This document shows, in pieces, positions 1-64,000 of a stretch of 64,000 nt of DNA (positions are counted from its first letter, which is position 1; each line of letters begins with the position of its first letter). The translations under genes were made by a program, and so were the position numbers. The notes beneath the pieces are model-generated. The model ran no database searches. It had not been told where the DNA came from and was given only the letters and a program-made list of their open reading frames with translations. Origin of the DNA: Vibrio crassostreae 9ZC13 (GTDB lineage Bacteria > Pseudomonadota > Gammaproteobacteria > Enterobacterales > Vibrionaceae); the NCBI RefSeq assembly GCF_000272045.2, contig NZ_AJYZ02000019.1, positions 1,872,704-1,936,703 on the forward strand, given 5' to 3'.

Positions 1-432
1 GGCTACCTGTTCGGCTTGAATATTGTTGCTATGATCTTGATGACGAGCATCAACGGTCGAATCGTTAAGAAAGTGGGCTCTCACGCTATGCTCAGAGTCG
101 GTTTAACCATTCAACTGTTTGCGGGCTTAGGTCTGTTAGTCGGTTGGATGTTAGATATCGGTTTGTGGGGTATTGTGCCATTCGTGATGCTGTTTATCGG
201 CACACTGTCTACCATTGGTAGTAACTCAATGGCACTGCTTTTAAGCGGATACCCGAATATGGCCGGCACAGCTTCTTCGCTTGCAGGCACATTAAGATTT
301 GGTACTGGTTCTGTAGTGGGGGCAATTGTTGCAATGCTACCAAGTGACACTGCAGGGCCAATGGCTATGATGATGGCAGCATGTGCAATACTGTCAGCAT
401 TACTATATTGGACATTAGGAAAGAAGGCATAA
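1..432 (+). CDS. MFS multidrug transporter, Bcr/CflA-like, C-terminal part (5' end outside window)
   Basis: The reading frame is open from the first base and ends at a TAA, so only the last 143 residues are present. They form about four or five hydrophobic membrane segments with short polar loops and a Ser/Gly/Ala-rich final helix pair, typical of the C-terminal half of a 12-TM major facilitator drug exporter. The motif NSMALLLSGYPNMAGTASS followed by a glycine-rich helix resembles Bcr/CflA proteins; the substrate cannot be told. The stop codon overlaps the next start (TAATG), so the two genes are probably co-transcribed. Confidence 0.75.
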   Translation, partial: GYLFGLNIVAMILMTSINGRIVKKVGSHAMLRVGLTIQLFAGLGLLVGWMLDIGLWGIVPFVMLFIGTLSTIGSNSMALLLSGYPNMAGTASSLAGTLRFGTGSVVGAIVAMLPSDTAGPMAMMMAACAILSALLYWTLGKKA

Positions 433-1091
433 TGTCAAAATACTATATTGAAATTCAGAAGTTAGTGAACGATGCGCTGGGCGAGCTGTATGCTCTGCAT
501 AAGTCTGGTAAAGCGATCGACGCACCTATCGCGAACAACCTTTATCTTGTTCGTTGGGTAACAAAAGCGATTAAATCTCAAGCTTATGATCGCGTGATTG
601 TGCCTGACTTAGTTCGCTGGCAGAAACAGGGTCGCTCAAAAGGCAACAACTCTGATTTAACTTTTACCTTTAAACGTATTTCTGCGTTTTACGGACGTTT
701 TTTCCCTGAAGGCGAAGAGCCTAAAACGCTAAAAGACAGTGATGTTGAAGCGTTCATGGACAAAATGTACGAGATGGGTTGGAGCGTATCGAGTGAAGAC
801 GAGCTAACGACTGGCGGCAAGATTCAATTCTTCACCGATGGCGAGCACTCTTTTGCTTTATGCGGTAAACAGTGTGACGACTCTTTCGACGGGGAGTTGA
901 TGGTTAAGCCAATGAACTGGTTTGTTCGTGGCAACCATGCTGAGTTCATCCAAGCGGCGATGGAAGCGGGCTTCATGCTTCACAAAGTAACGGACTATAA
1001 GTCTGCGGTGAAGTATCACGGTGAATACATCGTTTACCCTGCTAACCAAGGCAACCAACTGGCTGAGATCCCAATTAGCGTTATCGGCTAA
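432..1091 (+). CDS. DUF2913 family protein
   Basis: This encodes a 219-residue soluble protein with no signal peptide or membrane segment. I recognise it as the DUF2913 family, common in vibrios and of unknown function; the conserved-looking parts are the N-terminal YYIEIQKLVNDALGELY helix and a central aromatic patch around YGRFFPEGEEP. I chose the ATG at 432 because it overlaps the preceding stop by one base (TAATG), which suggests translational coupling with the transporter; an upstream in-frame start would run far into that gene. A strong terminator follows. No function can be assigned from sequence. Confidence 0.8.
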   Translation: MSKYYIEIQKLVNDALGELYALHKSGKAIDAPIANNLYLVRWVTKAIKSQAYDRVIVPDLVRWQKQGRSKGNNSDLTFTFKRISAFYGRFFPEGEEPKTLKDSDVEAFMDKMYEMGWSVSSEDELTTGGKIQFFTDGEHSFALCGKQCDDSFDGELMVKPMNWFVRGNHAEFIQAAMEAGFMLHKVTDYKSAVKYHGEYIVYPANQGNQLAEIPISVIG

Positions 1092-1095
1092 TAGC

Positions 1096-1224
1096 GGATT
1101 CGAGATGAGAGATACGAAGAGCGGAATTATCCGCTCTTTTTTGTCTCTCATAGCGCGTGTCGCTAATTTGCTTTTAATCTTTTCGCATCTCGTCACTCGA
1201 ATCCCGCATCTGCTTTTAATCCTG
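1096..1224. repeat. Intergenic repeat family, copy 1 (inverted pair)
   Basis: The minus strand of 1165-1224 matches 17329-17386 over nearly 60 bases, including GGGATTCGAGTGACGAGATG against GGGATTCGAGTGGCGGGATG and two TTAA(A/G)AGC blocks about 43 bases apart. A shorter related piece lies on the plus strand at 1096-1121 (GGATTCGAGATGAGAGATAC). The two pieces flank the terminator. Both places are convergent intergenic spacers. Confidence 0.6.
1118..1142 (+). terminator. Intrinsic terminator after the DUF2913 gene
   Basis: The stem AGAGCGGA pairs with TCCGCTCT across an ATTA loop and is followed by a run of Ts. An outer pairing of ATGAGAGA (1105-1112) with TCTCTCAT (1144-1151) extends it. It separates the operon from the convergent SDR gene. 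Confidence 0.85.
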
Positions 1225-2646
1225 TTCTTTAGCCTGCTTCTCAATTGCCTTCACCATGCCTTTAAAAATAAACAGGTGGGCTGGCATCATAGCAAACCAA
1301 TACAGTAACCCTAGAAAGCCTTTAGGGTGCCACCACGCTGAAATGTTCAGCTCGCGAGAGTCACCGTGGTCAGAGACGGTAATCTCGAGTCGCCCTAAAC
1401 CGGGGCCTTTCATACCGAAAAGCAGGGATAAAAACTGATTCTCTTCACAGCGAATGACCTTCCATGAATCGATTTTGTCACCGACTTTTAGGTTGGGCCC
1501 TTCTGGCATTTGTCGAACCGGTACACCGCCACCGAAAAGAACATCCAACCATTCGCGTGTGCGCCATAAAGTGTTAGCAAAGAAGTAACCTTGCTTCGGG
1601 CTTCCGATTTGCTGAGCAACATGCCAAAGCGATTCCAATGAAGCGCTTGAGGTGATACTTGCGCCTGTTTTCTTCGGGTAATAGCCATACCCAGCTTGCC
1701 AGCGTTTGAATGCGGTTTTATCAAAGCCCCATACATTGCTTTTGACAAAGTTTCCTTCAGCGTGAATGGCTTGTTCAACCATATTTTCGAACGAGATAAG
1801 CTTCTGAGGGTACTTTTCTCTAATGATGGTCGAACTGGCGATGAAGTCGTGCTTTAAGCCTGCAAGTAGTGCTCTACCTATGTTAGACGGTACAGAAGTC
1901 ACCACACCTAACCAATATGAAGCAATCTTTGGTGTCAGTAGCGATGTCGCCCATAGTTTGAGTGGACGATCGGCGGTTTTAGCAATATGAGCAAATTGGT
2001 TTCGGTAAGAGACAATATCCGGCCCGCCAACCTCAAAGGTTTGGCTTTCGCTAGGCGTGTCTTGTGCGAGTTTTAGTAAATAGTGGTTCAGGTTCTGCAA
2101 AGCAATCGGGTTGGCTTTAGAGTCAACCCATTTTGGCGCAATCATAATCGGCAAGTTGTACACGAAATCTCGCATGATCTCGAATGCCGCAGATCCTGGG
2201 CCAATGATCACGCCAGCTTGAAGTTCGGTAACGGGTACAGGCCCTTTACGAAGCAATTCGCCGGTTTTCTTTCTCGCTTGAAGGTGCTCTGAATCACCAG
2301 TCTGAGGCTGTAAAGAACTCAGGTAGATGACGTGTTGATTCTTTGGCCCAAGAGCAGAAACAAAGTTACGGGCTAAGTTCAGCTCATAATCGATAAAGTC
2401 GTGGCCTTCCGCCATGCCATGGACGAGAAAGAAGATAAGATCAAAGTCGGGGACTAAGGCTTGTGTCGCAGCTTGATCGGCCAGATCAAGATACTCAAGC
2501 GATAAGCTTTCGTGAGGCTCGGTCCGTGCCTTTAAATAGTCGATATGCCTTGCTGCTGCCGTGACTTGATAGCCTTGCTCAAGCAGGAGAGGGAGGAGTT
2601 GCGAACCAACATATCCAGAAGCGCCTAAAACCAGTACTTTCTTCAT
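1216..2646 (-). CDS. SDR-type NAD(P)-binding protein with C-terminal DUF2867 domain
   Basis: This 476-residue cytoplasmic protein begins with a Rossmann fold: VLVLGASGYVGSQL at residues 4-17 is the GxxGxxG dinucleotide-binding loop of atypical short-chain dehydrogenases. Residues up to about 290 look like an NmrA/extended-SDR domain. The last 150 residues, ending in a hydrophobic segment (LGLLYWFAMMPAHLFIF), match the DUF2867 domain usually fused to such proteins. Substrate and reaction are unknown. The ATG at 2646 has GGAG six bases upstream. The gene is divergent from the MATE exporter with about 98 bases between them, so both promoters lie there. Confidence 0.85.
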   Translation of the reverse strand: MKKVLVLGASGYVGSQLLPLLLEQGYQVTAAARHIDYLKARTEPHESLSLEYLDLADQAATQALVPDFDLIFFLVHGMAEGHDFIDYELNLARNFVSALGPKNQHVIYLSSLQPQTGDSEHLQARKKTGELLRKGPVPVTELQAGVIIGPGSAAFEIMRDFVYNLPIMIAPKWVDSKANPIALQNLNHYLLKLAQDTPSESQTFEVGGPDIVSYRNQFAHIAKTADRPLKLWATSLLTPKIASYWLGVVTSVPSNIGRALLAGLKHDFIASSTIIREKYPQKLISFENMVEQAIHAEGNFVKSNVWGFDKTAFKRWQAGYGYYPKKTGASITSSASLESLWHVAQQIGSPKQGYFFANTLWRTREWLDVLFGGGVPVRQMPEGPNLKVGDKIDSWKVIRCEENQFLSLLFGMKGPGLGRLEITVSDHGDSRELNISAWWHPKGFLGLLYWFAMMPAHLFIFKGMVKAIEKQAKEQD

Positions 2647-2744
2647 TGTTACTCCATTTATATCTGTGGTTAAAAACCGAACATTGATATAATAGCGCGA
2701 TATTTATCTTTATTCATCAATACGTTCCGTTTAGGTATCTCTCT

Positions 2745-4118
2745 ATGTTGCTCTCTTCAATTATTCATCACACACGAGGTGATTTTGTTCGCAGGCTTAT
2801 TGCGATTGCACTGCCCATCACCTTGCAGAGCATTATGTTTTCAAGCCGAGGCTTGGTGGATGTATTGATGTTGGGCCAACTTGGCGAAGCAGACATCGCA
2901 GCTGTGGGGGTGGCGAGCCGAGCGATGTTCGTGACGACCATTATGCTGGTGGGTGTTACCACGGGCGGTGCTCTTCTTACTGCTCAATATTGGGGCGCGG
3001 GTAACAGACAAGGTGTGAGAGAAAGCACTGCGCTGACGTGGCTGGTGTCGACACTGTTTGCTTTACTGACTATCGCGTTTTTCGTTTCATTTCCTGCACA
3101 AATCATGGGCGTGACGACCGACTCTCAAGAGGTCATCAACTTAGGCGTTGAATACATCGTAATTACGTCATTTAGCATGCTAGCGGTATCGTGTGTCAGC
3201 AGTATGGCTGTGGGTTTGAGAGCGATGCACAAACCCGGGCTAAGTACATTTTTCAGCGGTATCGGCATCCTGTCTAACGTGTTCTTAAACTGGGTGCTGA
3301 TCTTCGGTAACTTAGGCTTTCCTGCGCTTGGAATCAAAGGTGCGGCGATTGCGACGGTACTGAGTGGCGCGATTGAAGTCGCGACTTTGTTTGGTTATCT
3401 CTATTTCTCTAAGCATTTATTAGCATTTAAGTTTTGCGATATTAAAGCGGCAGCTTCGATTGATAAGGTGGTTCGCTTCTTGAAGCTGTCTCTGCCGACC
3501 ACGTTTAACTTCTTAGCATGGGCGGGTGGTTTGTTTGCTTACCACGCGATCATGGGGCAATCGGGCGTTCAAGGTCTGGCTGCGCTATCGGTCATGACGC
3601 CGGTTGAATCTATCTCATTGAGTTTATTGATTGGCCTTTCGAATGCGGCAGCTGTTTTGGTGGGTAATCAACTTGGTGCGAAAAACAATGAAGCGGTTTA
3701 CTATCAAGCGCTTGGCTTAACAATTTTGTGTTTCTTAACTAGTATTGTTGTAGCCGTTTTTCTCTATTTCGTTCAAACGCCAATACTTAATGCCTTTAGC
3801 GCACTGACGGAAGAAACCAGAGCCCTCTCAGAGAAGTTCATTCTGATCCTCTGTGTGGGTATTGTCATTCGCTCGGTGCCATTGACTGTGATCGTTGGGG
3901 TGTTGAGAGCGGGTGGTGATGTGAAGTTCTGCCTCTATCAAGATTTGATTGCTCAGTGGGTGATCGGTATCCCATTGGCAGCCATCGCGGCTATCTATTT
4001 TAAGTTTCCACCTGAGTGGGTATATCTGCTTTTCCTAACGGAAGAAGTCCTCAAGTGGGGCGGGTCGCTCTATCGCATGAAAACAAGAAAATGGATTAAA
4101 AACTTGATAGGAAGTTGA
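2745..4118 (+). CDS. MATE family cation-coupled multidrug/toxin efflux protein
   Basis: This 457-residue protein is highly hydrophobic, with about 12 membrane segments arranged as two similar halves, the normal size and plan of MATE (MatE) exporters. The N-terminal LPITLQSIMFSSRGLVDVLM and the second-half equivalent LPTTFNFLAWAGGLFAYHAI are the family repeats. MATE proteins expel cationic drugs and dyes in exchange for sodium or protons; which ion or substrate applies cannot be read here. It is divergent from the SDR gene and stands alone, 122 bases ahead of the ABC operon. Confidence 0.88.
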   Translation: MLLSSIIHHTRGDFVRRLIAIALPITLQSIMFSSRGLVDVLMLGQLGEADIAAVGVASRAMFVTTIMLVGVTTGGALLTAQYWGAGNRQGVRESTALTWLVSTLFALLTIAFFVSFPAQIMGVTTDSQEVINLGVEYIVITSFSMLAVSCVSSMAVGLRAMHKPGLSTFFSGIGILSNVFLNWVLIFGNLGFPALGIKGAAIATVLSGAIEVATLFGYLYFSKHLLAFKFCDIKAAASIDKVVRFLKLSLPTTFNFLAWAGGLFAYHAIMGQSGVQGLAALSVMTPVESISLSLLIGLSNAAAVLVGNQLGAKNNEAVYYQALGLTILCFLTSIVVAVFLYFVQTPILNAFSALTEETRALSEKFILILCVGIVIRSVPLTVIVGVLRAGGDVKFCLYQDLIAQWVIGIPLAAIAAIYFKFPPEWVYLLFLTEEVLKWGGSLYRMKTRKWIKNLIGS

Positions 4119-4240
4119 AGTAGGGCGCACCAATCGCATCACTTTATCGTTGGCGTGTGATCTATCTTTCAAAATACTTCCTCCTAACAGGGAATTAGTG
4201 TAGATTCTCCTTCCAAATTCTAACTAATGCGAGCTGTTTA

Positions 4241-4912
4241 ATGTTAAAGCTGTCAGACCTATGTAAAGGCTATGTCGATGGGGGGGAGTTTCACCCTGTT
4301 TTGCAAGGTGCTGAATTAACATTAAACCAAGGTGACCAGCTGGCATTAATGGGAGAAAGCGGTTCAGGTAAAAGTACTTTACTGAATCTTATCGCGGGCT
4401 TAGACCTAGCGGACTCAGGTGAAATCGCTTTTCCTCACTTCAATATGCACGACTCAACCGAGCGTGACCGCACCGCTTATCGCAGAAACAACATTGGCCA
4501 TATTTTTCAGCAATTCAACTTACTGCCAACGTTAAATATTGCCGATAACATCCGTTTTTGCCGCCAGTTAAAAGGCTTACCTGAAGACAAAGGTCTCTGG
4601 AGACAGATTCTCTCTGCTTTAGATCTTATGCCTTTACTTGGCCGTTACCCTGAAGAAGCGTCTGGTGGCCAACAACAACGTGCGGCCATTGCGCGTGCGC
4701 TGTATATGGAACCAAAAATATTGCTGGCCGATGAGCCGACCGGTAGTTTAGATGAGCGTAATGCAGAAGCGGTAATGCGTTTGCTGACCTCTTTGGCTCG
4801 TCAATTAGAATGTACGTTGCTGTTGGTAACACACAGTGAAAAAGTAGCTCTGCATATGGATGGTAGGATCCGTCTACAAGGAGGACAACTGCATGTTATG
4901 GCCCGTAGTTAA
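4241..4912 (+). CDS. ABC transporter ATP-binding protein, LolD/MacB-like
   Basis: This 223-residue ATPase has Walker A GESGSGKST at 38-46, the signature SGGQQQR at 141-147 and Walker B LLADEP at 161-166, followed by the H-loop in VTHSEK. Length and the LPTLNIADN segment place it among ATPases of the LolD/MacB/YbbA group, which drive FtsX-like permeases for lipoprotein handling or mechanotransmission rather than solute uptake. It overlaps the following permease gene by 20 bases, and the permease ribosome-binding site AAGGAGG lies inside this gene, so the subunits are co-produced. Confidence 0.9.
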   Translation: MLKLSDLCKGYVDGGEFHPVLQGAELTLNQGDQLALMGESGSGKSTLLNLIAGLDLADSGEIAFPHFNMHDSTERDRTAYRRNNIGHIFQQFNLLPTLNIADNIRFCRQLKGLPEDKGLWRQILSALDLMPLLGRYPEEASGGQQQRAAIARALYMEPKILLADEPTGSLDERNAEAVMRLLTSLARQLECTLLLVTHSEKVALHMDGRIRLQGGQLHVMARS

Positions 4913-7346
4913 GGCACTACTCGGTCACTATCGACGTTACCCACTGCAGATTATTTTGGTATGGCTTGGTTTAACCCTCGGCGTATCACTTTTGGTTGGT
5001 GTTACTGCTATCAACCAACACGCCAAGCAAAGCTATGCGCATGGCGAAAAACTCTTTTCGAATCCTCTTCCTTACCGTATTCGACCAAAACACAACGCCA
5101 ATAAAATCCCGCAAGGCTTTTATATCCAACTTCGCCGTGAAGGTTTTCAACAGTGTTCTCCTCTTGATCACCATCGTATCACTGATGAAAATGGCGCAAA
5201 CTTCATGGTTGTCGGTATAGATCCTGTTTCTATGCTTCAGCTACAACCTGGTATAGCGTTAAAAGATCTCACCGCTTTGAACCTCATGAAGCCACCATAT
5301 CCAATCCTTGTCAGTGATGATCTTGCTGAACACATGGAATGGCACAACGGTGATTACATCCCTTTGATGGATGGTTCTGAACTTGGTCCTGTGGTTGTTG
5401 ATCAAAATAATATGATTAATGGTACAAGGTTGATTGCGGATATCTCCTTGCTCCGAATGCTTAAACGCAGTGCCGGGCTTTCAGTGATTGCTTGTTCAGA
5501 CATGCCCACTGAGAAGTTTGAACGTCTTAAAAATATGTTACCTAATGGTTTGACGATCTCTCGTAGCTCTAAGGCAGAGCTTGAGTCGCTGACCAGTGCG
5601 TTCCACTTAAACCTAAAAGCGATGGGTATGCTGTCGTTTGTGGTTGGTTTATTTATTTTCTATCAAGCGATGTCGTTGTCATTTATTCAGCGCCAACCGT
5701 TAGTCGGAATCTTAAGACAAACAGGTGTATCGGGCTGGCAATTGGCTAAAGCGCTTTGCTTAGAATTGTTGATATTGGTCGTACTGAGCTGGATCTGCGG
5801 TAATGTATTCGGTGTCATGTTAGCCAACCAATTGTTACCAGCGGTATCTTCAAGCTTAGGCGACTTATACGACGCCAACGTTGGCTTAACGATCGACTGG
5901 AATTGGCGATGGAGCGGCTACAGCTTATTGATGGCGTTACTTGGTGCGTTTTTAGCGTGCGCTTGGCCATTGGTGCGTTTGCTTAGATCACAACCGATTC
6001 GTTTGACCTCTCGCTTATCTTTGATGCGCTTTGCGGGTACAGAGTTTACTTGGCAAGCATTGATTGGCTGTGGCTTCTTGGTTGCCGCTGTCGCCGTGTA
6101 TCAAGCCCCTCAGACTCAAGAGACGGGTTTTGCGATTATCGCGCTAATGCTGATCAGTGTGGCGCTATTTACCCCGTTTTTGATGTGGAAGTTATTTAAC
6201 AGCCTCTCTTATTCGTTGCGCTGGGTTCGTGCTCGCTGGTTCTTTGCTGATGCAGCTTCCAGTATGAGCTACCGTGGCGTGGCGACGATGGCGTTTATGT
6301 TAGCCTTAACAGCCAATATTGGTGTAGAAACCATGGTCGGTAGCTTTAGAGATACCACTGATAAATGGCTAACACAGCGTTTGGCTGCCGATCTGTATAT
6401 CTACCCAACCAACAATGCCGCTGCTCGTATGAGTAATTGGTTATCCGACCAACCTGAAGTGGATTCGGTTTGGTGGCGTTGGGAGAAAGATGTGGCGTCT
6501 CCAGTTGGTAGCATTCAGGTGATCAGTACGGGTCCTTCTGAAGGTGAGCTAGAAGCGCTGACGATCAAATTAGGTATTCCGAATTACTGGTATCACTTAC
6601 ATCACTCTAAAGGTGTGTTGATCAGTGAATCGATGTCTCTCAAGCTGGGGATTCGCCCTGGCGACTACATTGACCTCTATGACAGTCTCGGCTCTGGTTG
6701 GCAGGTTGTCGGTGTTTATTACGATTATGGTAACCCTTACCATCAAGTCATGATGTCGCATCGAAACTGGCTGTATGGGTTTGCAGGGCGGGGTAATGTC
6801 GGACTTGGCGTAATACTCAAAGACGATGTGAATTCATTAGGGCTTCGCAGTCGATTGGAAAGCGTATTTAGACTTGGTTCTGAGCGTGTTTTCGATAACA
6901 ACAATATTCACAGTCAAGCAATGCGGGTGTTCGATAGGACGTTCGCGATTGCAGATACACTAGGTAACATCACCTTGGTTATCGCCGTCTTCGGTATCTT
7001 CTTCGCGACGGTTGCGGGAGAAGTGTCTCGCCAAAGGCATATTTCCTTGCAGCGCTGTTTGGGTGTCTCGGCGAAAGAACTGATCCTGACAGGTAGTTTG
7101 CAGTTGTTTGTGTTTGGGCTTATTTCCTCCTTAATTGCGATTCCGCTCGGATTAGCGCTAGCGAGCCTAATTGTTGATATCGTGATAAAGCAGTCTTTTG
7201 GGTGGTCACTTGAGTTACAAGTGATTCCTTGGGACTATTTGCAGACATTTGCATGGGCCATGGCAGCATTGATGCTAGCTGGTGCTTTACCAGTGATGAG
7301 AATGATTCGGAACACTCCGATGAAGTCACTGAGGGATGCGCTTTAG
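4893..7346 (+). CDS. ABC transporter permease with two FtsX domains
   Basis: This 817-residue inner-membrane protein has an N-terminal membrane segment, a large extracytoplasmic domain, three more segments at about 245-370, further segments near 390-460, a second extracytoplasmic domain and a final three-helix FtsX core at about 690-815. This duplicated plan is typical of the large permeases of the MacB/LolCE superfamily (COG3127-like). I chose ATG 4893 because AAGGAGG sits 7 bases upstream; an earlier in-frame start at 4860 lacks one. It overlaps the ATPase gene, and the AttH-like gene starts 1 base after its stop. Cargo is unknown; lipids, lipoproteins or the downstream protein's ligand are possible. 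Confidence 0.85.
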   Translation: MLWPVVKALLGHYRRYPLQIILVWLGLTLGVSLLVGVTAINQHAKQSYAHGEKLFSNPLPYRIRPKHNANKIPQGFYIQLRREGFQQCSPLDHHRITDENGANFMVVGIDPVSMLQLQPGIALKDLTALNLMKPPYPILVSDDLAEHMEWHNGDYIPLMDGSELGPVVVDQNNMINGTRLIADISLLRMLKRSAGLSVIACSDMPTEKFERLKNMLPNGLTISRSSKAELESLTSAFHLNLKAMGMLSFVVGLFIFYQAMSLSFIQRQPLVGILRQTGVSGWQLAKALCLELLILVVLSWICGNVFGVMLANQLLPAVSSSLGDLYDANVGLTIDWNWRWSGYSLLMALLGAFLACAWPLVRLLRSQPIRLTSRLSLMRFAGTEFTWQALIGCGFLVAAVAVYQAPQTQETGFAIIALMLISVALFTPFLMWKLFNSLSYSLRWVRARWFFADAASSMSYRGVATMAFMLALTANIGVETMVGSFRDTTDKWLTQRLAADLYIYPTNNAAARMSNWLSDQPEVDSVWWRWEKDVASPVGSIQVISTGPSEGELEALTIKLGIPNYWYHLHHSKGVLISESMSLKLGIRPGDYIDLYDSLGSGWQVVGVYYDYGNPYHQVMMSHRNWLYGFAGRGNVGLGVILKDDVNSLGLRSRLESVFRLGSERVFDNNNIHSQAMRVFDRTFAIADTLGNITLVIAVFGIFFATVAGEVSRQRHISLQRCLGVSAKELILTGSLQLFVFGLISSLIAIPLGLALASLIVDIVIKQSFGWSLELQVIPWDYLQTFAWAMAALMLAGALPVMRMIRNTPMKSLRDAL

Positions 7347-7347
7347 T

Positions 7348-8484
7348 ATGTTTTTACGGAATACCTCAAATAAGTTAAGACAACGAATCCTGTCTTCTCT
7401 GCTATTAATCAGTTTCTTCGGCATCTTTTTAAGTGTTTGGGGTTATTACTCCTATTTCATCGATCCTGGTGAAAAGGGCGTGAATGAAGTTAACTCAATA
7501 TTGGTTAATGAACACTTCAATGTGTTCGAACCTGTTTTGCCAGACCGTAATGTTTCGCTACCACACGATTTTAAGTTCCACCCAGAGTTTCAGCACGAGT
7601 GGTGGCATTACTTTGCATCTTTGAAAGGTGATGATGGTAAAGACTATTCGGTCCAGTGGAGCTTTTTCCGTATCGCAACGGACGAACGTGAAACACCAGG
7701 GTGGCAAAGCCCTCAAGTCTATATCTCAAATGTAGTGGTCTCTTCTAAGTCCAAAGTATGGAAAGAACAGCGCATGGCTCGTGGCGGCATTGGCCAAGCG
7801 GGAATGACTAATCGTCCATTCAGGCTTTGGATTGATAACTGGAACTGGCGTGCACTCGGCAACACCCCATTCCCAGGACGCCTTCAAGTGCAAACAGATA
7901 CGTTTGGACTTGAACTCGACACCATTGCAAAAGGGCCCTATGTGCTCAACGGCGATAACGGTTATCAGAAAAAGCACGACTTATTACCTGTCGCGTCTTA
8001 TAACTTCAGCGCTCCATTTTTATCGTTGAGTGGTGTGTTGAACCTAGACGGCGTTACCAAGGAAGTGGAAGGAACTGCGTGGGTACATAAAGAGTGGGGC
8101 AGTGGCTTACTTGGAGTGGGCCAACAAGGTTGGGATTGGTTTGTATTTAACCTCGATGACGGCACAGCGCTGAGCATTAACCGCTATCGTCATAACCAAC
8201 AGTTGCCTTACATATTCGGGACATTAGCAACGCGCTCAGGCAAAGTTTACCAATTAACGGAATCCGACATTTCCATTCAACCATTGCAAAATACAACGTT
8301 GATGAATGGAAGACGGATGCCTTTGCAGTGGATCATTAACGTCCCTAAGCATGATATCAACCTCACAACGCGTATTATACGCAGGGATATGTGGCTTCCA
8401 TTTGTCATACCATATTGGGAAGGGCCGATTAAGGCGAGCGGGAGTCATGAAGCGACAGGCTTTATGCAGTTAACTGGCTACTAA
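7348..8484 (+). CDS. Exported AttH/CrtC-like lipocalin-fold protein (COG5621 type)
   Basis: This 378-residue protein has an N-terminal signal-anchor (about residues 14-36, rich in Leu/Ile/Phe) and then a periplasmic domain. Motifs such as QHEWWHYFASL and HKEWGSGLLG are characteristic of the AttH/carotenoid 1,2-hydratase-like family, often annotated as a predicted secreted hydrolase; a real hydratase activity is not implied. It follows the permease by one base, so the three genes form one operon and this protein probably works with the transporter at the membrane surface. ATG 7348 was chosen over 7336, which would overlap the permease end. Confidence 0.8.
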   Translation: MFLRNTSNKLRQRILSSLLLISFFGIFLSVWGYYSYFIDPGEKGVNEVNSILVNEHFNVFEPVLPDRNVSLPHDFKFHPEFQHEWWHYFASLKGDDGKDYSVQWSFFRIATDERETPGWQSPQVYISNVVVSSKSKVWKEQRMARGGIGQAGMTNRPFRLWIDNWNWRALGNTPFPGRLQVQTDTFGLELDTIAKGPYVLNGDNGYQKKHDLLPVASYNFSAPFLSLSGVLNLDGVTKEVEGTAWVHKEWGSGLLGVGQQGWDWFVFNLDDGTALSINRYRHNQQLPYIFGTLATRSGKVYQLTESDISIQPLQNTTLMNGRRMPLQWIINVPKHDINLTTRIIRRDMWLPFVIPYWEGPIKASGSHEATGFMQLTGY

Positions 8485-8493
8485 AAAACACCT

Positions 8494-8520
8494 AAGGCTA
8501 TAATTTGATAGCCTTTTTTT
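8494..8520 (+). terminator. Terminator closing the ABC/FtsX/AttH operon
   Basis: AAGGCTA pairs with TAGCCTT across an 8-base loop and runs into seven Ts. Confidence 0.8.
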
Positions 8521-8759
8521 ATGCCTGCGCCTTTTAGCGTCCCCCAATGAATTGTGCATACAGGTTCGATGATCTCATCTATACTTAATTCATGGTGCAT
8601 AACAACATTATGGAATATACGACGTATTGTTTAGTATTTGTAGGAAAAACCGAAGTTAAACATCCGAAGAAGTGATTATCTATCAATTAAACTTGGATAT
8701 AAACTCGTGGTTATTCTTTGTTATTCGTTTATTTAAATAATAAATATAAGGGCGAAATC

Positions 8760-9926
8760 ATGACCGACGTCATCCGTGACTTCTTTAAAATGGAATCTGC
8801 TGGCGGCATCATACTAGTCATCGCTGCGGCGATCGCAATGTTTGTAGCAAACTCACCACTGAACGAAATGTACCAAGGTGTACTTCACAGTTACGTTCTT
8901 GGTATGTCTGTGTCTCACTGGATTAACGATGGCTTAATGGCTGTCTTCTTCCTTCTAATCGGCTTAGAAGTTAAGCGCGAACTTTTAGAAGGCGCATTAA
9001 AGTCTAAAGAGACAGCAATCTTCCCAGCTATCGCAGCTGTGGGTGGTATGTTAGCTCCTGCACTTATTTACGTGCTATTTAACTCAAGTAACCCTGAAGC
9101 GCTTCAAGGTTGGGCTATCCCAGCAGCGACTGATATCGCATTCGCATTGGGTATCATGGCTCTTCTTGGTAACCGTGTACCGGTAAGCTTGAAGGTATTC
9201 CTGCTAGCACTGGCAATTATCGATGACCTAGGTGTTGTTGTTATCATTGCTCTGTTCTACTCAGGCGACCTATCAACACTTGCACTTACAGTTGGCTTCA
9301 TCGCGACTGGTGTGTTGTTCATGCTAAACAACAAGCATGTGACTAAGCTGAGTGTTTATCTCATTGTTGGTGCAATTCTGTGGTTCGCAGTATTGAAGTC
9401 TGGTGTTCACGCAACATTGGCAGGTGTAGTAATTGGTTTTGCTATCCCACTGAAAGGTAATAAAGGGGAGCGTTCTCCGCTGAAACACTTAGAGCATGCT
9501 CTGCACCCATACGTCGCTTTTGCAATCTTGCCAGTCTTTGCTTTTGCAAACGCAGGTATTTCATTGGAAGGTATCTCGATCTCAAGCCTAACAGGTATGC
9601 TACCGCTTGGTATCGCTATGGGTCTATTGATTGGTAAGCCTCTTGGTATCTTTGCATTCAGCTGGGGTGCGGTGAAATTGGGTGTTGCTAAGCTCCCTGA
9701 AGGTGTGAACTTTATGAACATCTTCGCAGTATCTGTCCTGTGTGGTATTGGTTTTACAATGTCTATCTTTATTTCATCACTAGCATTTGGCCCAACGAAT
9801 GTAGAGTTTGACACACTAGCTCGACTAGGCATCCTGATGGGATCTACAACAGCTGCAATTCTAGGTTACTTCCTGCTAAGCGTTTCTTTACCGAAAACAG
9901 CAAAGCAACAAGAAGTAAAACTATAA
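8760..9926 (+). CDS. nhaA: Na+/H+ antiporter NhaA
   Basis: This 388-residue protein has the same length as E. coli NhaA and the characteristic order of motifs: an N-terminal amphipathic start ([13 protein letters not shown]), [13 protein letters not shown], the paired aspartates in [18 protein letters not shown] that bind sodium or lithium, and a [15 protein letters not shown] segment near the end. It expels sodium in exchange for protons, important for a marine bacterium at alkaline pH. ATG 8760 is preceded by AAGGGCG; an in-frame start at 8718 would add 14 residues absent from the family. It is a single gene with a 240-base leader region; no nhaR-like regulator is adjacent. Confidence 0.95.
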
Positions 9927-9933
9927 TCAGCGG

Positions 9934-9957
9934 TAGGCTCGTTTAACGGCGAGCCTA
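9934..9957 (+). terminator. Hairpin downstream of nhaA
   Basis: TAGGCTCG pairs with CGAGCCTA across an 8-base loop directly after nhaA. The T-run is poor, so termination may be weak or the stem may protect the 3' end. Confidence 0.55.
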
Positions 9958-10041
9958 TTCACTGATTAACAAGCTAACTTCTGAGTAGCAAGACGAGTCA
10001 CAGAATCATCCTCCCCGATTCATGTGACAGCAAAGAACAAA

Positions 10042-10073
10042 AAAGCCGTGATAGGGTTTCCTATCTCGGCTTT
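10042..10073 (-). terminator. Terminator of the TolC/OmpA pair (possibly bidirectional)
   Basis: AAAGCCG-T-GATAG pairs with CTATC-T-CGGCTTT, with one T:T mismatch and a GGTTTC loop. An A-rich stretch on the left gives the U-tract for minus-strand transcripts arriving from the OmpA-like gene. Confidence 0.75.
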
Positions 10074-10201
10074 ATTGATCCTAACTGCTAGTATTTTTAG
10101 TTTGGTTAGTTATTGATGATCTAAAACTCCTAGATTCAACTCATTATTTTGATCGGCATGAATTGCGGATCGTTTTGGATGACCAGAGTGACAGTGTCAT
10201 G

Positions 10202-10813
10202 TTATTTTTCTAGCGTGGTAAATATGGTCCACTCCTCGACGATCTGCTCATTCAGCCCGACAACCGTTGCTGTTACTCGACGGTTCAGTGCATGAGAAGT
10301 AGCATCGTCGCCATCGCTTTCTAGGCGCTCTTCACCATAGCCGACAATTCGCACTCGCTCTGGTTCGATACCATTCGACAGTAACTCGTCTTGAACATTG
10401 TTTGCTCGTTTTTTTGATAGGTCTAAGTTGTACTCGTTAGAACCCACTTTACTCGCATAGCCTTGTATTTCAATCGAGGCACTTTGGTAGGTTTCAAGAA
10501 ACTCTGCCATCGTGCTGATCTGGTCTGAGAAGATCGGGTTCACTTCAAATGAGTCATGAGCAAAGAGTATTTTTAGTTGTCTGACTTCTTCCGCAAGAAT
10601 CGTTTCTCCACAACCATCATTGTCGACTTGTGATGTCTCAGGCGTACCTGGACAGATATCACGAGCGTTCACCACACCATCTCTATCATCGTCTTGCAGG
10701 TCTGCAATCTGTTCTGCTTCAGGTGTCTCGATATAAGCCTCTTCCTGCTGGTTTGAACAGGCAAATAAAGTCATCGTTAACACGGGAAGTAATAAGTAAG
10801 GTATTTTCATCAT
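10202..10813 (-). CDS. OmpA-family outer-membrane lipoprotein
   Basis: The 203-residue product starts with a lipoprotein signal: a hydrophobic stretch ends in TLFACSN, with Cys about residue 19 as the lipidation site. A short thrombospondin type-3-like calcium repeat (DRDGVVNARDICPGTPE) precedes a C-terminal OmpA peptidoglycan-binding domain, seen in the SIEIQGYASKVGSNEYNLDLSK... and NRRVTATV motifs. The start ATG overlaps the TolC gene stop (TAATG), with a second ATG one codon on. In Shewanella and Pseudomonas biofilm loci such a protein sits beside an AggA-type TolC, so it probably helps anchor the type I secretion channel. Confidence 0.85.
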   Translation of the reverse strand: MMKIPYLLLPVLTMTLFACSNQQEEAYIETPEAEQIADLQDDDRDGVVNARDICPGTPETSQVDNDGCGETILAEEVRQLKILFAHDSFEVNPIFSDQISTMAEFLETYQSASIEIQGYASKVGSNEYNLDLSKKRANNVQDELLSNGIEPERVRIVGYGEERLESDGDDATSHALNRRVTATVVGLNEQIVEEWTIFTTLEK

Positions 10814-12120
10814 TAATACTCCACTGCCGTTGTCCACTCGTCTGGAATGTCGACCAGTAGAGCGTTCAATAGAGAGCCTGTCGCGTTCATTACACGGTAT
10901 TTAGCGTACTGTTCAGAGTAATGCGCATCTAAGTAATCTTTGCGGGCTTCAAACAATTCGTTTTCAGTGTTAAGCAGATCCAGTAGCGTACGTTTACCGA
11001 TTCGATATTGTTTCTCATAAGCGATAACGGTTTCTGACGCCGAATCCACGTGATCAGACAAGAAGTTCTTTTGTTGCAACGTCAGATCCAATGCACTCCA
11101 AGAGAGGCGAAGGCCTTCTTCAACTTGTCGATAAGCACGATCTCTTAGATCTTTTGCTTTATTGAGTTGGTAAGCTGCAGCTTCTGAATTAGCACTATCG
11201 GTACCACCGTTGTAGAGGTTGTATCGCATTCTCAACATTGCCAAAGTCTCTTGGCTCGAACCTTCATCGCCTCCCGCATCATCACGCCATGACTGAGATG
11301 CTTCAATAGAGAAGGTAGGGTAGTTCACGCCCTTTGATTGTTTGTATTGGAAGTGGGCTGAATCGACATCTGCGTTTGCAACTTTGATCACTGGGTGTTG
11401 GTCTAATGCATCGACAATGGCGTCCGTTAACGACAAAGGAATTTTAGAAATATCGGCTCTTGGGTAAATTAAGCCTAGGGGTTCTTGACCCACCACTCGT
11501 CTAAACTGGGTGTGGGTGTCGATCAAATTATTCTGTGCGGCCAACAGATTACCATGAGCCTTCGCAATCCTAGCTTCTACCTGCGATACATCAGCTGTCG
11601 AACCTATGCCTGAATTCGCTCGTTTCTTTATGTCTTTATAGATTTTCTTGTGTATAGAAAGATTACTTTCTGACAGTGCCAGCACTTCAGTGGCTTTCAC
11701 TGCATCTAGATAGATTTGTGTTACCTCCAGCGCTTTGTCTTCGGCATCCGCGATCAATTGCAAACGTACCGACTCGGCTTCTGCGGCGGTACGATCAATG
11801 TCGTTCAGCGTAGCGGAACCATCCCACAGCAATTGAGTGAGGGAAATCGTCGCTTCCTTTCTTGTGAGATCGGTATCAGGACCGTTATTTGGTGCAGGGT
11901 TTATGCCTTCGTAACCAATACCAGCATCAATGTCGATACTCGGCCTATAAGCACCACCTGCGGCATCGTTTCGTTTTTGTACACTCACAAACTCATTAAA
12001 AATACTTTTTATCTCAGGATTGGTAGCCAAGGTAATGGCAACAGCCTGTTCTAAAGTCTGAGCAGAGAGTGGGGTTGCAATAGCTAAGCAACAGATGATG
12101 GGTAATTTAAACAGTCTCAA
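10813..12120 (-). CDS. TolC-family outer-membrane channel, AggA/LapE type
   Basis: This 435-residue protein has a signal peptide (residues 1-20, cleavage after LSAQ) and two repeats of the outer-membrane efflux domain with long coiled-coil helices (for example around residues 110-200 and 320-420). It resembles AggA/LapE channels that export giant RTX adhesins through type I secretion. The start is a TTG with a strong AAGGAG 7 bases upstream. It is coupled to the OmpA-like lipoprotein. The matching ABC transporter, membrane-fusion protein and adhesin are not in the window, so the partner genes must be elsewhere or the channel serves another pump. Confidence 0.85.
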   Translation of the reverse strand: MRLFKLPIICCLAIATPLSAQTLEQAVAITLATNPEIKSIFNEFVSVQKRNDAAGGAYRPSIDIDAGIGYEGINPAPNNGPDTDLTRKEATISLTQLLWDGSATLNDIDRTAAEAESVRLQLIADAEDKALEVTQIYLDAVKATEVLALSESNLSIHKKIYKDIKKRANSGIGSTADVSQVEARIAKAHGNLLAAQNNLIDTHTQFRRVVGQEPLGLIYPRADISKIPLSLTDAIVDALDQHPVIKVANADVDSAHFQYKQSKGVNYPTFSIEASQSWRDDAGGDEGSSQETLAMLRMRYNLYNGGTDSANSEAAAYQLNKAKDLRDRAYRQVEEGLRLSWSALDLTLQQKNFLSDHVDSASETVIAYEKQYRIGKRTLLDLLNTENELFEARKDYLDAHYSEQYAKYRVMNATGSLLNALLVDIPDEWTTAVEY

Positions 12121-12535
12121 AGTAGGTCTCCTTCTACTTTTAAAAGCTCCCGCCTCCTCCCAACTAGCGTTTAACTACTTAATTGAGAAGGGTATTAAAC
12201 GAAGCTTAGGACATCTGCTAGAAATTGCTAAGTTTGTTGGCTTTATTTCGAATGTAAGTCTCTATCGCTATTGATTAATTTACCAGTTGTGACAGGTGGC
12301 AAGCTTCGAGTAGATGTGTTGAAAATAAATGCAAGGCTAGAATTCGGCTTGGGCAGAGATTGGTAAACGTTGGTTAGGAGGTTGTTTGAAATACGTATCT
12401 CAGTGATAGCAATGTGCCAAGCGTGGTAGTTCGATTTTTAGTAAAAAATGACAATATAAAAAGAATCGATCGCGCTGTTTAGTTTGTAGTTGTAGCTGTG
12501 AAGAAGGGTAAGTAAGGTTTCACCCTAAACAACAA

Positions 12536-12568
12536 ACAAAAAAAAGCCCAAACCAACGTGGTTTGGGC
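12536..12568 (-). terminator. Strong minus-strand terminator in the spacer left of psrA
   Basis: GCCCAAACCA pairs perfectly with TGGTTTGGGC across a 3-base loop. The A-run to its left (12532-12545) is the U-tract of a transcript read on the minus strand; the right side has no T-run. It therefore ends a transcript that begins between here and psrA, where no annotated gene lies except a tiny ORF. Confidence 0.8.
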
Positions 12569-12651
12569 GGATACAAGTATAGGAGTTAATAAGGAAAATG
12601 CAGTAATTAAGAAAGCAGTGAGAAGAACAAGTTTGACGGCCTGTTAAACTT

Positions 12652-12717
12652 CTAAATACGCTGTTTTCTACCTAATTTAGGACTCTCCATTTCCATTTCA
12701 GTTCCAAGAAAATTCAT
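12652..12717 (-). CDS. Candidate small protein, 21 residues, divergent from psrA
   Basis: A short ORF (MNFLGTEMEMESPKLGRKQR plus Ile, stop TAG) lies on the minus strand between the FadR/PsrA operators and a strong minus-strand terminator. It is acidic at the start and basic at the end, with no membrane segment. The upstream sequence is A-rich without a good Shine-Dalgarno. I do not recognise it. The terminator 85 bases downstream is the best evidence that this strand is transcribed; the RNA could equally be a noncoding regulator. Confidence 0.35.
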   Translation of the reverse strand: MNFLGTEMEMESPKLGRKQRI

Positions 12718-12776
12718 TATTTTTTTCTTTTTTTATAAACACACAGCGATTCAATCGTTTAGTGCTGAGTTTTATT

Positions 12777-12793
12777 AACTGGTACGACCAATT
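12777..12793. promoter_or_regulatory. Predicted FadR operator
   Basis: AACTGGTACGACCAATT contains TGGTACGACCA, matching the FadR core TGGTNNGACCA seen at E. coli fad promoters. It lies about 85 bases before psrA and 60 bases before the divergent small ORF. FadR releases DNA on binding long-chain acyl-CoA, so the psrA-fadE operon should be derepressed by fatty acids. Confidence 0.8.
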
Positions 12794-12846
12794 TGTGAAA
12801 ATGTGATGTTGCTTGCTTGTTAAATAAATGTACTAAGCGTATATTT

Positions 12847-12860
12847 CAAACAGTTGTTTA
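12847..12860. promoter_or_regulatory. Predicted PsrA operator (autoregulatory)
   Basis: CAAACAGTTGTTTA has the CAAAC-N4-GTTTG shape of PsrA binding sites, with one mismatch at the last base. It ends 15 bases before the psrA start codon, a position suited to autorepression. Confidence 0.6.
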
Positions 12861-12875
12861 ATACGAGTGATTGAA

Positions 12876-13505
12876 ATGGCACCAAGAAGTACAACCAAAG
12901 ACAAAATCTTAGATGTGGCTGAAGGCTTATTTGCTGAGCACGGTTTTAATGACACCTCTTTACGTACGATTACGAGTAAAGCGAATGTCAACTTAGCTTC
13001 AGTGAACTATCACTTTGGCGATAAGAAGACTCTGGTTCGTGCGGTACTCAATCGTTACTTAGAAGCATTTATGCCAGCACTGCAAGATGCATTAGTGAAC
13101 TTAAACTTGAACGAAACGTATTCTATGAGTGACGTGTTTGAGTCGTTGAGACAGCCACTAAGAGCACTTAATGATGTTAGGCCAAATGGTACAAGCCGAT
13201 TCATGTTACTTATCGGCAGAGGCTATACGGATGTGCAAGGACACTTGCGTTGGTTCATTACTACTCGCTACAGCGAAGTACTTTCTTTGTTTACGACATC
13301 TGTAATGAAGGCGAATCCGAACCTCACTCAAGAACAGTTATTTTGGCGATTACACTTCACCCTAGGGACTTGTGTATTCACCATGGCATCAAGTCAGGCT
13401 CTGGTAGAAATTGCAGAGAATGACTATGACAGAAAGATAGATGCTAAGGCAGTGGTCGATATTCTTATTCCATATTTAGCCGCAGGCATGTCAGCAGAAG
13501 AATAA
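12876..13505 (+). CDS. psrA: TetR-family fatty-acid-responsive regulator PsrA
   Basis: This 209-residue regulator has an N-terminal helix-turn-helix (residues about 8-55) with the PsrA-like ITSKANVNLASVNYHFGDKK recognition region. The C-terminal part is the ligand domain; PsrA proteins bind long-chain fatty acids or acyl-CoA and control beta-oxidation. It lies 55 bases upstream of fadE in the same direction, a pairing known from vibrios and Shewanella. ATG 12876 is preferred over GTG 12867 because PsrA proteins begin shortly before the helix-turn-helix and GAG sits at proper distance. A FadR operator and a PsrA-type palindrome precede it. Confidence 0.82.
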   Translation: MAPRSTTKDKILDVAEGLFAEHGFNDTSLRTITSKANVNLASVNYHFGDKKTLVRAVLNRYLEAFMPALQDALVNLNLNETYSMSDVFESLRQPLRALNDVRPNGTSRFMLLIGRGYTDVQGHLRWFITTRYSEVLSLFTTSVMKANPNLTQEQLFWRLHFTLGTCVFTMASSQALVEIAENDYDRKIDAKAVVDILIPYLAAGMSAEE

Positions 13506-13560
13506 AACAATAAAAAGCGAAACATTCACAACCAATATAGTGAACAAAAGGATCTGAACT

Positions 13561-15843
13561 ATGAGCTCTCTAAGACAAAAATGGGTAAGTGACCCAGCTT
13601 TTAAACTCTTTAAAAAAGTACTACCACCACTATCTAGCACCGAGAAAGAAGCGATGGAAGCGGGTAGCGTGTGGTGGGACGGAGAGCTGTTTTCTGGTAA
13701 ACCAGATTTCACTAAGCTGCATCAATACCCAAAACCTCAGCTGACATCAGAAGAGCAATCATTCATGGATAATGAGCTTGAAACCTTGCTCGCTATGCTT
13801 GATGACCACCAAATTGTAAAAGAAGATCGAGACCTTCCTGAAGAGGTGTGGAACTTCTTACGCAAAGAGCGTTTCTTTTCGCTAATTATTGCGAAAGAGT
13901 ATGGCGGTCGTGAATTCTCAGCACACGCTAACTCAACTATCGTAACTAAGATTGCGACTCGCAGTATCAGTACTGCGGTTTCAGTAATGGTTCCAAACTC
14001 TCTTGGTCCTGGTGAGCTGCTGTCTCACTACGGCACTCAAGACCAAAAAGACTACTGGCTACCTCGTCTTGCTGACGGTACAGATATCCCATGTTTCGCA
14101 CTAACAGGCCCAGAAGCGGGTTCTGATGCGGGTGGTATCCCTGATGTCGGTACTGTGTGCATGGGCATGCACGAAGGTAAAGAGACGCTAGGTATCAAGC
14201 TTAACTGGAACAAACGCTACATTACACTAGCACCAGTGGCGACGGTACTTGGTCTGGCTTTCAAACTGCACGATCCAGAAAAGCTACTGGGTGACAAAGA
14301 AGACATTGGCATCACTTGTGCGCTAATCCCGGCTGACCACGAAGGTGTTGTGATTGGTGAGCGTCATGACCCACTTGGTCTTGCGTTTATGAATGGTCCA
14401 ACACGCGGTCACGATGTATTTATTCCTATGGAATGGTTAATCGGTGGTGCCGATTACGCAGGTAAAGGCTGGCGTATGCTGGTGGAATGTCTGTCTGCAG
14501 GTCGTGGTATCTCATTACCCGCACTTGGCACGGCGATGGGCCACCTAACGGCGAAAACGACCGGCGCATACGCTTATGTTCGTAAGCAGTTCGGTATGTC
14601 GATTGGTAAGTTTGAAGGAGTTGCAGAGAGTTTAGGTCGTATTGGTGGCTTAACGTATCTACTAGAAGCGACTCGTACACTAACAACTACTTCACTCGAT
14701 ATGAAAGAGAAGCCGGGTATCGTTACGGCTATCGCGAAATATCACATGACAGAAATGGCGCGTACTATCCTGAATGATTCAATGGATATCCACTCTGGTC
14801 GTGCAATTCAAGATGGTCCAATGAACTACTTAGCTGCGCCTTACCTAGGTATTCCAGTTGCTATCACAGTAGAAGGTGCGAACATCTTAACTCGCAACCT
14901 GATGATCTTCGGTCAAGGTGCGACACGTTGTCACCCATACGTGCTAAGCGAAATGGAAGCGGCAGCAAACCCAGATGAGAAGCAAGGTGCGAAGGATTTC
15001 GATAACTTGTTGTTCAAGCATATCTCTCACGCAACTAAGAACACGTTTGGTGCGTTCGGTGCGGCATTGACAGGCTCTAAGTTCATTAAAGCGGATATGA
15101 GCGGTCCAACGAAGCCTTACTACCAAGACTTAACTCGCTTGAGCCGTGCGCTTGCAGTGAGTGCGGATTTCGCAATGCTTACACTAGGTGGCGAACTGAA
15201 ACGTAAAGAGCTTATCTCTGCACGTCTAGGTGATGGTCTAAGTTACCTATACATGGCGTCTGCAGCGCTTAAGAAGTATGAAGATGAAGGTCGTCAACAA
15301 GCTGACCTAGACTACGTACACTACGCGGTTCAACACTGTTTCCATAACGCGGCTAAATCGCTACAAGAAGCGTACAGAAACTTCCCGAACAAGATGGTAG
15401 GTAAAGTACTTAAAGGTCTAGTTTTCCCTGTCGGTAACCACTTTGAAAAACCAAGTGATAATCTAACGGTACAACTGGCAGAAAGCTTGATGACTCCGGG
15501 TGCACACCGTGAACGTCTAACTCACCTTTGCTACATAGGCAAAGAAGAAGAGGATAGTGTTGGCCTAATGGAGAATGCGTTCAATGCGATGTACAGCATC
15601 AAGCCTCTCGAACGTAAGATGTTCAAAGCAGTGAAAGAGGGCAAAGTGGCTCGTAAAGGTCTATTGCAAGATAAACTTGCTCAAGCACTGGCGGCAGATG
15701 TTCTTACTCAAGACGAAGTTGACCAAATCATTGCAGCAGACAAACTTCGCTACGCAGCGATTCAAGTTGACCACTTCAGTCATGATTACAGTGAAACTTT
15801 GACGCGAAAAGAGTTAAAACCTAAGCTAAATAGCGTTGCTTAG
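13561..15843 (+). CDS. fadE: Acyl-CoA dehydrogenase FadE
   Basis: The 760-residue length, large for the acyl-CoA dehydrogenase superfamily, fits the gammaproteobacterial FadE type (E. coli about 814 residues). The conserved core is visible: FALTGPEAGSDAG, the FAD/substrate region, and TVEGANILTRNLMIFGQGA near the active site. It performs the first step of beta-oxidation, forming trans-2-enoyl-CoA. AAGGA sits 8 bases before the ATG. It forms an operon with psrA and is closed by a terminator. The reductase gene fabV next door handles the related enoyl-ACP step of synthesis. Confidence 0.93.
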   Translation: MSSLRQKWVSDPAFKLFKKVLPPLSSTEKEAMEAGSVWWDGELFSGKPDFTKLHQYPKPQLTSEEQSFMDNELETLLAMLDDHQIVKEDRDLPEEVWNFLRKERFFSLIIAKEYGGREFSAHANSTIVTKIATRSISTAVSVMVPNSLGPGELLSHYGTQDQKDYWLPRLADGTDIPCFALTGPEAGSDAGGIPDVGTVCMGMHEGKETLGIKLNWNKRYITLAPVATVLGLAFKLHDPEKLLGDKEDIGITCALIPADHEGVVIGERHDPLGLAFMNGPTRGHDVFIPMEWLIGGADYAGKGWRMLVECLSAGRGISLPALGTAMGHLTAKTTGAYAYVRKQFGMSIGKFEGVAESLGRIGGLTYLLEATRTLTTTSLDMKEKPGIVTAIAKYHMTEMARTILNDSMDIHSGRAIQDGPMNYLAAPYLGIPVAITVEGANILTRNLMIFGQGATRCHPYVLSEMEAAANPDEKQGAKDFDNLLFKHISHATKNTFGAFGAALTGSKFIKADMSGPTKPYYQDLTRLSRALAVSADFAMLTLGGELKRKELISARLGDGLSYLYMASAALKKYEDEGRQQADLDYVHYAVQHCFHNAAKSLQEAYRNFPNKMVGKVLKGLVFPVGNHFEKPSDNLTVQLAESLMTPGAHRERLTHLCYIGKEEEDSVGLMENAFNAMYSIKPLERKMFKAVKEGKVARKGLLQDKLAQALAADVLTQDEVDQIIAADKLRYAAIQVDHFSHDYSETLTRKELKPKLNSVA

Positions 15844-15858
15844 ATAAAGAAATGACAA

Positions 15859-15885
15859 AAGGCACCTTATTAGGTGCCTTTTTTT
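15859..15885 (+). terminator. Terminator of psrA-fadE
   Basis: AAGGCACCT pairs with AGGTGCCTT across TATT and is followed by five Ts. Confidence 0.9.
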
Positions 15886-16053
15886 GTTTTTGTCGTAGAA
15901 GTTGCAATAGAGGCGTTAACAAATGGTGACTTAGTCAGCAAATATTCACTGAGTGCTCCAACCACTTGCATTTTCGCCACATTTTTACAGAAATTAGATG
16001 CCATTTGCGTACGAAACTTTTATCCTTAACCTGATTTTTTAAGGAAGTTGAAT

Positions 16054-17256
16054 ATGATCATCAAACCTCGAATTCGCGGATTCATCTGTACTACAACACA
16101 TCCAGTCGGTTGTGAAGCTAATGTAAAAGAACAAATTGCTTACACAAAAGCTCAAGGCCCAATCGCAAACGCACCTAAACGTGTACTAGTTGTTGGCTCT
16201 TCAAGTGGCTACGGCTTGTCTTCACGTATTGCGGCTGCATTTGGTGGCGGCGCTTCAACTATCGGTGTTTTCTTTGAGAAAGCCGGTACTGAGAAAAAGC
16301 CTGGCACAGCTGGTTTCTACAACTCAGCAGCGTTCGACAAGTTTGCTAAAGAAGAAGGCCTATATTCAAAAAGCCTGAACGGCGATGCTTTCTCTAACGA
16401 GGCGAAACAGAAAACAATTGACCTGATCAAAGAAGATCTAGGCCAAATCGATATGGTTGTATACTCACTGGCGTCTCCAGTGCGTAAAATGCCAGAGACT
16501 GGCGAAGTAATTCGTTCATCTCTAAAGCCTATCGGTGAAACGTACACGTCAACTGCGGTTGATACGAACAAAGACACAATCATCGAAGCAAGCGTAGAGC
16601 CTGCAACTGAAGAAGAGATCAAAGACACTGTTACTGTAATGGGCGGTGAAGATTGGGAACTTTGGATCAATGCTCTTTCTGAAGCTGGTGTTCTAGCGGA
16701 CGGTTGTAAGACGGTTGCTTACAGCTACATCGGTACTGAACTAACGTGGCCAATCTACTGGGATGGCGCACTAGGTAAAGCTAAGATGGATCTAGACCGT
16801 GCAGCGACAGCGCTGAACGAGAAGCTAGGCCAAACTGGCGGTACTGCAAACGTTGCTGTTCTTAAGTCTGTAGTGACTCAAGCAAGTTCTGCAATCCCTG
16901 TAATGCCTCTTTACATCGCTATGGTGTTCAAGAAGATGCGTGAAGAAGGTATTCACGAAGGTTGTATGGAACAGATCTTCCGTATGTTCAGCCAACGTCT
17001 ATACAAAGAAGACGGCAGCGCGCCAGAAGTGGATGAAGTGAACCGTCTACGTCTAGATGACCTTGAGCTTCGCGAAGACATTCAAGATCACTGTCGTAAC
17101 CTATGGCCTCAAATCACAACTGAGAACCTAAAAGAACTGACTGACTACGTAGAGTACAAAGAAGAGTTCTTGAAGCTATTTGGTTTCGGTGTTGAAGGTG
17201 TTGATTACGAAGCTGACGTTAACCCAGCTGTTGAATTTGATGTAGCTGACATCTAA
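16054..17256 (+). CDS. fabV: Enoyl-[ACP] reductase (NADH) FabV
   Basis: This 400-residue protein is the single-chain FabV reductase, which completes each fatty-acid elongation cycle and confers triclosan tolerance. The Tyr-X8-Lys active site is present (Tyr235 and Lys244 in [12 protein letters not shown]), as is the N-terminal [17 protein letters not shown] block and the Rossmann loop [13 protein letters not shown]. Length equals that of characterised Vibrio FabV. ATG 16054 has AAGGAAG at 6 bases; a TTG at 16048 was rejected. It is monocistronic, between two terminators. Confidence 0.95.
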
Positions 17257-17280
17257 TTCAAGTTATCGAATCTAAACGAA

Positions 17281-17309
17281 ATAGGCGCTCATTGAGCGCC
17301 TATTTTTTT
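17281..17309 (+). terminator. Terminator of fabV
   Basis: ATAGGCGCTC pairs with GAGCGCCTAT across ATT, followed by seven Ts. Confidence 0.92.
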
Positions 17310-17328
17310 GTCTGCTATTTGGTTCAAG

Positions 17329-17457
17329 AGATTAAGAGCAGATATGGGATTCGAGTGGCGGGATGCGAAGAGATTTAAGAGCGGATACGGCTACCGCGAT
17401 TCGAAGGGGGACAAGAGTAGAAATAAGGGATGAAGAGAGTTAAGAGCAGGAGTGGGG
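17329..17457 (+). repeat. Intergenic repeat family, copy 2
   Basis: The purine-rich stretch contains three TTAAGAGC blocks at 17332, 17375 and 17440 and two GATTCGA blocks. Its first 58 bases match the minus strand of 1165-1224 closely. It lies between convergent fabV and ybjL and has no coding potential that I can see. Confidence 0.6.
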
Positions 17458-17562
17458 AAGAAGGCTTGAACCGCTTAAAACAGGTTATAAAAAATGCACT
17501 AACCCAAAGTGAATTAGTGCATTCGAAATATCTAAGCTTGGCTGCTTTTAATGCAGCAGATG

Positions 17563-19245
17563 CTAGCTAATTATGATGATGAAAGTACCTGCTAAGGTCA
17601 TCAATATATTGGCTATCGCATAAGTACCCGCATAACCCAGAGCCGGAATCGTTGAGCGAGCGTGGTCATTTACGATGTCCATCGCTGGAGCGCAAGTTCG
17701 CGCGCCAATGATTGCACCGAACAACAAAGCTCGGTTCATCTTCAATACGTAAGCGCCAACCAAGTAAGCGAAGAATACTGGCAGCACACTCACTACTAGG
17801 GCAATACCTATTACCTGTGGGCCAACTTGGGTTAAGTGCTCAAATATCTTACCACCGGCGCTCAAGCCGATACCGACCATAAAGAACATCAAACCGAGGT
17901 CTTTGACCATGTTCAGAGCACCTTGAGGCACATAACCGAAAGTAGGGTGGTTCGCTCGTAGGAAACCAAGCATGATGCCCGATAGAAGCAGGCCAACCGC
18001 GTTACCTAGCCCAAACGATACCTGACCGAATGTCATGGTGATCAAACCAAACAAAATACCCAAAATGAAGAAGCTACAGAAGGCCATCAAATCCGCCATT
18101 TGGCTGTGGATTGAGATGAAACCAATTTTCTCAGCTAGGCCGTGCACTCGACTCTTTTCACCACTCACCTGTAGGACGTCACCTTTAGAAAGCACGATGT
18201 TTAAGTCCATCGGCATTTCAATCTGAGCACGTACTACGCGGTTAAGGAAACAGCCGTATTCAGACAGGTTTAAGTCTGATAGGCGCTTACCTGCGATACT
18301 GTCACTCTTAACGACGATCTCTTCTTCTACGATACGCAGATCGAGAAGGTTACGGTCGAAAACTTCTTTACCGTTACGGAAGCTTGGGTCTAGACGAGCG
18401 TGGCTATCTGGGAAACCAACCAATGCGATCTCATCGCCTTCTTGCAGAATTGCATCACCATCTGGATGGGCAAGAATACCATTACGTCGAATACGCTCGA
18501 TGTAACAGCCTGTTTGGCGATAGATGCCCAGTTCACGCAGATTCTTACCGTCAGTCCAAGAGATGAGCTCTGGTCCCACTCGATAAGCACGAATAATGGG
18601 CAAGTAAACCTTACGCTGACCTGAAGCGCCTAACCCACGTTCTTGGGCGATTTGCTCTGCCGAGTCGTGTAGGTTCACTTTTTGAAGTTTTGGAATCAAG
18701 CGAGCAAACATAATCATACTGATTAAGCCAACCAAGTAAGCCATCGCGTAACCGACTGAAAGGTTTTCGATAATCAGGCTCAAGTCCATGTTTCTTGGTA
18801 ATTCTGCAAGCCCGGAATTCAGAGCATCTTGAGCACCTACCAATATCGGCGTTGCTGTTAAGGCACCTGCCATCATGCCTGCAGATAAACCAAAGCCTAG
18901 GCCAAGGTAATGACTACTGAAATAGGTTAGGGCAATTGCGGTAGAAAGTACCACAAGGCTCAGAATGAGGTAGTGCTTACCGTCTCTGAAGAAGATACCG
19001 AAGAAGTTTGGTCCAGCTTCAATGCCAACACAGTAGATGAACAGCATGAAACCAATGGTGAGCGCATCTGCGTTAAAAGAAAAGCCAAGATGTCCCATGA
19101 TAAGGGAAGTAATCAAAACACCGATTGAATTACCAAGTTGGAGGCTACCGAAACGAATTTTACCAATGGCTAATCCAATCGATAAAACAACAAAGATGAG
19201 GAGAATGGGGTTTTGTTCTAACAGAAAAACAACGTCGATATTCAC
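17563..19245 (-). CDS. ybjL: YbjL-like transporter of the AspT/YidE antiporter-duplication family
   Basis: This 560-residue inner-membrane protein closely resembles E. coli YbjL (561 residues). Five or six membrane segments in residues 1-185 hold the motif [19 protein letters not shown] and [12 protein letters not shown]-type loop. Two cytosolic TrkA-C (RCK_C) domains fill about residues 200-365, and a second membrane half follows with the repeat [14 protein letters not shown]. The family contains aspartate:alanine exchangers, but the substrate of YbjL-type members is unproven. It is convergent with fabV and 250 bases from grxA on the same strand, with a terminator between. Confidence 0.88.
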
Positions 19246-19385
19246 GGTGGTCGCTCAATAATTGGCGTGGAACACAGGGTAAGTTTGAGAGGTGAATTGT
19301 ATCTAAATATAAATAAATTATAAGCAATATTTTGTTAATTTACTTGATTTTGACCTTATTCTTATTCCGTATGAAAACTGGTCAT

Positions 19386-19414
19386 AAAAAAGCCCGCTAC
19401 AGTGAGCGGGCTTT
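19386..19414 (-). terminator. Terminator of grxA
   Basis: AAAGCCCGCT pairs with AGCGGGCTTT; the A-run at 19386-19391 gives the U-tract for the minus strand. It isolates grxA from ybjL. Confidence 0.85.
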
Positions 19415-19494
19415 CTATAAATCGTACAGTCTAACGCCTAAATGGGTCACCTGTTTAAGGCTTTAGTCTTGATTCTCGTTTGAGAAATCCTAGC

Positions 19495-19758
19495 TTAGTC
19501 GAAAAGACCTAGGTTTTCTTTTGCGTATGCTTCAAATTCTGTGCAGCCGCCGATGTGGTCTTGGTCGATGAAGATTTGTGGAACTGTATCGACAGGTTTA
19601 CCAACAGTCTTCTCTAGATCAGCTTTGCTGATACCTTCAGCGTGGATGTCAACGTAACGGTAGTTGAAGTCATCGCGTTTAGCTTTAAGAGTTTCAGCAT
19701 GCTCTTTTGCACGAACACAGAATGGGCAAGCAGGGCGACCAAAAATAACTACAAACAT
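19495..19758 (-). CDS. grxA: Glutaredoxin 1 (GrxA)
   Basis: This 87-residue protein has the redox site CPFC at residues 11-14 and the glutathione-binding TVPQIFIDQDHIGGCTEF motif, and aligns along its whole length with E. coli Grx1. It reduces disulfides, including that of class I ribonucleotide reductase, using glutathione. One extra Cys sits in the GGC position, where E. coli has Tyr. AGGAG lies 7 bases before the ATG. Monocistronic. Confidence 0.95.
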   Translation of the reverse strand: MFVVIFGRPACPFCVRAKEHAETLKAKRDDFNYRYVDIHAEGISKADLEKTVGKPVDTVPQIFIDQDHIGGCTEFEAYAKENLGLFD

Positions 19759-20164
19759 TTAATTTCTCCTAAATACGGGATGAGGCTCGTTAACTCGATT
19801 ATGTTAACTATTCTTTAGTGAATGCCACTCAAAATTTCATAAAACCAACTATGCCTCAATGCCATGGGGAAATAAAGATGGAATTACCTCTTAATACAAT
19901 AGGTTTTGTCTATCAGAGCAAATAATGGTCACAAAAAGGATCCATGCTGATTTCTGATGGGTATTCAGATTGATTACCCTTAATTTAAGAGTGTGAATTA
20001 CCCCTAAGAATACGACATTAATCCATCTTTAATGCGACAAGTTGCACCTCGTCAAAAAAAGCGCATACAGAACGAGGCATCTTAATACTGATGCACTATA
20101 TAAAGGCTAAATTCCAATAACCAAGAGTTCGCAGTTTTGTTCGGTCATAGGCGCAGGAGGCACC
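19759..20164. other. Divergent spacer between grxA and the alcohol dehydrogenase
   Basis: This 406-base AT-rich stretch must hold both promoters. I see no ORF of interest, no clear operator palindrome and no terminator. A TATATAAAG-like -10 region is present near 20097-20105, about 60 bases before the dehydrogenase start. Confidence 0.4.
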
Positions 20165-21457
20165 ATGTTTCAATTTATGACATCTACAAAGATCATCTTT
20201 GGTGATGGAGCACTTTCCGCTTCATTGTCTCTCTTTAATCAATATGGCTACAGCGTGCTATTGGTTACAGGCAATACATTAGAGCGCACTTCAATTGTTA
20301 CTGACTATCTTGATGCGCAGAGTATGCGTTATCAGCACATTGCCGTTTCCGGTGAACCTAATATCAAAATGGTTGAAGAGGCGGCTATTTCTGCTCGTCG
20401 ATTTAAGCCAGATATGGTTGTCGCCATGGGGGGCGGTAGCGCCATCGATATGGGCAAAGCGTTGGCTGCGGTTTTACCTAATCAAGGCAATTTATATGAC
20501 TATGTTGAAGTGGTCGGGCGTAATGTTCCTCTTAAAACCAAACCACTTCCGTTTATCGCAATTCCAACCACAGCGAGTACCGGCGCCGAGGTCACTAAAA
20601 ACGCGGTGCTGAAATCAGGCCAAGACCAAGTAAAAATCAGCCTGAGAAGCCCAGACATGCTGGCCGACGTTGCGATTGTCGACCCAACCCTAACTCATGG
20701 AACCAATCTATATCTATCTGGGCGAGGTGCGATGGATGCCTTTACTCATCTAATGGAAGCCTACGTGTGTGGTGAACCGAATCCGTTAACCGATATGATT
20801 TGTGAAGAAGGGCTGCGTAAGTTGAGTGGTTCTGTGGTTAAAGCGTGTGTTTATGATGAGCCTCAAGCGCGTTCTGATCTTGCTTTCGCTTCTATGCTCG
20901 GTGGTATGGCGATAACTAATGCCAAGCTTGGCGCAGCCCATGGTTTAGCCTCCGCACTAGGAGGTAAGATTTCTGCGCCTCATAGTGTGATTACCGCGCG
21001 TTTAGCGCCGTTTGTGATGTTGGAGAACATAGCCGTTGCAAAAGAGCAGCAAAGAAGCGACATCCTAGCGCGTTATCAGCGAATCGCTCAGATAGTAACA
21101 GGTAACGTAGAAGCAATAGAAGAGGAGGCAATTTCTTGGTTATCGGAAGTGCTTGATACGCTTAAGTTACCCAACTTGTTGGAATTTGGTGTCTGTGAAG
21201 CCCAGTTTGATGAGGTGTCTGCCGACGCGCTCAAATCAGTGGCGATTAAAGGAAACCCTTTGCCGCTTAACCAAGAGAGGCTCGTGCATATTTTGAAGCA
21301 AGTATGCGAGAAGTGCAGTTGTAGAGAAGGGCATCATGAGGGAGCTTCAATGAATCAAATTGGGCAAGAGCCAGCTGTCGAGTCGAGCTTTACCATTATC
21401 AATTCTTATGCGTCCGAAAACAGCGTGGTTGAGAAGGGCAATAGTTGGACTATCTAA
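20165..21457 (+). CDS. Iron-containing alcohol dehydrogenase with C-terminal extension
   Basis: This 430-residue enzyme belongs to the group III, iron-dependent alcohol dehydrogenases: VVAMGGGSAIDMGKAL is the NAD-binding loop, TTASTGAEVTK the substrate region, and the metal ligands are expected in GAMDAFTHLMEAY and GAAHGLASALGG with the following PHS. Most relatives are 380-390 residues; here the catalytic domain ends near residue 390 and a polar tail of about 40 residues follows (from MNQIGQEPAVESS). The tail has no recognised motif. AGGAGG sits 5 bases before the ATG. Substrate is unknown. Single gene, closed by a terminator. Confidence 0.88.
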   Translation: MFQFMTSTKIIFGDGALSASLSLFNQYGYSVLLVTGNTLERTSIVTDYLDAQSMRYQHIAVSGEPNIKMVEEAAISARRFKPDMVVAMGGGSAIDMGKALAAVLPNQGNLYDYVEVVGRNVPLKTKPLPFIAIPTTASTGAEVTKNAVLKSGQDQVKISLRSPDMLADVAIVDPTLTHGTNLYLSGRGAMDAFTHLMEAYVCGEPNPLTDMICEEGLRKLSGSVVKACVYDEPQARSDLAFASMLGGMAITNAKLGAAHGLASALGGKISAPHSVITARLAPFVMLENIAVAKEQQRSDILARYQRIAQIVTGNVEAIEEEAISWLSEVLDTLKLPNLLEFGVCEAQFDEVSADALKSVAIKGNPLPLNQERLVHILKQVCEKCSCREGHHEGASMNQIGQEPAVESSFTIINSYASENSVVEKGNSWTI

Positions 21458-21504
21458 CGGTCTTAAACTTGTTCGTTGTATAAGTCATTTTATACAGACA
21501 AATA

Positions 21505-21532
21505 AAAACGGAGCTCTAGGCTCCGTTTTTTT
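21505..21532 (+). terminator. Terminator of the iron alcohol dehydrogenase gene
   Basis: CGGAGC pairs with GCTCCG across TCTAG, flanked by As and seven Ts; usable in both directions, as hexR converges on it. Confidence 0.85.
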
Positions 21533-21581
21533 AATTCAACTTGTTCTCTGGTCATCTGTTTTCAGTTCATGACTAAGCAGA

Positions 21582-22436
21582 TTAGAACTGAGAGTACTTC
21601 TCGTAACGTGAATCACGAAGTGACTCTTTGACGCGCTTTAGGTTCTCTCTGAAACCAGAACCACGACGTAGCGTAAAGCCTGTCGCTAGCACATCGATAA
21701 CCGTCATCTGAACAACGCGACTTGCCATTGGCATGTAAACGTCAGTGTCTTCTGGAACATCCAGAGAAATAGACAACGAGCTCGCTTTATCCAGTGGAGA
21801 ATCTTTTGCTGTGATAGCAATAACTGTCGCACCGTTTTCACGCGCTAAGTTTGCAATCTCAACTTGGCTTTTAGTGCGGCCAGTATGAGAGATAAGAACA
21901 ATAACGTCGTTATCACTGCAGTTAATGCAGCTCATTCGTTGCATCACGATGTCTTCGAAACATGTGATTGGGATATTAAAACGAATAAACTTGTTTTGAG
22001 CATCTTTGGCGACAGCAGAAGAGGCACCCAGTCCGAAGAACGAAATGCGTTTTGCTTGAGTCAGCAAGTCAACAGCACGGTTTACTTGCATCGCGTCTAG
22101 ACTGTTTTTAGCAACGTCTAGACAAGCCATAGTTGATTCGAAAATCTTATGCGTATAAGCATCTGGACCATCATCTTCTTCAACATTACGGTTCACGTAA
22201 GGTGTACCGTTTGCCAAGCTTTGAGCTAGGTGAAGTTTGAAGTCAGGGAAGCCCTTTGTGTCTAATCGACGACAGAAGCGGTTAACTGTAGGCTCACTCA
22301 CGTCAGCCATTTTAGCTAAGGTAGCAATGCTAGAATGAATTGCAGTTTGAGGGGAAGCCATAATTACTTCGGCTACCTTGCGCTCAGACTTGCTGAAATT
22401 TTCCAGGTTTTTTTGTATTTTTTCTAATGTATTCAT
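21582..22436 (-). CDS. hexR: HexR, RpiR-family regulator of central carbon metabolism
   Basis: The 284-residue protein aligns along its length with E. coli HexR. An N-terminal RpiR helix-turn-helix (MADVSEPTVNRFCRRLDTKG) is followed by a SIS sugar-phosphate domain from about residue 125, with VLISHTGRTKSQVEIA as the phosphate-binding stretch. HexR represses glycolytic and Entner-Doudoroff genes and is released by KDPG. ATG 22436 matches the E. coli start; a GTG three codons upstream is possible. No HexR-type palindrome (TGTAAT-N3-ATTACA) is obvious in its own upstream region. Confidence 0.93.
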   Translation of the reverse strand: MNTLEKIQKNLENFSKSERKVAEVIMASPQTAIHSSIATLAKMADVSEPTVNRFCRRLDTKGFPDFKLHLAQSLANGTPYVNRNVEEDDGPDAYTHKIFESTMACLDVAKNSLDAMQVNRAVDLLTQAKRISFFGLGASSAVAKDAQNKFIRFNIPITCFEDIVMQRMSCINCSDNDVIVLISHTGRTKSQVEIANLARENGATVIAITAKDSPLDKASSLSISLDVPEDTDVYMPMASRVVQMTVIDVLATGFTLRRGSGFRENLKRVKESLRDSRYEKYSQF

Positions 22437-22794
22437 AGTGTTCACAAGGGTATAGAGAACAACTTGCTAGTTAATATCTTTTACCAGAGGGTATGGCTGA
22501 AGCAAATATCAGTAAACACAAAGCCGATGTATATTCGGTTTCGTAAATACTGCTGCGTCAAATAGATATCAAGCTAACTAGCACCATAGAGTCAGTATAA
22601 ACCCAACATACTATTTACTAATACAAAAACAGGGCATGAATGCTTAAGAATATGACAAACCTCAACAAAATTTTAGAAAACTACAGAATTGGAAGAGAGT
22701 TTGAGCAAAAAGAATGCAAAATGGGTATGAACTGACAGCTTAGTTACATCAAAAAGAAAGAAATTTTCAATTTGATGCAACTAAAATTGAATGA
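22437..22794. other. Spacer between panP and hexR with a long inverted repeat
   Basis: These 358 bases hold the hexR promoter and the panP 3' end. Near panP, TAGTTACATCAAA (22741-22753) pairs with TTTGATGCAACTA (22771-22783) with one mismatch across 17 bases. It lacks a T-run, so it is a weak terminator or a protein-binding palindrome. Nothing else stands out. Confidence 0.45.
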
Positions 22795-24438
22795 CTATGC
22801 GTTGATTTGCGTAACCAGTTTGTTGATTTTGCCCATCAAGTTTGGTGCTAGTTTAGAGATCTCACGCTGTTCTTCAAGCACTGACGAAAGAATGTCATTG
22901 CCTGTTAGTGGGTTTGCTAATACCACGCGGAAAACGATGATTGGCTGATGTACCCATGCTTCAGGGTTTAAGCGTGTACGTGACACGAAAGACTTACCTG
23001 TTTCACGCTGCTTCTTCTGAATAAACTTAGTCAGCTCATTGAGCAACTCATTCAGTTCGACACGATGTTCAGGCTCAGCTTTAAGCAGTGCCGCTTTGAC
23101 TGACTCAGGGACATAGCGATAAGTCAGTAGGCAAAGCTCAGGTTCTGAAACCAGCTCGAAGTCGCTCTGATCTTTAATTAGGTCGGCAAAGTAGCGCGCT
23201 TTGTTGATGCTTTGGTCGATCAGCAGTTCATAACCTGGGCGGCTAATGATGTGCATTGCGGCGTAAACCAGCATTGCCATACCTGAACGAGAACCTTCTA
23301 ACGTATGGCTGCCTAAATCTTTTGAGCCTTTACGAAGAATGTATTGAGCATGATGTTCAATCGCAGTCATCGCATCTGGCTTCTTAAACAGAACCATACC
23401 CGCACCCATAGGGATATAAAGCTGTTTATGCGCATCAATCGTGACTGAATCCGCCAGTTCAATACCATCAAGTAGGTGACGATGATTGTTAGACATCAGA
23501 GTCGCACCGCCCCAAGCTGCATCAACGTGGAAATGACAATCGGATTCGGCACACACCTCAGCAATGTCTCTTAGCGGGTCGATATTACCGGTTTCGGTTG
23601 TACCAGCCACACCAATGACGGCGAAAGGTTTGATCTTGTTCTGCTTGAGCTGCTCGATCTTGAGTCTTAAATCATCAGTACAAATACGGTTGTCGTTATC
23701 TGTTTTAACAGACACTAGACCTTCTTGACCAATACCAAGGACATCCGCGGCTTTTTTCAGAGAGTAGTGGCCACGTTCAGAGACTAAGATGGCAAGGCCT
23801 TCGTAGTCGTAGTGCTTCATGGCTTTAAACAGGCCTTCTTTTTCTACACCTTTGAACGAACCTTGCGCTTTTAGTGCGTTGTTACGTGCAACCCAGAGCG
23901 CTGTAATGTTCGCGATGGTACCGCCAGAACAAAACGCACCTAAAGAGTGGTTTGCGCTGTGCATCCAACGAGAATAAAACTGGTCACTATCTTGATAAAT
24001 CAGGCGATGTAACATGCCCAGAACTTGACGTTCTAGGGGAGTGAAAGCTTTTGAGGTTTCGATTTTTACTAGATTCTGATTCAACGCAATCATGATTTTT
24101 GAAAGCGGCATCAGGAAGTACGGCAACGCAGAGGTCATATGGCCAATAAAACTTGGCGAAGACGTGTGAACCGAATGAGACACAAGAGAATCGAGGAGAT
24201 GCTCAGTATGTTCAGAAACAAACTCAGGCTGCTCTGGGATATGAGCATTTGAAAAATCTTTCTCAATTTCACGTAGCGGCTTTTCTTCAGCCACAATATG
24301 TTCACGTAAGAATTGATTCAGGTTTCGTGAAAGTTTGTCTTCAATTTGAGTGAGTGTTGAATCTGGGCCTTCAGGTACCGTGAAGATACGTAGAAGACTG
24401 TCGAAGCTAACATCTGCTGTTTTTTGTTCCGTAACCAT
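22795..24438 (-). CDS. panP: PLP-dependent L-aspartate 1-decarboxylase PanP
   Basis: This 547-residue enzyme belongs to the group II PLP decarboxylases. HVDAAWGG (Asp306 for the pyridine nitrogen) and DAHKQL (Lys338, the Schiff-base lysine) are in place. The length and the long N-terminal region match the vibrio PanP type, which makes beta-alanine for pantothenate and coenzyme A in species without PanD. Glutamate decarboxylase activity is a possible alternative for the family, but overall sequence favours PanP. Its own promoter lies in the 118 bases before the upstream gene. Confidence 0.85.
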   Translation of the reverse strand: MVTEQKTADVSFDSLLRIFTVPEGPDSTLTQIEDKLSRNLNQFLREHIVAEEKPLREIEKDFSNAHIPEQPEFVSEHTEHLLDSLVSHSVHTSSPSFIGHMTSALPYFLMPLSKIMIALNQNLVKIETSKAFTPLERQVLGMLHRLIYQDSDQFYSRWMHSANHSLGAFCSGGTIANITALWVARNNALKAQGSFKGVEKEGLFKAMKHYDYEGLAILVSERGHYSLKKAADVLGIGQEGLVSVKTDNDNRICTDDLRLKIEQLKQNKIKPFAVIGVAGTTETGNIDPLRDIAEVCAESDCHFHVDAAWGGATLMSNNHRHLLDGIELADSVTIDAHKQLYIPMGAGMVLFKKPDAMTAIEHHAQYILRKGSKDLGSHTLEGSRSGMAMLVYAAMHIISRPGYELLIDQSINKARYFADLIKDQSDFELVSEPELCLLTYRYVPESVKAALLKAEPEHRVELNELLNELTKFIQKKQRETGKSFVSRTRLNPEAWVHQPIIVFRVVLANPLTGNDILSSVLEEQREISKLAPNLMGKINKLVTQINA

Positions 24439-24556
24439 AGCAAGCGAGTTATTTTTCTAATATTGACGCGAGCGGGACAATCTAAACGAAAACGGGAACA
24501 ATGTCCCGTCTTAATTATGAAATCCAACTTCTCAAAAAAGCATATTAAATGCGGGG

Positions 24557-25084
24557 TTATTTACACTTAATCGCTTCAAGTTTACTGATCGACTGGTTGT
24601 AACGCTGCAGCGCTGAGTCGATTTGCTTAGGGTGACTAAGCAGCTCTGCAAAGGCAGAACGTAGTTCGTAGTTTTGAGCGTGAGGCGTTGATTGGCGGTC
24701 ATCGAATGTTGTTTTCGCGATTTTACCAAGCTCATCATCACGTGTTGATAGCGTTTTAATGTCGTGTTGCTCAAGTTGCAACCAACCTTCTACAGGTTGC
24801 TCTGTTGCCACTTTGCTTGAGTCGTTCACAAGGTAGTAGTTAACCGCAGCACGATTCAGCTCAAAGTGGTGCTTACGACCTTCTAGGAACCACTCACTCA
24901 CTTCTGTTAGCTCTGGATATTGCTCAGAGGTTAATGCAGCAAGGTCGGCATACCAATTCAAAGAAGCGTCGATGTACGCATCATATTTTTTTGCTTGGCA
25001 CTGGTTTGTCTCAGACATTGAATCTGCTGCAAAAGAGAAAGTAGAAGTTGAAGCTAGCAGTAATGCGACGCAAAGGCGTTTCAT
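24557..25084 (-). CDS. Predicted exported protein of unknown function
   Basis: This 175-residue protein starts with a good signal peptide (KRLCVALLLASTSTFSFAAD, cleavage after about residue 19). The mature part is polar and helical, with two cysteines (one near its start, one at the end in IKCK) that could form a disulfide in the periplasm. I do not recognise a family. It is alone between panP and lysO on the same strand, with 174 bases upstream. Confidence 0.7.
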   Translation of the reverse strand: MKRLCVALLLASTSTFSFAADSMSETNQCQAKKYDAYIDASLNWYADLAALTSEQYPELTEVSEWFLEGRKHHFELNRAAVNYYLVNDSSKVATEQPVEGWLQLEQHDIKTLSTRDDELGKIAKTTFDDRQSTPHAQNYELRSAFAELLSHPKQIDSALQRYNQSISKLEAIKCK

Positions 25085-25258
25085 AGTGGTTCCTTTTGTA
25101 AGTTTATTCTTTTTATAACTTTGTCGTTACAGGTTACCGTGATCGTTATTTGTTGAGCAATGACACTTAGTGTCTTTTTATTTCGGTAACTGTATCGGTG
25201 TCTTGGGCATTGGTATTCGAGTTGCATTCTAATCTAAAACAAACGCTATTCCTGCGAT

Positions 25259-26164
25259 CTAGTTAGCAAGAGATACAAAGAACAACATCAATATCGGAAC
25301 AAGCAAGCTGAGGATAAAGCCACTGACGATAGCGATAGGCACACATCTAACGCCGCCTGTTGTTTGAATGACCGGTAAGGTGAAGTCCATCGCAGTCGCA
25401 CCAGCATAACCAATGGAAGTGCATGGGTAGCTGCGAATTAGCACTGGAATCAGTACCAAGGCAACTAACTCTCTTAACAGCTCAAGCATGAAAGAAGCGC
25501 CACCATAGACAGGACCAAAGGCGTCACCCATTAAGATACCAGCCAGAGAGTACCAACCAAATCCAGAAGACATTGCCAAGGCTTTGAACAGAGGGATATC
25601 TAGGATGTAAGCCGCGATTACACCACCTAACATTGAGGTGATGATAATGGTGATTGCGATAACCATACCGTGCTTGTTGAGTAAGATCTGACGAAGTGTG
25701 AGTCCGCTATTACGCAGCTGAATGCCGATAAAGAATAGAAGAACAAACAGAATCCATTCGCTTGCGGTATCAACCCAATCAAGGCCAATAGGCAGCACTA
25801 AGCCAGCGATTAGCCCTGAACCTACCACTAAGATGAGTTTTGCAGATTCCATCGCCATAGAAGAGAGGGGAAGCTTCTTCTTGCTACTGTCGGTTTTGAG
25901 TGGCAATAACTTATCAATAGCGGGCAGTGCCATTAGGTTACATACGCTTAAGCAGACAAAGAAAGTGACGGTATATAGAAGGATTGTCTGCAGGTTACTG
26001 CCTAGGTTATCGAGGGCGGCTAAGCTTAGTCCCATTAACGCCAGAATCACGTAGATCAACCGCGATGTTGAGCGGTTGATAAATTCTAATGTCTGAGCGT
26101 TCGAAATTGCAAAAAGATACCCCACGACGAGTGGCGCAAATATAAAGATCATCCCTGTAAACAT
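25259..26164 (-). CDS. lysO: Lysine exporter LysO family protein
   Basis: The 301-residue inner-membrane protein has about eight membrane segments and the LysO/YbjE signature: ESAKLILVVGSGLIAGL, FGWYSLAGILMGDAFGP and AGATAMDFTLPVIQTTGG. E. coli LysO (299 residues) exports L-lysine and is controlled by ArgP. An 18-base palindrome lies 26 bases upstream of the ATG and may be an operator. Monocistronic. Confidence 0.9.
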   Translation of the reverse strand: MFTGMIFIFAPLVVGYLFAISNAQTLEFINRSTSRLIYVILALMGLSLAALDNLGSNLQTILLYTVTFFVCLSVCNLMALPAIDKLLPLKTDSSKKKLPLSSMAMESAKLILVVGSGLIAGLVLPIGLDWVDTASEWILFVLLFFIGIQLRNSGLTLRQILLNKHGMVIAITIIITSMLGGVIAAYILDIPLFKALAMSSGFGWYSLAGILMGDAFGPVYGGASFMLELLRELVALVLIPVLIRSYPCTSIGYAGATAMDFTLPVIQTTGGVRCVPIAIVSGFILSLLVPILMLFFVSLAN

Positions 26165-26189
26165 GCTTTCCCCATTGCATTTACTTCAT

Positions 26190-26207
26190 ATTACACTTAC
26201 TTGTAAT
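26190..26207. promoter_or_regulatory. Perfect palindrome in the lysO promoter region
   Basis: ATTACA-CTTACT-TGTAAT is a 6-6-6 perfect inverted repeat between lysO and the HDOD gene. The arrangement suits a dimeric regulator. I cannot assign it to a known factor. Confidence 0.4.
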
Positions 26208-26218
26208 TTAACAGTGAC

Positions 26219-27139
26219 TTAGAAGCCGCTAGTATTGATCACGTCGCTTAGCTTTGCATTAAAATCATGCTTGCTCAAGTTGCTTAATTTATAAAGCACC
26301 TCTGCACCTGTCACGTTAAGTTCAACTTCGTGATCATCGATGTTCTCATCCTTGTTTCTGAACATCAGCAGGTGGTTAGCGATTCGAGCGATATCTAAGT
26401 AAGAGACTTCACGCTGTTCGTAGTTATTGATGGTATTGCTGCACACATCAATAAAGTCGCTGTCGAAGCCCCAACGGTTAAGCACCAATTTACTGGTAGC
26501 AGAACATTGGCCTTGGAAGATTTGTAGAGCGATGTCGTGATCTAGGTAATTGCCATTTTCGAGGTAGAGGTGGTATTCGCTAACCAAACAGAACAAACCA
26601 ATATCAGCCAGTAATCCAACAAGCAGCGATTTTTCATGCTCAAGGTAACGGTATTCAGTAGGGGAGAGCTCTTTGAAGCTGTTGGTAACAAGCACCATAG
26701 TAGCGCCCAGCTCTTTTGATACAGAAGCGCTCTGAACCAATACCTTATTACATTCTTTACTGAGGTTGACTGAGTGTTTGAGTTGCTCAATAGCCTGAGC
26801 CGTCACGATGTCACGTACTCTTAATATGCCAAGGCGCGACACCGCCGTCATAATATCAACACAAGTAATATTACGTCGGTTAAAGACGACAGAGTTAGCC
26901 ACACGAATGACAATAGCAGCGAGGCCTGGGTCTTCGAGTAAGCACTCGGCAACGTCAGCAATCCCAGTTGATTCAAGGGTACAAAGCGATTGAATCTTCA
27001 GTACAACGTTAGGGATAGGAGGAAGTGTTATTTTTCCCGCTGAGATAGAATGTCCAACAAGTTGGGCAAACTCTGATTCTAGACCCTTTAAGAGAAGAGT
27101 CTTATTTTGAGGTAGCCAGAAAAACGATAAATGATTCAT
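26219..27139 (-). CDS. HDOD-domain protein
   Basis: This 306-residue cytoplasmic protein carries an HDOD domain (about residues 30-235), a catalytically silent relative of HD phosphohydrolases used in signal transduction. Features include the LPPIPNVVLKIQSL start and ECLLEDPGLAAIVIRVANS block, then HEKSLLVGLLADIGLF where an HD enzyme would have metal-binding His-Asp. The paired HD is not present, so no hydrolase activity is expected. It lacks a GGDEF, EAL or receiver partner domain. The ATG has no clear Shine-Dalgarno. Its neighbour tfoY is divergent. Confidence 0.85.
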   Translation of the reverse strand: MNHLSFFWLPQNKTLLLKGLESEFAQLVGHSISAGKITLPPIPNVVLKIQSLCTLESTGIADVAECLLEDPGLAAIVIRVANSVVFNRRNITCVDIMTAVSRLGILRVRDIVTAQAIEQLKHSVNLSKECNKVLVQSASVSKELGATMVLVTNSFKELSPTEYRYLEHEKSLLVGLLADIGLFCLVSEYHLYLENGNYLDHDIALQIFQGQCSATSKLVLNRWGFDSDFIDVCSNTINNYEQREVSYLDIARIANHLLMFRNKDENIDDHEVELNVTGAEVLYKLSNLSKHDFNAKLSDVINTSGF

Positions 27140-27280
27140 ATAAAAAGTAAAAACAGGTCTGTCCTGCCATTTTACAAGCCACGATGCTGCGAGGCAATAC
27201 TCACCCGTCTACATAACCTTTAATAATTTGAACCGGTGTATCACTAGGTGTCCAAATTCAAGCATGGTTTGATAGTTTAC

Positions 27281-27296
27281 TGTGAAGTCAATCATG
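27281..27296. promoter_or_regulatory. CRP-like site upstream of tfoY
   Basis: TGTGA-AGTCAA-TCATG matches eight of the ten core bases of the CRP site TGTGA-N6-TCACA. It lies about 200 bases before tfoY. Confidence 0.35.
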
Positions 27297-27461
27297 AAAA
27301 ACCGGAATACTCAATTGATTGATGTGAACTAAGTCCAGACTTATTTTTCTTTTCGAAGTATGATTTATTTAAAGGTGAAAAACGAAACCATAATATTCAC
27401 CTATAGAATAACAAAATAGATTTAAAATTTTCGCATAACAAGCTGCTTGTCTGGTGATCAA

Positions 27462-27486
27462 CCTAATCGGGGTAATTTGATTAAGG
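27462..27486 (+). promoter_or_regulatory. Hairpin overlapping the tfoY ribosome-binding site
   Basis: CCTAATC (27462-27468) can pair with GATTA-A-GG (27479-27486) with one bulged A. The right arm contains the AAGG that serves as Shine-Dalgarno, 10 bases before the ATG. It could limit translation initiation. Confidence 0.4.
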
Positions 27487-27496
27487 ATCAACGGAT

Positions 27497-28078
27497 ATGA
27501 CCGAGACAGCATTTATTAATTACGTGAATCAATTTGGTGAGCATCAAAAACGTTCTATGTTCGGAGGTATTGGCCTCTTTCAAAATGACGCTATGTTCGC
27601 TTTATTGAGTGAAGGTTGTTTATTCATTAGAGGTGGAAAATCATTAGATAAAAAACTGACCGATCTTGATTGTGAAAAGTATCGTCATGTAAAGAAGCAG
27701 ACAACAGCAACCGTAAACTATTACGACATTACGGATCTGTTTACCTGTGAACATCCTGAATTGGATAGTATTATTCGTACTTCAATCGATAATTCAATTC
27801 AGCAGCGTAGCTTCAAGAAGTCATCAGCTAGCCGTAGATTAAGAGATCTACCAAACATGCAGCTTACGTTAGAGCGCATGGTTAAAAAGGCGGGTGTGGA
27901 TGATGTTTCAATGTTTATGCAGTTGGGCGCACCTGAAGTGTTTAATAAGGTTCGCGAAGCGTACGGAAACGATGTTGACCTAAAACTACTTTGGAAATTT
28001 GCGGGTGCAATTGATGGTATTCACTGGAAACTATTACAAGAGCCACGCAAGCAGCAATTACTAAAGAGCTGCCACTAA
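27497..28078 (+). CDS. tfoY: TfoX-family regulator, TfoY type
   Basis: The 193-residue protein has the TfoX N-terminal domain (about 1-95, with KRSMFGGIGLFQNDAMFALL) and the helix-hairpin-like C-terminal domain (about 110-190, with SRRLRDLPNMQLTLERMVKKAG). The N-terminus is unlike the competence regulator TfoX that I recall, and the neighbourhood resembles V. cholerae VC1722, so TfoY is the better fit. TfoY drives motility and type VI secretion in vibrios. In V. cholerae it is controlled by the Vc2 cyclic di-GMP riboswitch; I do not see that motif in the 357 bases upstream here. Confidence 0.75.
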   Translation: MTETAFINYVNQFGEHQKRSMFGGIGLFQNDAMFALLSEGCLFIRGGKSLDKKLTDLDCEKYRHVKKQTTATVNYYDITDLFTCEHPELDSIIRTSIDNSIQQRSFKKSSASRRLRDLPNMQLTLERMVKKAGVDDVSMFMQLGAPEVFNKVREAYGNDVDLKLLWKFAGAIDGIHWKLLQEPRKQQLLKSCH

Positions 28079-28120
28079 AGAAGTTTACCTTATATGCTTA
28101 AGATTACTGTTAATAAATAA

Positions 28121-28148
28121 AAACCGAGGAATGTCCTCGGTTTTTTTG
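28121..28148 (+). terminator. Terminator of tfoY
   Basis: AAACCGAGGA pairs with TCCTCGGTTT across ATG and runs into Ts. Confidence 0.92.
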
Positions 28149-28228
28149 TTTCTGTCTTAGTCGGATTTCTTAAAAGACTAAGTATCAAAAGGCTAAGTGC
28201 TCGTTAAGAGCTAACTTGGCTTTAAGTA

Positions 28229-28771
28229 TTAGTACTTGAAGCGAGCAGTGAACATAAGTTGGTCACCGTAGAAGTCGTTAATACGAGCTTCAGCACCTAA
28301 AGAGAAAAGCTCTGTAGAGTGGAAACGCGCGTAAACAGAACCTGTCCAATCATCGTTGTCATCGATAGAAACGTAACCACCTTTACCACCAACTTCTAGT
28401 TGTGGACCAAGCCATTGGCGAACACCAATGTTGATTTCCATACCGATATCAGTAGAGCTTGAGTTCTCAGGTTGAACGATACGAGCTAGCATTTCACCTG
28501 TTAGGTCTGCCCAGTTGTTTAATGGAGCGTGGAAACCAAGACCTACAGCTGAGTCGTAATCGCTTTCAAATTCTGAATCGATACGTGCTATAGCGTGAGC
28601 GTTCGGGTGAATGGACTTACTGAACGCACCACCAAATGTTACTGGGCTAGCACCGATACGTGCTTCAAAGTAATCATAGTTAAAGTTGCTCATTACCTGT
28701 GGTTGTTCATCAACAGCTAGTGCTTGACCAGAAGCCAATAGCATAGCGGTAGTAAGTAGAATTTTGCGCAT
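28229..28771 (-). CDS. Small predicted outer-membrane beta-barrel protein
   Basis: The 180-residue protein has a signal peptide (cleaved after GQALA, residue 19). The mature part alternates polar and hydrophobic residues with many Gly and aromatic residues, and ends in FTARFKY, an aromatic C-terminal strand typical of outer-membrane barrels. Size suggests an eight-stranded barrel. It resembles the hypothetical porin-like proteins of vibrios; function unknown. A weak inverted repeat CTTAGTC/GACTAAG (28156-28182) lies downstream. Confidence 0.75.
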   Translation of the reverse strand: MRKILLTTAMLLASGQALAVDEQPQVMSNFNYDYFEARIGASPVTFGGAFSKSIHPNAHAIARIDSEFESDYDSAVGLGFHAPLNNWADLTGEMLARIVQPENSSSTDIGMEINIGVRQWLGPQLEVGGKGGYVSIDDNDDWTGSVYARFHSTELFSLGAEARINDFYGDQLMFTARFKY

Positions 28772-29057
28772 AACGACCGTAAACCTATATTAGTGTTAAT
28801 TCCTTTGGTTTGAGACAAATCGGCAAACCATAAACATTGAGACAGTTTAATCTAACTCACGGAAAAGTAATCCTTTAAAATGTAAAACCTTACTCATTTA
28901 GTTAAAAAACAAGCAAATTAAGGATCAGTATGTAACGGAGATCTCATGTTTAGGGCGAATGAGAAAAATAGACGAGCGAATTATCCAAAATTTGTATACA
29001 TTCGGAAGGTTTTTATATCGGATGACGCTATTCTCAGTATCCATTAACCAATCAGTG

Positions 29058-29555
29058 CTATTCACCAAAACTGGTGCGTTTATCCGCCATTGAAGTCAGT
29101 ATGCGCTCGGTATCTAAGATGGAAGTCCAGTTTAGCAATTGCTTGTCGTTGGCAATGACATAGTCAGTCAATTGTTGAGTAATCGTGTCTCTCAGTTGGT
29201 CGCCTTGCCAAGGTTTTGAAATATAGAAATCAAGTGCTGCGTTGTTAATGGCTGTGACGGTATCTTCTAGCCCAGCTTGCCCGGTGAGCAACAGCTTACG
29301 CGTTGGTTTAGTAGCGTCGTGTTGGTTGAGTTCGATCAGAAAATCAATGCCGGTTTCTTCTGGCATGATGTGGTCGCATAAGATTAACGCAAGCTTAATA
29401 CCATCTTGTCCCATTTCTTTGATTACTTGCTTGGCTTCATCGACCGACTCTGCACCTTCAACCAGAAAGTTCTCTTCAAATATCGCCAAGTCCTGAAGGA
29501 CACTATTGAGAACTTCAGGTTCATCATCGACACATAAAATTAGGTACTTATTCAT
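29058..29555 (-). CDS. Single-domain response regulator with C-terminal extension
   Basis: The 165-residue protein is a CheY-like receiver: acidic pair in CVDDEP (residues 8-13), phospho-acceptor Asp61 in ALILCDHIMPEETG, conserved Thr and Lys in LLLTGQ and YISKPW. About 40 residues follow without a DNA-binding domain. It overlaps the histidine kinase gene by 8 bases and is read just after it, with AAGGAG 6 bases before its ATG, so the two form a two-component pair. Output must be protein-protein signalling or phosphate relay. Confidence 0.9.
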   Translation of the reverse strand: MNKYLILCVDDEPEVLNSVLQDLAIFEENFLVEGAESVDEAKQVIKEMGQDGIKLALILCDHIMPEETGIDFLIELNQHDATKPTRKLLLTGQAGLEDTVTAINNAALDFYISKPWQGDQLRDTITQQLTDYVIANDKQLLNWTSILDTERILTSMADKRTSFGE

Positions 29556-31491
29556 GAGGTGCTCCTTCTTGTTTGAATGGAAGCCACACTTGCATGTTTG
29601 TATGGCTGCCTACCTCTGACTCCACCAAAATAAACCCTTGATGAGCCGAAACGATTTGTTGAGAAATGGATAACCCAATCCCTAAACCAAAGTTGCCTTC
29701 TTTTTTAGTCGTGAAATTTGGGTTGAAAATGGTGTTGATGTCTTCTTTGGCAATGCCGTGGCCAGTATCGGAGATTTGCACCACAAGAAACGCGTCGTCG
29801 CCTTTTGTCTGTTGAGAAGTGGTGATGGTCACTTTTCCTCGTTCAGATAGGGCATCGAGCGCATTGGAGATAAGGTTGGTCCACACTTGTTGCAGCGAGA
29901 GCGACTGGCACAATAAAGGCGGTAAGTCGGTATCGTAATGCTTTTCGAGTTGGTGGTGTTTAAGCCTGTTTTCGAAGATCACTAAGGTATCTTCAAGCCC
30001 TTCGTGGATATCTGTGTAGTGGCGAACTTCTTCATCTTCTCTAGCATAGCTTTTTAAGCTTTTGACCATATCGGCAATACGCTTGCTGCACACTTGAATT
30101 GAGCGGATAGAGTTTCCAACATAATGGTAATGCTCTAAGTCATTGAGCAGCTCTTTGCCTGCGACAGGGGACGCCTTTAATGTGTTTAGAACCGTAGAGT
30201 CTTGGCTTAGGTTTAGTCTCACGGCTTTTTTTGCTAAAGCACGGTCATTAATCGTCGACGTAAGATGCTTTACGAGCTGTCTTTCTTGGGCTGTTGATAG
30301 TGGCTTAGCTAACTTTGAATGTGCCAGTACGTCAGTCCCTTTATTGGACTCTGGAACGGATAGGTTTGCCAATATTTGGTCGAGATGGTCTGACAGAGTT
30401 TCGATGCTTCTTAATATGGCAGCAATCGGGTTATTCAGCTCATGTGCGACTCCCGCGACTAGCTGCCCGAGCATCGCCATTTTCTCTTTCTCGATCAGTT
30501 GTTGATGTGCAGACTCTAATGATTCTAGTGTCTGCTGCAGTTTGATCTTATTGGTGATGCTGCGTTGCAAACGTCGATTAAAATGACGGAGCAATAGATT
30601 GGTAAATAAAGGCAGCAGGGTATTGTTTGAATGCATCACCTGAGCAAAGCTATCTTTATCCAGTTTGATAACGCGAGTCTGCGTTAGGGTGATCGCCGTA
30701 GAAAACGAAGGCTCGCCTGTTACAAATGACATCCCGCCAACAATGTTCCCTTTGGAGTGACGTACCACTTCCCGCTGTTGCCCAAGTTCATCTTTCTTAT
30801 AAAGAGCTGCTTCACCCTCAATGATCAGCCATAAAAAGCGATTGTCTTCGCCTTCCACAGTGAGTAGATGCTCGGGGGAATAGTCACGAATGGCCTTAGT
30901 TTTGTCATCTTTTGAAAACACATCTTGTAAGGCACTGACGACACGTTCTGCAAGGGCATTATCAGAAAGCTGGTGGTAGTCGTGAATGAAACCCGATTGG
31001 AAAGAGTGAATCTTTTGCTCAATGTGCGCTCTGAGTAAGCGTTGTTGATCCAATGCATCGCTGTAAGAGAGCAGGTTTTCTGAGTCGTATTGGATAACAA
31101 AAGAGGTCAGCTCTTTTTGCGCTGATTTGAACAGAACCTGATCTTGAACCGGTTTGGTTAAACAGTGGTTGAGCCTACCTTCATTCACAGCGGTTAAAAT
31201 GGATTGAATGTCTGACGAAGCGCTGACTAATATCGTTCTTGCGGTATTACTATGGGGCAGCTGTTGAAGTTCAATCAGGAATTGCACGCCATTAAATTCA
31301 GAATGATGATGAGTGATCACCAAGGCAACGGTTTGGTTGTGATCATGAATATCTTCTAATGCGTGATGTGCGTCTTCTATGTTCTCGGCAGTATAAATAT
31401 CGAATACAGAAGCCAACGGAGCCAGCTCCGAACGTATTCTTTCAATGCTAACCGGATTATTGTCCAAACAGATAACAGCGTATTGATTCAC
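29548..31491 (-). CDS. Sensor histidine kinase with degenerate receiver and cyclic-nucleotide-binding domain
   Basis: This 647-residue soluble kinase begins with a receiver-like domain (1-125) that has lost its phospho-acceptor: where the partner reads ILCDHIMPE, this reads VITHHHSE, with His61 at the Asp position and Asn at the second acidic position. Lys113 (LTKP) remains. A CRP-like cNMP-binding domain spans about 190-310, a coiled coil 310-345, then HisKA with His350 in AGVAHELNNPIAAI and a HATPase domain with DTGHGIAKEDI and GLGIGLSIS boxes. The start is GTG with AAGGTTGAG upstream. It is coupled to a single-domain regulator. Confidence 0.87.
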   Translation of the reverse strand: MNQYAVICLDNNPVSIERIRSELAPLASVFDIYTAENIEDAHHALEDIHDHNQTVALVITHHHSEFNGVQFLIELQQLPHSNTARTILVSASSDIQSILTAVNEGRLNHCLTKPVQDQVLFKSAQKELTSFVIQYDSENLLSYSDALDQQRLLRAHIEQKIHSFQSGFIHDYHQLSDNALAERVVSALQDVFSKDDKTKAIRDYSPEHLLTVEGEDNRFLWLIIEGEAALYKKDELGQQREVVRHSKGNIVGGMSFVTGEPSFSTAITLTQTRVIKLDKDSFAQVMHSNNTLLPLFTNLLLRHFNRRLQRSITNKIKLQQTLESLESAHQQLIEKEKMAMLGQLVAGVAHELNNPIAAILRSIETLSDHLDQILANLSVPESNKGTDVLAHSKLAKPLSTAQERQLVKHLTSTINDRALAKKAVRLNLSQDSTVLNTLKASPVAGKELLNDLEHYHYVGNSIRSIQVCSKRIADMVKSLKSYAREDEEVRHYTDIHEGLEDTLVIFENRLKHHQLEKHYDTDLPPLLCQSLSLQQVWTNLISNALDALSERGKVTITTSQQTKGDDAFLVVQISDTGHGIAKEDINTIFNPNFTTKKEGNFGLGIGLSISQQIVSAHQGFILVESEVGSHTNMQVWLPFKQEGAPHE

Positions 31492-31674
31492 AGCTCAACC
31501 TTAATAGTAGCGACGTCTTTAGCCTAGCAAGAACCGCCGAATAAGGATGAGAGCTAGCCGTTAATTTATTGAGGCAATCGAAGTATCGAGCAATAGACTG
31601 ATTTAACTCAATGTTTCTTGTTTGCTACTGATGGGTTAGACTAAAAAAAATAGACACGTGTAGAAAGAGAACTC

Positions 31675-32937
31675 ATGGAACAGTTAAGAAAAATTGGTGC
31701 TATTGGCGGAGCAATCTCACTGGCACTTTGCTGGCCGCTAGCGGTTGGGCAAATTGGACAAAATGCGATTACCGATGGCGTTGCAAAGCTTAACAATTCA
31801 AGCATTCAAGCTGAGATCGTGGAATACGATAGAGGTTACTTGTCTTCCAACGTAACCACTCGTTTAACTGTGACGGATGAAAACCTGAAAGAGCAACTTG
31901 CGATTGATGGGTTGCCGAGTGAGTTTGTCATAAATAGTGCGGTTAGCCATGGTTTGGTGAGTCTAAATGCACTGTCGACGTTTGAGAATACCGATATTCT
32001 GCCTTTAACTCTGACCACTAGTACTGAGCTAAACGGCAACACTGACTTTAACTTTGAGTTAAGCCAGTTCAATCACCAAGGTTCTGATGAGAATGGGACT
32101 TCGGTCTCGATCACTAAATCGAATCTTTCTGGCCATGCGACTGTTTTAGGCCAAGTTGATTACGAGCTTTCAATCCCTTCAGTTCAAATTGATTTTGAAA
32201 CCGGTGAAGAGGTAACGCTGTCTAATCTGAAAGGTGTGGGTTCAGGCCAACAAGCGAAAGGCTACTGGTTAGGTACTCAGAATTTTACTATCGATAGCTT
32301 CTTGGTTTCAGATTCTGCAATGCAGCCTTTCATGACCATTGAAAATTCTAAGTACGATTTTGAATCACATCTAGATGAAGCAACTAAGCGTCTGCGCAGC
32401 AACCTCAAGCTGGATATCGCAAACATCGAGACCAGTGAAGGCCAGTTGAACAACCTAAACGTCGATTTTGAAATGTCGAAGTTGGATAGCGAGTCGTTTG
32501 AGAAAATCTTTGAGATTTACCAATCTAATCCTGTGATGACGCAAGAAGACGTTGCAGAGATCATTCCATTTATCGATATCCTGTTTGCTAAAGGTTTCGA
32601 CCTTTCAATGAACAACATGTCGTTAGAGTTAGGTAAGGGACAGTTCGAATCTAAGTGGTTGGTGAGCGTGCCGGAAGGGACCGAAAACATCAGCAGCAAC
32701 CCTTCGATGATCATGCCTGCATTAACGGGCAACGTTCACTCTAGCTTCTCAAATGAACTTGTTGAAGAGTATCCATTCATCCGTGAAGGTATCGATGAAT
32801 TGCTTGTGATGGAAATGATCAAGGAAACAGACAGTGGTTATGAAATCAGCGCTGACTTAGAAAATGGAAACCTAGTGTTCGAAAATGGACAAGAAATTCC
32901 ATTAATCGCTCTACTTATGCCGGTTTTTGTTCAATAA
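31675..32937 (+). CDS. YdgA/DUF945 family protein
   Basis: The 420-residue protein has one N-terminal membrane/signal segment (about residues 8-25) and a long extracytoplasmic part rich in beta-strand-like alternation. The WPLAVGQ...KLNNSSIQAEIVEYDRGY region near the start is typical of DUF945 (YdgA-like) proteins, periplasmic or inner-membrane anchored with unknown role. A terminator follows 70 bases after the stop. No operon partner. Confidence 0.8.
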   Translation: MEQLRKIGAIGGAISLALCWPLAVGQIGQNAITDGVAKLNNSSIQAEIVEYDRGYLSSNVTTRLTVTDENLKEQLAIDGLPSEFVINSAVSHGLVSLNALSTFENTDILPLTLTTSTELNGNTDFNFELSQFNHQGSDENGTSVSITKSNLSGHATVLGQVDYELSIPSVQIDFETGEEVTLSNLKGVGSGQQAKGYWLGTQNFTIDSFLVSDSAMQPFMTIENSKYDFESHLDEATKRLRSNLKLDIANIETSEGQLNNLNVDFEMSKLDSESFEKIFEIYQSNPVMTQEDVAEIIPFIDILFAKGFDLSMNNMSLELGKGQFESKWLVSVPEGTENISSNPSMIMPALTGNVHSSFSNELVEEYPFIREGIDELLVMEMIKETDSGYEISADLENGNLVFENGQEIPLIALLMPVFVQ

Positions 32938-33007
32938 ACAGAGCAGGCGTGAATACTGATAGGGTGATTTAGCAGGTTAAGCTTAAACATTTTATACGGT
33001 ACAAAAC

Positions 33008-33040
33008 AAAAGAGGTCTTAAGACCTCTTTTGTTGTTTTT
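33008..33040 (+). terminator. Terminator of the DUF945 gene
   Basis: AAAAGAGGTCTT and AAGACCTCTTTT form a perfect palindrome followed by TGTTGTTTTT. Confidence 0.82.
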
Positions 33041-33100
33041 ATGTTGGGTAAAACATGGTATTACTTGCATAGTTATTATTTAGCAGGAGCAATCATCCCC

Positions 33101-34195
33101 ATGGAACTTACATTAGATAACGTATTCAACTTCAGTGCTGGCCCAGCTGCACTGCCTAAACCGGTAATGAAACAAGCGCAAGCGGACTTTATTGATTGGA
33201 ATGGTTTAGGGACTTCCGTGATGGAAATCAGCCATCGCAGCAAGGAATTTATTCAAGTTGCTGACGAGTCCGAACAGGACCTACGTGATCTTCTGAACAT
33301 CCCAGACAACTACAAAGTTCTTTTCTGTCAGGGGGGCGCTCGTGCTCAATTCGCTGCTGTTCCTCTAAACCTTTTAGGTGATGCGACGAAAGCGACTTAC
33401 ATTGATGCGGGTTACTGGGCAGAAAGTGCAGTGACTGAAGCGAGCAAATATTGCGAAATCGATGTATTCAACGCGAAGACGTCAATTGATGGTAAAGCAG
33501 CGGTTGTTCCAGCTAAAGATTGGAAAATTGACCCGGAAGCTGCGTATGTACATTTCTGTCCGAATGAAACCATCGATGGTATTGAAATCAGCGAGCTTCC
33601 TCAAACGGATAAGCCAATCGTAGCGGATATGTCATCTAACATTCTGTCTCGTAAGATTGATGTGTCTCAGTACGGTGTTATCTACGCGGGCGCGCAAAAG
33701 AATATCGGCCCTGCGGGTATCTGCATTGCAATCGTACGTGATGATCTACTCGAACTCGCAAACGACGTGTTGCCGAGTATTCTGAACTACAAAGTACTTG
33801 CTGAAAAAGACTCAATGTTCAACACACCACCAACGTACGCTTGGTACCTATCAGGCCTTGTGTTCAAGTGGCTGAAAGCTCAAGGTGGCGTTGAAGCGAT
33901 GGAGCTGGTGAACAAAGAGAAAGCAGCGCTGCTTTACGATGCAATCGATAGCTCAGCTTTCTACAAAAACGATGTTCACACTGCAAACCGTTCTAGAATG
34001 AACGTGCCGTTCCAACTGGCGAAACCTGAGTTAGATGGCAAGTTCCTAGAATTGGCTGATGCTGCAGGTCTGAAATCACTGAAAGGGCATAGAGCAGTAG
34101 GTGGAATGAGAGCTTCACTTTACAACGCAATGTCTCTGGAAGGCGTTCAAGCGCTGGTTAGCTTCATGAAAGATTTCGAAGAGAAATACGCTTAA
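33101..34195 (+). CDS. serC: Phosphoserine aminotransferase SerC
   Basis: The 364-residue enzyme makes O-phosphoserine for serine biosynthesis and the analogous vitamin B6 precursor. [11 protein letters not shown] at the N-terminus, [14 protein letters not shown] and [11 protein letters not shown] with PLP-lysine Lys200 are diagnostic. ATG 33101 is preceded by AGGAG at 11 bases; a longer frame starting at 33041 adds 20 residues not found in SerC. It is monocistronic, unlike the serC-aroA arrangement of enteric bacteria. Confidence 0.95.
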
Positions 34196-34545
34196 TCGAT
34201 GATAGGGCTTTGACTGATAAATTGCTTATTTGATTTTTATTGTGTCGAATGCACCGAACGAGATAGATGCCGCTTTTGCGGCATTTTTTTGTCGTTAATA
34301 ATAAAGGGTATGGTATGTTGATTTATTGTAAGAACAGTCATCCAGAGATATGACGGATGTATCAGAATGAGCAGACCTTTCTCTTAAAGCGAGAGTATCA
34401 ACTGTTATTTAGGCACTTTTTACTATATAACGTGTCGCCCAAAGCTAGGTCTCTAATCATGAGCAGTGAGCGATAAGCCGCATCGCCCGGTTTATTGATG
34501 GGCGATTAAAATCCAACGTCTAATTTTTACCACAAGGAACCAAGT
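34196..34545. other. Spacer between serC and the binding-protein/GGDEF operon
   Basis: Apart from the serC terminator this holds a 7-bp hairpin, ATCGCCC (34482-34488) with GGGCGAT (34500-34506), about 40 bases before the GTG start of the binding-protein gene. It may sit in the mRNA leader. No cyclic di-GMP aptamer motif is visible. Confidence 0.4.
34267..34290 (+). terminator. Terminator of serC
   Basis: ATGCCGC pairs with GCGGCAT across TTTT and is followed by seven Ts. Confidence 0.88.
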
Positions 34546-35694
34546 GTGAGGTTATTGAGTCTATTTGCGATGCTATTTCCGGCCGTTGCTTGTTCGTCCA
34601 CACTTGAAATATGGGCTGGTATTAATTATGAAACGGCCGATTATGTAAAAGAACATATCGAAGCGATGACTGATCATCGTGTAGAAATTCGTTCGTTTGA
34701 CGTCAACAGTATTCGTTCTGAACTGCTTGTTGCTGATCCTAGAGACAATACCTTTCCCGACGCCATCTGGGTTCCTTCTGACTTCTTAGGTCTAACTGAA
34801 TATATCGATTTAGCGACGCTTCCTGATGCTTGGGTCGATACCCAACGCTATGAGAAAAAAGCGCTTGATGCAGTGGTCATCAACGGTGAGCTTAAGGCGT
34901 TACCGGTTGGTATTGGAAACCAAGTCGTTCTGTATTCGAGCAAGCCTCAAGCGCAAGTCGTGACATGGGAGAGCCTAATTGAACGCTCTGCTCAGTCCGA
35001 TCAAGTGAGCGTGCTTTTTCCCAATCCAAACATGTACTTCTATCTAGCTTTCTATCAGCTTTTTTCTGAAGACTTATTATCGTCGAAAAATGTTAATGGT
35101 GAAGGGTTAGTTGCTATCTTTGATTTCATCGACATGTTGCAGCAGAAAAAAGTCATCGAATCATCGTGCAGCGATATTTGCGCGAGGCAGAGGTTCATCA
35201 ATGGGGAAGTCGAGTTTTTGATTGATGGTGATTGGGCGTTCAGCGAACTCGATGCCGCCTTTGGTCGAGATTTGTACATCAATTCGTTGCCGACCTATCG
35301 TGGTGAAAGTATGTCTTCATTTAGTGGCGCAAAGGTTTTTGCTGTCACGGAAAAAGGCATGCAAAACCCAGATAAGAAATTGGCTTTGAAAGAAGTCGTT
35401 CAATACCTGCAATCAAACAGTTTCACCTATTTAGCTCACTCGAGTGCCATGGTTTCGCCGTTTTATGAGGTTAATCAACGCCGTGTTGAGGAAGGTAACC
35501 AGACACTTTCAAATATGTACGATGAGTTTCAAGCATCGCAAATGATGTCGAGTGACTACAAGATGGCGATCGTTTGGGAGGCATCGGCTCGGGCGTATCA
35601 GCGTTACAAGTCAGGGATGCCAAAGAGTGAACTGCATAAGTTTTACAATGATTTTGTTCAATATTACTCGGCGAATATGAGGGTAAGAGATTGA
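34546..35694 (+). CDS. Periplasmic solute-binding protein (SBP family 1), coupled to a diguanylate cyclase
   Basis: The 382-residue product has a signal peptide of about 16-18 residues ending near AVACSS; the Cys could make it a lipoprotein, though the lipobox is imperfect. The mature protein has the two-lobed extracellular solute-binding fold: LEIWAGINYE, a PDAIWVPSDF segment, LKALPVGIGNQVVLYSS and GEVEFLIDGDWAFSEL, like maltose-type binding proteins. No ABC permease or ATPase is adjacent. The GTG start has AAGGA 10 bases before it. The gene overlaps the next by 4 bases, suggesting a ligand sensor for that cyclase. Confidence 0.83.
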   Translation: MRLLSLFAMLFPAVACSSTLEIWAGINYETADYVKEHIEAMTDHRVEIRSFDVNSIRSELLVADPRDNTFPDAIWVPSDFLGLTEYIDLATLPDAWVDTQRYEKKALDAVVINGELKALPVGIGNQVVLYSSKPQAQVVTWESLIERSAQSDQVSVLFPNPNMYFYLAFYQLFSEDLLSSKNVNGEGLVAIFDFIDMLQQKKVIESSCSDICARQRFINGEVEFLIDGDWAFSELDAAFGRDLYINSLPTYRGESMSSFSGAKVFAVTEKGMQNPDKKLALKEVVQYLQSNSFTYLAHSSAMVSPFYEVNQRRVEEGNQTLSNMYDEFQASQMMSSDYKMAIVWEASARAYQRYKSGMPKSELHKFYNDFVQYYSANMRVRD

Positions 35695-37604
35695 AGCTAT
35701 CATTAAAATACACCATGGGCTTGGTGTTGCTGGCTTGCTCAATGCTTCCTGTTTACCTAGCGGGACAGTTGATTCTCAATAAACAAAACCAAAGTTCTTT
35801 AGAGCAAAAAGAAACCAAGCTGGACAACTCTACGACCGGTATTCGTCAAACCGTACAAGAGCAAATTAAGCTGACGGCGAGCCTAACTCAATGGTATTCG
35901 CATGACCGATCATTGATTAAAGCGGGTGGTAATATCTTTTTCTCGAGTGTTGTTTGGGACAAGATGGATAGCTTCAATGCGCTAGCGGAGAGTGTGTCCG
36001 CGACTTATATTCTGGACCAAAACTGGAAGCCCATTTATGACAGCAAAGGCAGCTTGTACCATTTTGAGCAGAGCCAGTTATTAGAAAGCTTGAAGCGTCC
36101 TCAATCGGTTTATGGGCAAGGGAAATTGTTCCACACCGAGTTTACCGAAACTGAAGTGGCGGATAATGCCGCTGCAGGTATCGCTTTTGTCGCGCCGATT
36201 TTACCTTATCGTTTGATAGAAGGTTCTACATACACGCCGCAGGGTTATCTTGTGGTTCTTATGGGGTATGACAGACTTAAGACTAAAGTGACGCCTTTCC
36301 TTTATCAAAATGAGTCGGTTGAGTTTAACTATATTGATTCAACGGATGCTCAATCTTCTGAACAAAGTGCGAACATTATCTCTATCGACAGCACATTCTT
36401 TACCGACAAATTGGTACTGAACGTCAAACATCATATTTCCGACAGTGAGCGTTTATTAGAGATGCAACAAGCTCAGGTGGTCTTTGTCAGAATATTGGTG
36501 GCGACGCTTGCCATCGCGATTGTGTTTGCTCTGTTCCTAAGCCGCTGGTTCTCAGGGCAGTTAAACCTGTTGGCTGAATCTGTTACGTCGTATTCGCATA
36601 ACCAGTCACCGACTCATAGTGTGGATGAACATCGTTTTACAGAGTTCGTCACGCTGAGTCGTTTATTGGAAACCTTGTGGGGTCGCATACAATACCAAGT
36701 CCGTGAGCTTACAGAAAGTAACGATAAACTCGAAAGGTTTAATGTTCTGCTAGAGGACTTAGTTGAAGAGAAAACCAGCAAGTTAACGTATTCGCTCGCG
36801 CGTGAAGAATCCCAGAAGCATCGTCTTTTGAAGATCGTTCAGTTTGCATCATCAAGACACGCGGCTGAATATCGGTTGATTCCTCAAATGGTCGATCAAG
36901 AGTTAAAGACATTACTTGTTCAACATTCGATTCAGTTTCATTTTAACCGGACTGGCGAGGCTGACCTGATACTCTGTGACTCACAGGGGACGGCGATCGG
37001 GTATTTTTGTTCAAGTTCATTTGATGTCCTCAGTGAAGAAGATCTTCTGATTTTTGACATGTACCAAAAACAGTTAGCTGGTTGGCTAGAGCTCGAAAAT
37101 ATTACACGGATTAACATGCCGACTGGCTGTTTGAATCGTAAAGCTTTTAATGAAGATCTCGAATTCAGTAAACGCAGCATTAACGACAATCAAAATCAGA
37201 TTTCTTTGATCATTATTGATATCAATGGCTTGAAAACGACCAATGATGTTCATGGGCATGAGATCGGGGATGAGCTGATACAGCGCTGCGTAGACGTAAT
37301 CAGCCACGAATTGACACCTGCCAGTAATCTATACCGTTTGGGTGGAGATGAATTTGCGGTGCTTACCTTAACGTCTGGTGAGTCGAGTTCGCTCAATGTC
37401 GCAAAGATGACTGAGCAGTTGTACATTGCTCAGGAGCAACAGGCAATCGAGACTAAAGCGGGTATCTCTATTCCTGTCAGATTCTCGATTGGTGCAGCCT
37501 CTAGTAATTCAACAGACGTTGAGCAATTGTTCTCAGTCGCTGATGAGAATATGTATCAGCAAAAGCGTCTTTATTACCAAACGTTGTCTGTGGTTGGGAA
37601 GTAA
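35691..37604 (+). CDS. Membrane diguanylate cyclase (GGDEF) partnered with a periplasmic binding protein
   Basis: This 637-residue protein has a membrane segment at about 8-27, a periplasmic domain of some 230 residues, a second membrane segment at about 263-284, a linker/coiled coil to 380, then a divergent cytosolic sensor-like region and a C-terminal GGDEF domain with intact GGDEF at 551-555. The usual inhibitory RxxD site upstream of GGDEF is absent. It should make cyclic di-GMP in response to the binding protein encoded just before it. The start is a TTG overlapping the previous TGA (TTGA), with GAGGG 7 bases upstream. Confidence 0.85.
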   Translation: MKLSLKYTMGLVLLACSMLPVYLAGQLILNKQNQSSLEQKETKLDNSTTGIRQTVQEQIKLTASLTQWYSHDRSLIKAGGNIFFSSVVWDKMDSFNALAESVSATYILDQNWKPIYDSKGSLYHFEQSQLLESLKRPQSVYGQGKLFHTEFTETEVADNAAAGIAFVAPILPYRLIEGSTYTPQGYLVVLMGYDRLKTKVTPFLYQNESVEFNYIDSTDAQSSEQSANIISIDSTFFTDKLVLNVKHHISDSERLLEMQQAQVVFVRILVATLAIAIVFALFLSRWFSGQLNLLAESVTSYSHNQSPTHSVDEHRFTEFVTLSRLLETLWGRIQYQVRELTESNDKLERFNVLLEDLVEEKTSKLTYSLAREESQKHRLLKIVQFASSRHAAEYRLIPQMVDQELKTLLVQHSIQFHFNRTGEADLILCDSQGTAIGYFCSSSFDVLSEEDLLIFDMYQKQLAGWLELENITRINMPTGCLNRKAFNEDLEFSKRSINDNQNQISLIIIDINGLKTTNDVHGHEIGDELIQRCVDVISHELTPASNLYRLGGDEFAVLTLTSGESSSLNVAKMTEQLYIAQEQQAIETKAGISIPVRFSIGAASSNSTDVEQLFSVADENMYQQKRLYYQTLSVVGK

Positions 37605-37754
37605 TAATGCCAATCACGCTGACAAATAGCGATCACGATTTTCGATGTCCATTAGAGCGGAACTGCTGCGGTGTGACGTTATAATATGTTTAAACGCTTA
37701 TGGGAAATGCGCTTAGTCGGGCCAACCGTTGCTTAAACACAGACGATAAAAATG

Positions 37755-37787
37755 AAAAAGCCCACCAATGGAAAGTTGATGGGCTTT
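37755..37787 (-). terminator. Terminator of the exonuclease/DUF294 operon
   Basis: AAAGCCCA-C-CAA pairs with TTG-A-TGGGCTTT, with an A-run on the left as minus-strand U-tract. Confidence 0.78.
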
Positions 37788-37815
37788 GTGTTTGTATTTA
37801 GCTTACGTAACTCAG

Positions 37816-38532
37816 CTAGAGCCAGAAACTCTTCAGAGGCATCTCAGAGTCAAAGTGATGAGCAATTTGCGCTTGGAGTAGCTCAGCGGTCGCAATAGCG
37901 TCAGTTAATGCATGATGCGGCGTGTAGTCGGGCAGATGGTATCGACGACGACTCTGACCCAGTCTCACTGAAGCTGGTTTCTTACCTTTCAGCTTGTTCC
38001 ACAAGCCGCCAGCCAGTTTATTTTGGATCTGAGATTCAATCTCCAGCGTGTCGAGGACTGGGAACTCAATGCCTTCACCGAGTCGCACTTTCAATGCATT
38101 GTCCAAAAAGTCACGTTCGATACGACGATAGTGAACCACAGGGATATGTCCCGCCATTGATTCTAAGATCTCGCCCAACACTTCGCTAAGGTCTGGCGCA
38201 TCAATGATGTCATTGTGAGTGATGCCATGAATCACGACAGACTCTTCTTCTAACTTCTGTTTTGGTCTTAGCGTCCAGTGTTTGGCTTGTCGCAAGTAGA
38301 TGCGATTGAGCGTAAATGGCACTAAACCAATGGTAATGATGCCGTCTTTGTTTGGGTTTAACCCCGTTGTCTCAAAGTCGACAGCCAAGAACATCACTTC
38401 TGAAAGTGGCGTATCAGGCGCAGGAAGAGGCTGGCTATAAAAGTGCTTTAAGCGCTCGTCTCTCGCTCGTTCTAGCTTCTGAGCAAACTTAAATGGCCAA
38501 TCGACCGGAGGTGATCTGAATAGTTTGTTCAT
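37816..38532 (-). CDS. DnaQ-like DEDDh 3'-5' exonuclease
   Basis: The 238-residue protein has the exonuclease motifs: DFETTG with Asp52 and Glu54, VIHGITHNDI as ExoII-like region, and HHALTDAIATAELL where H206-x-A-x-x-D211 is the ExoIII motif of the DEDDh class. It is shorter than polymerase III epsilon and lacks its polymerase-binding tail, so a repair or RNA-processing role is more likely. It starts 5 bases after the DUF294 gene, a pairing common in gammaproteobacteria. Confidence 0.88.
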   Translation of the reverse strand: MNKLFRSPPVDWPFKFAQKLERARDERLKHFYSQPLPAPDTPLSEVMFLAVDFETTGLNPNKDGIITIGLVPFTLNRIYLRQAKHWTLRPKQKLEEESVVIHGITHNDIIDAPDLSEVLGEILESMAGHIPVVHYRRIERDFLDNALKVRLGEGIEFPVLDTLEIESQIQNKLAGGLWNKLKGKKPASVRLGQSRRRYHLPDYTPHHALTDAIATAELLQAQIAHHFDSEMPLKSFWL

Positions 38533-38537
38533 AGGCC

Positions 38538-40436
38538 CTACTTAAACTTGTTGCTGGCTTGATAACGGAACTTAAGGAAGTTTTGCGCATTACTTAATAT
38601 TTGGAATGCATCCTTTAGGTTACGTCGTTCGAAGTCAGACAGGTTCTCTGGCTCGATGTTGTTATCAGGCTCGATGTTGTTGTCGACATCGTGTGCTTGG
38701 TGGCGAATACGAACCAGAGAGATAAACTCCATCGCATCTTTCAAATCTTGAGCTCGGCCTTTCGGCAGAATACCAGCGTCGATAATGTCATCTAAACGTT
38801 CGAACGAGTTCTTAGAGCGAGAGGCTACCGCCAGCGAGTGAACACGAATCAAATCGGCCAGTGGCGCAGTACCACGACGCTTAAGGTTGATTGAGTTGTT
38901 GTGGCGGCCATCTTTCTCCATCACGAAATCTTTGAAGAAACCGAGCGGCGGTGTACGGTTGAGTGCGTTACGTGCAAGACACGCCAAGAAGCGGTTGTTC
39001 TTACGTGCGCGTCTTACGATGAAGCTGTTCAGTTGCTCAGCCCATTTTAAGCGGCCATAGACGCCATCTAAGTCGAAGAAGATTGAAGCATTCAATAGGG
39101 CTTTCGGGTTTGGATCATCAATCCAATCAGCAAAGCACTCTTCCCATTGTCGACGAGTCATACGCCACGTTGGGTTAGTCGCCATGATGTCGCCAGTACA
39201 GTACACATAGCCACACTGATCTAAGCCATCACAAATGAAGGTCGACAGCTCCTCAAAGTACTTACCGTGCTTTTTCTCGTCGTAGGTATCATCAAGAATG
39301 ATTGCGTTATCTTGGTCTGTAACCAGCAGCTGCTCATCACGCCCCATAGAGCCAAGTGCGAGGAAACAGTAAGGAATAGGCGCCTTGCCCAATTTCTCTT
39401 CGCCCAGTTCGATAATACGTTGCTTAAAGCTACGGCCAATTACCGACATTGCGGTACCCACCATGTGAGCATTCGCATCTTCGTTAACTAAGCGTACAAA
39501 GCTGTCTTTCACTTGCTCGGATAGTACCTTCAGGTCTTCGATACTTTGTTGCTGGAAGATACTACTTACCAATAACAGCGAGTTTTGAGACTCATAACGA
39601 ACAATATCGGTCGCTTCGATAATACCAATCGGCTTCTTATCTTTAAGCACTGGTAAATGATGCACGTTATAGCGAAGCATGGTCATCATAGCTTCGTATA
39701 CGTAAGCATTGTGATCGAGAGAGATAACCTCAGGTGTCATTACGCTAGAGACTTCATCCGATGGGTCAAGCCCTTCAGCTAAAACGCGAGTACATAAATC
39801 TCGGTCGGTGATGATGCCAATCACGGGTGTTGAGTCATCTTCATCATCTTCAACGATTTCTGGATCAATGATCAGCAGGGAAGAGACATTGTCTTCGGCC
39901 ATCATTGTCGCGGCTTGTTGTATCGTACGAGTCTTCTCGATCATCGGCGCTTCGCTAGTCAGTAGCGTTTTTACCTTGGATGTCGTGAGATCGTTGGCAT
40001 CGTTATTACTTGAGTTTGCTTGGCGAAGACGGGCGTTGTCTTCTACTTCTACGAAATCTGCAAAGGAGTCGTAGTTGTCGTAGAGCTCTTGGAAAATTGG
40101 CTCAGGAATGCAGTAGAGAAGAGTATCTTCGGTCGCTTTTACTGGGAAACGAACCTTGTTGTTGGTCAGTAGACCCATTTGCCCGAACAAGTGGCCTTCA
40201 TCAAGGCGGTTATAGAGTTCGCCTTTACGGCGGTAGACTTCGACTTCGCCACTTCGAACGATGTATAAGTCATGAATTTGATCACCAAAGTGAATGATAG
40301 GGGTATCTTGGCGGTAATAAGAAATTTCCACGCTACTGGTCACTTTCGCCAACATCTCCTCAGGGAGTTCTGTGAAAGGGGGGTATTGTGCCAGAAAGTT
40401 TTGAATCTCTAATAACTCAGCATCCATAATGATCAT
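38538..40436 (-). CDS. cNMP-binding/CBS/DUF294 putative nucleotidyltransferase
   Basis: The 632-residue protein has a cyclic-nucleotide-binding domain (about 20-135), two CBS domains (about 165-290, with GIITDRDLCTRVL and PIGIIEATDIVRY), and a nucleotidyltransferase-like DUF294 region with ALGSMGRDEQLLVTDQDNAI, resembling the GlnD catalytic GS...DxD motif. A helical DUF294_C follows. It probably senses adenosine nucleotides and modifies or regulates a protein target, but none is known. An ATG at 40427 is an equally plausible start. It forms an operon with the exonuclease gene. Confidence 0.85.
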   Translation of the reverse strand: MIIMDAELLEIQNFLAQYPPFTELPEEMLAKVTSSVEISYYRQDTPIIHFGDQIHDLYIVRSGEVEVYRRKGELYNRLDEGHLFGQMGLLTNNKVRFPVKATEDTLLYCIPEPIFQELYDNYDSFADFVEVEDNARLRQANSSNNDANDLTTSKVKTLLTSEAPMIEKTRTIQQAATMMAEDNVSSLLIIDPEIVEDDEDDSTPVIGIITDRDLCTRVLAEGLDPSDEVSSVMTPEVISLDHNAYVYEAMMTMLRYNVHHLPVLKDKKPIGIIEATDIVRYESQNSLLLVSSIFQQQSIEDLKVLSEQVKDSFVRLVNEDANAHMVGTAMSVIGRSFKQRIIELGEEKLGKAPIPYCFLALGSMGRDEQLLVTDQDNAIILDDTYDEKKHGKYFEELSTFICDGLDQCGYVYCTGDIMATNPTWRMTRRQWEECFADWIDDPNPKALLNASIFFDLDGVYGRLKWAEQLNSFIVRRARKNNRFLACLARNALNRTPPLGFFKDFVMEKDGRHNNSINLKRRGTAPLADLIRVHSLAVASRSKNSFERLDDIIDAGILPKGRAQDLKDAMEFISLVRIRHQAHDVDNNIEPDNNIEPENLSDFERRNLKDAFQILSNAQNFLKFRYQASNKFK

Positions 40437-40577
40437 CCATTGGTTTGTATGATTTCATGGTACAACATTTGATAATATTTTGCCGTCACAAATCAATCTG
40501 TGAGCTAAAACCTTTTTAAAGTCTTATGGATAGACTAACCTTTCAATTAATGGAGTGACAGTTTAAGGATGATAGGA

Positions 40578-41219
40578 ATGTCGAAGTGGAAGCTTAGTTT
40601 TGTATCTGCGGTTTTTATGTTTTCTCCAAGTTTGTGGGCGGACACTAACGCGGTGGATATTTTGGATTACGACCATATTTATGCCACCGCGCATTCGGGC
40701 AGTTTAAATGAAGATGCAGGCAGTAATAACAATGCCTCGTCGTATGGATTAGGCGTCAGTTACGCGATGACGGATGATTGGTTGTTGCTGGGAGACTATA
40801 GCGCACGCTTCATTCACCCTGATGACACCACAACTCGAATTGATACACTGATGCCAGGTGTTGGTTACCGTTACAGCATTAAGACAGATTTAGATATAGT
40901 GGCTTACTACCTGCTTGGTATCACTAAAGGTAAGGTTGAAAATAATGACACCAACCGAACTGAATCTTCAGACACTGAGTTCATCCAAGGGGTAAAAGCT
41001 GAGCTTAACTATGGCTTTGCGAAACGTTGGATTGCCAACGGCAGCGTGCAAGTGAATCGAAGTGACCTGTTTGATGAAGAGATCTATCACTTAGGTTTAC
41101 GCTATCTAGTGACTAACAAGTTTGCGATTGGTGGGTCATACCAACATCGAGATGGTGAAGGTAAAATTCGTAGCGAGCGTACTAATGAGCTAGGTGTGGA
41201 ATTTTTCCTAGAGTATTAA
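40578..41219 (+). CDS. Predicted outer-membrane beta-barrel protein
   Basis: The 213-residue protein has a signal peptide ending at SLWA (residue 20 or so). The mature part consists of alternating amphipathic strands with aromatic girdles (YGLGVSYAMTDDWLLLGDY, GVGYRYSIKTDLDIVAYYLL) and ends in GVEFFLEY, a barrel-type C-terminus. An eight- to ten-stranded barrel is likely; function unknown. ATG 40578 has AGGA with proper spacing; an upstream ATG at 40569 sits directly on the ribosome-binding site. A TCACA-N8-TGTGA palindrome (40486-40503) lies in the divergent promoter region. Confidence 0.75.
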   Translation: MSKWKLSFVSAVFMFSPSLWADTNAVDILDYDHIYATAHSGSLNEDAGSNNNASSYGLGVSYAMTDDWLLLGDYSARFIHPDDTTTRIDTLMPGVGYRYSIKTDLDIVAYYLLGITKGKVENNDTNRTESSDTEFIQGVKAELNYGFAKRWIANGSVQVNRSDLFDEEIYHLGLRYLVTNKFAIGGSYQHRDGEGKIRSERTNELGVEFFLEY

Positions 41220-41253
41220 CTTACAAAGTATCTAAACCTGAAAGTGGAGACAC

Positions 41254-41282
41254 AAAAAAGCCAGCTTAATTGCTGGCTTTTA
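41254..41282. terminator. Bidirectional terminator between the barrel gene and aspC
   Basis: AAAGCCAGC pairs with GCTGGCTTT across TTAATT; A-run on the left, T-run on the right. Confidence 0.85.
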
Positions 41283-41342
41283 CACATCTATTGGTCTGTA
41301 AGTGCAAGCTTGTGGTCTGCAAATACAGGTTTCGCTTTTCGA

Positions 41343-42533
41343 TTAAAGAACCGCAGCGATACCTTTACATAGAGGACCCATGTTTGACTTAGTCATACCA
41401 GCAACGCTGATACGACCAGAGCCAACAATGTAGATAGCGAATTCGTCTTTTAGGCGAGTTACTTGCTCTTTGCTTAGACCTGAGAACGAGAACATGCCGT
41501 TTTGACGTTCGATGAATGTGAAGTCTGCATCAACACCTTCTGATTTCAGTGTCGTTACGAATAGTTCACGCATCTCTTGGATACGGTCACGCATTTCTGC
41601 CACTTCTGCTTCCCATTCAGCACGTAGATCAGCATCACCAAGGATGTGAGTAACGACAGCACTGCCGTGGGCTGGTGGGTTAGAGTAGATAGAGCGGATA
41701 ATGCTCTTAACTTGAGAGAATGCTGTCGTTGCTACGTCTGCTGATTCAGCAACCAGAGTGAATGCACCAACACGCTCGTTGTACAAGCCGAAGTTCTTAG
41801 AGAACGAGCTAGCAACAAGGATCTCTTTGTTGTATTGAGCAAAAATACGTAGGCCAGCAGCATCTTCTTCAACGCCTTTTGCAAAACCTTGGTAAGCAAA
41901 ATCGAATAGAGGCAGCAGTTTCTTCTCAGCAACCAATTTAGCCAGTACTTCCCACTCTTCAGTTGTTGGGTCGATACCTGTTGGGTTGTGACAGCAGCCG
42001 TGAAGAAGAACGATATCGCCTTCAGAAGCTTTCTCTAGGTCAGCAACCATACCAGCGAAGTCTTTGTCTTTAGTTTCAGCGTTGTAGTAGCTGTATTGAG
42101 CAGTTTCGATCCCCGCAGCTGCGAAAACGCCGTTGTGGTTAGCCCAAGTTGGGTTACTGATCCAGATTTTCACTTCGCCCAGTTGGCGCTTGATGAATTC
42201 ACCCGCTACGCGAAGTGCACCTGTACCACCTGGAGCTTGTGCTGTTTTAGCGCGTTGAGATGCAACGATCTCTGCGTCTGAACCGAAAAGAAGTTTCTGA
42301 ACCGCTAGACCGTATTCAGCTGTACCTTCAATCGTTAGGTAAGATTTGGTTTTTTCGTTTTCAAGAAGTGCAGCTTCTGCTTTCTTTACTGTTTTAAGTA
42401 CTGGTGTTTGACCATCTTCATTTTTGTAGATGCCAACGCCAAGGTTGATTTTCTCTGCACGAGAGTCTTTTTTAAACTCTTCAGTAAGGCCGAGGATAGG
42501 ATCGGCGGGAGCAGCTAACACTTTTTCAAACAT
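41343..42533 (-). CDS. aspC: Aspartate/aromatic amino acid aminotransferase AspC
   Basis: The 396-residue enzyme has the same length as E. coli AspC. It interconverts aspartate and oxaloacetate using PLP. The Schiff-base lysine Lys246 lies in [15 protein letters not shown]; the substrate-binding GSGRISVAG arginine and the NPTGIDPT loop are in place. ATG 42533 (MFEKV) matches family starts; six upstream codons were excluded. TyrB-type specificity cannot be fully excluded. Monocistronic. Confidence 0.93.
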
Positions 42534-42683
42534 AATCTTCATCCATGTCAATTGAGAGGGGATAGTATCTATGGGTAGTTATACCTGTATGGAATTTTTA
42601 AGACAATACGAAGTGAACAGAAAGGCCAAAAAAAATCCATTTCAATCAGATTTATTGACTAAAGAGGATATTTGATAACAAAA

Positions 42684-42709
42684 CACCCTACGGATTAACC
42701 TATAGGGTG
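42684..42709 (-). terminator. Hairpin downstream of the HD-GYP gene
   Basis: CACCCTA pairs with TAGGGTG across 12 bases; a short TTTTGTTAT follows on the minus strand. Moderate terminator. Confidence 0.55.
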
Positions 42710-42735
42710 CAAGAAGTTAGTGGATTTTGAATAGA

Positions 42736-44238
42736 TTACGCTGGTTGAGCAATAAAGCTTTCGCGCTCGAGTTCACTCGCTACATTTTTGCCATCTTTGT
42801 AGGTCGCAGCAATTGAAACAAACGCTTGTTCGACGACCAGAAAAGCTTGGACAACTTGCGGATCAAAATGCGTCCCATTGCCCTCTAAGATGATCTGTTT
42901 AGCTTGTTCATGAGTAAAGGCTGGCTTGTAGACTCGCTTCGAGATGAGCGCATCATAAACATCAGCTAATGCCATTAAACGGCCAGATAACGGGATATCT
43001 TCACCAGACAACTGATTAGGATAACCACTGCCATTCCATTTCTCGTGGTGAGTCAGAGATATCTCCTTTGCGACTCTTAAGAAAGAGCTACTTCCCAACT
43101 GCTTTTCTGCAATAGATAACGCTTCAGCCCCAATCGCGGGGTGACCTTTCATTATCTCAAACTCTTCGTCCGTCAATTTGCCCGGCTTCAATAACACACT
43201 ATCAGGAACACCTACTTTGCCCACGTCGTGCAAAGGCGCAGATTTGTAGAGCAACTCGATGTAGTTTGGTGTTAACAAGCTTGAGTGGGTTTCTGATTTG
43301 CTGAGCTCTTGTGCGAGCACCTTGACGTACTCTTGAGTTCTTAGGATATGTGCGCCCGTTTCATTGTCTCGAGATTCAGCCAATGCCGATAAGCTCACAA
43401 TGGCCACGTCACGTGTGGTTTTCACTTCGTTTTGCGCGGTTTCAAGGCTATCAAGCATGGTATTGGTCATAGATGCCATTGATCCAAGCTCGTTGTAGCC
43501 GAAAATAGGTAAGCGAACGCCTTGCTCGCCATTGGTGACTTTGTTTAATGCGTGCTCTTGGCTTAGGAGAATACGCTTAATTAGCTTACTCCAAAGCGTC
43601 ATGATGGTTATCGCGTAGCCACCCAGTACCACAGCCAAATAAATAAACTCTTTGATCACGCTGATCTTGCCGGTGCCATCCAATAAGCGGTCAGGGTTGT
43701 GTTCTAGCCAGAAGATGTCTTTAACGGCAATCATCGTCAACATAGTCGTCAGTGTTACCAGAAGCACGATAACCAAGCCTATCATCTGCTTGACCAGTGA
43801 ACTTCTTTCACCAACCAGTTGGAAGTCGAATTGTCCAGTCGTCTCCATTTTATCCATTTGGCTGAGCTTGGCATTCAATTGAAGAATGGTTCCGGTAAAG
43901 AAGCCGAATAGACTCATGCCAAACAGCACCTTCAAATTACTATCTATGGTGAATTCATAGCTTAAGTTGTAGTAGAGCGCGAAAGGCACACTTGCAGCAA
44001 AAAATAGCAGGGTATCGAGTTGCGTGAATCGGCCTTGCTTGACCAAGGTATGTTGCGCCAATGGGTAACGACGTGCGAGCCATAATAAGATAAACACAAT
44101 ACTGACTTGTGTGAAAATCTCTAACGTCGTTAAGCTATCGAGCATAGGGCACACCCGACTGCCATAGGTGCCAAACAGCACGCCAGCAATGACGTATAAC
44201 TTAGTCGTTAGCGATCGATTGTAATTTGAAGTATCCAT
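42736..44238 (-). CDS. Membrane HD-GYP cyclic di-GMP phosphodiesterase
   Basis: The 500-residue protein has about five or six N-terminal membrane segments (two blocks within residues 10-110 and 150-225), a HAMP-like linker, and a C-terminal HD-GYP domain. The metal and signature residues are intact: APLHDVGKVGVPD, LTHHEKWNGSGYP, ADVYDALISKR. The domain is expected to hydrolyse cyclic di-GMP to GMP or pGpG. ATG 44238 was chosen because AAAGG lies 7 bases upstream; an ATG at 44277 adds 13 polar residues and lacks one. Monocistronic. Confidence 0.88.
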   Translation of the reverse strand: MDTSNYNRSLTTKLYVIAGVLFGTYGSRVCPMLDSLTTLEIFTQVSIVFILLWLARRYPLAQHTLVKQGRFTQLDTLLFFAASVPFALYYNLSYEFTIDSNLKVLFGMSLFGFFTGTILQLNAKLSQMDKMETTGQFDFQLVGERSSLVKQMIGLVIVLLVTLTTMLTMIAVKDIFWLEHNPDRLLDGTGKISVIKEFIYLAVVLGGYAITIMTLWSKLIKRILLSQEHALNKVTNGEQGVRLPIFGYNELGSMASMTNTMLDSLETAQNEVKTTRDVAIVSLSALAESRDNETGAHILRTQEYVKVLAQELSKSETHSSLLTPNYIELLYKSAPLHDVGKVGVPDSVLLKPGKLTDEEFEIMKGHPAIGAEALSIAEKQLGSSSFLRVAKEISLTHHEKWNGSGYPNQLSGEDIPLSGRLMALADVYDALISKRVYKPAFTHEQAKQIILEGNGTHFDPQVVQAFLVVEQAFVSIAATYKDGKNVASELERESFIAQPA

Positions 44239-44527
44239 CGGTAAGCCTTTGTTCTCATTCTTATTAGATTTACGCATTCATTGATTCACGACTTTAGAAT
44301 TGCGAATAATTAGCATAACTGACGTGAATAAGACCGGAAATTCTATCGATAGCTTTCGTGGATTGATACAAGAAACTGGTTTGTGTTAGAGATTTGTTAG
44401 CTAGGTGGGGGTTATTGCAGCATTTTTATGAAGATACTTGAATAGCCCCGGTCGAGGGTCGAAGCTATTCAGTCTGTGTATTGGGTTAGAATCGCGCGTG
44501 ATTGAGTTCGCTATCTACTTTAACCCG

Positions 44528-44827
44528 TTACTTTTTGAGATTGATTTCAGCTTCGATTGAGCCGGTTTCAATCTCAGGGTGAGACGCTAGTTTGTCTGCA
44601 GCCCATTGGTTGATGTGTTTCAGAATAGCAGACACCGCGTGTTTTTCCGTTGGTGCTTGGTCTTGTTCGACATCGATCTTTTGCTTTGGATGTGAGCCTG
44701 TCGCATCTTCAGCAATATGGAGCCAATCTGGGTGCCAGTAATATGGCTGACCGCTCGGTGTTGTCCAACTGTGAACACCGTTTGACTCTCCTTTATAACT
44801 TAATTGGTCTGCTTCTATTTTTTTCAT
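44528..44827 (-). CDS. Small soluble protein of unknown function
   Basis: This 99-residue protein has no signal or membrane segment. The N-terminal half holds WTTPSGQPYYWHPDWLHI, an aromatic cluster; the rest is acidic and helical. I do not recognise it. It shares a 218-base divergent spacer with the MocR-type regulator, and a CRP site lies midway between them. An inverted repeat, TGAATAGC (44439-44446) with GCTATTCA (44464-44471), lies downstream and could end its transcript. Confidence 0.6.
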   Translation of the reverse strand: MKKIEADQLSYKGESNGVHSWTTPSGQPYYWHPDWLHIAEDATGSHPKQKIDVEQDQAPTEKHAVSAILKHINQWAADKLASHPEIETGSIEAEINLKK

Positions 44828-44927
44828 TGTTATCTCGCATGTTTTTGGGTTACATCAAATTATTGAGGTAGAAAGCCAACTTAGCTCCTACCTTGGGTAC
44901 AAACTTAGCAAAGCTTACAAAGTTATC

Positions 44928-44943
44928 TGTGAACCAATTCACA
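44928..44943. promoter_or_regulatory. Perfect-core CRP site
   Basis: TGTGA-ACCAAT-TCACA matches the CRP core TGTGA-N6-TCACA at all ten positions. Its centre lies about 108 bases from each of the two divergent start codons (44827 minus, 45046 plus). Confidence 0.75.
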
Positions 44944-45045
44944 CTATTGTGGAAATTAGGTGCGATCATATGGATAGCAGCAATAGTTGTTGGCGTAAGT
45001 GATAAAATCACCGGCTCACAGAATTTCTCTAGGTAGTACAATTAG

Positions 45046-46449
45046 ATGGCGCGTTATGAAGAGCTTGCAAAGGATATTCGAACTCAGATAGCCAACAATA
45101 CGTGGCGATCCGGAGAGAAGATCCCTTCGGTACGCATGAGTTGTCGAAATTACAACGTCAGCAATAGTACTGTCTTACAAGCCTACCAGTTGCTAGAAAG
45201 CGAAGGGTGGATCATCGCTAAACCTCAGTCGGGCTACTTTGTAGCGCCAAGGCTGGACGGCGTTGACTACGCACAGCCACTCGTTAGTGAAAAGAAAGCC
45301 ATTAATGACCGCTTATTTGATTTCTTGAAGTCGAGTTCAGCCGAAGGTGTGATTCCTTTCGGCTCTGCATTCCCAGATCCCGACCTTTTCCCGTTACCTA
45401 CCTTGACTCGAAACCTTGCCAGCGCGGGTAGGAAGATGACTGGCGCGAGTGTGATAAATAATTTACCACCGGGCAGTGAGTCCTTGAGAAGGCAAATCGC
45501 ACAGCGTTATCTGCAGCAAGGGATCACGGTTAATCATCAAGACATCGTGATTACGTCGGGTGCTATGGAAGCGCTCAACTTGAGCCTGCAAACGGTCACC
45601 AAGTCGGGTGATAACGTCGTGATTGAGTCTCCCGCCTTCTATGGTGCTCTGCAGGCTGTCGAGAGGCTCGGGCTTAACCCTATCGAAGTGGACGTTTGCC
45701 CAATCAATGGGTTGAATATAGAGCAGTTTGAAAACGCGCTACAAAACCAAGATGTTAAAGCGTGTTGGCTGATGACGACTTTTCAAAACCCAACGGGAAC
45801 CAGTTTGTCGGAACAGGCAAAGCGCCGTGTGGTAGAGATTGCAGAACAGCATGGAACCTACATTATTGAAGATGACGTGTATGGCGATCTTTATTACGAA
45901 GGGCATAAGCCGAAGCCACTAAAGGCCTTCGATAAGACCGATTCCGTCTTGCTTTGTGGGTCGTATTCAAAAAGTTTGTGTCCTGGTTATCGAGTAGGGT
46001 GGGTTGTGAACACGCGTTTTAACGACGCGATTCAAAAGTTACAGCTTCTTTCTACGTTATCGAGTAGCGCTCCTGTTCAACTTGGTGTCGCTCATTTCTT
46101 AACGCATGAAAGCTACGACAATCACCTTCGTAAACTGCGTAAAAACCTTGTCGTCAGGAAAGAGCGATTTATCGATGTCATTAAGCAGTACTTTCCGCAT
46201 TCAATAGAGATTGAAGAGCCGGCTGGTGGTTACTTGATATGGATTCGCTTTTCTGAAAAATTCGACAGCCAACAGTTTCATCAACTGGCTATCGAACAAG
46301 GTATTAGCGTTGCATCTGGCGATCTGTTTAGTGAGCATGGCAGAGTGGATAACGCGATACGATTGAACTTCTCTTATGAACTGACAGAAGAGAAAGAACA
46401 GGCGCTCATCTGGCTTGGCAAACTGGCACATCAACTTACGCACTCGTAA
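45046..46449 (+). CDS. MocR-type GntR regulator with aminotransferase domain
   Basis: The 467-residue protein joins an N-terminal GntR winged helix (residues about 1-70, GEKIPSVRMSCRNYNVSNST) to a fold type I aminotransferase domain. The PLP lysine is in CGSYSKSLCPGYRVGW, with NPTGTSLS and DDVYGDLYYE also typical. MocR proteins bind PLP or aminoacyl-PLP and often control a divergent neighbour; here the neighbour is a 99-residue unknown. A CRP site is present in the shared spacer. Confidence 0.9.
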   Translation: MARYEELAKDIRTQIANNTWRSGEKIPSVRMSCRNYNVSNSTVLQAYQLLESEGWIIAKPQSGYFVAPRLDGVDYAQPLVSEKKAINDRLFDFLKSSSAEGVIPFGSAFPDPDLFPLPTLTRNLASAGRKMTGASVINNLPPGSESLRRQIAQRYLQQGITVNHQDIVITSGAMEALNLSLQTVTKSGDNVVIESPAFYGALQAVERLGLNPIEVDVCPINGLNIEQFENALQNQDVKACWLMTTFQNPTGTSLSEQAKRRVVEIAEQHGTYIIEDDVYGDLYYEGHKPKPLKAFDKTDSVLLCGSYSKSLCPGYRVGWVVNTRFNDAIQKLQLLSTLSSSAPVQLGVAHFLTHESYDNHLRKLRKNLVVRKERFIDVIKQYFPHSIEIEEPAGGYLIWIRFSEKFDSQQFHQLAIEQGISVASGDLFSEHGRVDNAIRLNFSYELTEEKEQALIWLGKLAHQLTHS

Positions 46450-46576
46450 AACCTTAAGTCCCTCATAAAAAAGACAATCATTCCAACTGTACGGGTTGTT
46501 TGTGGGGTAACTGTACGCCTAATTGACCAAAGAGTTGTGATTCAATAACGGTAGACCAAATATTGGAGATACCGTT

Positions 46577-46783
46577 ATGTTGAAAATGACTATGGGAAAT
46601 GAAGTTAAGCTGATTATTGTCGCTATTGTGTGTGCGCTTCTGCTTATTCTCGGCCACGTACTGCTGGCAAAAGCATTCGCTGATATGGCGTGGGCGGAAT
46701 ACACCACTGCCGCGATCCCATTCGTTATGATGGCAATTTGCGGTCTTGCAATAAAATACGCTATCGACCAAGATGTGGATTAG
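46577..46783 (+). CDS. Small two-helix inner-membrane protein
   Basis: The 68-residue protein has two membrane segments (about 11-33 and 43-62) and an acidic tail (DQDVD). GGAG lies 8 bases before the ATG, and a strong bidirectional terminator follows 70 bases after the stop, which supports a real gene. No family recognised. Confidence 0.6.
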   Translation: MLKMTMGNEVKLIIVAIVCALLLILGHVLLAKAFADMAWAEYTTAAIPFVMMAICGLAIKYAIDQDVD

Positions 46784-46850
46784 CTGTTGAAATAATGAGT
46801 CTCAGATAGTGGCACGCAGAAGCATCTGGACTCGTTTTATTCCGAACATA

Positions 46851-46880
46851 AAAAAACCTCCGCAAGTGCGGAGGTTTTTG
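46851..46880. terminator. Bidirectional terminator between the small membrane protein and asnS
   Basis: AAACCTCCGC pairs with GCGGAGGTTT across AAGT, with As before and Ts after. Confidence 0.9.
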
Positions 46881-46916
46881 TTTGTTCTTAACTTTTAATA
46901 TCGAATAGGTTTCGAA

Positions 46917-48317
46917 TTAGAAGTTTGCAGAGCGTGGTGTACGTGGGAATGGAATCACGTCACGAACGTTACCCATACCTGTTACGTAAGATACTAGACG
47001 CTCGAAACCAAGACCGAAACCAGCGTGTGGCACTGTACCGTATTTACGTAGGTCGCGGTACCAGCTCATGTGCTCAGGGTCGATACCCATAGCAATCATA
47101 CGCTCGTCTAGAATGTCTAGACGCTCTTCACGTTGTGCACCACCGATGATTTCACCGATGCCTGGTGCAAGTACGTCCATTGCTGCAACTGTTTTGCCGT
47201 CGTCGTTTAAGCGCATGTAGAAAGCTTTGATGTCTTTCGGGTAGTTCTTAACAATAACAGGTGCTTTGAAGTGCTCTTCAGCTAGGTAACGCTCATGCTC
47301 AGAAGACATGTCGATGCCCCACTCAACGTCAAACTCAAATTTCTTACCAGAGTCTAGTAGGATTTGGATTGCGTCAGTGTAGTCAACTTGTGCGAAATCA
47401 GCGTCTACGAATTGCTCTAGACGAGTAATTGCTTGCTTGTCGATGCGAGAAGCGAAGAATTCAAGGTCGTCGCGGCGCTCTTCAAGAACAGCAGCGAAAA
47501 CGTACTTAAGCATGTCTTCAGCCAGTTTCGCTACATCGTTAAGGTCTGCAAACGCAACTTCAGGCTCAACCATCCAGAACTCAGCTAGGTGGCGGCTTGT
47601 GTTTGAGTTTTCAGCACGGAACGTAGGACCGAACGTGTAAACCTTGCTTAGTGCACAAGCATAAGCTTCAGCATTAAGTTGGCCAGATACTGTTAGGAAC
47701 GTCTCTTTACCGAAAAAATCTTCGTTGAAGTCTACGTCGCCTTTTTCAGTGCGTGGTAGGTTTTCCATGTCTAGCGTAGAAACACGGAACATTTCACCAG
47801 CGCCTTCTGCATCAGATGCAGTAATAAGCGGAGCAGAAGTCCAGAAGAAGCCTTGCTCGTGGTAAAAACGGTGAATCGCTTGAGATAGACAGTTACGTAC
47901 ACGTGCTACTGCGCCAATCACGTTTGTACGTGGACGTAGGTGAGCAACTTCACGAAGGTATTCGATAGAGTGACGTGTCTTAGCCATTGGGTAAGTGTCA
48001 GCGTCTTCAACCCAGCCTACAACTTTAACGTCAGTTGCTGCTAGTTCGAAGTCTTGACCTTTCGCAGGAGACTCAACAATCTTACCCGTTACTTCAACAG
48101 AGCAGCCAGTTGTTAGCTTTAATACTTCGTTTTCGTAATTATTAAGATTATTAGGAACCACGGCCTGAATCGGGTCGAAACAAGAGCCGTCATAAATGGC
48201 AAGGAAAGAGATTCCAGCTTTGGAATCACGACGTGAACGGATCCAGCCGCGAACAGTTACTTCACTGTCTACCGCTAGCTTGCCGCCAAGTACGTCTGTT
48301 ACAGGCGCGTAAGTCAT
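46917..48317 (-). CDS. asnS: Asparaginyl-tRNA synthetase
   Basis: The 466-residue class IIb synthetase has an N-terminal OB-fold anticodon-binding domain ([19 protein letters not shown]) and the class II catalytic motifs, including [20 protein letters not shown] (motif 2) and [10 protein letters not shown] (motif 3). It charges tRNA-Asn. ATG 48317 gives the family N-terminus MTYAPV; the upstream ATG adds six residues. A terminator follows. The 558 bases upstream hold no gene that I trust. Confidence 0.96.
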
Positions 48318-48875
48318 GTTGATTTCATTCTCCATTGAGGGACAAATTCAACTCAAAGTCTCTGGCATTGCTGCAAATAAATATACATTTGCACAATAAT
48401 TAGCCGAAACATTAAGTTGTATAAACTTTTTAAATCGATTGAACATATTACCTGTCATACCGACAGCTTCAACCTTTATTCTTGCTTGGTGAAAGAAATA
48501 TTGTGTCTACTGACGATAAATAGGTTTGAGGGTGTGTTTTTTGTTCGATCTTAGCGTCAGCCTTACCTTTCACCCTATGTGAGCTGCTGAACGAGCATGG
48601 CGTAATCGAAACCTTTGTTTTCAATAATGGGAGTGTGATTGTGTTGAGACTCACTCTACATTGGCGCGGATTCAGTCATTTTGGACTTGATCACCTTCTT
48701 AATTTCCCACTAAAGCAACAAGAGGAGTTTAATATCTACGTGTTAATTACGCCGCCTTAACCCCTGCATTCTCTCTACACCCGCACTTTTCGAGCGCTCG
48801 CTCATTCAAGAAAAACAGTCGATCAAATTATGTCTCAACAAGGCAGGACTGGCTGTACAAGTAAAAGAGAATTAC
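48318..48875. other. Long spacer between asnS and the SulP gene
   Basis: This 558-base stretch holds both divergent promoters. A plus-strand frame is open without a standard start from about 48540 to 48760 (ending YVLITPP), perhaps a decayed gene. No convincing RNA element or terminator is visible. Confidence 0.35.
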
Positions 48876-50366
48876 ATGCTTAATTATTTAAAAAAACACT
48901 GGTTATCAAACGTTAAAGGAGATTCATTATCTAGGATTGTGGTTGCACTCGCATTGATCCCTGAAGCCATCGCATTTTCAATTATTGCAGGCGTTGACCC
49001 TAAAGTAGGGCTCTATGCCTCGTTCTGTATTTGTGTCGTCACTGCTTTGGTTGGCAGTCGTCCGGGAATGATTTCCGGTGCAACAGGCGCTATGGCGCTA
49101 CTAATGGTCACTTTAGTGAGAGAGCACGGACTAGAATATCTACTCGCCGCTTCATTTCTAGCTGGCGTCATTCAGATCGCAGCTGGGTATCTCAAGCTTG
49201 GTAACCTGATGAATTTCGTTTCCAAATCGGTGATTACTGGATTTGTTAACGCGCTCGCCATTCTAATTTTCATGGCTCAACTTCCTGAATTAATCAACTT
49301 CCCGTCAAGCGTTTACGTGTTAGTCGCTTTGGGTTTGGCGATCATTTATCTGCTTCCTTATTTTCCCAAGTTTGGTCGTGCAATACCTTCCCCACTGGTC
49401 GCGATTGTTGCTCTGACAATCATTAGTTTGCTCTTCGGCTTAGATGTGAGAACGATTGGCGATATGGGCAAGCTTCCCGATTCACTGCCTGTGTTCTTGA
49501 TTCCTAATATTCCATTCACGTTTGAGACGCTTGCAACCATCCTGCCATATTCGATTGCTCTGTCTCTGGTTGGCTTGTTGGAATCCTTGATGACAGCGAC
49601 CATAGTCGATGACCTGACTGATACTGAAAGCAATAAAAACAATGAGTGTAAAGGGCAGGGCGTTGCGAACATCGTGGCTTCCCTTTTTGGTGGAATGGCG
49701 GGCTGCGCAATGATCGGTCAGTCGATCATTAACATCAAATCAGGTGGCTTAACCCGATTGTCCAGCATGATCGCTGGGGTGGTTTTGTTGCTAATGGTGG
49801 TGTTTGTTTCTGATTGGTTGAAGCTGATACCGATGGCCGCTTTAGTGTCTGTGATGATCATGGTTTCTATCGGCACATTCTCATGGCGTTCCATTGTTGA
49901 GCTTAAAGATCACACACTGCCAACCAATGTAACCATGCTAGCAACCGTGGCGGTGGTGGTGTTTACTCATAATTTAGCAATAGGTGTTGCGGTTGGCGTG
50001 GTGCTGTCGGCTCTGTTTTATGCACATGCCAGCAAATCCATGGTGTTTATATCCGATGAAGTCGTGACAAACGAAATGCACTCCATTCACCGAGTAAAAG
50101 GCCATGTCTTCTTTGCTTCGTCAGATGCGTTTGTCGACTTATTTGATTATGACAACGCGACCTCTTTAGTGACCATCGATATATCGGATGCGTCATTCTT
50201 AGATAATACCTCGGTCGAGGCGCTTGATAAGGTTGTGTTCAAGTTCCGTAAAAAAGGGGCTTACGTTGAAGTGTCAGGAATGGATAGCGTGAGTGCGAAC
50301 CTGATAGTCAAACACGCGATGTATCACAAGCATAAAGACTTAACCGCGGTTTCCATTACGCACTAA
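48876..50366 (+). CDS. SulP-family anion transporter with STAS domain
   Basis: The 496-residue protein has 10-12 membrane segments with the SulP signature ALIPEAIAFSIIAGVDPKVGLYA and a STAS regulatory domain at about 400-496 (VTIDISDASFLDNTSVEALDKV). Members carry sulfate, bicarbonate or dicarboxylates, some with sodium; the substrate here is unknown. No carbonic anhydrase gene is adjacent. Terminator follows. Confidence 0.88.
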   Translation: MLNYLKKHWLSNVKGDSLSRIVVALALIPEAIAFSIIAGVDPKVGLYASFCICVVTALVGSRPGMISGATGAMALLMVTLVREHGLEYLLAASFLAGVIQIAAGYLKLGNLMNFVSKSVITGFVNALAILIFMAQLPELINFPSSVYVLVALGLAIIYLLPYFPKFGRAIPSPLVAIVALTIISLLFGLDVRTIGDMGKLPDSLPVFLIPNIPFTFETLATILPYSIALSLVGLLESLMTATIVDDLTDTESNKNNECKGQGVANIVASLFGGMAGCAMIGQSIINIKSGGLTRLSSMIAGVVLLLMVVFVSDWLKLIPMAALVSVMIMVSIGTFSWRSIVELKDHTLPTNVTMLATVAVVVFTHNLAIGVAVGVVLSALFYAHASKSMVFISDEVVTNEMHSIHRVKGHVFFASSDAFVDLFDYDNATSLVTIDISDASFLDNTSVEALDKVVFKFRKKGAYVEVSGMDSVSANLIVKHAMYHKHKDLTAVSITH

Positions 50367-50424
50367 TCTTGGTTTACGGTTCTTTTAAAGCCTGAAAGCC
50401 TGAATTAGACGTTGCTATGAAGAT

Positions 50425-50451
50425 AAAGCGCTCATTGTTGAGCGCTTTTTT
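50425..50451 (+). terminator. Terminator of the SulP gene
   Basis: AAAGCGCTCA pairs with TGAGCGCTTT across TTGT and ends in Ts; also lies at the end of the convergent chemoreceptor gene. Confidence 0.88.
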
Positions 50452-50460
50452 GTTGGCGAT

Positions 50461-52083
50461 CTATGACTTCTTCTTTGTACTCGACAAAGTAAACTGATTA
50501 ATCAGCGATTCAAGATGATCAGATAGCTCTTCTAAGTCATTGCTGATGTTGCGAGTTTCAGCCGCGGATTGCGATGTGTTGTTGGCGTGAGAGGTGATGG
50601 TTTCAACCTTTTGTTGAACATCTTGAGTCGCTTGTGTGGTGGATTGCGTTTGCTGCTGAATATTCTGTGCGTGAGCCAGCACCTGTTTCATCTCTTCGAC
50701 CACACCATTCATTTCAATTGAAAGTGCGTCGATATCGGTTGAGCTTTGATGGGCTTGTTCGCAAACGCGATCGGCAGAAGTCAGCGACTCTTCGCTGCCT
50801 TGCTGGAACTGATGAATGATTGACTCAATACTGCCTGTTGCTTCAGCGGTTCGTGATGCAAGATGGCGAACTTCATCAGCCACCACCGCAAACCCACGAC
50901 CTTGTTCTCCCGCACGAGCCGCTTCAATTGCTGCATTCAAGGCCAGAAGATTGGTTTGGTCAGCAATGCCACGAATCACACTCAATATTGAAGAGACCTC
51001 TCCGGTTTGCTCATTGAGTGTCAGTATTTTGTGTTTCACTTCTTCTATGCTGCTAACGAGGTTTTTTATCTCACTGCTTGCTTCGTGTGCTTGGTTGGCA
51101 CTCTTACACGCCACATCAGCGGTGTGATTGATAAGCTCTGAAGCTGTTAAAGTCGCTTGTTCTACATTGACTTGCTGTGCCTGTATTCCTTCGACATTGT
51201 GTTGCACTTCTGCGGTTTCGCTTTGCTGGTCGCTGGCGGCTTGCTCGGTAATTTGCGCGACACTAGTCAGTTGGTTGGCAGACGCATTTAACTTGTGCGA
51301 GGTGCTTTGTACCTTTTCTAAGCTGTCAGATACGGTTCCCATGAACGAGTTGATGGAGTTAGCCAGCGTGCCAATCTCATCCTTGCTTTGTTCCGGCAGG
51401 CGAGTGGATAGGTTTTTATCGTTGCTGACTTGGGTCATAAAGCGAGAAGTCTGTTGCAGCGGGCGCACGATAATCTTACGAATTAATCCCATCGTAAGGA
51501 CAAATCCGGCAAACGAGATCACTGCCATAATGCCAATAGCAGCCATGGTTTGAGTGTTAATCAGCGAGTTAACATGGTTAAGGTTATATTCGAGACGAAT
51601 CGCACCCAAGACTTCACCTTCTGGTGCCATATGACAGGCGACACAATTGGTTCCTCGGTAATCTTCACTCGACTTCATTGGCAGAGCAATAACCAAGCCT
51701 TTGCCCCAATCAGCAGAAAAAGGTTCGATAACGGTTTCGCCCGCTAGCGCTCGTTTATCAATATCGTCAACCGGTGTTTGGTTGTCATTACCTGGGCCAT
51801 ATAACTTGCTGACAGCGTCGGCGCGTAAAACACGAACGTCTTCAATGCCTTCTTGAGCCAGTGCTTTCTGACGAAGGGTCTCTTTTTGTGCCATGGTGCC
51901 GGTGAGCATCATCATATTGAGGCTATCGAAGTAGTTACTTGCTTTGTCGTGAAGCTGCTCACTTAACACTGAGTTTACAAGTTGCTTTTGTTGCGAATAT
52001 TGGAAATAGGTCGATATTGCCAGCAAAAAGGTGAACACGATGGCGAGGGCCACTAGGATTTTAAAGGTGATTGTTGAGCGCAT
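50461..52083 (-). CDS. Methyl-accepting chemotaxis protein with periplasmic c-type haem motif
   Basis: The 540-residue receptor has membrane segments at about 8-28 and 177-200. The periplasmic part of some 148 residues carries [11 protein letters not shown], a CxxCH haem c attachment site with Cys147, Cys150 and His151. A HAMP domain (about 200-255) and a full MCP signalling domain follow, with the conserved tip [20 protein letters not shown]. Such haem-bearing sensor domains occur in Geobacter chemoreceptors and respond to redox state or gases. No C-terminal CheR-binding pentapeptide is seen. Single gene. Confidence 0.9.
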
Positions 52084-52187
52084 AAGGTGTTTGTTTTTAT
52101 TAATTATAATGACGCAAATACTGTACTAGTAAGAATTCCTACCACCTATGGGGTATAACGAATTGTGTGACCACACTCCGGTTGTGG

Positions 52188-52442
52188 TTATGTTTCTGTG
52201 ATGTAGCGAGTTTGTGTCGTGTCTGATGTTGAAATGGAACGCGCTTCAAGCTCCTCGCTGTTCTTAAAACAGACTGTTGTTTTGGGAAAATTGAAGTGCA
52301 GCATCGAGTTTTGATTGTGCTGATAATTAGAAAAGCCTAGGTTGTTAATTAGCTCGATGTATTTGTCCGCTTGTCTTTTATCAATAAAGACTATTGTTTT
52401 AGACGACTTAGTGGTCGATTTATATCCAAATGGTTGTTTTGT
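52188..52442 (-). pseudogene. Start-less open frame, possible gene remnant
   Basis: A minus-strand frame of 84 codons is open without ATG, GTG or TTG near its head. The translation looks protein-like (KTIVFIDKRQADKYIELINN, later LHFNFPKTTVCFKNSEELEA). A TGA lies just upstream in frame. It could be a decayed gene, or chance; I do not recognise it. Confidence 0.25.
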
Positions 52443-52508
52443 TCAATTTAATAGCAAAAATTGTGGTTATAGCGTTGTGTTTCGAGGCTCATTCGATAAG
52501 ATGAAAAG

Positions 52509-52547
52509 ACCTCTATGATAGAGGTAGGGCAGCAACGGATACGCTGC
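52509..52547 (+). promoter_or_regulatory. Two hairpins ahead of the aromatic-rich leader ORF
   Basis: ACCTCTA (52509-52515) pairs with TAGAGGT (52519-52525) across TGA, and GCAGC (52529-52533) pairs with GCTGC (52543-52547). They would lie near the 5' end of the leader transcript. Confidence 0.35.
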
Positions 52548-52557
52548 TTCAAATACT

Positions 52558-52782
52558 ATGGAATGTGACTTATTGGACACATACATGAAATTCAAGATTA
52601 CATCACCGATTATTGAACCTACGGAAGGTTCACCACATCAGTTAATGCTTACTCACGCTTCTCGTTTTACCTCTTTTAAGACAAGCTCCCCTTTGAACGC
52701 CCTGTTCGACAACGTCTCTGCACGCTTCTTTACCGCTTATCGCTCCTATTGTTATTCGTTTTATAACTTTATTTCTATCTGA
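52558..52782 (+). CDS. Candidate aromatic-rich leader peptide upstream of an aromatic amino acid transporter
   Basis: This 74-codon ORF (internal starts at 52585 and 52645) ends 69 bases before the transporter gene. The last 18 residues, from FFTAY to NFISI, contain four Phe and four Tyr. The frame lacks a strong Shine-Dalgarno. Placement and composition fit a regulatory leader peptide that senses charged tRNA-Phe or tRNA-Tyr, or stalls ribosomes. No clear terminator/antiterminator pair is seen between its stop and the transporter. Confidence 0.4.
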   Translation: MECDLLDTYMKFKITSPIIEPTEGSPHQLMLTHASRFTSFKTSSPLNALFDNVSARFFTAYRSYCYSFYNFISI

Positions 52783-52851
52783 ACTCCTTTGTCATCCGCT
52801 CGATGAACGAAGACTCACATCTATAAAAACTAAACAAATAAGTTAAAAACA

Positions 52852-54006
52852 ATGAATATTAAAATGATGGGTAGCTCCCTAATTATCGCTGGTACCGCTC
52901 TCGGTGCTGGTATGCTTGCGATCCCAATGGTATTAGCTCAATTCGGATTGCTTTACGGCACACTGCTTATGGTACTGATCTGCTTCGGTACGACTTACGC
53001 AGCATTACTACTTCTAGAAGCGACCATCAAAGCGGGTGGCGGTCTAGGATTAAACTCTATTGCCCGAAAAACCTTGGGTAAACAAGGTCAGTTGCTTACC
53101 AACGGCTTGCTATACGCGTTGTTGATTTGCCTATTAATGGCTTACATTCTGGGCGCAGGTGACTTGCTGAGTAAGTTACTGTCTAACTTTGGCGTCGAAA
53201 TTACCGCGACTACCAGCCAAACCGTGTTTACCTTGCTTGCTGGCGCAGTAGTCGCAAGTGGTACTGGTGTGATTGATAAGCTCAATCGAGCATTGTTCTT
53301 CGTGATGCTTGCTAGTTTGTTTGCCACCATGGCGTTCTTAGCGCCGAGCATGACTCAAGAAAACTTGATGCAGGTAACCAGCCATGACCACGTTGATCTA
53401 ATCAAAACCAGTGCCATCCTGTTTACGAGCTTTGGCTTTATGGTGGTGATTCCAACCTTGGTTTCTTACAACCACGAAGCGACAGATAAACAGCTGCGTA
53501 ACATGGTGATCATCGGTTCTCTGATCCCATTAGTGTGTTACTTGTGTTGGTTGTTTGCGGTAGTGGGCAACTTGAGTGAAGATCAATTCAGAAGCTTTGA
53601 GAACGTATCAGATTTGATGGCGGCGTTTGAGGCTCAGTCTCCTTGGGTGGGTAACGTTCTGTCTACCTTCACGGGCTTGGCGTTGTTGACCTCTTTCTTT
53701 GGTGTGGCGATGGCGTTGTTCAACCAGAACAAAGACATGTTCAACCAAAATACAGCGGTAACGTACTGCATTAGCTTTATCTTGCCGTTGGCTGGTTCAT
53801 TGCTTGCGGCAGACAAGTTCCTACAAGTACTGAATTACGCAGGTATCATCTTGGTGTTCCTAGCGGTGTTTGTTCCTCTGGTTATGGTCCACAAACAGCG
53901 TTTCATGAAAGTTGCTGATGACCGATACCGAGCAGAAGGTGGCAGCGCAATGATGTTGTTCTCACTGCTGTTTGGTTGCTTCCTGCTTATCTCACAAGTG
54001 ATCTAG
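52852..54006 (+). CDS. Aromatic amino acid transporter (TyrP/Mtr family)
   Basis: The 384-residue inner-membrane protein has about 11 membrane segments and the HAAAP family start IAGTALGAGMLAIPMVLAQFG, close to E. coli TyrP and Mtr. It imports tyrosine, tryptophan or both with protons. The aromatic-rich ORF upstream would favour tyrosine or phenylalanine regulation. The ATG lacks a strong Shine-Dalgarno (A-rich leader). No TyrR box was found by eye. Confidence 0.85.
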   Translation: MNIKMMGSSLIIAGTALGAGMLAIPMVLAQFGLLYGTLLMVLICFGTTYAALLLLEATIKAGGGLGLNSIARKTLGKQGQLLTNGLLYALLICLLMAYILGAGDLLSKLLSNFGVEITATTSQTVFTLLAGAVVASGTGVIDKLNRALFFVMLASLFATMAFLAPSMTQENLMQVTSHDHVDLIKTSAILFTSFGFMVVIPTLVSYNHEATDKQLRNMVIIGSLIPLVCYLCWLFAVVGNLSEDQFRSFENVSDLMAAFEAQSPWVGNVLSTFTGLALLTSFFGVAMALFNQNKDMFNQNTAVTYCISFILPLAGSLLAADKFLQVLNYAGIILVFLAVFVPLVMVHKQRFMKVADDRYRAEGGSAMMLFSLLFGCFLLISQVI

Positions 54007-54019
54007 TTCTTTGGTCCAT

Positions 54020-54050
54020 TATCTAAGATTCGAATCGAGCATCTTAGATA
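54020..54050. repeat. Inverted repeat after the aromatic transporter gene
   Basis: TATCTAAGAT pairs perfectly with ATCTTAGATA across 11 bases containing TCGAATCGA. It precedes the real terminator by 25 bases and may stabilise the 3' end. Confidence 0.5.
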
Positions 54051-54072
54051 TAAGTGGCCGGAATTCAGATAC

Positions 54073-54102
54073 AAAAAAGGAACGCATCGGCGTTCCTTTT
54101 TA
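54073..54102. terminator. Bidirectional terminator between the aromatic transporter and sdaB
   Basis: AAAAGGAACGC pairs with GCGTTCCTTTT across ATCG, with As before and Ts after. Confidence 0.92.
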
Positions 54103-54139
54103 TTATCTGCTGATTAAAAACAGATTGATTCAAAGGCTA

Positions 54140-55501
54140 TCAACAAACAACCTTAACAGCCAAACCACCTTGAGAAGTCTCACGGTATTTAGCGTTCATG
54201 TCTTTACCTGTTTCTAGCATTGTTTCGATAACTTTATCTAGAGAAACAGTAGGAGCAGAAGAGCGACGAAGCGCCATACGAGTCGAGTTGATTGCTTTAA
54301 CTGCAGCAATACCGTTACGCTCGATACATGGTACTTGTACTTGGCCAGCAACTGGGTCACATGTTAGACCTAGGTTGTGCTCCATGCCGATTTCTGCAGC
54401 CATACATACTTGCTCAGGGCTACCACCCATAAGCTCAGCAAGACCAGCAGCAGCCATAGAGCATGCCACACCAACTTCACCCTGACAGCCAACTTCAGCA
54501 CCAGAGATTGAAGCGTTACGCTTGTAAAGACCACCGATCGCGCCAGAAGCTGCGAAGTAACGGATGTAATCTTTCTCTGTCACTGTTTGGATGAACTTAT
54601 CGTAGTAAGCCAATACAGCAGGGATGATGCCACATGCGCCGTTTGTTGGTGCCGTTACTACACGGCCGCCAGCTGCATTTTCTTCGTTTACTGCGAAAGC
54701 AAACATGTTTACCCAGTCAACAACCGACATTGGATCATTGGTTGTTTTTTCTGAAGTCATTAGCTGTTGGCGAAGTGCTGCTGCACGGCGAGGAACACGT
54801 AGTGGACCAGGCAGGATACCTTCAGTATTCATACCGCGATCCATACACTCACGCATAGTTTTCCAGATGTTAGCGAAGTAAGTGCGAGACTCTTCGTCTG
54901 AGTGGAACGCTGCTTGGTTTTTCATAACCAGTGTACTGATAGAAAGACCGCTTTCTTTGCACTGATTAACCAGCTCTTCAGCTGTTGTGAATTCGTAAGG
55001 TGCTTTGATTGGGTTTTCTTCTTCTTTGCCGAAGTTCTCTTCGTCAACGATGAAACCGCCACCAATTGAGTAGTACGTTTTTGAGTATGCAACTTCGTCA
55101 CCAACCCATGCATGAATGCTCATGCCGTTCTCGTGTAGAGAAAGGTTGCTAGTGTGGAAGTTCATACCGCCATCGCGTGGGAACGATACTGTATGACAGT
55201 GCATGCCAACAGGAAGGCGCTCAGTTTCTTCTACGCGAGCAATGAAGCCAGCAATAGAATCGATATCAACACGCTCAGGAGTATTGCCAGCAAGACCCAT
55301 GATGATTGCGATATCTGTGTGGTGACCTTTCCCTGTCAGTGATAGTGATCCATATACGTCCACGGTGATTTTAGTGATGTCGCGCAATTTTCCCATTGAA
55401 CGTAGGTCATCAATAAATTCTTTACCCGCTTTCATTGGTCCAACTGTGTGTGAGCTCGATGGACCAACACCGATTTTATAGATATCAAATACACTAATCA
55501 T
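54140..55501 (-). CDS. sdaB: L-serine ammonia-lyase (iron-sulfur type)
   Basis: The 453-residue enzyme converts L-serine to pyruvate and ammonia. The beta (1-150) and alpha domains are fused as in single-chain types. Expected [4Fe-4S] ligands Cys339, Cys381 and Cys392 are present, and the protein ends in a Cys (VKVVC), matching the C-terminal cysteine that occupies the cluster in the Legionella enzyme. MISVFDIYKIG resembles E. coli SdaB slightly more than SdaA. ATG 55501 has GAGG at 8 bases. It follows sdaC, with hairpins between. Confidence 0.93.
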   Translation of the reverse strand: MISVFDIYKIGVGPSSSHTVGPMKAGKEFIDDLRSMGKLRDITKITVDVYGSLSLTGKGHHTDIAIIMGLAGNTPERVDIDSIAGFIARVEETERLPVGMHCHTVSFPRDGGMNFHTSNLSLHENGMSIHAWVGDEVAYSKTYYSIGGGFIVDEENFGKEEENPIKAPYEFTTAEELVNQCKESGLSISTLVMKNQAAFHSDEESRTYFANIWKTMRECMDRGMNTEGILPGPLRVPRRAAALRQQLMTSEKTTNDPMSVVDWVNMFAFAVNEENAAGGRVVTAPTNGACGIIPAVLAYYDKFIQTVTEKDYIRYFAASGAIGGLYKRNASISGAEVGCQGEVGVACSMAAAGLAELMGGSPEQVCMAAEIGMEHNLGLTCDPVAGQVQVPCIERNGIAAVKAINSTRMALRRSSAPTVSLDKVIETMLETGKDMNAKYRETSQGGLAVKVVC

Positions 55502-55520
55502 AGCGATTACCTCAAAAAGA

Positions 55521-55548
55521 GAGCCTCCCAAGGGGAGTCGGGAGGCTC
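55521..55548 (-). promoter_or_regulatory. Hairpin with U-tract just before sdaB
   Basis: GAGCCTCCC pairs with GGGAGGCTC across 10 bases; on the minus strand TCTTTTTG follows, then the sdaB ribosome-binding site. It resembles a terminator inside the operon and could attenuate sdaB. Confidence 0.6.
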
Positions 55549-55574
55549 ATTTATTATCATTATATTTTTTGTCT

Positions 55575-55623
55575 AATCTCGCGATATAAGATGGATGCCA
55601 TCTTATAAAAAGGGCTTGAGATT
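55575..55623 (-). repeat. Long hairpin after sdaC
   Basis: TATAAGATGG pairs perfectly with CCATCTTATA across ATG (55585-55607), and an outer pair TAATCTC with GAGATTA closes it; the outer arm reaches the sdaC stop codon. No U-tract follows, so a stabilising or processing role is likelier than termination. Confidence 0.55.
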
Positions 55624-56875
55624 AAAGAGCGCCGTAGATTACAGAACTAATAGCCGCTAGACCACATAAAGCTGTAAAGATTTGCACAGGTGCTGAAGTT
55701 TTGTACTTAGCCATAGCTGGTACTTTCTGCATCGCAAACACAGGCATTAGGAACAGGATAGCTGCAATCATTGGAGCACCCATTGTTTCAATCATACCTA
55801 GGATACTTGGGTTAACTACCGCAACAATCCAAGTTGTAACAACGATGAACGCTAGAGATGCTTTTTCAATCTTAGAGATTGAAGAACCAGAGCGAGACTT
55901 GATTAGACCAACAAGACCTTCGTGAGCACCTAGGAAGTGACCGAAGTAGCTAGAAGTAATCGCTGCGAACGCTACTAGAGGACCCATGTAAGAGATAAGT
56001 GGAGACTCATGTACGTTTGCTAGGTAAGAAAGAACAGAGATGTTCTGTGCTTGTGCTGTTGCTAGTTGCTCTGGAGATAGAGAAAGAACTACAGAGAATA
56101 CGAAGAACATTACAAAACCCATCAGCATCATTGCTGCGCCGCCAGTGATCGCGTCAGTTTTCTTAACTGCGTTTTCACCGTATACACGACGTTGCTCTTT
56201 AGAGAACTGTGAAATGATTGGGCTGTGGTTGAAAGAGAACACGATGATTGGAATTGCAAGCCAGATAACAGAAGGCATTGTTGACCATTCAGGTGTTACT
56301 TCCATCATTGAAGTGTTCCAATCTGGAACTAGGTAGAAAGACAGTGCTAGTAGGATGAATACTAGTGGGTAAACCATTGCTGAAGTCGCTTTCAGCATCA
56401 GATCTTTACCGAATACAACACCTGTAGTCATAGCAAGGATAAGTGCACCAGAAAGAAGAGGACGAGGAATAGATTCCATACCCATTTGGTTTACTAGGAA
56501 AGAATCAACAGTGTTTGTGATACCAACACCGTAAATCAGAACGATTGGGTAGATAGCGAAAAAGTAAGCGAAAGTAATAAGGTTTGCGCCAGTCTTACCG
56601 AAGTGTTCTTCTACTGTATCTGTAATGTCAGCTTCAGGGTTTTTTGCAGACAGTACGAAACGAGCTAGAGATTTGTGTGCGAACCAAGTCATTGGTGCCG
56701 CAATTAGAGCTAGGATAACTAATGGCCAAAAACCACCCGCACCAGCTTTGATTGGAAGGAATAGTACGCCAGCACCAACTGCTGTACCGAATAGTGATAA
56801 ACACCAGGTAAAATCTTTATAGTTAAACTTGCTTGAATCTTTAACGGCATTTGCCGAAGAAGTTGTTGTGTTCAT
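55622..56875 (-). CDS. sdaC: Serine transporter SdaC (HAAAP family)
   Basis: The 417-residue protein has about 11 membrane segments and the HAAAP/STP start LSLFGTAVGAGVLFLPIKAG, close to E. coli SdaC. It imports serine with protons. It precedes sdaB on the same strand by 120 bases, as in enterics, so uptake and deamination are probably co-regulated, with hairpins setting the ratio. GAG lies upstream of the ATG. Confidence 0.92.
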   Translation of the reverse strand: MNTTTSSANAVKDSSKFNYKDFTWCLSLFGTAVGAGVLFLPIKAGAGGFWPLVILALIAAPMTWFAHKSLARFVLSAKNPEADITDTVEEHFGKTGANLITFAYFFAIYPIVLIYGVGITNTVDSFLVNQMGMESIPRPLLSGALILAMTTGVVFGKDLMLKATSAMVYPLVFILLALSFYLVPDWNTSMMEVTPEWSTMPSVIWLAIPIIVFSFNHSPIISQFSKEQRRVYGENAVKKTDAITGGAAMMLMGFVMFFVFSVVLSLSPEQLATAQAQNISVLSYLANVHESPLISYMGPLVAFAAITSSYFGHFLGAHEGLVGLIKSRSGSSISKIEKASLAFIVVTTWIVAVVNPSILGMIETMGAPMIAAILFLMPVFAMQKVPAMAKYKTSAPVQIFTALCGLAAISSVIYGAL

Positions 56876-57184
56876 GTTAAATTACTCATTTTTTGGGAAC
56901 AGGAAATAAGTCGGGGCTAATTCTGCAGAATTTTCTTCTGCAAAAAATAGATCTAAATCATGTAATGAAACGGCGTGTCACATGATATGCGAAAAACGGA
57001 TTTTTGATCACGAAAATAGCGTGCCACAGGTGATTTATGTTTATGCTTGGTATTAGTTTTATTTATGCGAAAGGCGGGGTTGTATAGATTTATACCAGGG
57101 AAACGTTTGCGTAAAATTGCATTAATAAATCTGTTCCATAGAAAGTCTGGATTTTGTTAACAGAGATTAAACAAAACGTAGTTG
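56876..57184. other. Upstream region of sdaC
   Basis: The 309-base AT-rich spacer lies between sdaC and the 3' end of the Nudix gene on the same strand, so it should hold the sdaC promoter. No good CRP core or other named operator was seen. Confidence 0.35.
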
Positions 57185-57784
57185 CTATGTAATTCGTTGC
57201 ACTACATGTTGCTGCAATGATTGGATGATTTGCGCCGTAACGCCCCAAATTAGGTGCTCTTGGAAGGGCATCGCAAAAACACGATGCTTGATTTGTTTAA
57301 AGTTAACAGTGTGGCTGTGTAACTTGGCTTGGTCTAAAACATAGGTAGCGGGCACCTCAAAAATTGAGGCAACTTCGTTCTCATCAATGATGGCTTTATA
57401 GTCAGGATCGACCATGGCAACAATCGGCGTCACAGAAAATTTACTAATAGTACTCAATGCGGGTAATTGCCCAACAATTTTAACTTGATCCGATCGAATT
57501 CCCACCTCCTCATGGAGCTCTCTGAGTGCAGTGAATTGCATAGAAGGGTCAGAAAGTTCGTGTTTACCACCAGGAAAGCTGACTTGGCCGGGGTGATGCT
57601 TTAAATGAGCCGCTCTTTTAGTAAAAATTACATGTAAACCATCTTCTCTTTCAACTAAACCTACCACCACTGCCGCTTTACGTAATTGCTCGCCACTGAT
57701 GTGCGAAACACGCTCTACTGACTCTGGGTGATAGCCAACGGTAGGGTTAAGTTGGAATTGCTGAAGGAAGTTTTCTTTATTCAT
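57185..57784 (-). CDS. nudL: Nudix hydrolase, coenzyme A pyrophosphatase type (NudL-like)
   Basis: The 199-residue protein has the Nudix box of the CoA-hydrolase subgroup: FPGGKHELSD...ALRELHEEVGI, with the one-residue longer spacing also found in E. coli NudL, and the upstream LKHHPGQVSFPGG (UPF0035) signature. It splits CoA and related dinucleotides. No membrane segment. Monocistronic. Confidence 0.85.
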   Translation of the reverse strand: MNKENFLQQFQLNPTVGYHPESVERVSHISGEQLRKAAVVVGLVEREDGLHVIFTKRAAHLKHHPGQVSFPGGKHELSDPSMQFTALRELHEEVGIRSDQVKIVGQLPALSTISKFSVTPIVAMVDPDYKAIIDENEVASIFEVPATYVLDQAKLHSHTVNFKQIKHRVFAMPFQEHLIWGVTAQIIQSLQQHVVQRIT

Positions 57785-58088
57785 ATCAAGCCAATATATT
57801 GATTATTATGATTTTAAGTATAGACATAACCGTGGGCTGATTACCAATTTTGAGTGTGTCTTCATTTACTTACTTTTAGTTTAGCGATTAACTAGGCGTA
57901 ATTAAGGGCCACGTAGTGACTGACATCCTTAAAATGCTGGTTTTTGCTATATTCAATATGTACACATCTGCGAGTAAGCGTTACCCATGTCATAAAATTG
58001 GGTTACGAAGCGTAGATTTTTCGTTTAAGAATTTGATAACAATGACTTAGTGAACCATTCTAAAAAGAAATAGAAGAAAAGGTATGAG
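57785..58088. other. Divergent spacer between nudL and the H-NOX operon
   Basis: This 304-base AT-rich region must hold both promoters. An imperfect inverted repeat, CGTTACCC with GGGTTACG (about 57979-58010), lies about 80 bases before the H-NOX gene. Nothing else recognised. Confidence 0.35.
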
Positions 58089-58631
58089 ATGAAAGGAATC
58101 ATATTCACCGAATTTTTAGAGCTTGTTGAAGACAAGTTTGGGTTAGAGCTTTTGGAAGAAGTTCTAGAGATGTCAGAAGATGAAGGGATCTACACATCTG
58201 TCGGAAGTTACGACCACAAAGATCTGGTTAAACTCATCATTAATCTGAGCAAAAAAACCGATATAGATGCAGCAAGCTTGCAACGCGTTTTCGGGCAGTC
58301 CGTATTTAAGAACTTATTAGCCTCATTGCCGAATAAAGCGAGCCTTGCTCACAGCAATACCACCTTTCAATTTATTCAGCACGTAGAGCGCTACATTCAC
58401 GTTGAAGTGAAGAAGCTTTATCCAGATGCTGAGCCACCTGAATTCAGTTTTATCACCACGACCGAAGCACAACTTGTTTTTGACTACAAAAGCGCAAGGT
58501 GTATGTCTCATGTTTGCTTAGGACTTATAGAAGGATGCGCTGAATACCACGGTGAATCTATCGCGGTGGAGATGACGCCACAAAATGATGACCAAAGCGT
58601 GGTTAGGTTTAATCTCAAAGTAGAAAAGTAA
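58089..58631 (+). CDS. H-NOX haem nitric-oxide sensor
   Basis: The 180-residue protein is an H-NOX domain: the proximal haem ligand His104 in YIHVEVKKLYPDAEPPEF and the propionate-binding Y133-x-S-x-R137 (YKSAR) are present. The distal-pocket Tyr of oxygen-binding members is not evident, so NO binding is expected. In vibrios H-NOX controls an adjacent kinase and feeds into quorum sensing or biofilm control. The kinase gene starts 1 base after the stop. Confidence 0.93.
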   Translation: MKGIIFTEFLELVEDKFGLELLEEVLEMSEDEGIYTSVGSYDHKDLVKLIINLSKKTDIDAASLQRVFGQSVFKNLLASLPNKASLAHSNTTFQFIQHVERYIHVEVKKLYPDAEPPEFSFITTTEAQLVFDYKSARCMSHVCLGLIEGCAEYHGESIAVEMTPQNDDQSVVRFNLKVEK

Positions 58632-58632
58632 T

Positions 58633-60351
58633 ATGGATCTGGCATCAGCCCTAGAGAAGAAGCTTAAGCGTCAAATCGCGGCAAGAAAAGCGGCTGAAGG
58701 ATTGTTGGAACAGAAGAGCCTCGAACTGTTCGAGGCTAACCAACAACTTGAGCTTGCTTTGCGTCAGTTAGAAAAGCGCTCCAACGCGAATATACGCCGC
58801 ATTGAATTCCAAGAACAAATCGACAACCTGTTGATTGATTTTGGGCGCGCGTTTCTAAGAAATGATCTCGATGATGTCATGCTATCTGAACTAACGACCA
58901 ACGTGACTAACAGTTACTTAATCGAAGCCAGTCGTTTGATTCTACCTCCCAAGCTCATCCCTCAGTTACAGACCTATGATTATGGCGATGAGACTGTCGA
59001 GGTGTTAGAGCAAGACATTCAAGCGCCTCATTGGCAAGACAACCTACTGACCGTGCCCTTAGAGGTTGAAAAAGTCATAGTTGGTGCGTTAATCGTCAGA
59101 GTCAGATTGTTAGACCAAGACTACGAGTTTATCCAAAGCCAACTGTTGTTGGTCACGGACCTTATCTGCAGTGCCTTAACCCATCAACTAGCAATCAACC
59201 GAAATATTGAATCACGTAAACGAGCGGAAGAGTCCGAAAGGGCAACGCGTGACTTTGTGGCCATGATTAATCATGAGTTAAGAACTCCACTTAATGGCTT
59301 ACTAGGCAGTGCCGAGTTGATCAGTGATACCGAACTGAATAGCTCTCAGCGTGAGATAGTGAACAACCTGAGCCAATCTGGAGAGTTTCTCCGAACCATC
59401 ATTAATGATCTATTGGATTACAGCAAAATCAATGCAGGGATGTTGGAGCTTATTCCAAAGAAATTTGCCCTACGTGATTTGAGAAACACGATTGAAAGCA
59501 TCTTCGTCAATCGAGCAATTGAGAAGCAGCTCGAATTCAATATCAGTGTTACGTCAAACGTTCCCTCCCATTTCCAAGGCGATTTAGAGCGCATCACACA
59601 ACTGTTTGTGAACTTAATAGGTAATGCGATTAAATTTACAGAAGAAGGGCATGTGAATGTTGATATTGAGTGGGACAAAAACCAATTTGTTTTCTCTGTA
59701 GAAGATACCGGAGTCGGAATTGCTGAATCAGCACATAAGACGCTATTTGAACCTTTTACACAGGCAGATAACTCAAGTAGCCGAAACTATGAGGGCACCG
59801 GGCTTGGCTTAGCGATTTGTCGCAAACTGGTGGCTCTGATGAATGGCGATATTGGGGTGACCAGTGTTGTTGGCTCAGGCACGACCTTTACCATCTCGAT
59901 TCCTCTTCAAGTTGTCGATGTTCCGGCAGAGAGTGATAGTGTCGCCAAGGGCTTTGAGTCTGAAGCGGAATTGTCACTACTTAAAGTGCTGGTGGTTGAT
60001 GATATTAAGATGAACCAGATCATCATCCAGCAAATGCTTCGTAAACATGAGATTGAACCAGCTATCGCAAGCAATGGTGTCGAAGGGTTTGAACTCGCGT
60101 CAGACAATGAATACGATATTGTATTCATGGATTGCAGAATGCCTGTTATGGACGGGTTTGAAGCAACAGAGAAGCTAAGAGAGAAGGGTTACGTTAAATC
60201 TATTGTGGCTCTGACCGCCGGAACGACACTTGAAGAACGCGAACGTTGTATTCAGTGTGGGATGGATGACATTTTGAGTAAACCTTACACCGCCAACGAT
60301 CTGAAAGAGATGCTTAAGAAGTGGGGTGTCTCTGCGGTGAAGGTCGCTTAA
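58633..60351 (+). CDS. H-NOX-associated hybrid histidine kinase (HqsK/HnoK type)
   Basis: The 572-residue soluble kinase has an N-terminal coiled coil (about 1-60), a sensor-like region to about 195, HisKA with His214 in MINHELRTPL, a HATPase domain with VEDTGVGIAE and GTGLGLAICRK, and a receiver with Asp500 in VFMDCRMPVMDG. It lacks a membrane segment; sensing is through H-NOX. In V. harveyi such a kinase passes phosphate to LuxU. A phosphotransfer domain is absent, so an external Hpt is required. Operon with H-NOX. Confidence 0.92.
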   Translation: MDLASALEKKLKRQIAARKAAEGLLEQKSLELFEANQQLELALRQLEKRSNANIRRIEFQEQIDNLLIDFGRAFLRNDLDDVMLSELTTNVTNSYLIEASRLILPPKLIPQLQTYDYGDETVEVLEQDIQAPHWQDNLLTVPLEVEKVIVGALIVRVRLLDQDYEFIQSQLLLVTDLICSALTHQLAINRNIESRKRAEESERATRDFVAMINHELRTPLNGLLGSAELISDTELNSSQREIVNNLSQSGEFLRTIINDLLDYSKINAGMLELIPKKFALRDLRNTIESIFVNRAIEKQLEFNISVTSNVPSHFQGDLERITQLFVNLIGNAIKFTEEGHVNVDIEWDKNQFVFSVEDTGVGIAESAHKTLFEPFTQADNSSSRNYEGTGLGLAICRKLVALMNGDIGVTSVVGSGTTFTISIPLQVVDVPAESDSVAKGFESEAELSLLKVLVVDDIKMNQIIIQQMLRKHEIEPAIASNGVEGFELASDNEYDIVFMDCRMPVMDGFEATEKLREKGYVKSIVALTAGTTLEERERCIQCGMDDILSKPYTANDLKEMLKKWGVSAVKVA

Positions 60352-60400
60352 ACACGCGAATAAAGCGTTGTGAGTTATGTACTCTAACTTACAGACTAAA

Positions 60401-60437
60401 AAACCGAAGTGATCTTACGATCCTTCGGTTTCTTTTT
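60401..60437 (+). terminator. Terminator of the H-NOX/kinase operon
   Basis: AAACCGAAG-T-GATC pairs with GATC-CTTCGGTTT (one bulged T), followed by TCTTTTT. Confidence 0.85.
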
Positions 60438-60458
60438 ATATCGAACTTTTGCTAGCCG

Positions 60459-60498
60459 TTAAGCTACGGAACTCGTCATTAAGTCGCGGAACTCGCAG
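60459..60498 (+). repeat. Two-copy 20-base tandem repeat
   Basis: TTAAGCTACGGAACTCGTCA is followed directly by TTAAGTCGCGGAACTCGCAG, then TTAA, in the convergent spacer before pabB ends. Confidence 0.6.
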
Positions 60499-60513
60499 TT
60501 AATGACACTAGGT

Positions 60514-61893
60514 TTAGCAATCTTCAAGTACCGGTAGAATTCGACTCAGCTTATCCAGTGTTTCTTGGTATTCAGAAGCACAATCACTATCAAATACCAC
60601 ACCACCGCCAGCCCAAGCATAAAGCGTGTTGTTCTCGGCGACTAATGTACGAATGGTAATACTGGTATCCATTCTGCCATTTCGGCTGATGTAGCCAATA
60701 CTGCCGCAGTACGCTGAACGTCGATGCGGTTCTAACTCTTCAATGATCTGCATCGCGCGAACTTTTGGTGCGCCAGTAATCGATCCTCCAGGGAAACAGG
60801 CTCTCAGAAGGTCAGTTGCAGAGTATTGGTCATCAAGGTCCGCTCGTATCGTGCTCACTAAGTGGTGCACGGCAGGGAAGCTTTCAATATCGAAGAGCTT
60901 TGGTACATGCACTGTGCCCGGTTTTGCTACTCGGCCAATGTCATTACGAAGTAGGTCGACGATCATCAAGTTTTCCGCCTGATCTTTATCGGCGCTTGCT
61001 AGGTCTTGCGCGTTGGCATTATCAATCATCGGGTCCTCAGAACGAGGTCGTGTGCCTTTGATTGGCTTGGTTTCAATGACGTTGTCTTTGAGTTCTAAGA
61101 AACGCTCTGGCGAAACACTGATGATTGCGCAGTCGGCCAAACGGATAAAACCCGAAAAGGGCGCTGAGTTGTACTGTTCTAACTTGTCATAAGCCAGCCA
61201 TTCACTACCTTGGTATTGGGCATTGAAGCGCTGAGCTAAGTTAATCTGATAGCAGTCCCCGGATAACAGGTACTCTTGAACACTATCGAACTTAGTGGCG
61301 TAGCTCTCTTCGCTCATATTGGATTGCCACGGTGTGGTTAACCCAAAGGGCGCATGTGATAGGTGTGATTGAGCCATCTGCTGCATTAGCCAATCATGAT
61401 GTTCATCGATATTGCTACCGACAATACACGCCGTTTTCAATTGGTGGTCAACGATAACAGCCCATTCATACAAGCCAACTGCCATGTCAGGTGCTTCAAT
61501 ATCACGCTTTGCGAGTGATGGAAGTGTCTCGACTCTGCGCCCTAAATCATAGCTAAAATAGCCTAAAGCGCCGCCAACGAATGGCAACTGAGTGTGCTCT
61601 TTAGTCGCAGGCAATAATTGTTGCTGATATTGGTCGAGTAGTTCGAAAGGATCAGAGTCTGAAACCTCGCACGTCTCATTAACATTAACGGTCGTTTCTG
61701 CACCGATTGTCTCGAAGGTGGCGATGGGTTGAGCAACTAAAATATCGTATCGACTATCAACGTGGCTTTCTGAAGCGGAGCGTAATAGCATTGCCCACGG
61801 CAGGTTTTCAATATGGGAAAACAGCTGTTTAGCTAAAGTTGATTGATATTCAAGCGGCTTGATTTGGATAGAGCGAAATTCGTTGTTATTCAT
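60514..61893 (-). CDS. pabB: Aminodeoxychorismate synthase component I
   Basis: The 459-residue chorismate-binding enzyme makes 4-amino-4-deoxychorismate for folate. PIKGTRPR is the PabB form of the motif that reads PIAGT in anthranilate synthase, and PGGSITGAPKVRAMQIIEEL and GDCYQINLAQRF are family blocks. ATG 61893 was chosen over an upstream TTG at 61911; neither has a good Shine-Dalgarno. Divergent from the fumarase gene. Confidence 0.93.
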   Translation of the reverse strand: MNNNEFRSIQIKPLEYQSTLAKQLFSHIENLPWAMLLRSASESHVDSRYDILVAQPIATFETIGAETTVNVNETCEVSDSDPFELLDQYQQQLLPATKEHTQLPFVGGALGYFSYDLGRRVETLPSLAKRDIEAPDMAVGLYEWAVIVDHQLKTACIVGSNIDEHHDWLMQQMAQSHLSHAPFGLTTPWQSNMSEESYATKFDSVQEYLLSGDCYQINLAQRFNAQYQGSEWLAYDKLEQYNSAPFSGFIRLADCAIISVSPERFLELKDNVIETKPIKGTRPRSEDPMIDNANAQDLASADKDQAENLMIVDLLRNDIGRVAKPGTVHVPKLFDIESFPAVHHLVSTIRADLDDQYSATDLLRACFPGGSITGAPKVRAMQIIEELEPHRRSAYCGSIGYISRNGRMDTSITIRTLVAENNTLYAWAGGGVVFDSDCASEYQETLDKLSRILPVLEDC

Positions 61894-62147
61894 TTGTTTA
61901 ATTTGTGACAAAGAGTTCGATCACTGCATGGCGTGTGAGAGGAAGCAAGAGTATCATAAATTGAAAATAAAATGGGTTCTTGATTAGAACGGAGTAATCC
62001 AAGTGGTTTAGTTTAAAGCTATGCAAGCGATTGCTAAAGCAACTAAATACAGCTCAACACAATAAAAAGCTAAACCACCTAATTCGATTTGGCATATATA
62101 GTCAAACTGTGAACCCACATGGAACCAGAACAATAAAGAGGCATGCA

Positions 62148-63665
62148 ATGACGGTTATTCGTAAGCAAGATGTGATCAGCAGTGTCGCTGACGCACTTCA
62201 GTACATTTCTTATTATCACCCTTTAGACTTTGTCCAAGCCCTAGAAAAAGCGTACGAGAAAGAAGAGAGCCAAGCAGCTAAAGATGCGATCGCTCAGATT
62301 CTTATCAACTCGCGCATGTCTGCGGAAGGCCATCGTCCAATTTGTCAGGATACGGGTATTGTTACTTGTTTCGTGAACATCGGTATGGATGTTAGGTGGG
62401 AAACGGATCAAACAGTACAACAGATGGTTGATGAAGGCGTTCGTCAAGCTTACAACAACCCAGATAACCCATTGCGTGCATCTGTCCTAATGGACCCTGC
62501 AGGTAAGCGTATTAATACCAAAGACAACACACCAGCGGTTGTCCACATTAATATGATTCCAGGCAACAAAGTTGAAATTCAAATCGCGGCTAAGGGCGGC
62601 GGTTCTGAGAACAAAACCAAGATGGTTATGTTGAACCCTTCTGATGATATTGCAGAATGGGTAGAGAAGACGCTGCCAACAATGGGTGCAGGCTGGTGTC
62701 CACCGGGTATGCTAGGTATAGGCATTGGCGGTACGGCTGAGAAAGCAGCGGTACTAGCGAAAGAATCTTTGATGGAACACATCGATATTCAAGAGCTTAT
62801 CGAAAAAGGCCCTGAGAACGCAGAAGAAGAGCTTCGCCTAGACATCTTCAACCGTGTAAACAAGCTAGGTATTGGTGCACAAGGTCTTGGCGGTCTAACG
62901 ACTGTGGTTGACGTAAAAATCAAAACAGCACCAACACACGCAGCATCTAAGCCAGTTTGCTTAATCCCGAACTGTGCAGCAACGCGTCACGTTCACTTCA
63001 CACTAGATGGCAGCGGCCCAGCAGAGCTAACGCCACCTAAGTTAGAAGAGTGGCCAGACATCACTTGGGAAGCGGGCGCAAATACACGTCGTGTTAACCT
63101 TGATGAAGTGACTAAAGAAGACGTACAAGAGTGGAAGACCGGCGAAACGGTTCTTCTGTCAGGTAAGATCTTAACCGGTCGTGATGCTGCTCATAAACGT
63201 ATTCAAGGCATGCTAGAAAGCGGCGAAGGCTTACCAGCCGGCGTTGATTTCAAAGGCAAGTTCATTTACTACGTGGGTCCTGTTGATGCTGTAGGTGATG
63301 AAGCGGTAGGTCCTGCGGGCCCAACAACTTCAACACGTATGGATAAGTTCACTGACATGATGCTGAACGAAACTGGCATTATGGGCATGATCGGTAAAGC
63401 GGAACGTGGCCCTGCAACGGTTGAATCAATCAAAGAGCACAAAGCGGTTTACCTAATGGCGGTTGGTGGTGCAGCTTATTTAGTCGCAAAAGCAATTAAA
63501 AAAGCACGCGTTGTTGCGTTTGAAGATCTCGGTATGGAAGCGATTTACGAGTTTGAAGTTGAAGATATGCCTGTAACGGTAGCGGTTGACTCTAGCGGCG
63601 TGAACGCACACCAGATCGGCCCTGACACGTGGAAAGTGAAGATTGCTGAAGCTGAGAAAGCGTAA
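62148..63665 (+). CDS. Class I fumarate hydratase (iron-sulfur)
   Basis: The 505-residue enzyme interconverts fumarate and malate with an oxygen-sensitive [4Fe-4S] cluster. Expected cluster cysteines are in RPICQDTGIV and LIPNCAATRH. The single chain (alpha plus beta domains fused) is like E. coli FumA/FumB, and the C-terminal AVDSSGVNAHQIGP is also typical. ATG 62148 has AGAGG at 6 bases; an upstream in-frame start at 62031 adds 39 residues foreign to the family. FumA or FumB cannot be distinguished. Confidence 0.93.
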   Translation: MTVIRKQDVISSVADALQYISYYHPLDFVQALEKAYEKEESQAAKDAIAQILINSRMSAEGHRPICQDTGIVTCFVNIGMDVRWETDQTVQQMVDEGVRQAYNNPDNPLRASVLMDPAGKRINTKDNTPAVVHINMIPGNKVEIQIAAKGGGSENKTKMVMLNPSDDIAEWVEKTLPTMGAGWCPPGMLGIGIGGTAEKAAVLAKESLMEHIDIQELIEKGPENAEEELRLDIFNRVNKLGIGAQGLGGLTTVVDVKIKTAPTHAASKPVCLIPNCAATRHVHFTLDGSGPAELTPPKLEEWPDITWEAGANTRRVNLDEVTKEDVQEWKTGETVLLSGKILTGRDAAHKRIQGMLESGEGLPAGVDFKGKFIYYVGPVDAVGDEAVGPAGPTTSTRMDKFTDMMLNETGIMGMIGKAERGPATVESIKEHKAVYLMAVGGAAYLVAKAIKKARVVAFEDLGMEAIYEFEVEDMPVTVAVDSSGVNAHQIGPDTWKVKIAEAEKA

Positions 63666-63736
63666 TTAATCGACGCCAAAAAATCGTAATTGTCGCTAAC
63701 TTCAGCGTTTGAATTGCAATTTTTGACAGAAAGTTA

Positions 63737-63775
63737 AAGACAAAAGTGCAGCATTATCTGCACTTTTGTCTTATT
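63737..63775 (+). terminator. Terminator-like hairpin after the fumarase gene
   Basis: GACAAAAGTGCAG pairs perfectly with CTGCACTTTTGTC across CATTAT, extended by AA:TT; TTATTAT follows, a weak U-tract. Confidence 0.8.
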
Positions 63776-63829
63776 ATCAATGATATAGTGATAAACACAT
63801 AGTTTGATATAAGAACATAGGAGAGAGGA

Positions 63830-64000
63830 ATGCCTCGTTTTATTCAGATCCTACAGATTATCTTGGCAGTGGTGATTGGTGCTTTTGTTGGCTACGACCT
63901 GATCTTGAAAGGGATCAGTATCTTTGATAATAAATACGTGACGATTACATGTGCGCTTTGGCTAATTGCAGAGATTGCACTGTTTGTTATCTACAAGTTG
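63830..64000 (+). CDS. Small membrane protein, 5' part (runs off the window)
   Basis: An ATG with AGGAGAGAGG just upstream opens a frame of 57 codons to the window end with no stop. The product starts MPRFIQILQIILAVVIGAFV and has two membrane segments (about 6-26 and 38-56). Unknown family; probably only slightly longer than seen. Confidence 0.6.
   Translation, partial: MPRFIQILQIILAVVIGAFVGYDLILKGISIFDNKYVTITCALWLIAEIALFVIYKL

Follow-up and report, generated by a model that had tools for sequence, protein, structure and literature searches.

A probable c-type haem Cache chemoreceptor at a conserved genome position in Vibrio

The stretch of DNA analysed here (the window, 64,000 nucleotides from Vibrio crassostreae 9ZC13) carries on its minus strand a chemoreceptor gene whose product is probably a c-haem Cache sensor, with His/Met ligation of the haem and with switching that would follow oxidation or the binding of NO (or CO). 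Sensors of this type are already known, from Geobacter and from a 2026 preprint, and what is new is a vibrio member at a conserved genome position.

According to the accessible parts of the respective papers, chemoreceptors with c-type haem are known from Geobacter (PMC8396549; PMC3460858) and have been inferred in Anaeromyxobacter (PMC3831638). In the available main text of the 2026 preprint, Vibrio is named once, in the title of a reference (PMC12889525). No characterised vibrio receptor of the c-haem kind was found in the open-licence literature among the matches listed. The family was reportedly placed by Londer, in 2006, "in Geobacteraceae and other bacteria", and that account may already list vibrios.

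Gene and protein architecture

The receptor, a methyl-accepting chemotaxis protein (MCP) of 540 aa, is encoded by an open frame at 50461..52083 on the minus strand, as are all parts of the protein listed below; the plus strand of the same interval contains many stops. Kyte-Doolittle hydropathy places a first membrane helix at residues 5-27 (52003..52071, the maximum of the profile) and a second at residues 182-201 (51481..51540). These are followed by a HAMP domain at residues 200-249 (51337..51486; PF00672, E 5.5e-9) and an MCP signalling domain at residues 323-498 (50590..51117; PF00015, E 1.4e-41), both above their Pfam cut-offs. Given membrane helices near 5-27 and 182-201, the sequence CVACH (residues 147-151, 51631..51645), the predicted site of haem c attachment with His151 as predicted proximal ligand, falls within an inter-helix segment of about 155 residues. 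An earlier note had described a chemoreceptor at this place with CVACH between two membrane segments, and the open frame, hydropathy and Pfam matches confirm that description.

The periplasmic part, residues 28-181 (51541..52002), is assigned as a Cache-type sensor domain from an AlphaFold model and fold searches, which returned Cache folds and GSU0935. Pfam gives nothing over cut-off in this segment, and such proteins are therefore probably labelled only as MCPs. All NCBIfam matches stayed below cut-off; they were to MCP models and, beginning at residue ~148, to YfiN and YfiR-associated kinase models.

Conservation of the haem motif and of a methionine

Related loci were collected as L001-L141, with L111 removed as a PF11845 match; some of the remaining 140 repeat one gene, as do L001 and L112, both of which are the window. 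Eighty of them came from a genome scan with peptide patterns free of CxxCH and Met59, as the best 80 of 256 relatives. All 140 loci (window included), corresponding to 128 distinct domain sequences, carry CxxCH, and Cys147, Cys150, His151 and Met59 are each invariant in the 128. The motif is likewise present in 20 of 20 distant relatives, drawn mainly from the weaker family matches in a sample of 369 genomes of the class; of these relatives, the 17 that align at position 59 all have Met there, and the other three have a gap. The earlier note had made the haem reading depend on conservation of CxxCH in orthologues, and with the motif kept throughout both sets the reading survives.

The invariance of Met59 (51907..51909), a feature absent from the earlier note, marks this residue as the predicted distal haem ligand, and its place in the alignment matches Met60 of GSU0582. 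The codons flanking it in the window receptor were checked in the DNA. In a set of 36 sequences picked to be diverse, one of them the window's, the residues that never vary include Y51, N56, M59, G62, K73, R87, G96, G98, D106, G115 and P135, together with C147, C150, H151 and G160. No further Cys or His position reaches 30% of these 36 sequences.

Predicted fold of the sensor domain

Structure prediction had been proposed in the earlier note as a check, and it yielded a Cache fold in which CxxCH follows strand 3 and precedes strand 4. Residues 28-180 were modelled with AlphaFold as a monomer from a 38-sequence alignment; the five models ranged in pLDDT from 72.8 to 41.3, and the best has a mean pLDDT of 72.8 and a pTM of 0.70. 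Local pLDDT lies at 45-62 over the first 40 residues, a stretch that includes the N-terminal helix with Met59, and at 67-78 around CxxCH. From the N-terminus, the model runs through two helices, the first strand, a pair of short helices, strands two and three and, at CxxCH, a further short helix; a fourth strand then leads to the beginning of the second membrane helix. On this model, which is of moderate confidence, the periplasmic domain is a Cache fold.

A Foldseek search with the model ranked WalK first (E 5.5e-5), with GSU0935 (3b42) at ranks 5-6 (E ~4e-4) but superposing poorly (TM 0.40-0.41 by query, rmsd 13-14). VIA-align gave Z 10.7 for WalK (rmsd 4.2, 125 residues), Z 10.0 for DcuS (rmsd 4.0, 121 residues) and Z 9.8 for CitA (rmsd 3.5, 119 residues). 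GSU0935 was absent among the 50 entries listed by VIA, which we do not read as exclusion.

Homology to known haem sensors

Searched alone against the PDB with phmmer, the window protein retrieved no haem sensor, its one match being a LytS construct at E 0.69, and a vibrio-rich profile of 20 members did not list 3B47. A profile of 28 diverse members had 3B47 (GSU0582) as its best match, at E 0.0046 over 136 profile positions and with CxxCH aligned on CxxCH; the same search placed multihaem cytochromes below it, starting at E 0.05, with their matches lying mainly around CxxCH. The invariant Met of the family falls on chain residue 26 of 3B47 and the aligned His on chain residue 109. Counted from the alignment, chain residue 26 is Met60 if that His is His143, a number taken from the accessible text of PMC8396549.

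Profile-profile comparisons with HHalign, which are pairwise values and not database E-values, place this likeness beyond the motif. Against 19 of 20 PF21563 loci (L177 left out) the family scores 98.3% over 132 columns, and still 96.7% with the haem segment deleted on both sides, whereas against 30 PF11845 members the value of 94.9% over 78 columns drops to 2.0% when that segment is taken out. In a plain hmmsearch at E 0.01, the family profile matched 5 of the 20 PF21563 loci and none of the 30 PF11845 loci. These comparisons thus set the family nearer to PF21563 and the GSU0582-like sensors than to DUF3365/Tll0287 (PF11845). The likeness to Geobacter receptors drawn in the earlier note is accordingly borne out by homology over the whole domain (the 3B47 profile match, HHalign and Foldseek).

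The window protein matches neither PF21563 nor PF11845 at E up to 10 and reaches neither curated cut-off (27 and 24.1 bits, respectively); in its genome PF21563 finds nothing at E up to 10, and PF11845 only a weak match elsewhere (E 0.55). At E up to 10, PF11845 matches 11 of the 28 family members (best 3.6e-4) and 1 of 20 in a smaller set; PF21563 matches 6 of the 28 (best E 0.0019). An unrelated-looking model, YajR_YAM, matches 10 of the 28 (best E 2.4e-4) and 9 of the 20, which we take as chance, and since it scores about as well as PF11845 and PF21563, single-protein Pfam scores carry little weight here. Membership of DUF3365/Tll0287, our first guess, was set aside, as the profile match hinges on the haem segment and the cut-off is missed. 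With matches to both models weak or absent, the family is filed under neither. The window genome holds one receptor of its own family and no PF11845 or PF21563 match over cut-off; in the wider phylum, a single genome may hold up to 10 PF11845 matches (L142-L171) or 7 PF21563 matches (L174-L193).

Comparison with characterised systems

GSU0582 and GSU0935 of Geobacter sulfurreducens (PDB 3B47, 3B42) share with the window receptor the MCP architecture, two membrane helices, HAMP, a Cache/PAS-like fold (predicted for the window), CxxCH and, in the N-terminal helix, a Met that occupies the Met60 position. GSU0582 is a distant relative, recognised by profile only, and in its alignment with the family it shows two gaps, one of four residues in the FGxG region and one of five immediately ahead of CxxCH. 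The Geobacter pair contain covalent haem that is high-spin when oxidised and low-spin when reduced and form a helix-swapped dimer; the model of the window domain is a monomer. The accessible text of PMC8396549 describes the GSU0935 crystal as a swapped dimer and states that in both proteins the reduced haem is probably bound by Met60, which CO and NO displace and oxidation releases, with water and not Met60 as the sixth ligand in the crystal of oxidised GSU0582.

PF21563 (Mcp40H-20_sensor) resembles the family in whole-domain profile homology, CxxCH and a Met-x-x-Gly motif. The DUF3365/Tll0287-like proteins have, like it, a Cache fold whose strands 3 and 4 are separated by a CxxCH segment, and in these proteins as in the relatives of the family the outputs include MCP and GGDEF, PF11845 having others as well; they differ in that the HHalign similarity depends on the haem segment and in that the family profile matches none of their 30 loci. 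In the available text of the preprint they are named sCache_heme, with CxxCH between strands 3 and 4 and with fusions to MCP, GGDEF and other outputs (PMC12889525). DcrA of Desulfovibrio vulgaris is a c-haem MCP reported, in a cited title, as a sensor of oxygen or redox potential.

Genomic setting and distribution

The receptor gene is flanked by a SulP-type and an amino-acid-type transporter gene, and asnS, sdaA and sdaC lie nearby (all named from their translations). Among the best 80 of 256 relatives, the closest named loci are from Vibrio sp. and V. splendidus, which places the window in Vibrio and probably in its Splendidus group. Within flanks of up to 5 kb in named genomes, asnS is a neighbour in 78 of 80 loci and sdaA in 62 of 80, so that the locus is largely conserved in vibrios. 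The gene order sdaC, sdaA, receptor, asnS is found in the V. mimicus and V. metoecus loci; from this order and the V. cholerae locus numbers of the neighbours, the V. cholerae orthologue is presumably VC1298.

The receptor is common and not universal, occurring in 31 of 61 sampled genomes (its own, 23 of 36 further genomes of the genus, and 7 of 24 from the rest of the order). In the class sample of 369 genomes, 64, spread over 48 of 272 genera, have a family match at E 0.001; this overstates the true number, as some of these matches are short and lie outside the haem site.

Upstream of the gene, a block that is conserved between the window and 14 selected vibrio loci contains the inverted repeat ACCACA-N7-TGTGGT (52166..52192 on the minus strand, part of the block, 83-109 bases 5' of the start codon), while the DNA farther upstream diverges. 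In the same alignment the repeat is imperfect in several species, and the block is a possible regulatory site. FNR- and CRP-like boxes 5' of the receptor gene amounted to three matches, each with two mismatches, and Rfam at gathering score gave no match in positions 45000-58000 of the window.

Five further neighbourhoods (L199-L203), apart from the longer relatives described below, hold receptors of the ~540-residue type. One has two tandem receptors of the window receptor's family (L199:9305-13113), the second of which appears broken into frames of 193 and 379 aa, perhaps through a frameshift or an assembly error. In another, a setting of hydrogenase and cytochrome c (L202:9691-11295 and 12952-14544) hints at a redox link.

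Haem attachment, proposed mechanism and signal

In the mechanism that we propose, haem c would be held covalently by Cys147 and Cys150, with His151 most likely the proximal ligand, as homology and conservation suggest. Met59, in the N-terminal helix, is most likely the distal ligand in the reduced state, given the alignment with GSU0582 and its invariance. By analogy with the Geobacter proteins, oxidation of the haem, or the binding of NO (or CO), would most likely displace Met59. Its release would shift the N-terminal helix relative to the beta-sheet, and this shift may reach the CheA kinase of the flagellar Che system by way of the second membrane helix and HAMP, altering swimming.

CcmE is part of the haem c maturation system. 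It is encoded in the window's own genome and in 56 of the 61 sampled genomes, namely all 31 with the receptor and 25 of the 30 without it (Fisher p 0.024, uncorrected for kinship); the five genomes lacking CcmE all lack the receptor. This co-occurrence is consistent with haem attachment and a weak pointer to it.

If the haem is present, its natural signal could be the redox state of the periplasm or NO, two possibilities that we hold about equally likely and each somewhat short of even; the sequence does not decide between them. A redox signal would report respiratory electron flow or acceptor supply and lead to energy or redox taxis. The redox-linked release of the axial Met, which is the model for GSU0582 and GSU0935 in the accessible text of PMC8396549, speaks for it, as does the L202 relative, which lies ~1.7 kb from the gene for a NiFe-hydrogenase large subunit and adjoins a small cytochrome c gene. 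That neighbourhood is a single one, however, and thus an anecdote, and the neighbours of the window receptor offer no redox clue.

NO has been argued to be the signal of signalling-type sCache_heme fused to output modules, and the available text of the preprint reports that such a protein from P. azotoformans is slow to release NO and does not form a stable complex with O2 (PMC12889525). The binding of NO by GSU0582 and GSU0935 (PMC8396549, accessible text) points the same way. The preprint protein is, however, read as having water at the distal position (PMC12889525, available text), where the present family has an invariant Met59, and the window protein has no PF11845 match, the profile likeness to that family vanishing without the haem segment.

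It appears improbable that the domain carries no haem, with CxxCH serving as a thiol/disulphide switch or metal site and the Cache domain sensing a small molecule. The model does fit ligand-binding Cache domains (WalK, CitA, DcuS) better than it fits GSU0935. His151 and Met59 are nonetheless as invariant as the cysteines, which a disulphide would leave unexplained and which disfavours a disulphide switch; the lack of further conserved Cys or His is evidence against a four-ligand zinc site, and the homology to c-haem sensors extends over the whole domain. That CxxCH is a chance or artefactual motif can be dismissed, as it is carried by every one of the 140 and the 20 relatives fetched.

Relatives with other outputs

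The haem domain also occurs as the input of longer relatives (~650 aa), which in all five neighbourhoods examined (L194-L198) stand in Wsp-type operons. With the receptor near position 10000, the gene order is MCP, CheW, CheR, CheW, CheA, CheB and a REC-GGDEF protein, an arrangement described for wspABCDEFR (PMC5513912, accessible text). Pfam supports the six proteins from MCP to CheB in L194 and the REC-GGDEF protein in all five loci, and the middle genes of L195-L198 were assigned by reading their translations. The Wsp receptor slot is known from surface sensing. A predicted c-haem sensor occupies the WspA slot of these c-di-GMP operons, and no literature on a haem-bearing WspA was found by title or abstract among the matches listed. 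By a simple pattern, a GGDEF motif follows the haem domain in 6 of the 20 distant relatives (L205, L209, L216, L217, L222 and L223).

It can be speculated that these proteins form an unrecognised gammaproteobacterial clade of His/Met c-haem Cache sensors, in which one redox or NO signal is passed to chemotaxis in vibrios, to Wsp c-di-GMP operons and to fused GGDEF domains, a proposal to which we give nearly even chances.

Implications

Through periplasmic haem sensors a cell reads the redox state or NO outside its cytoplasm. If the vibrio receptor carries haem, it would be a defined receptor for asking if NO or redox guides vibrios as they swim, which bears on animal hosts and redox gradients, and the invariant Met59 offers a one-residue handle on how such sensors switch. 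Should the proposal of a wider clade be true, both swimming and biofilm formation throughout the class would answer to a single cue.
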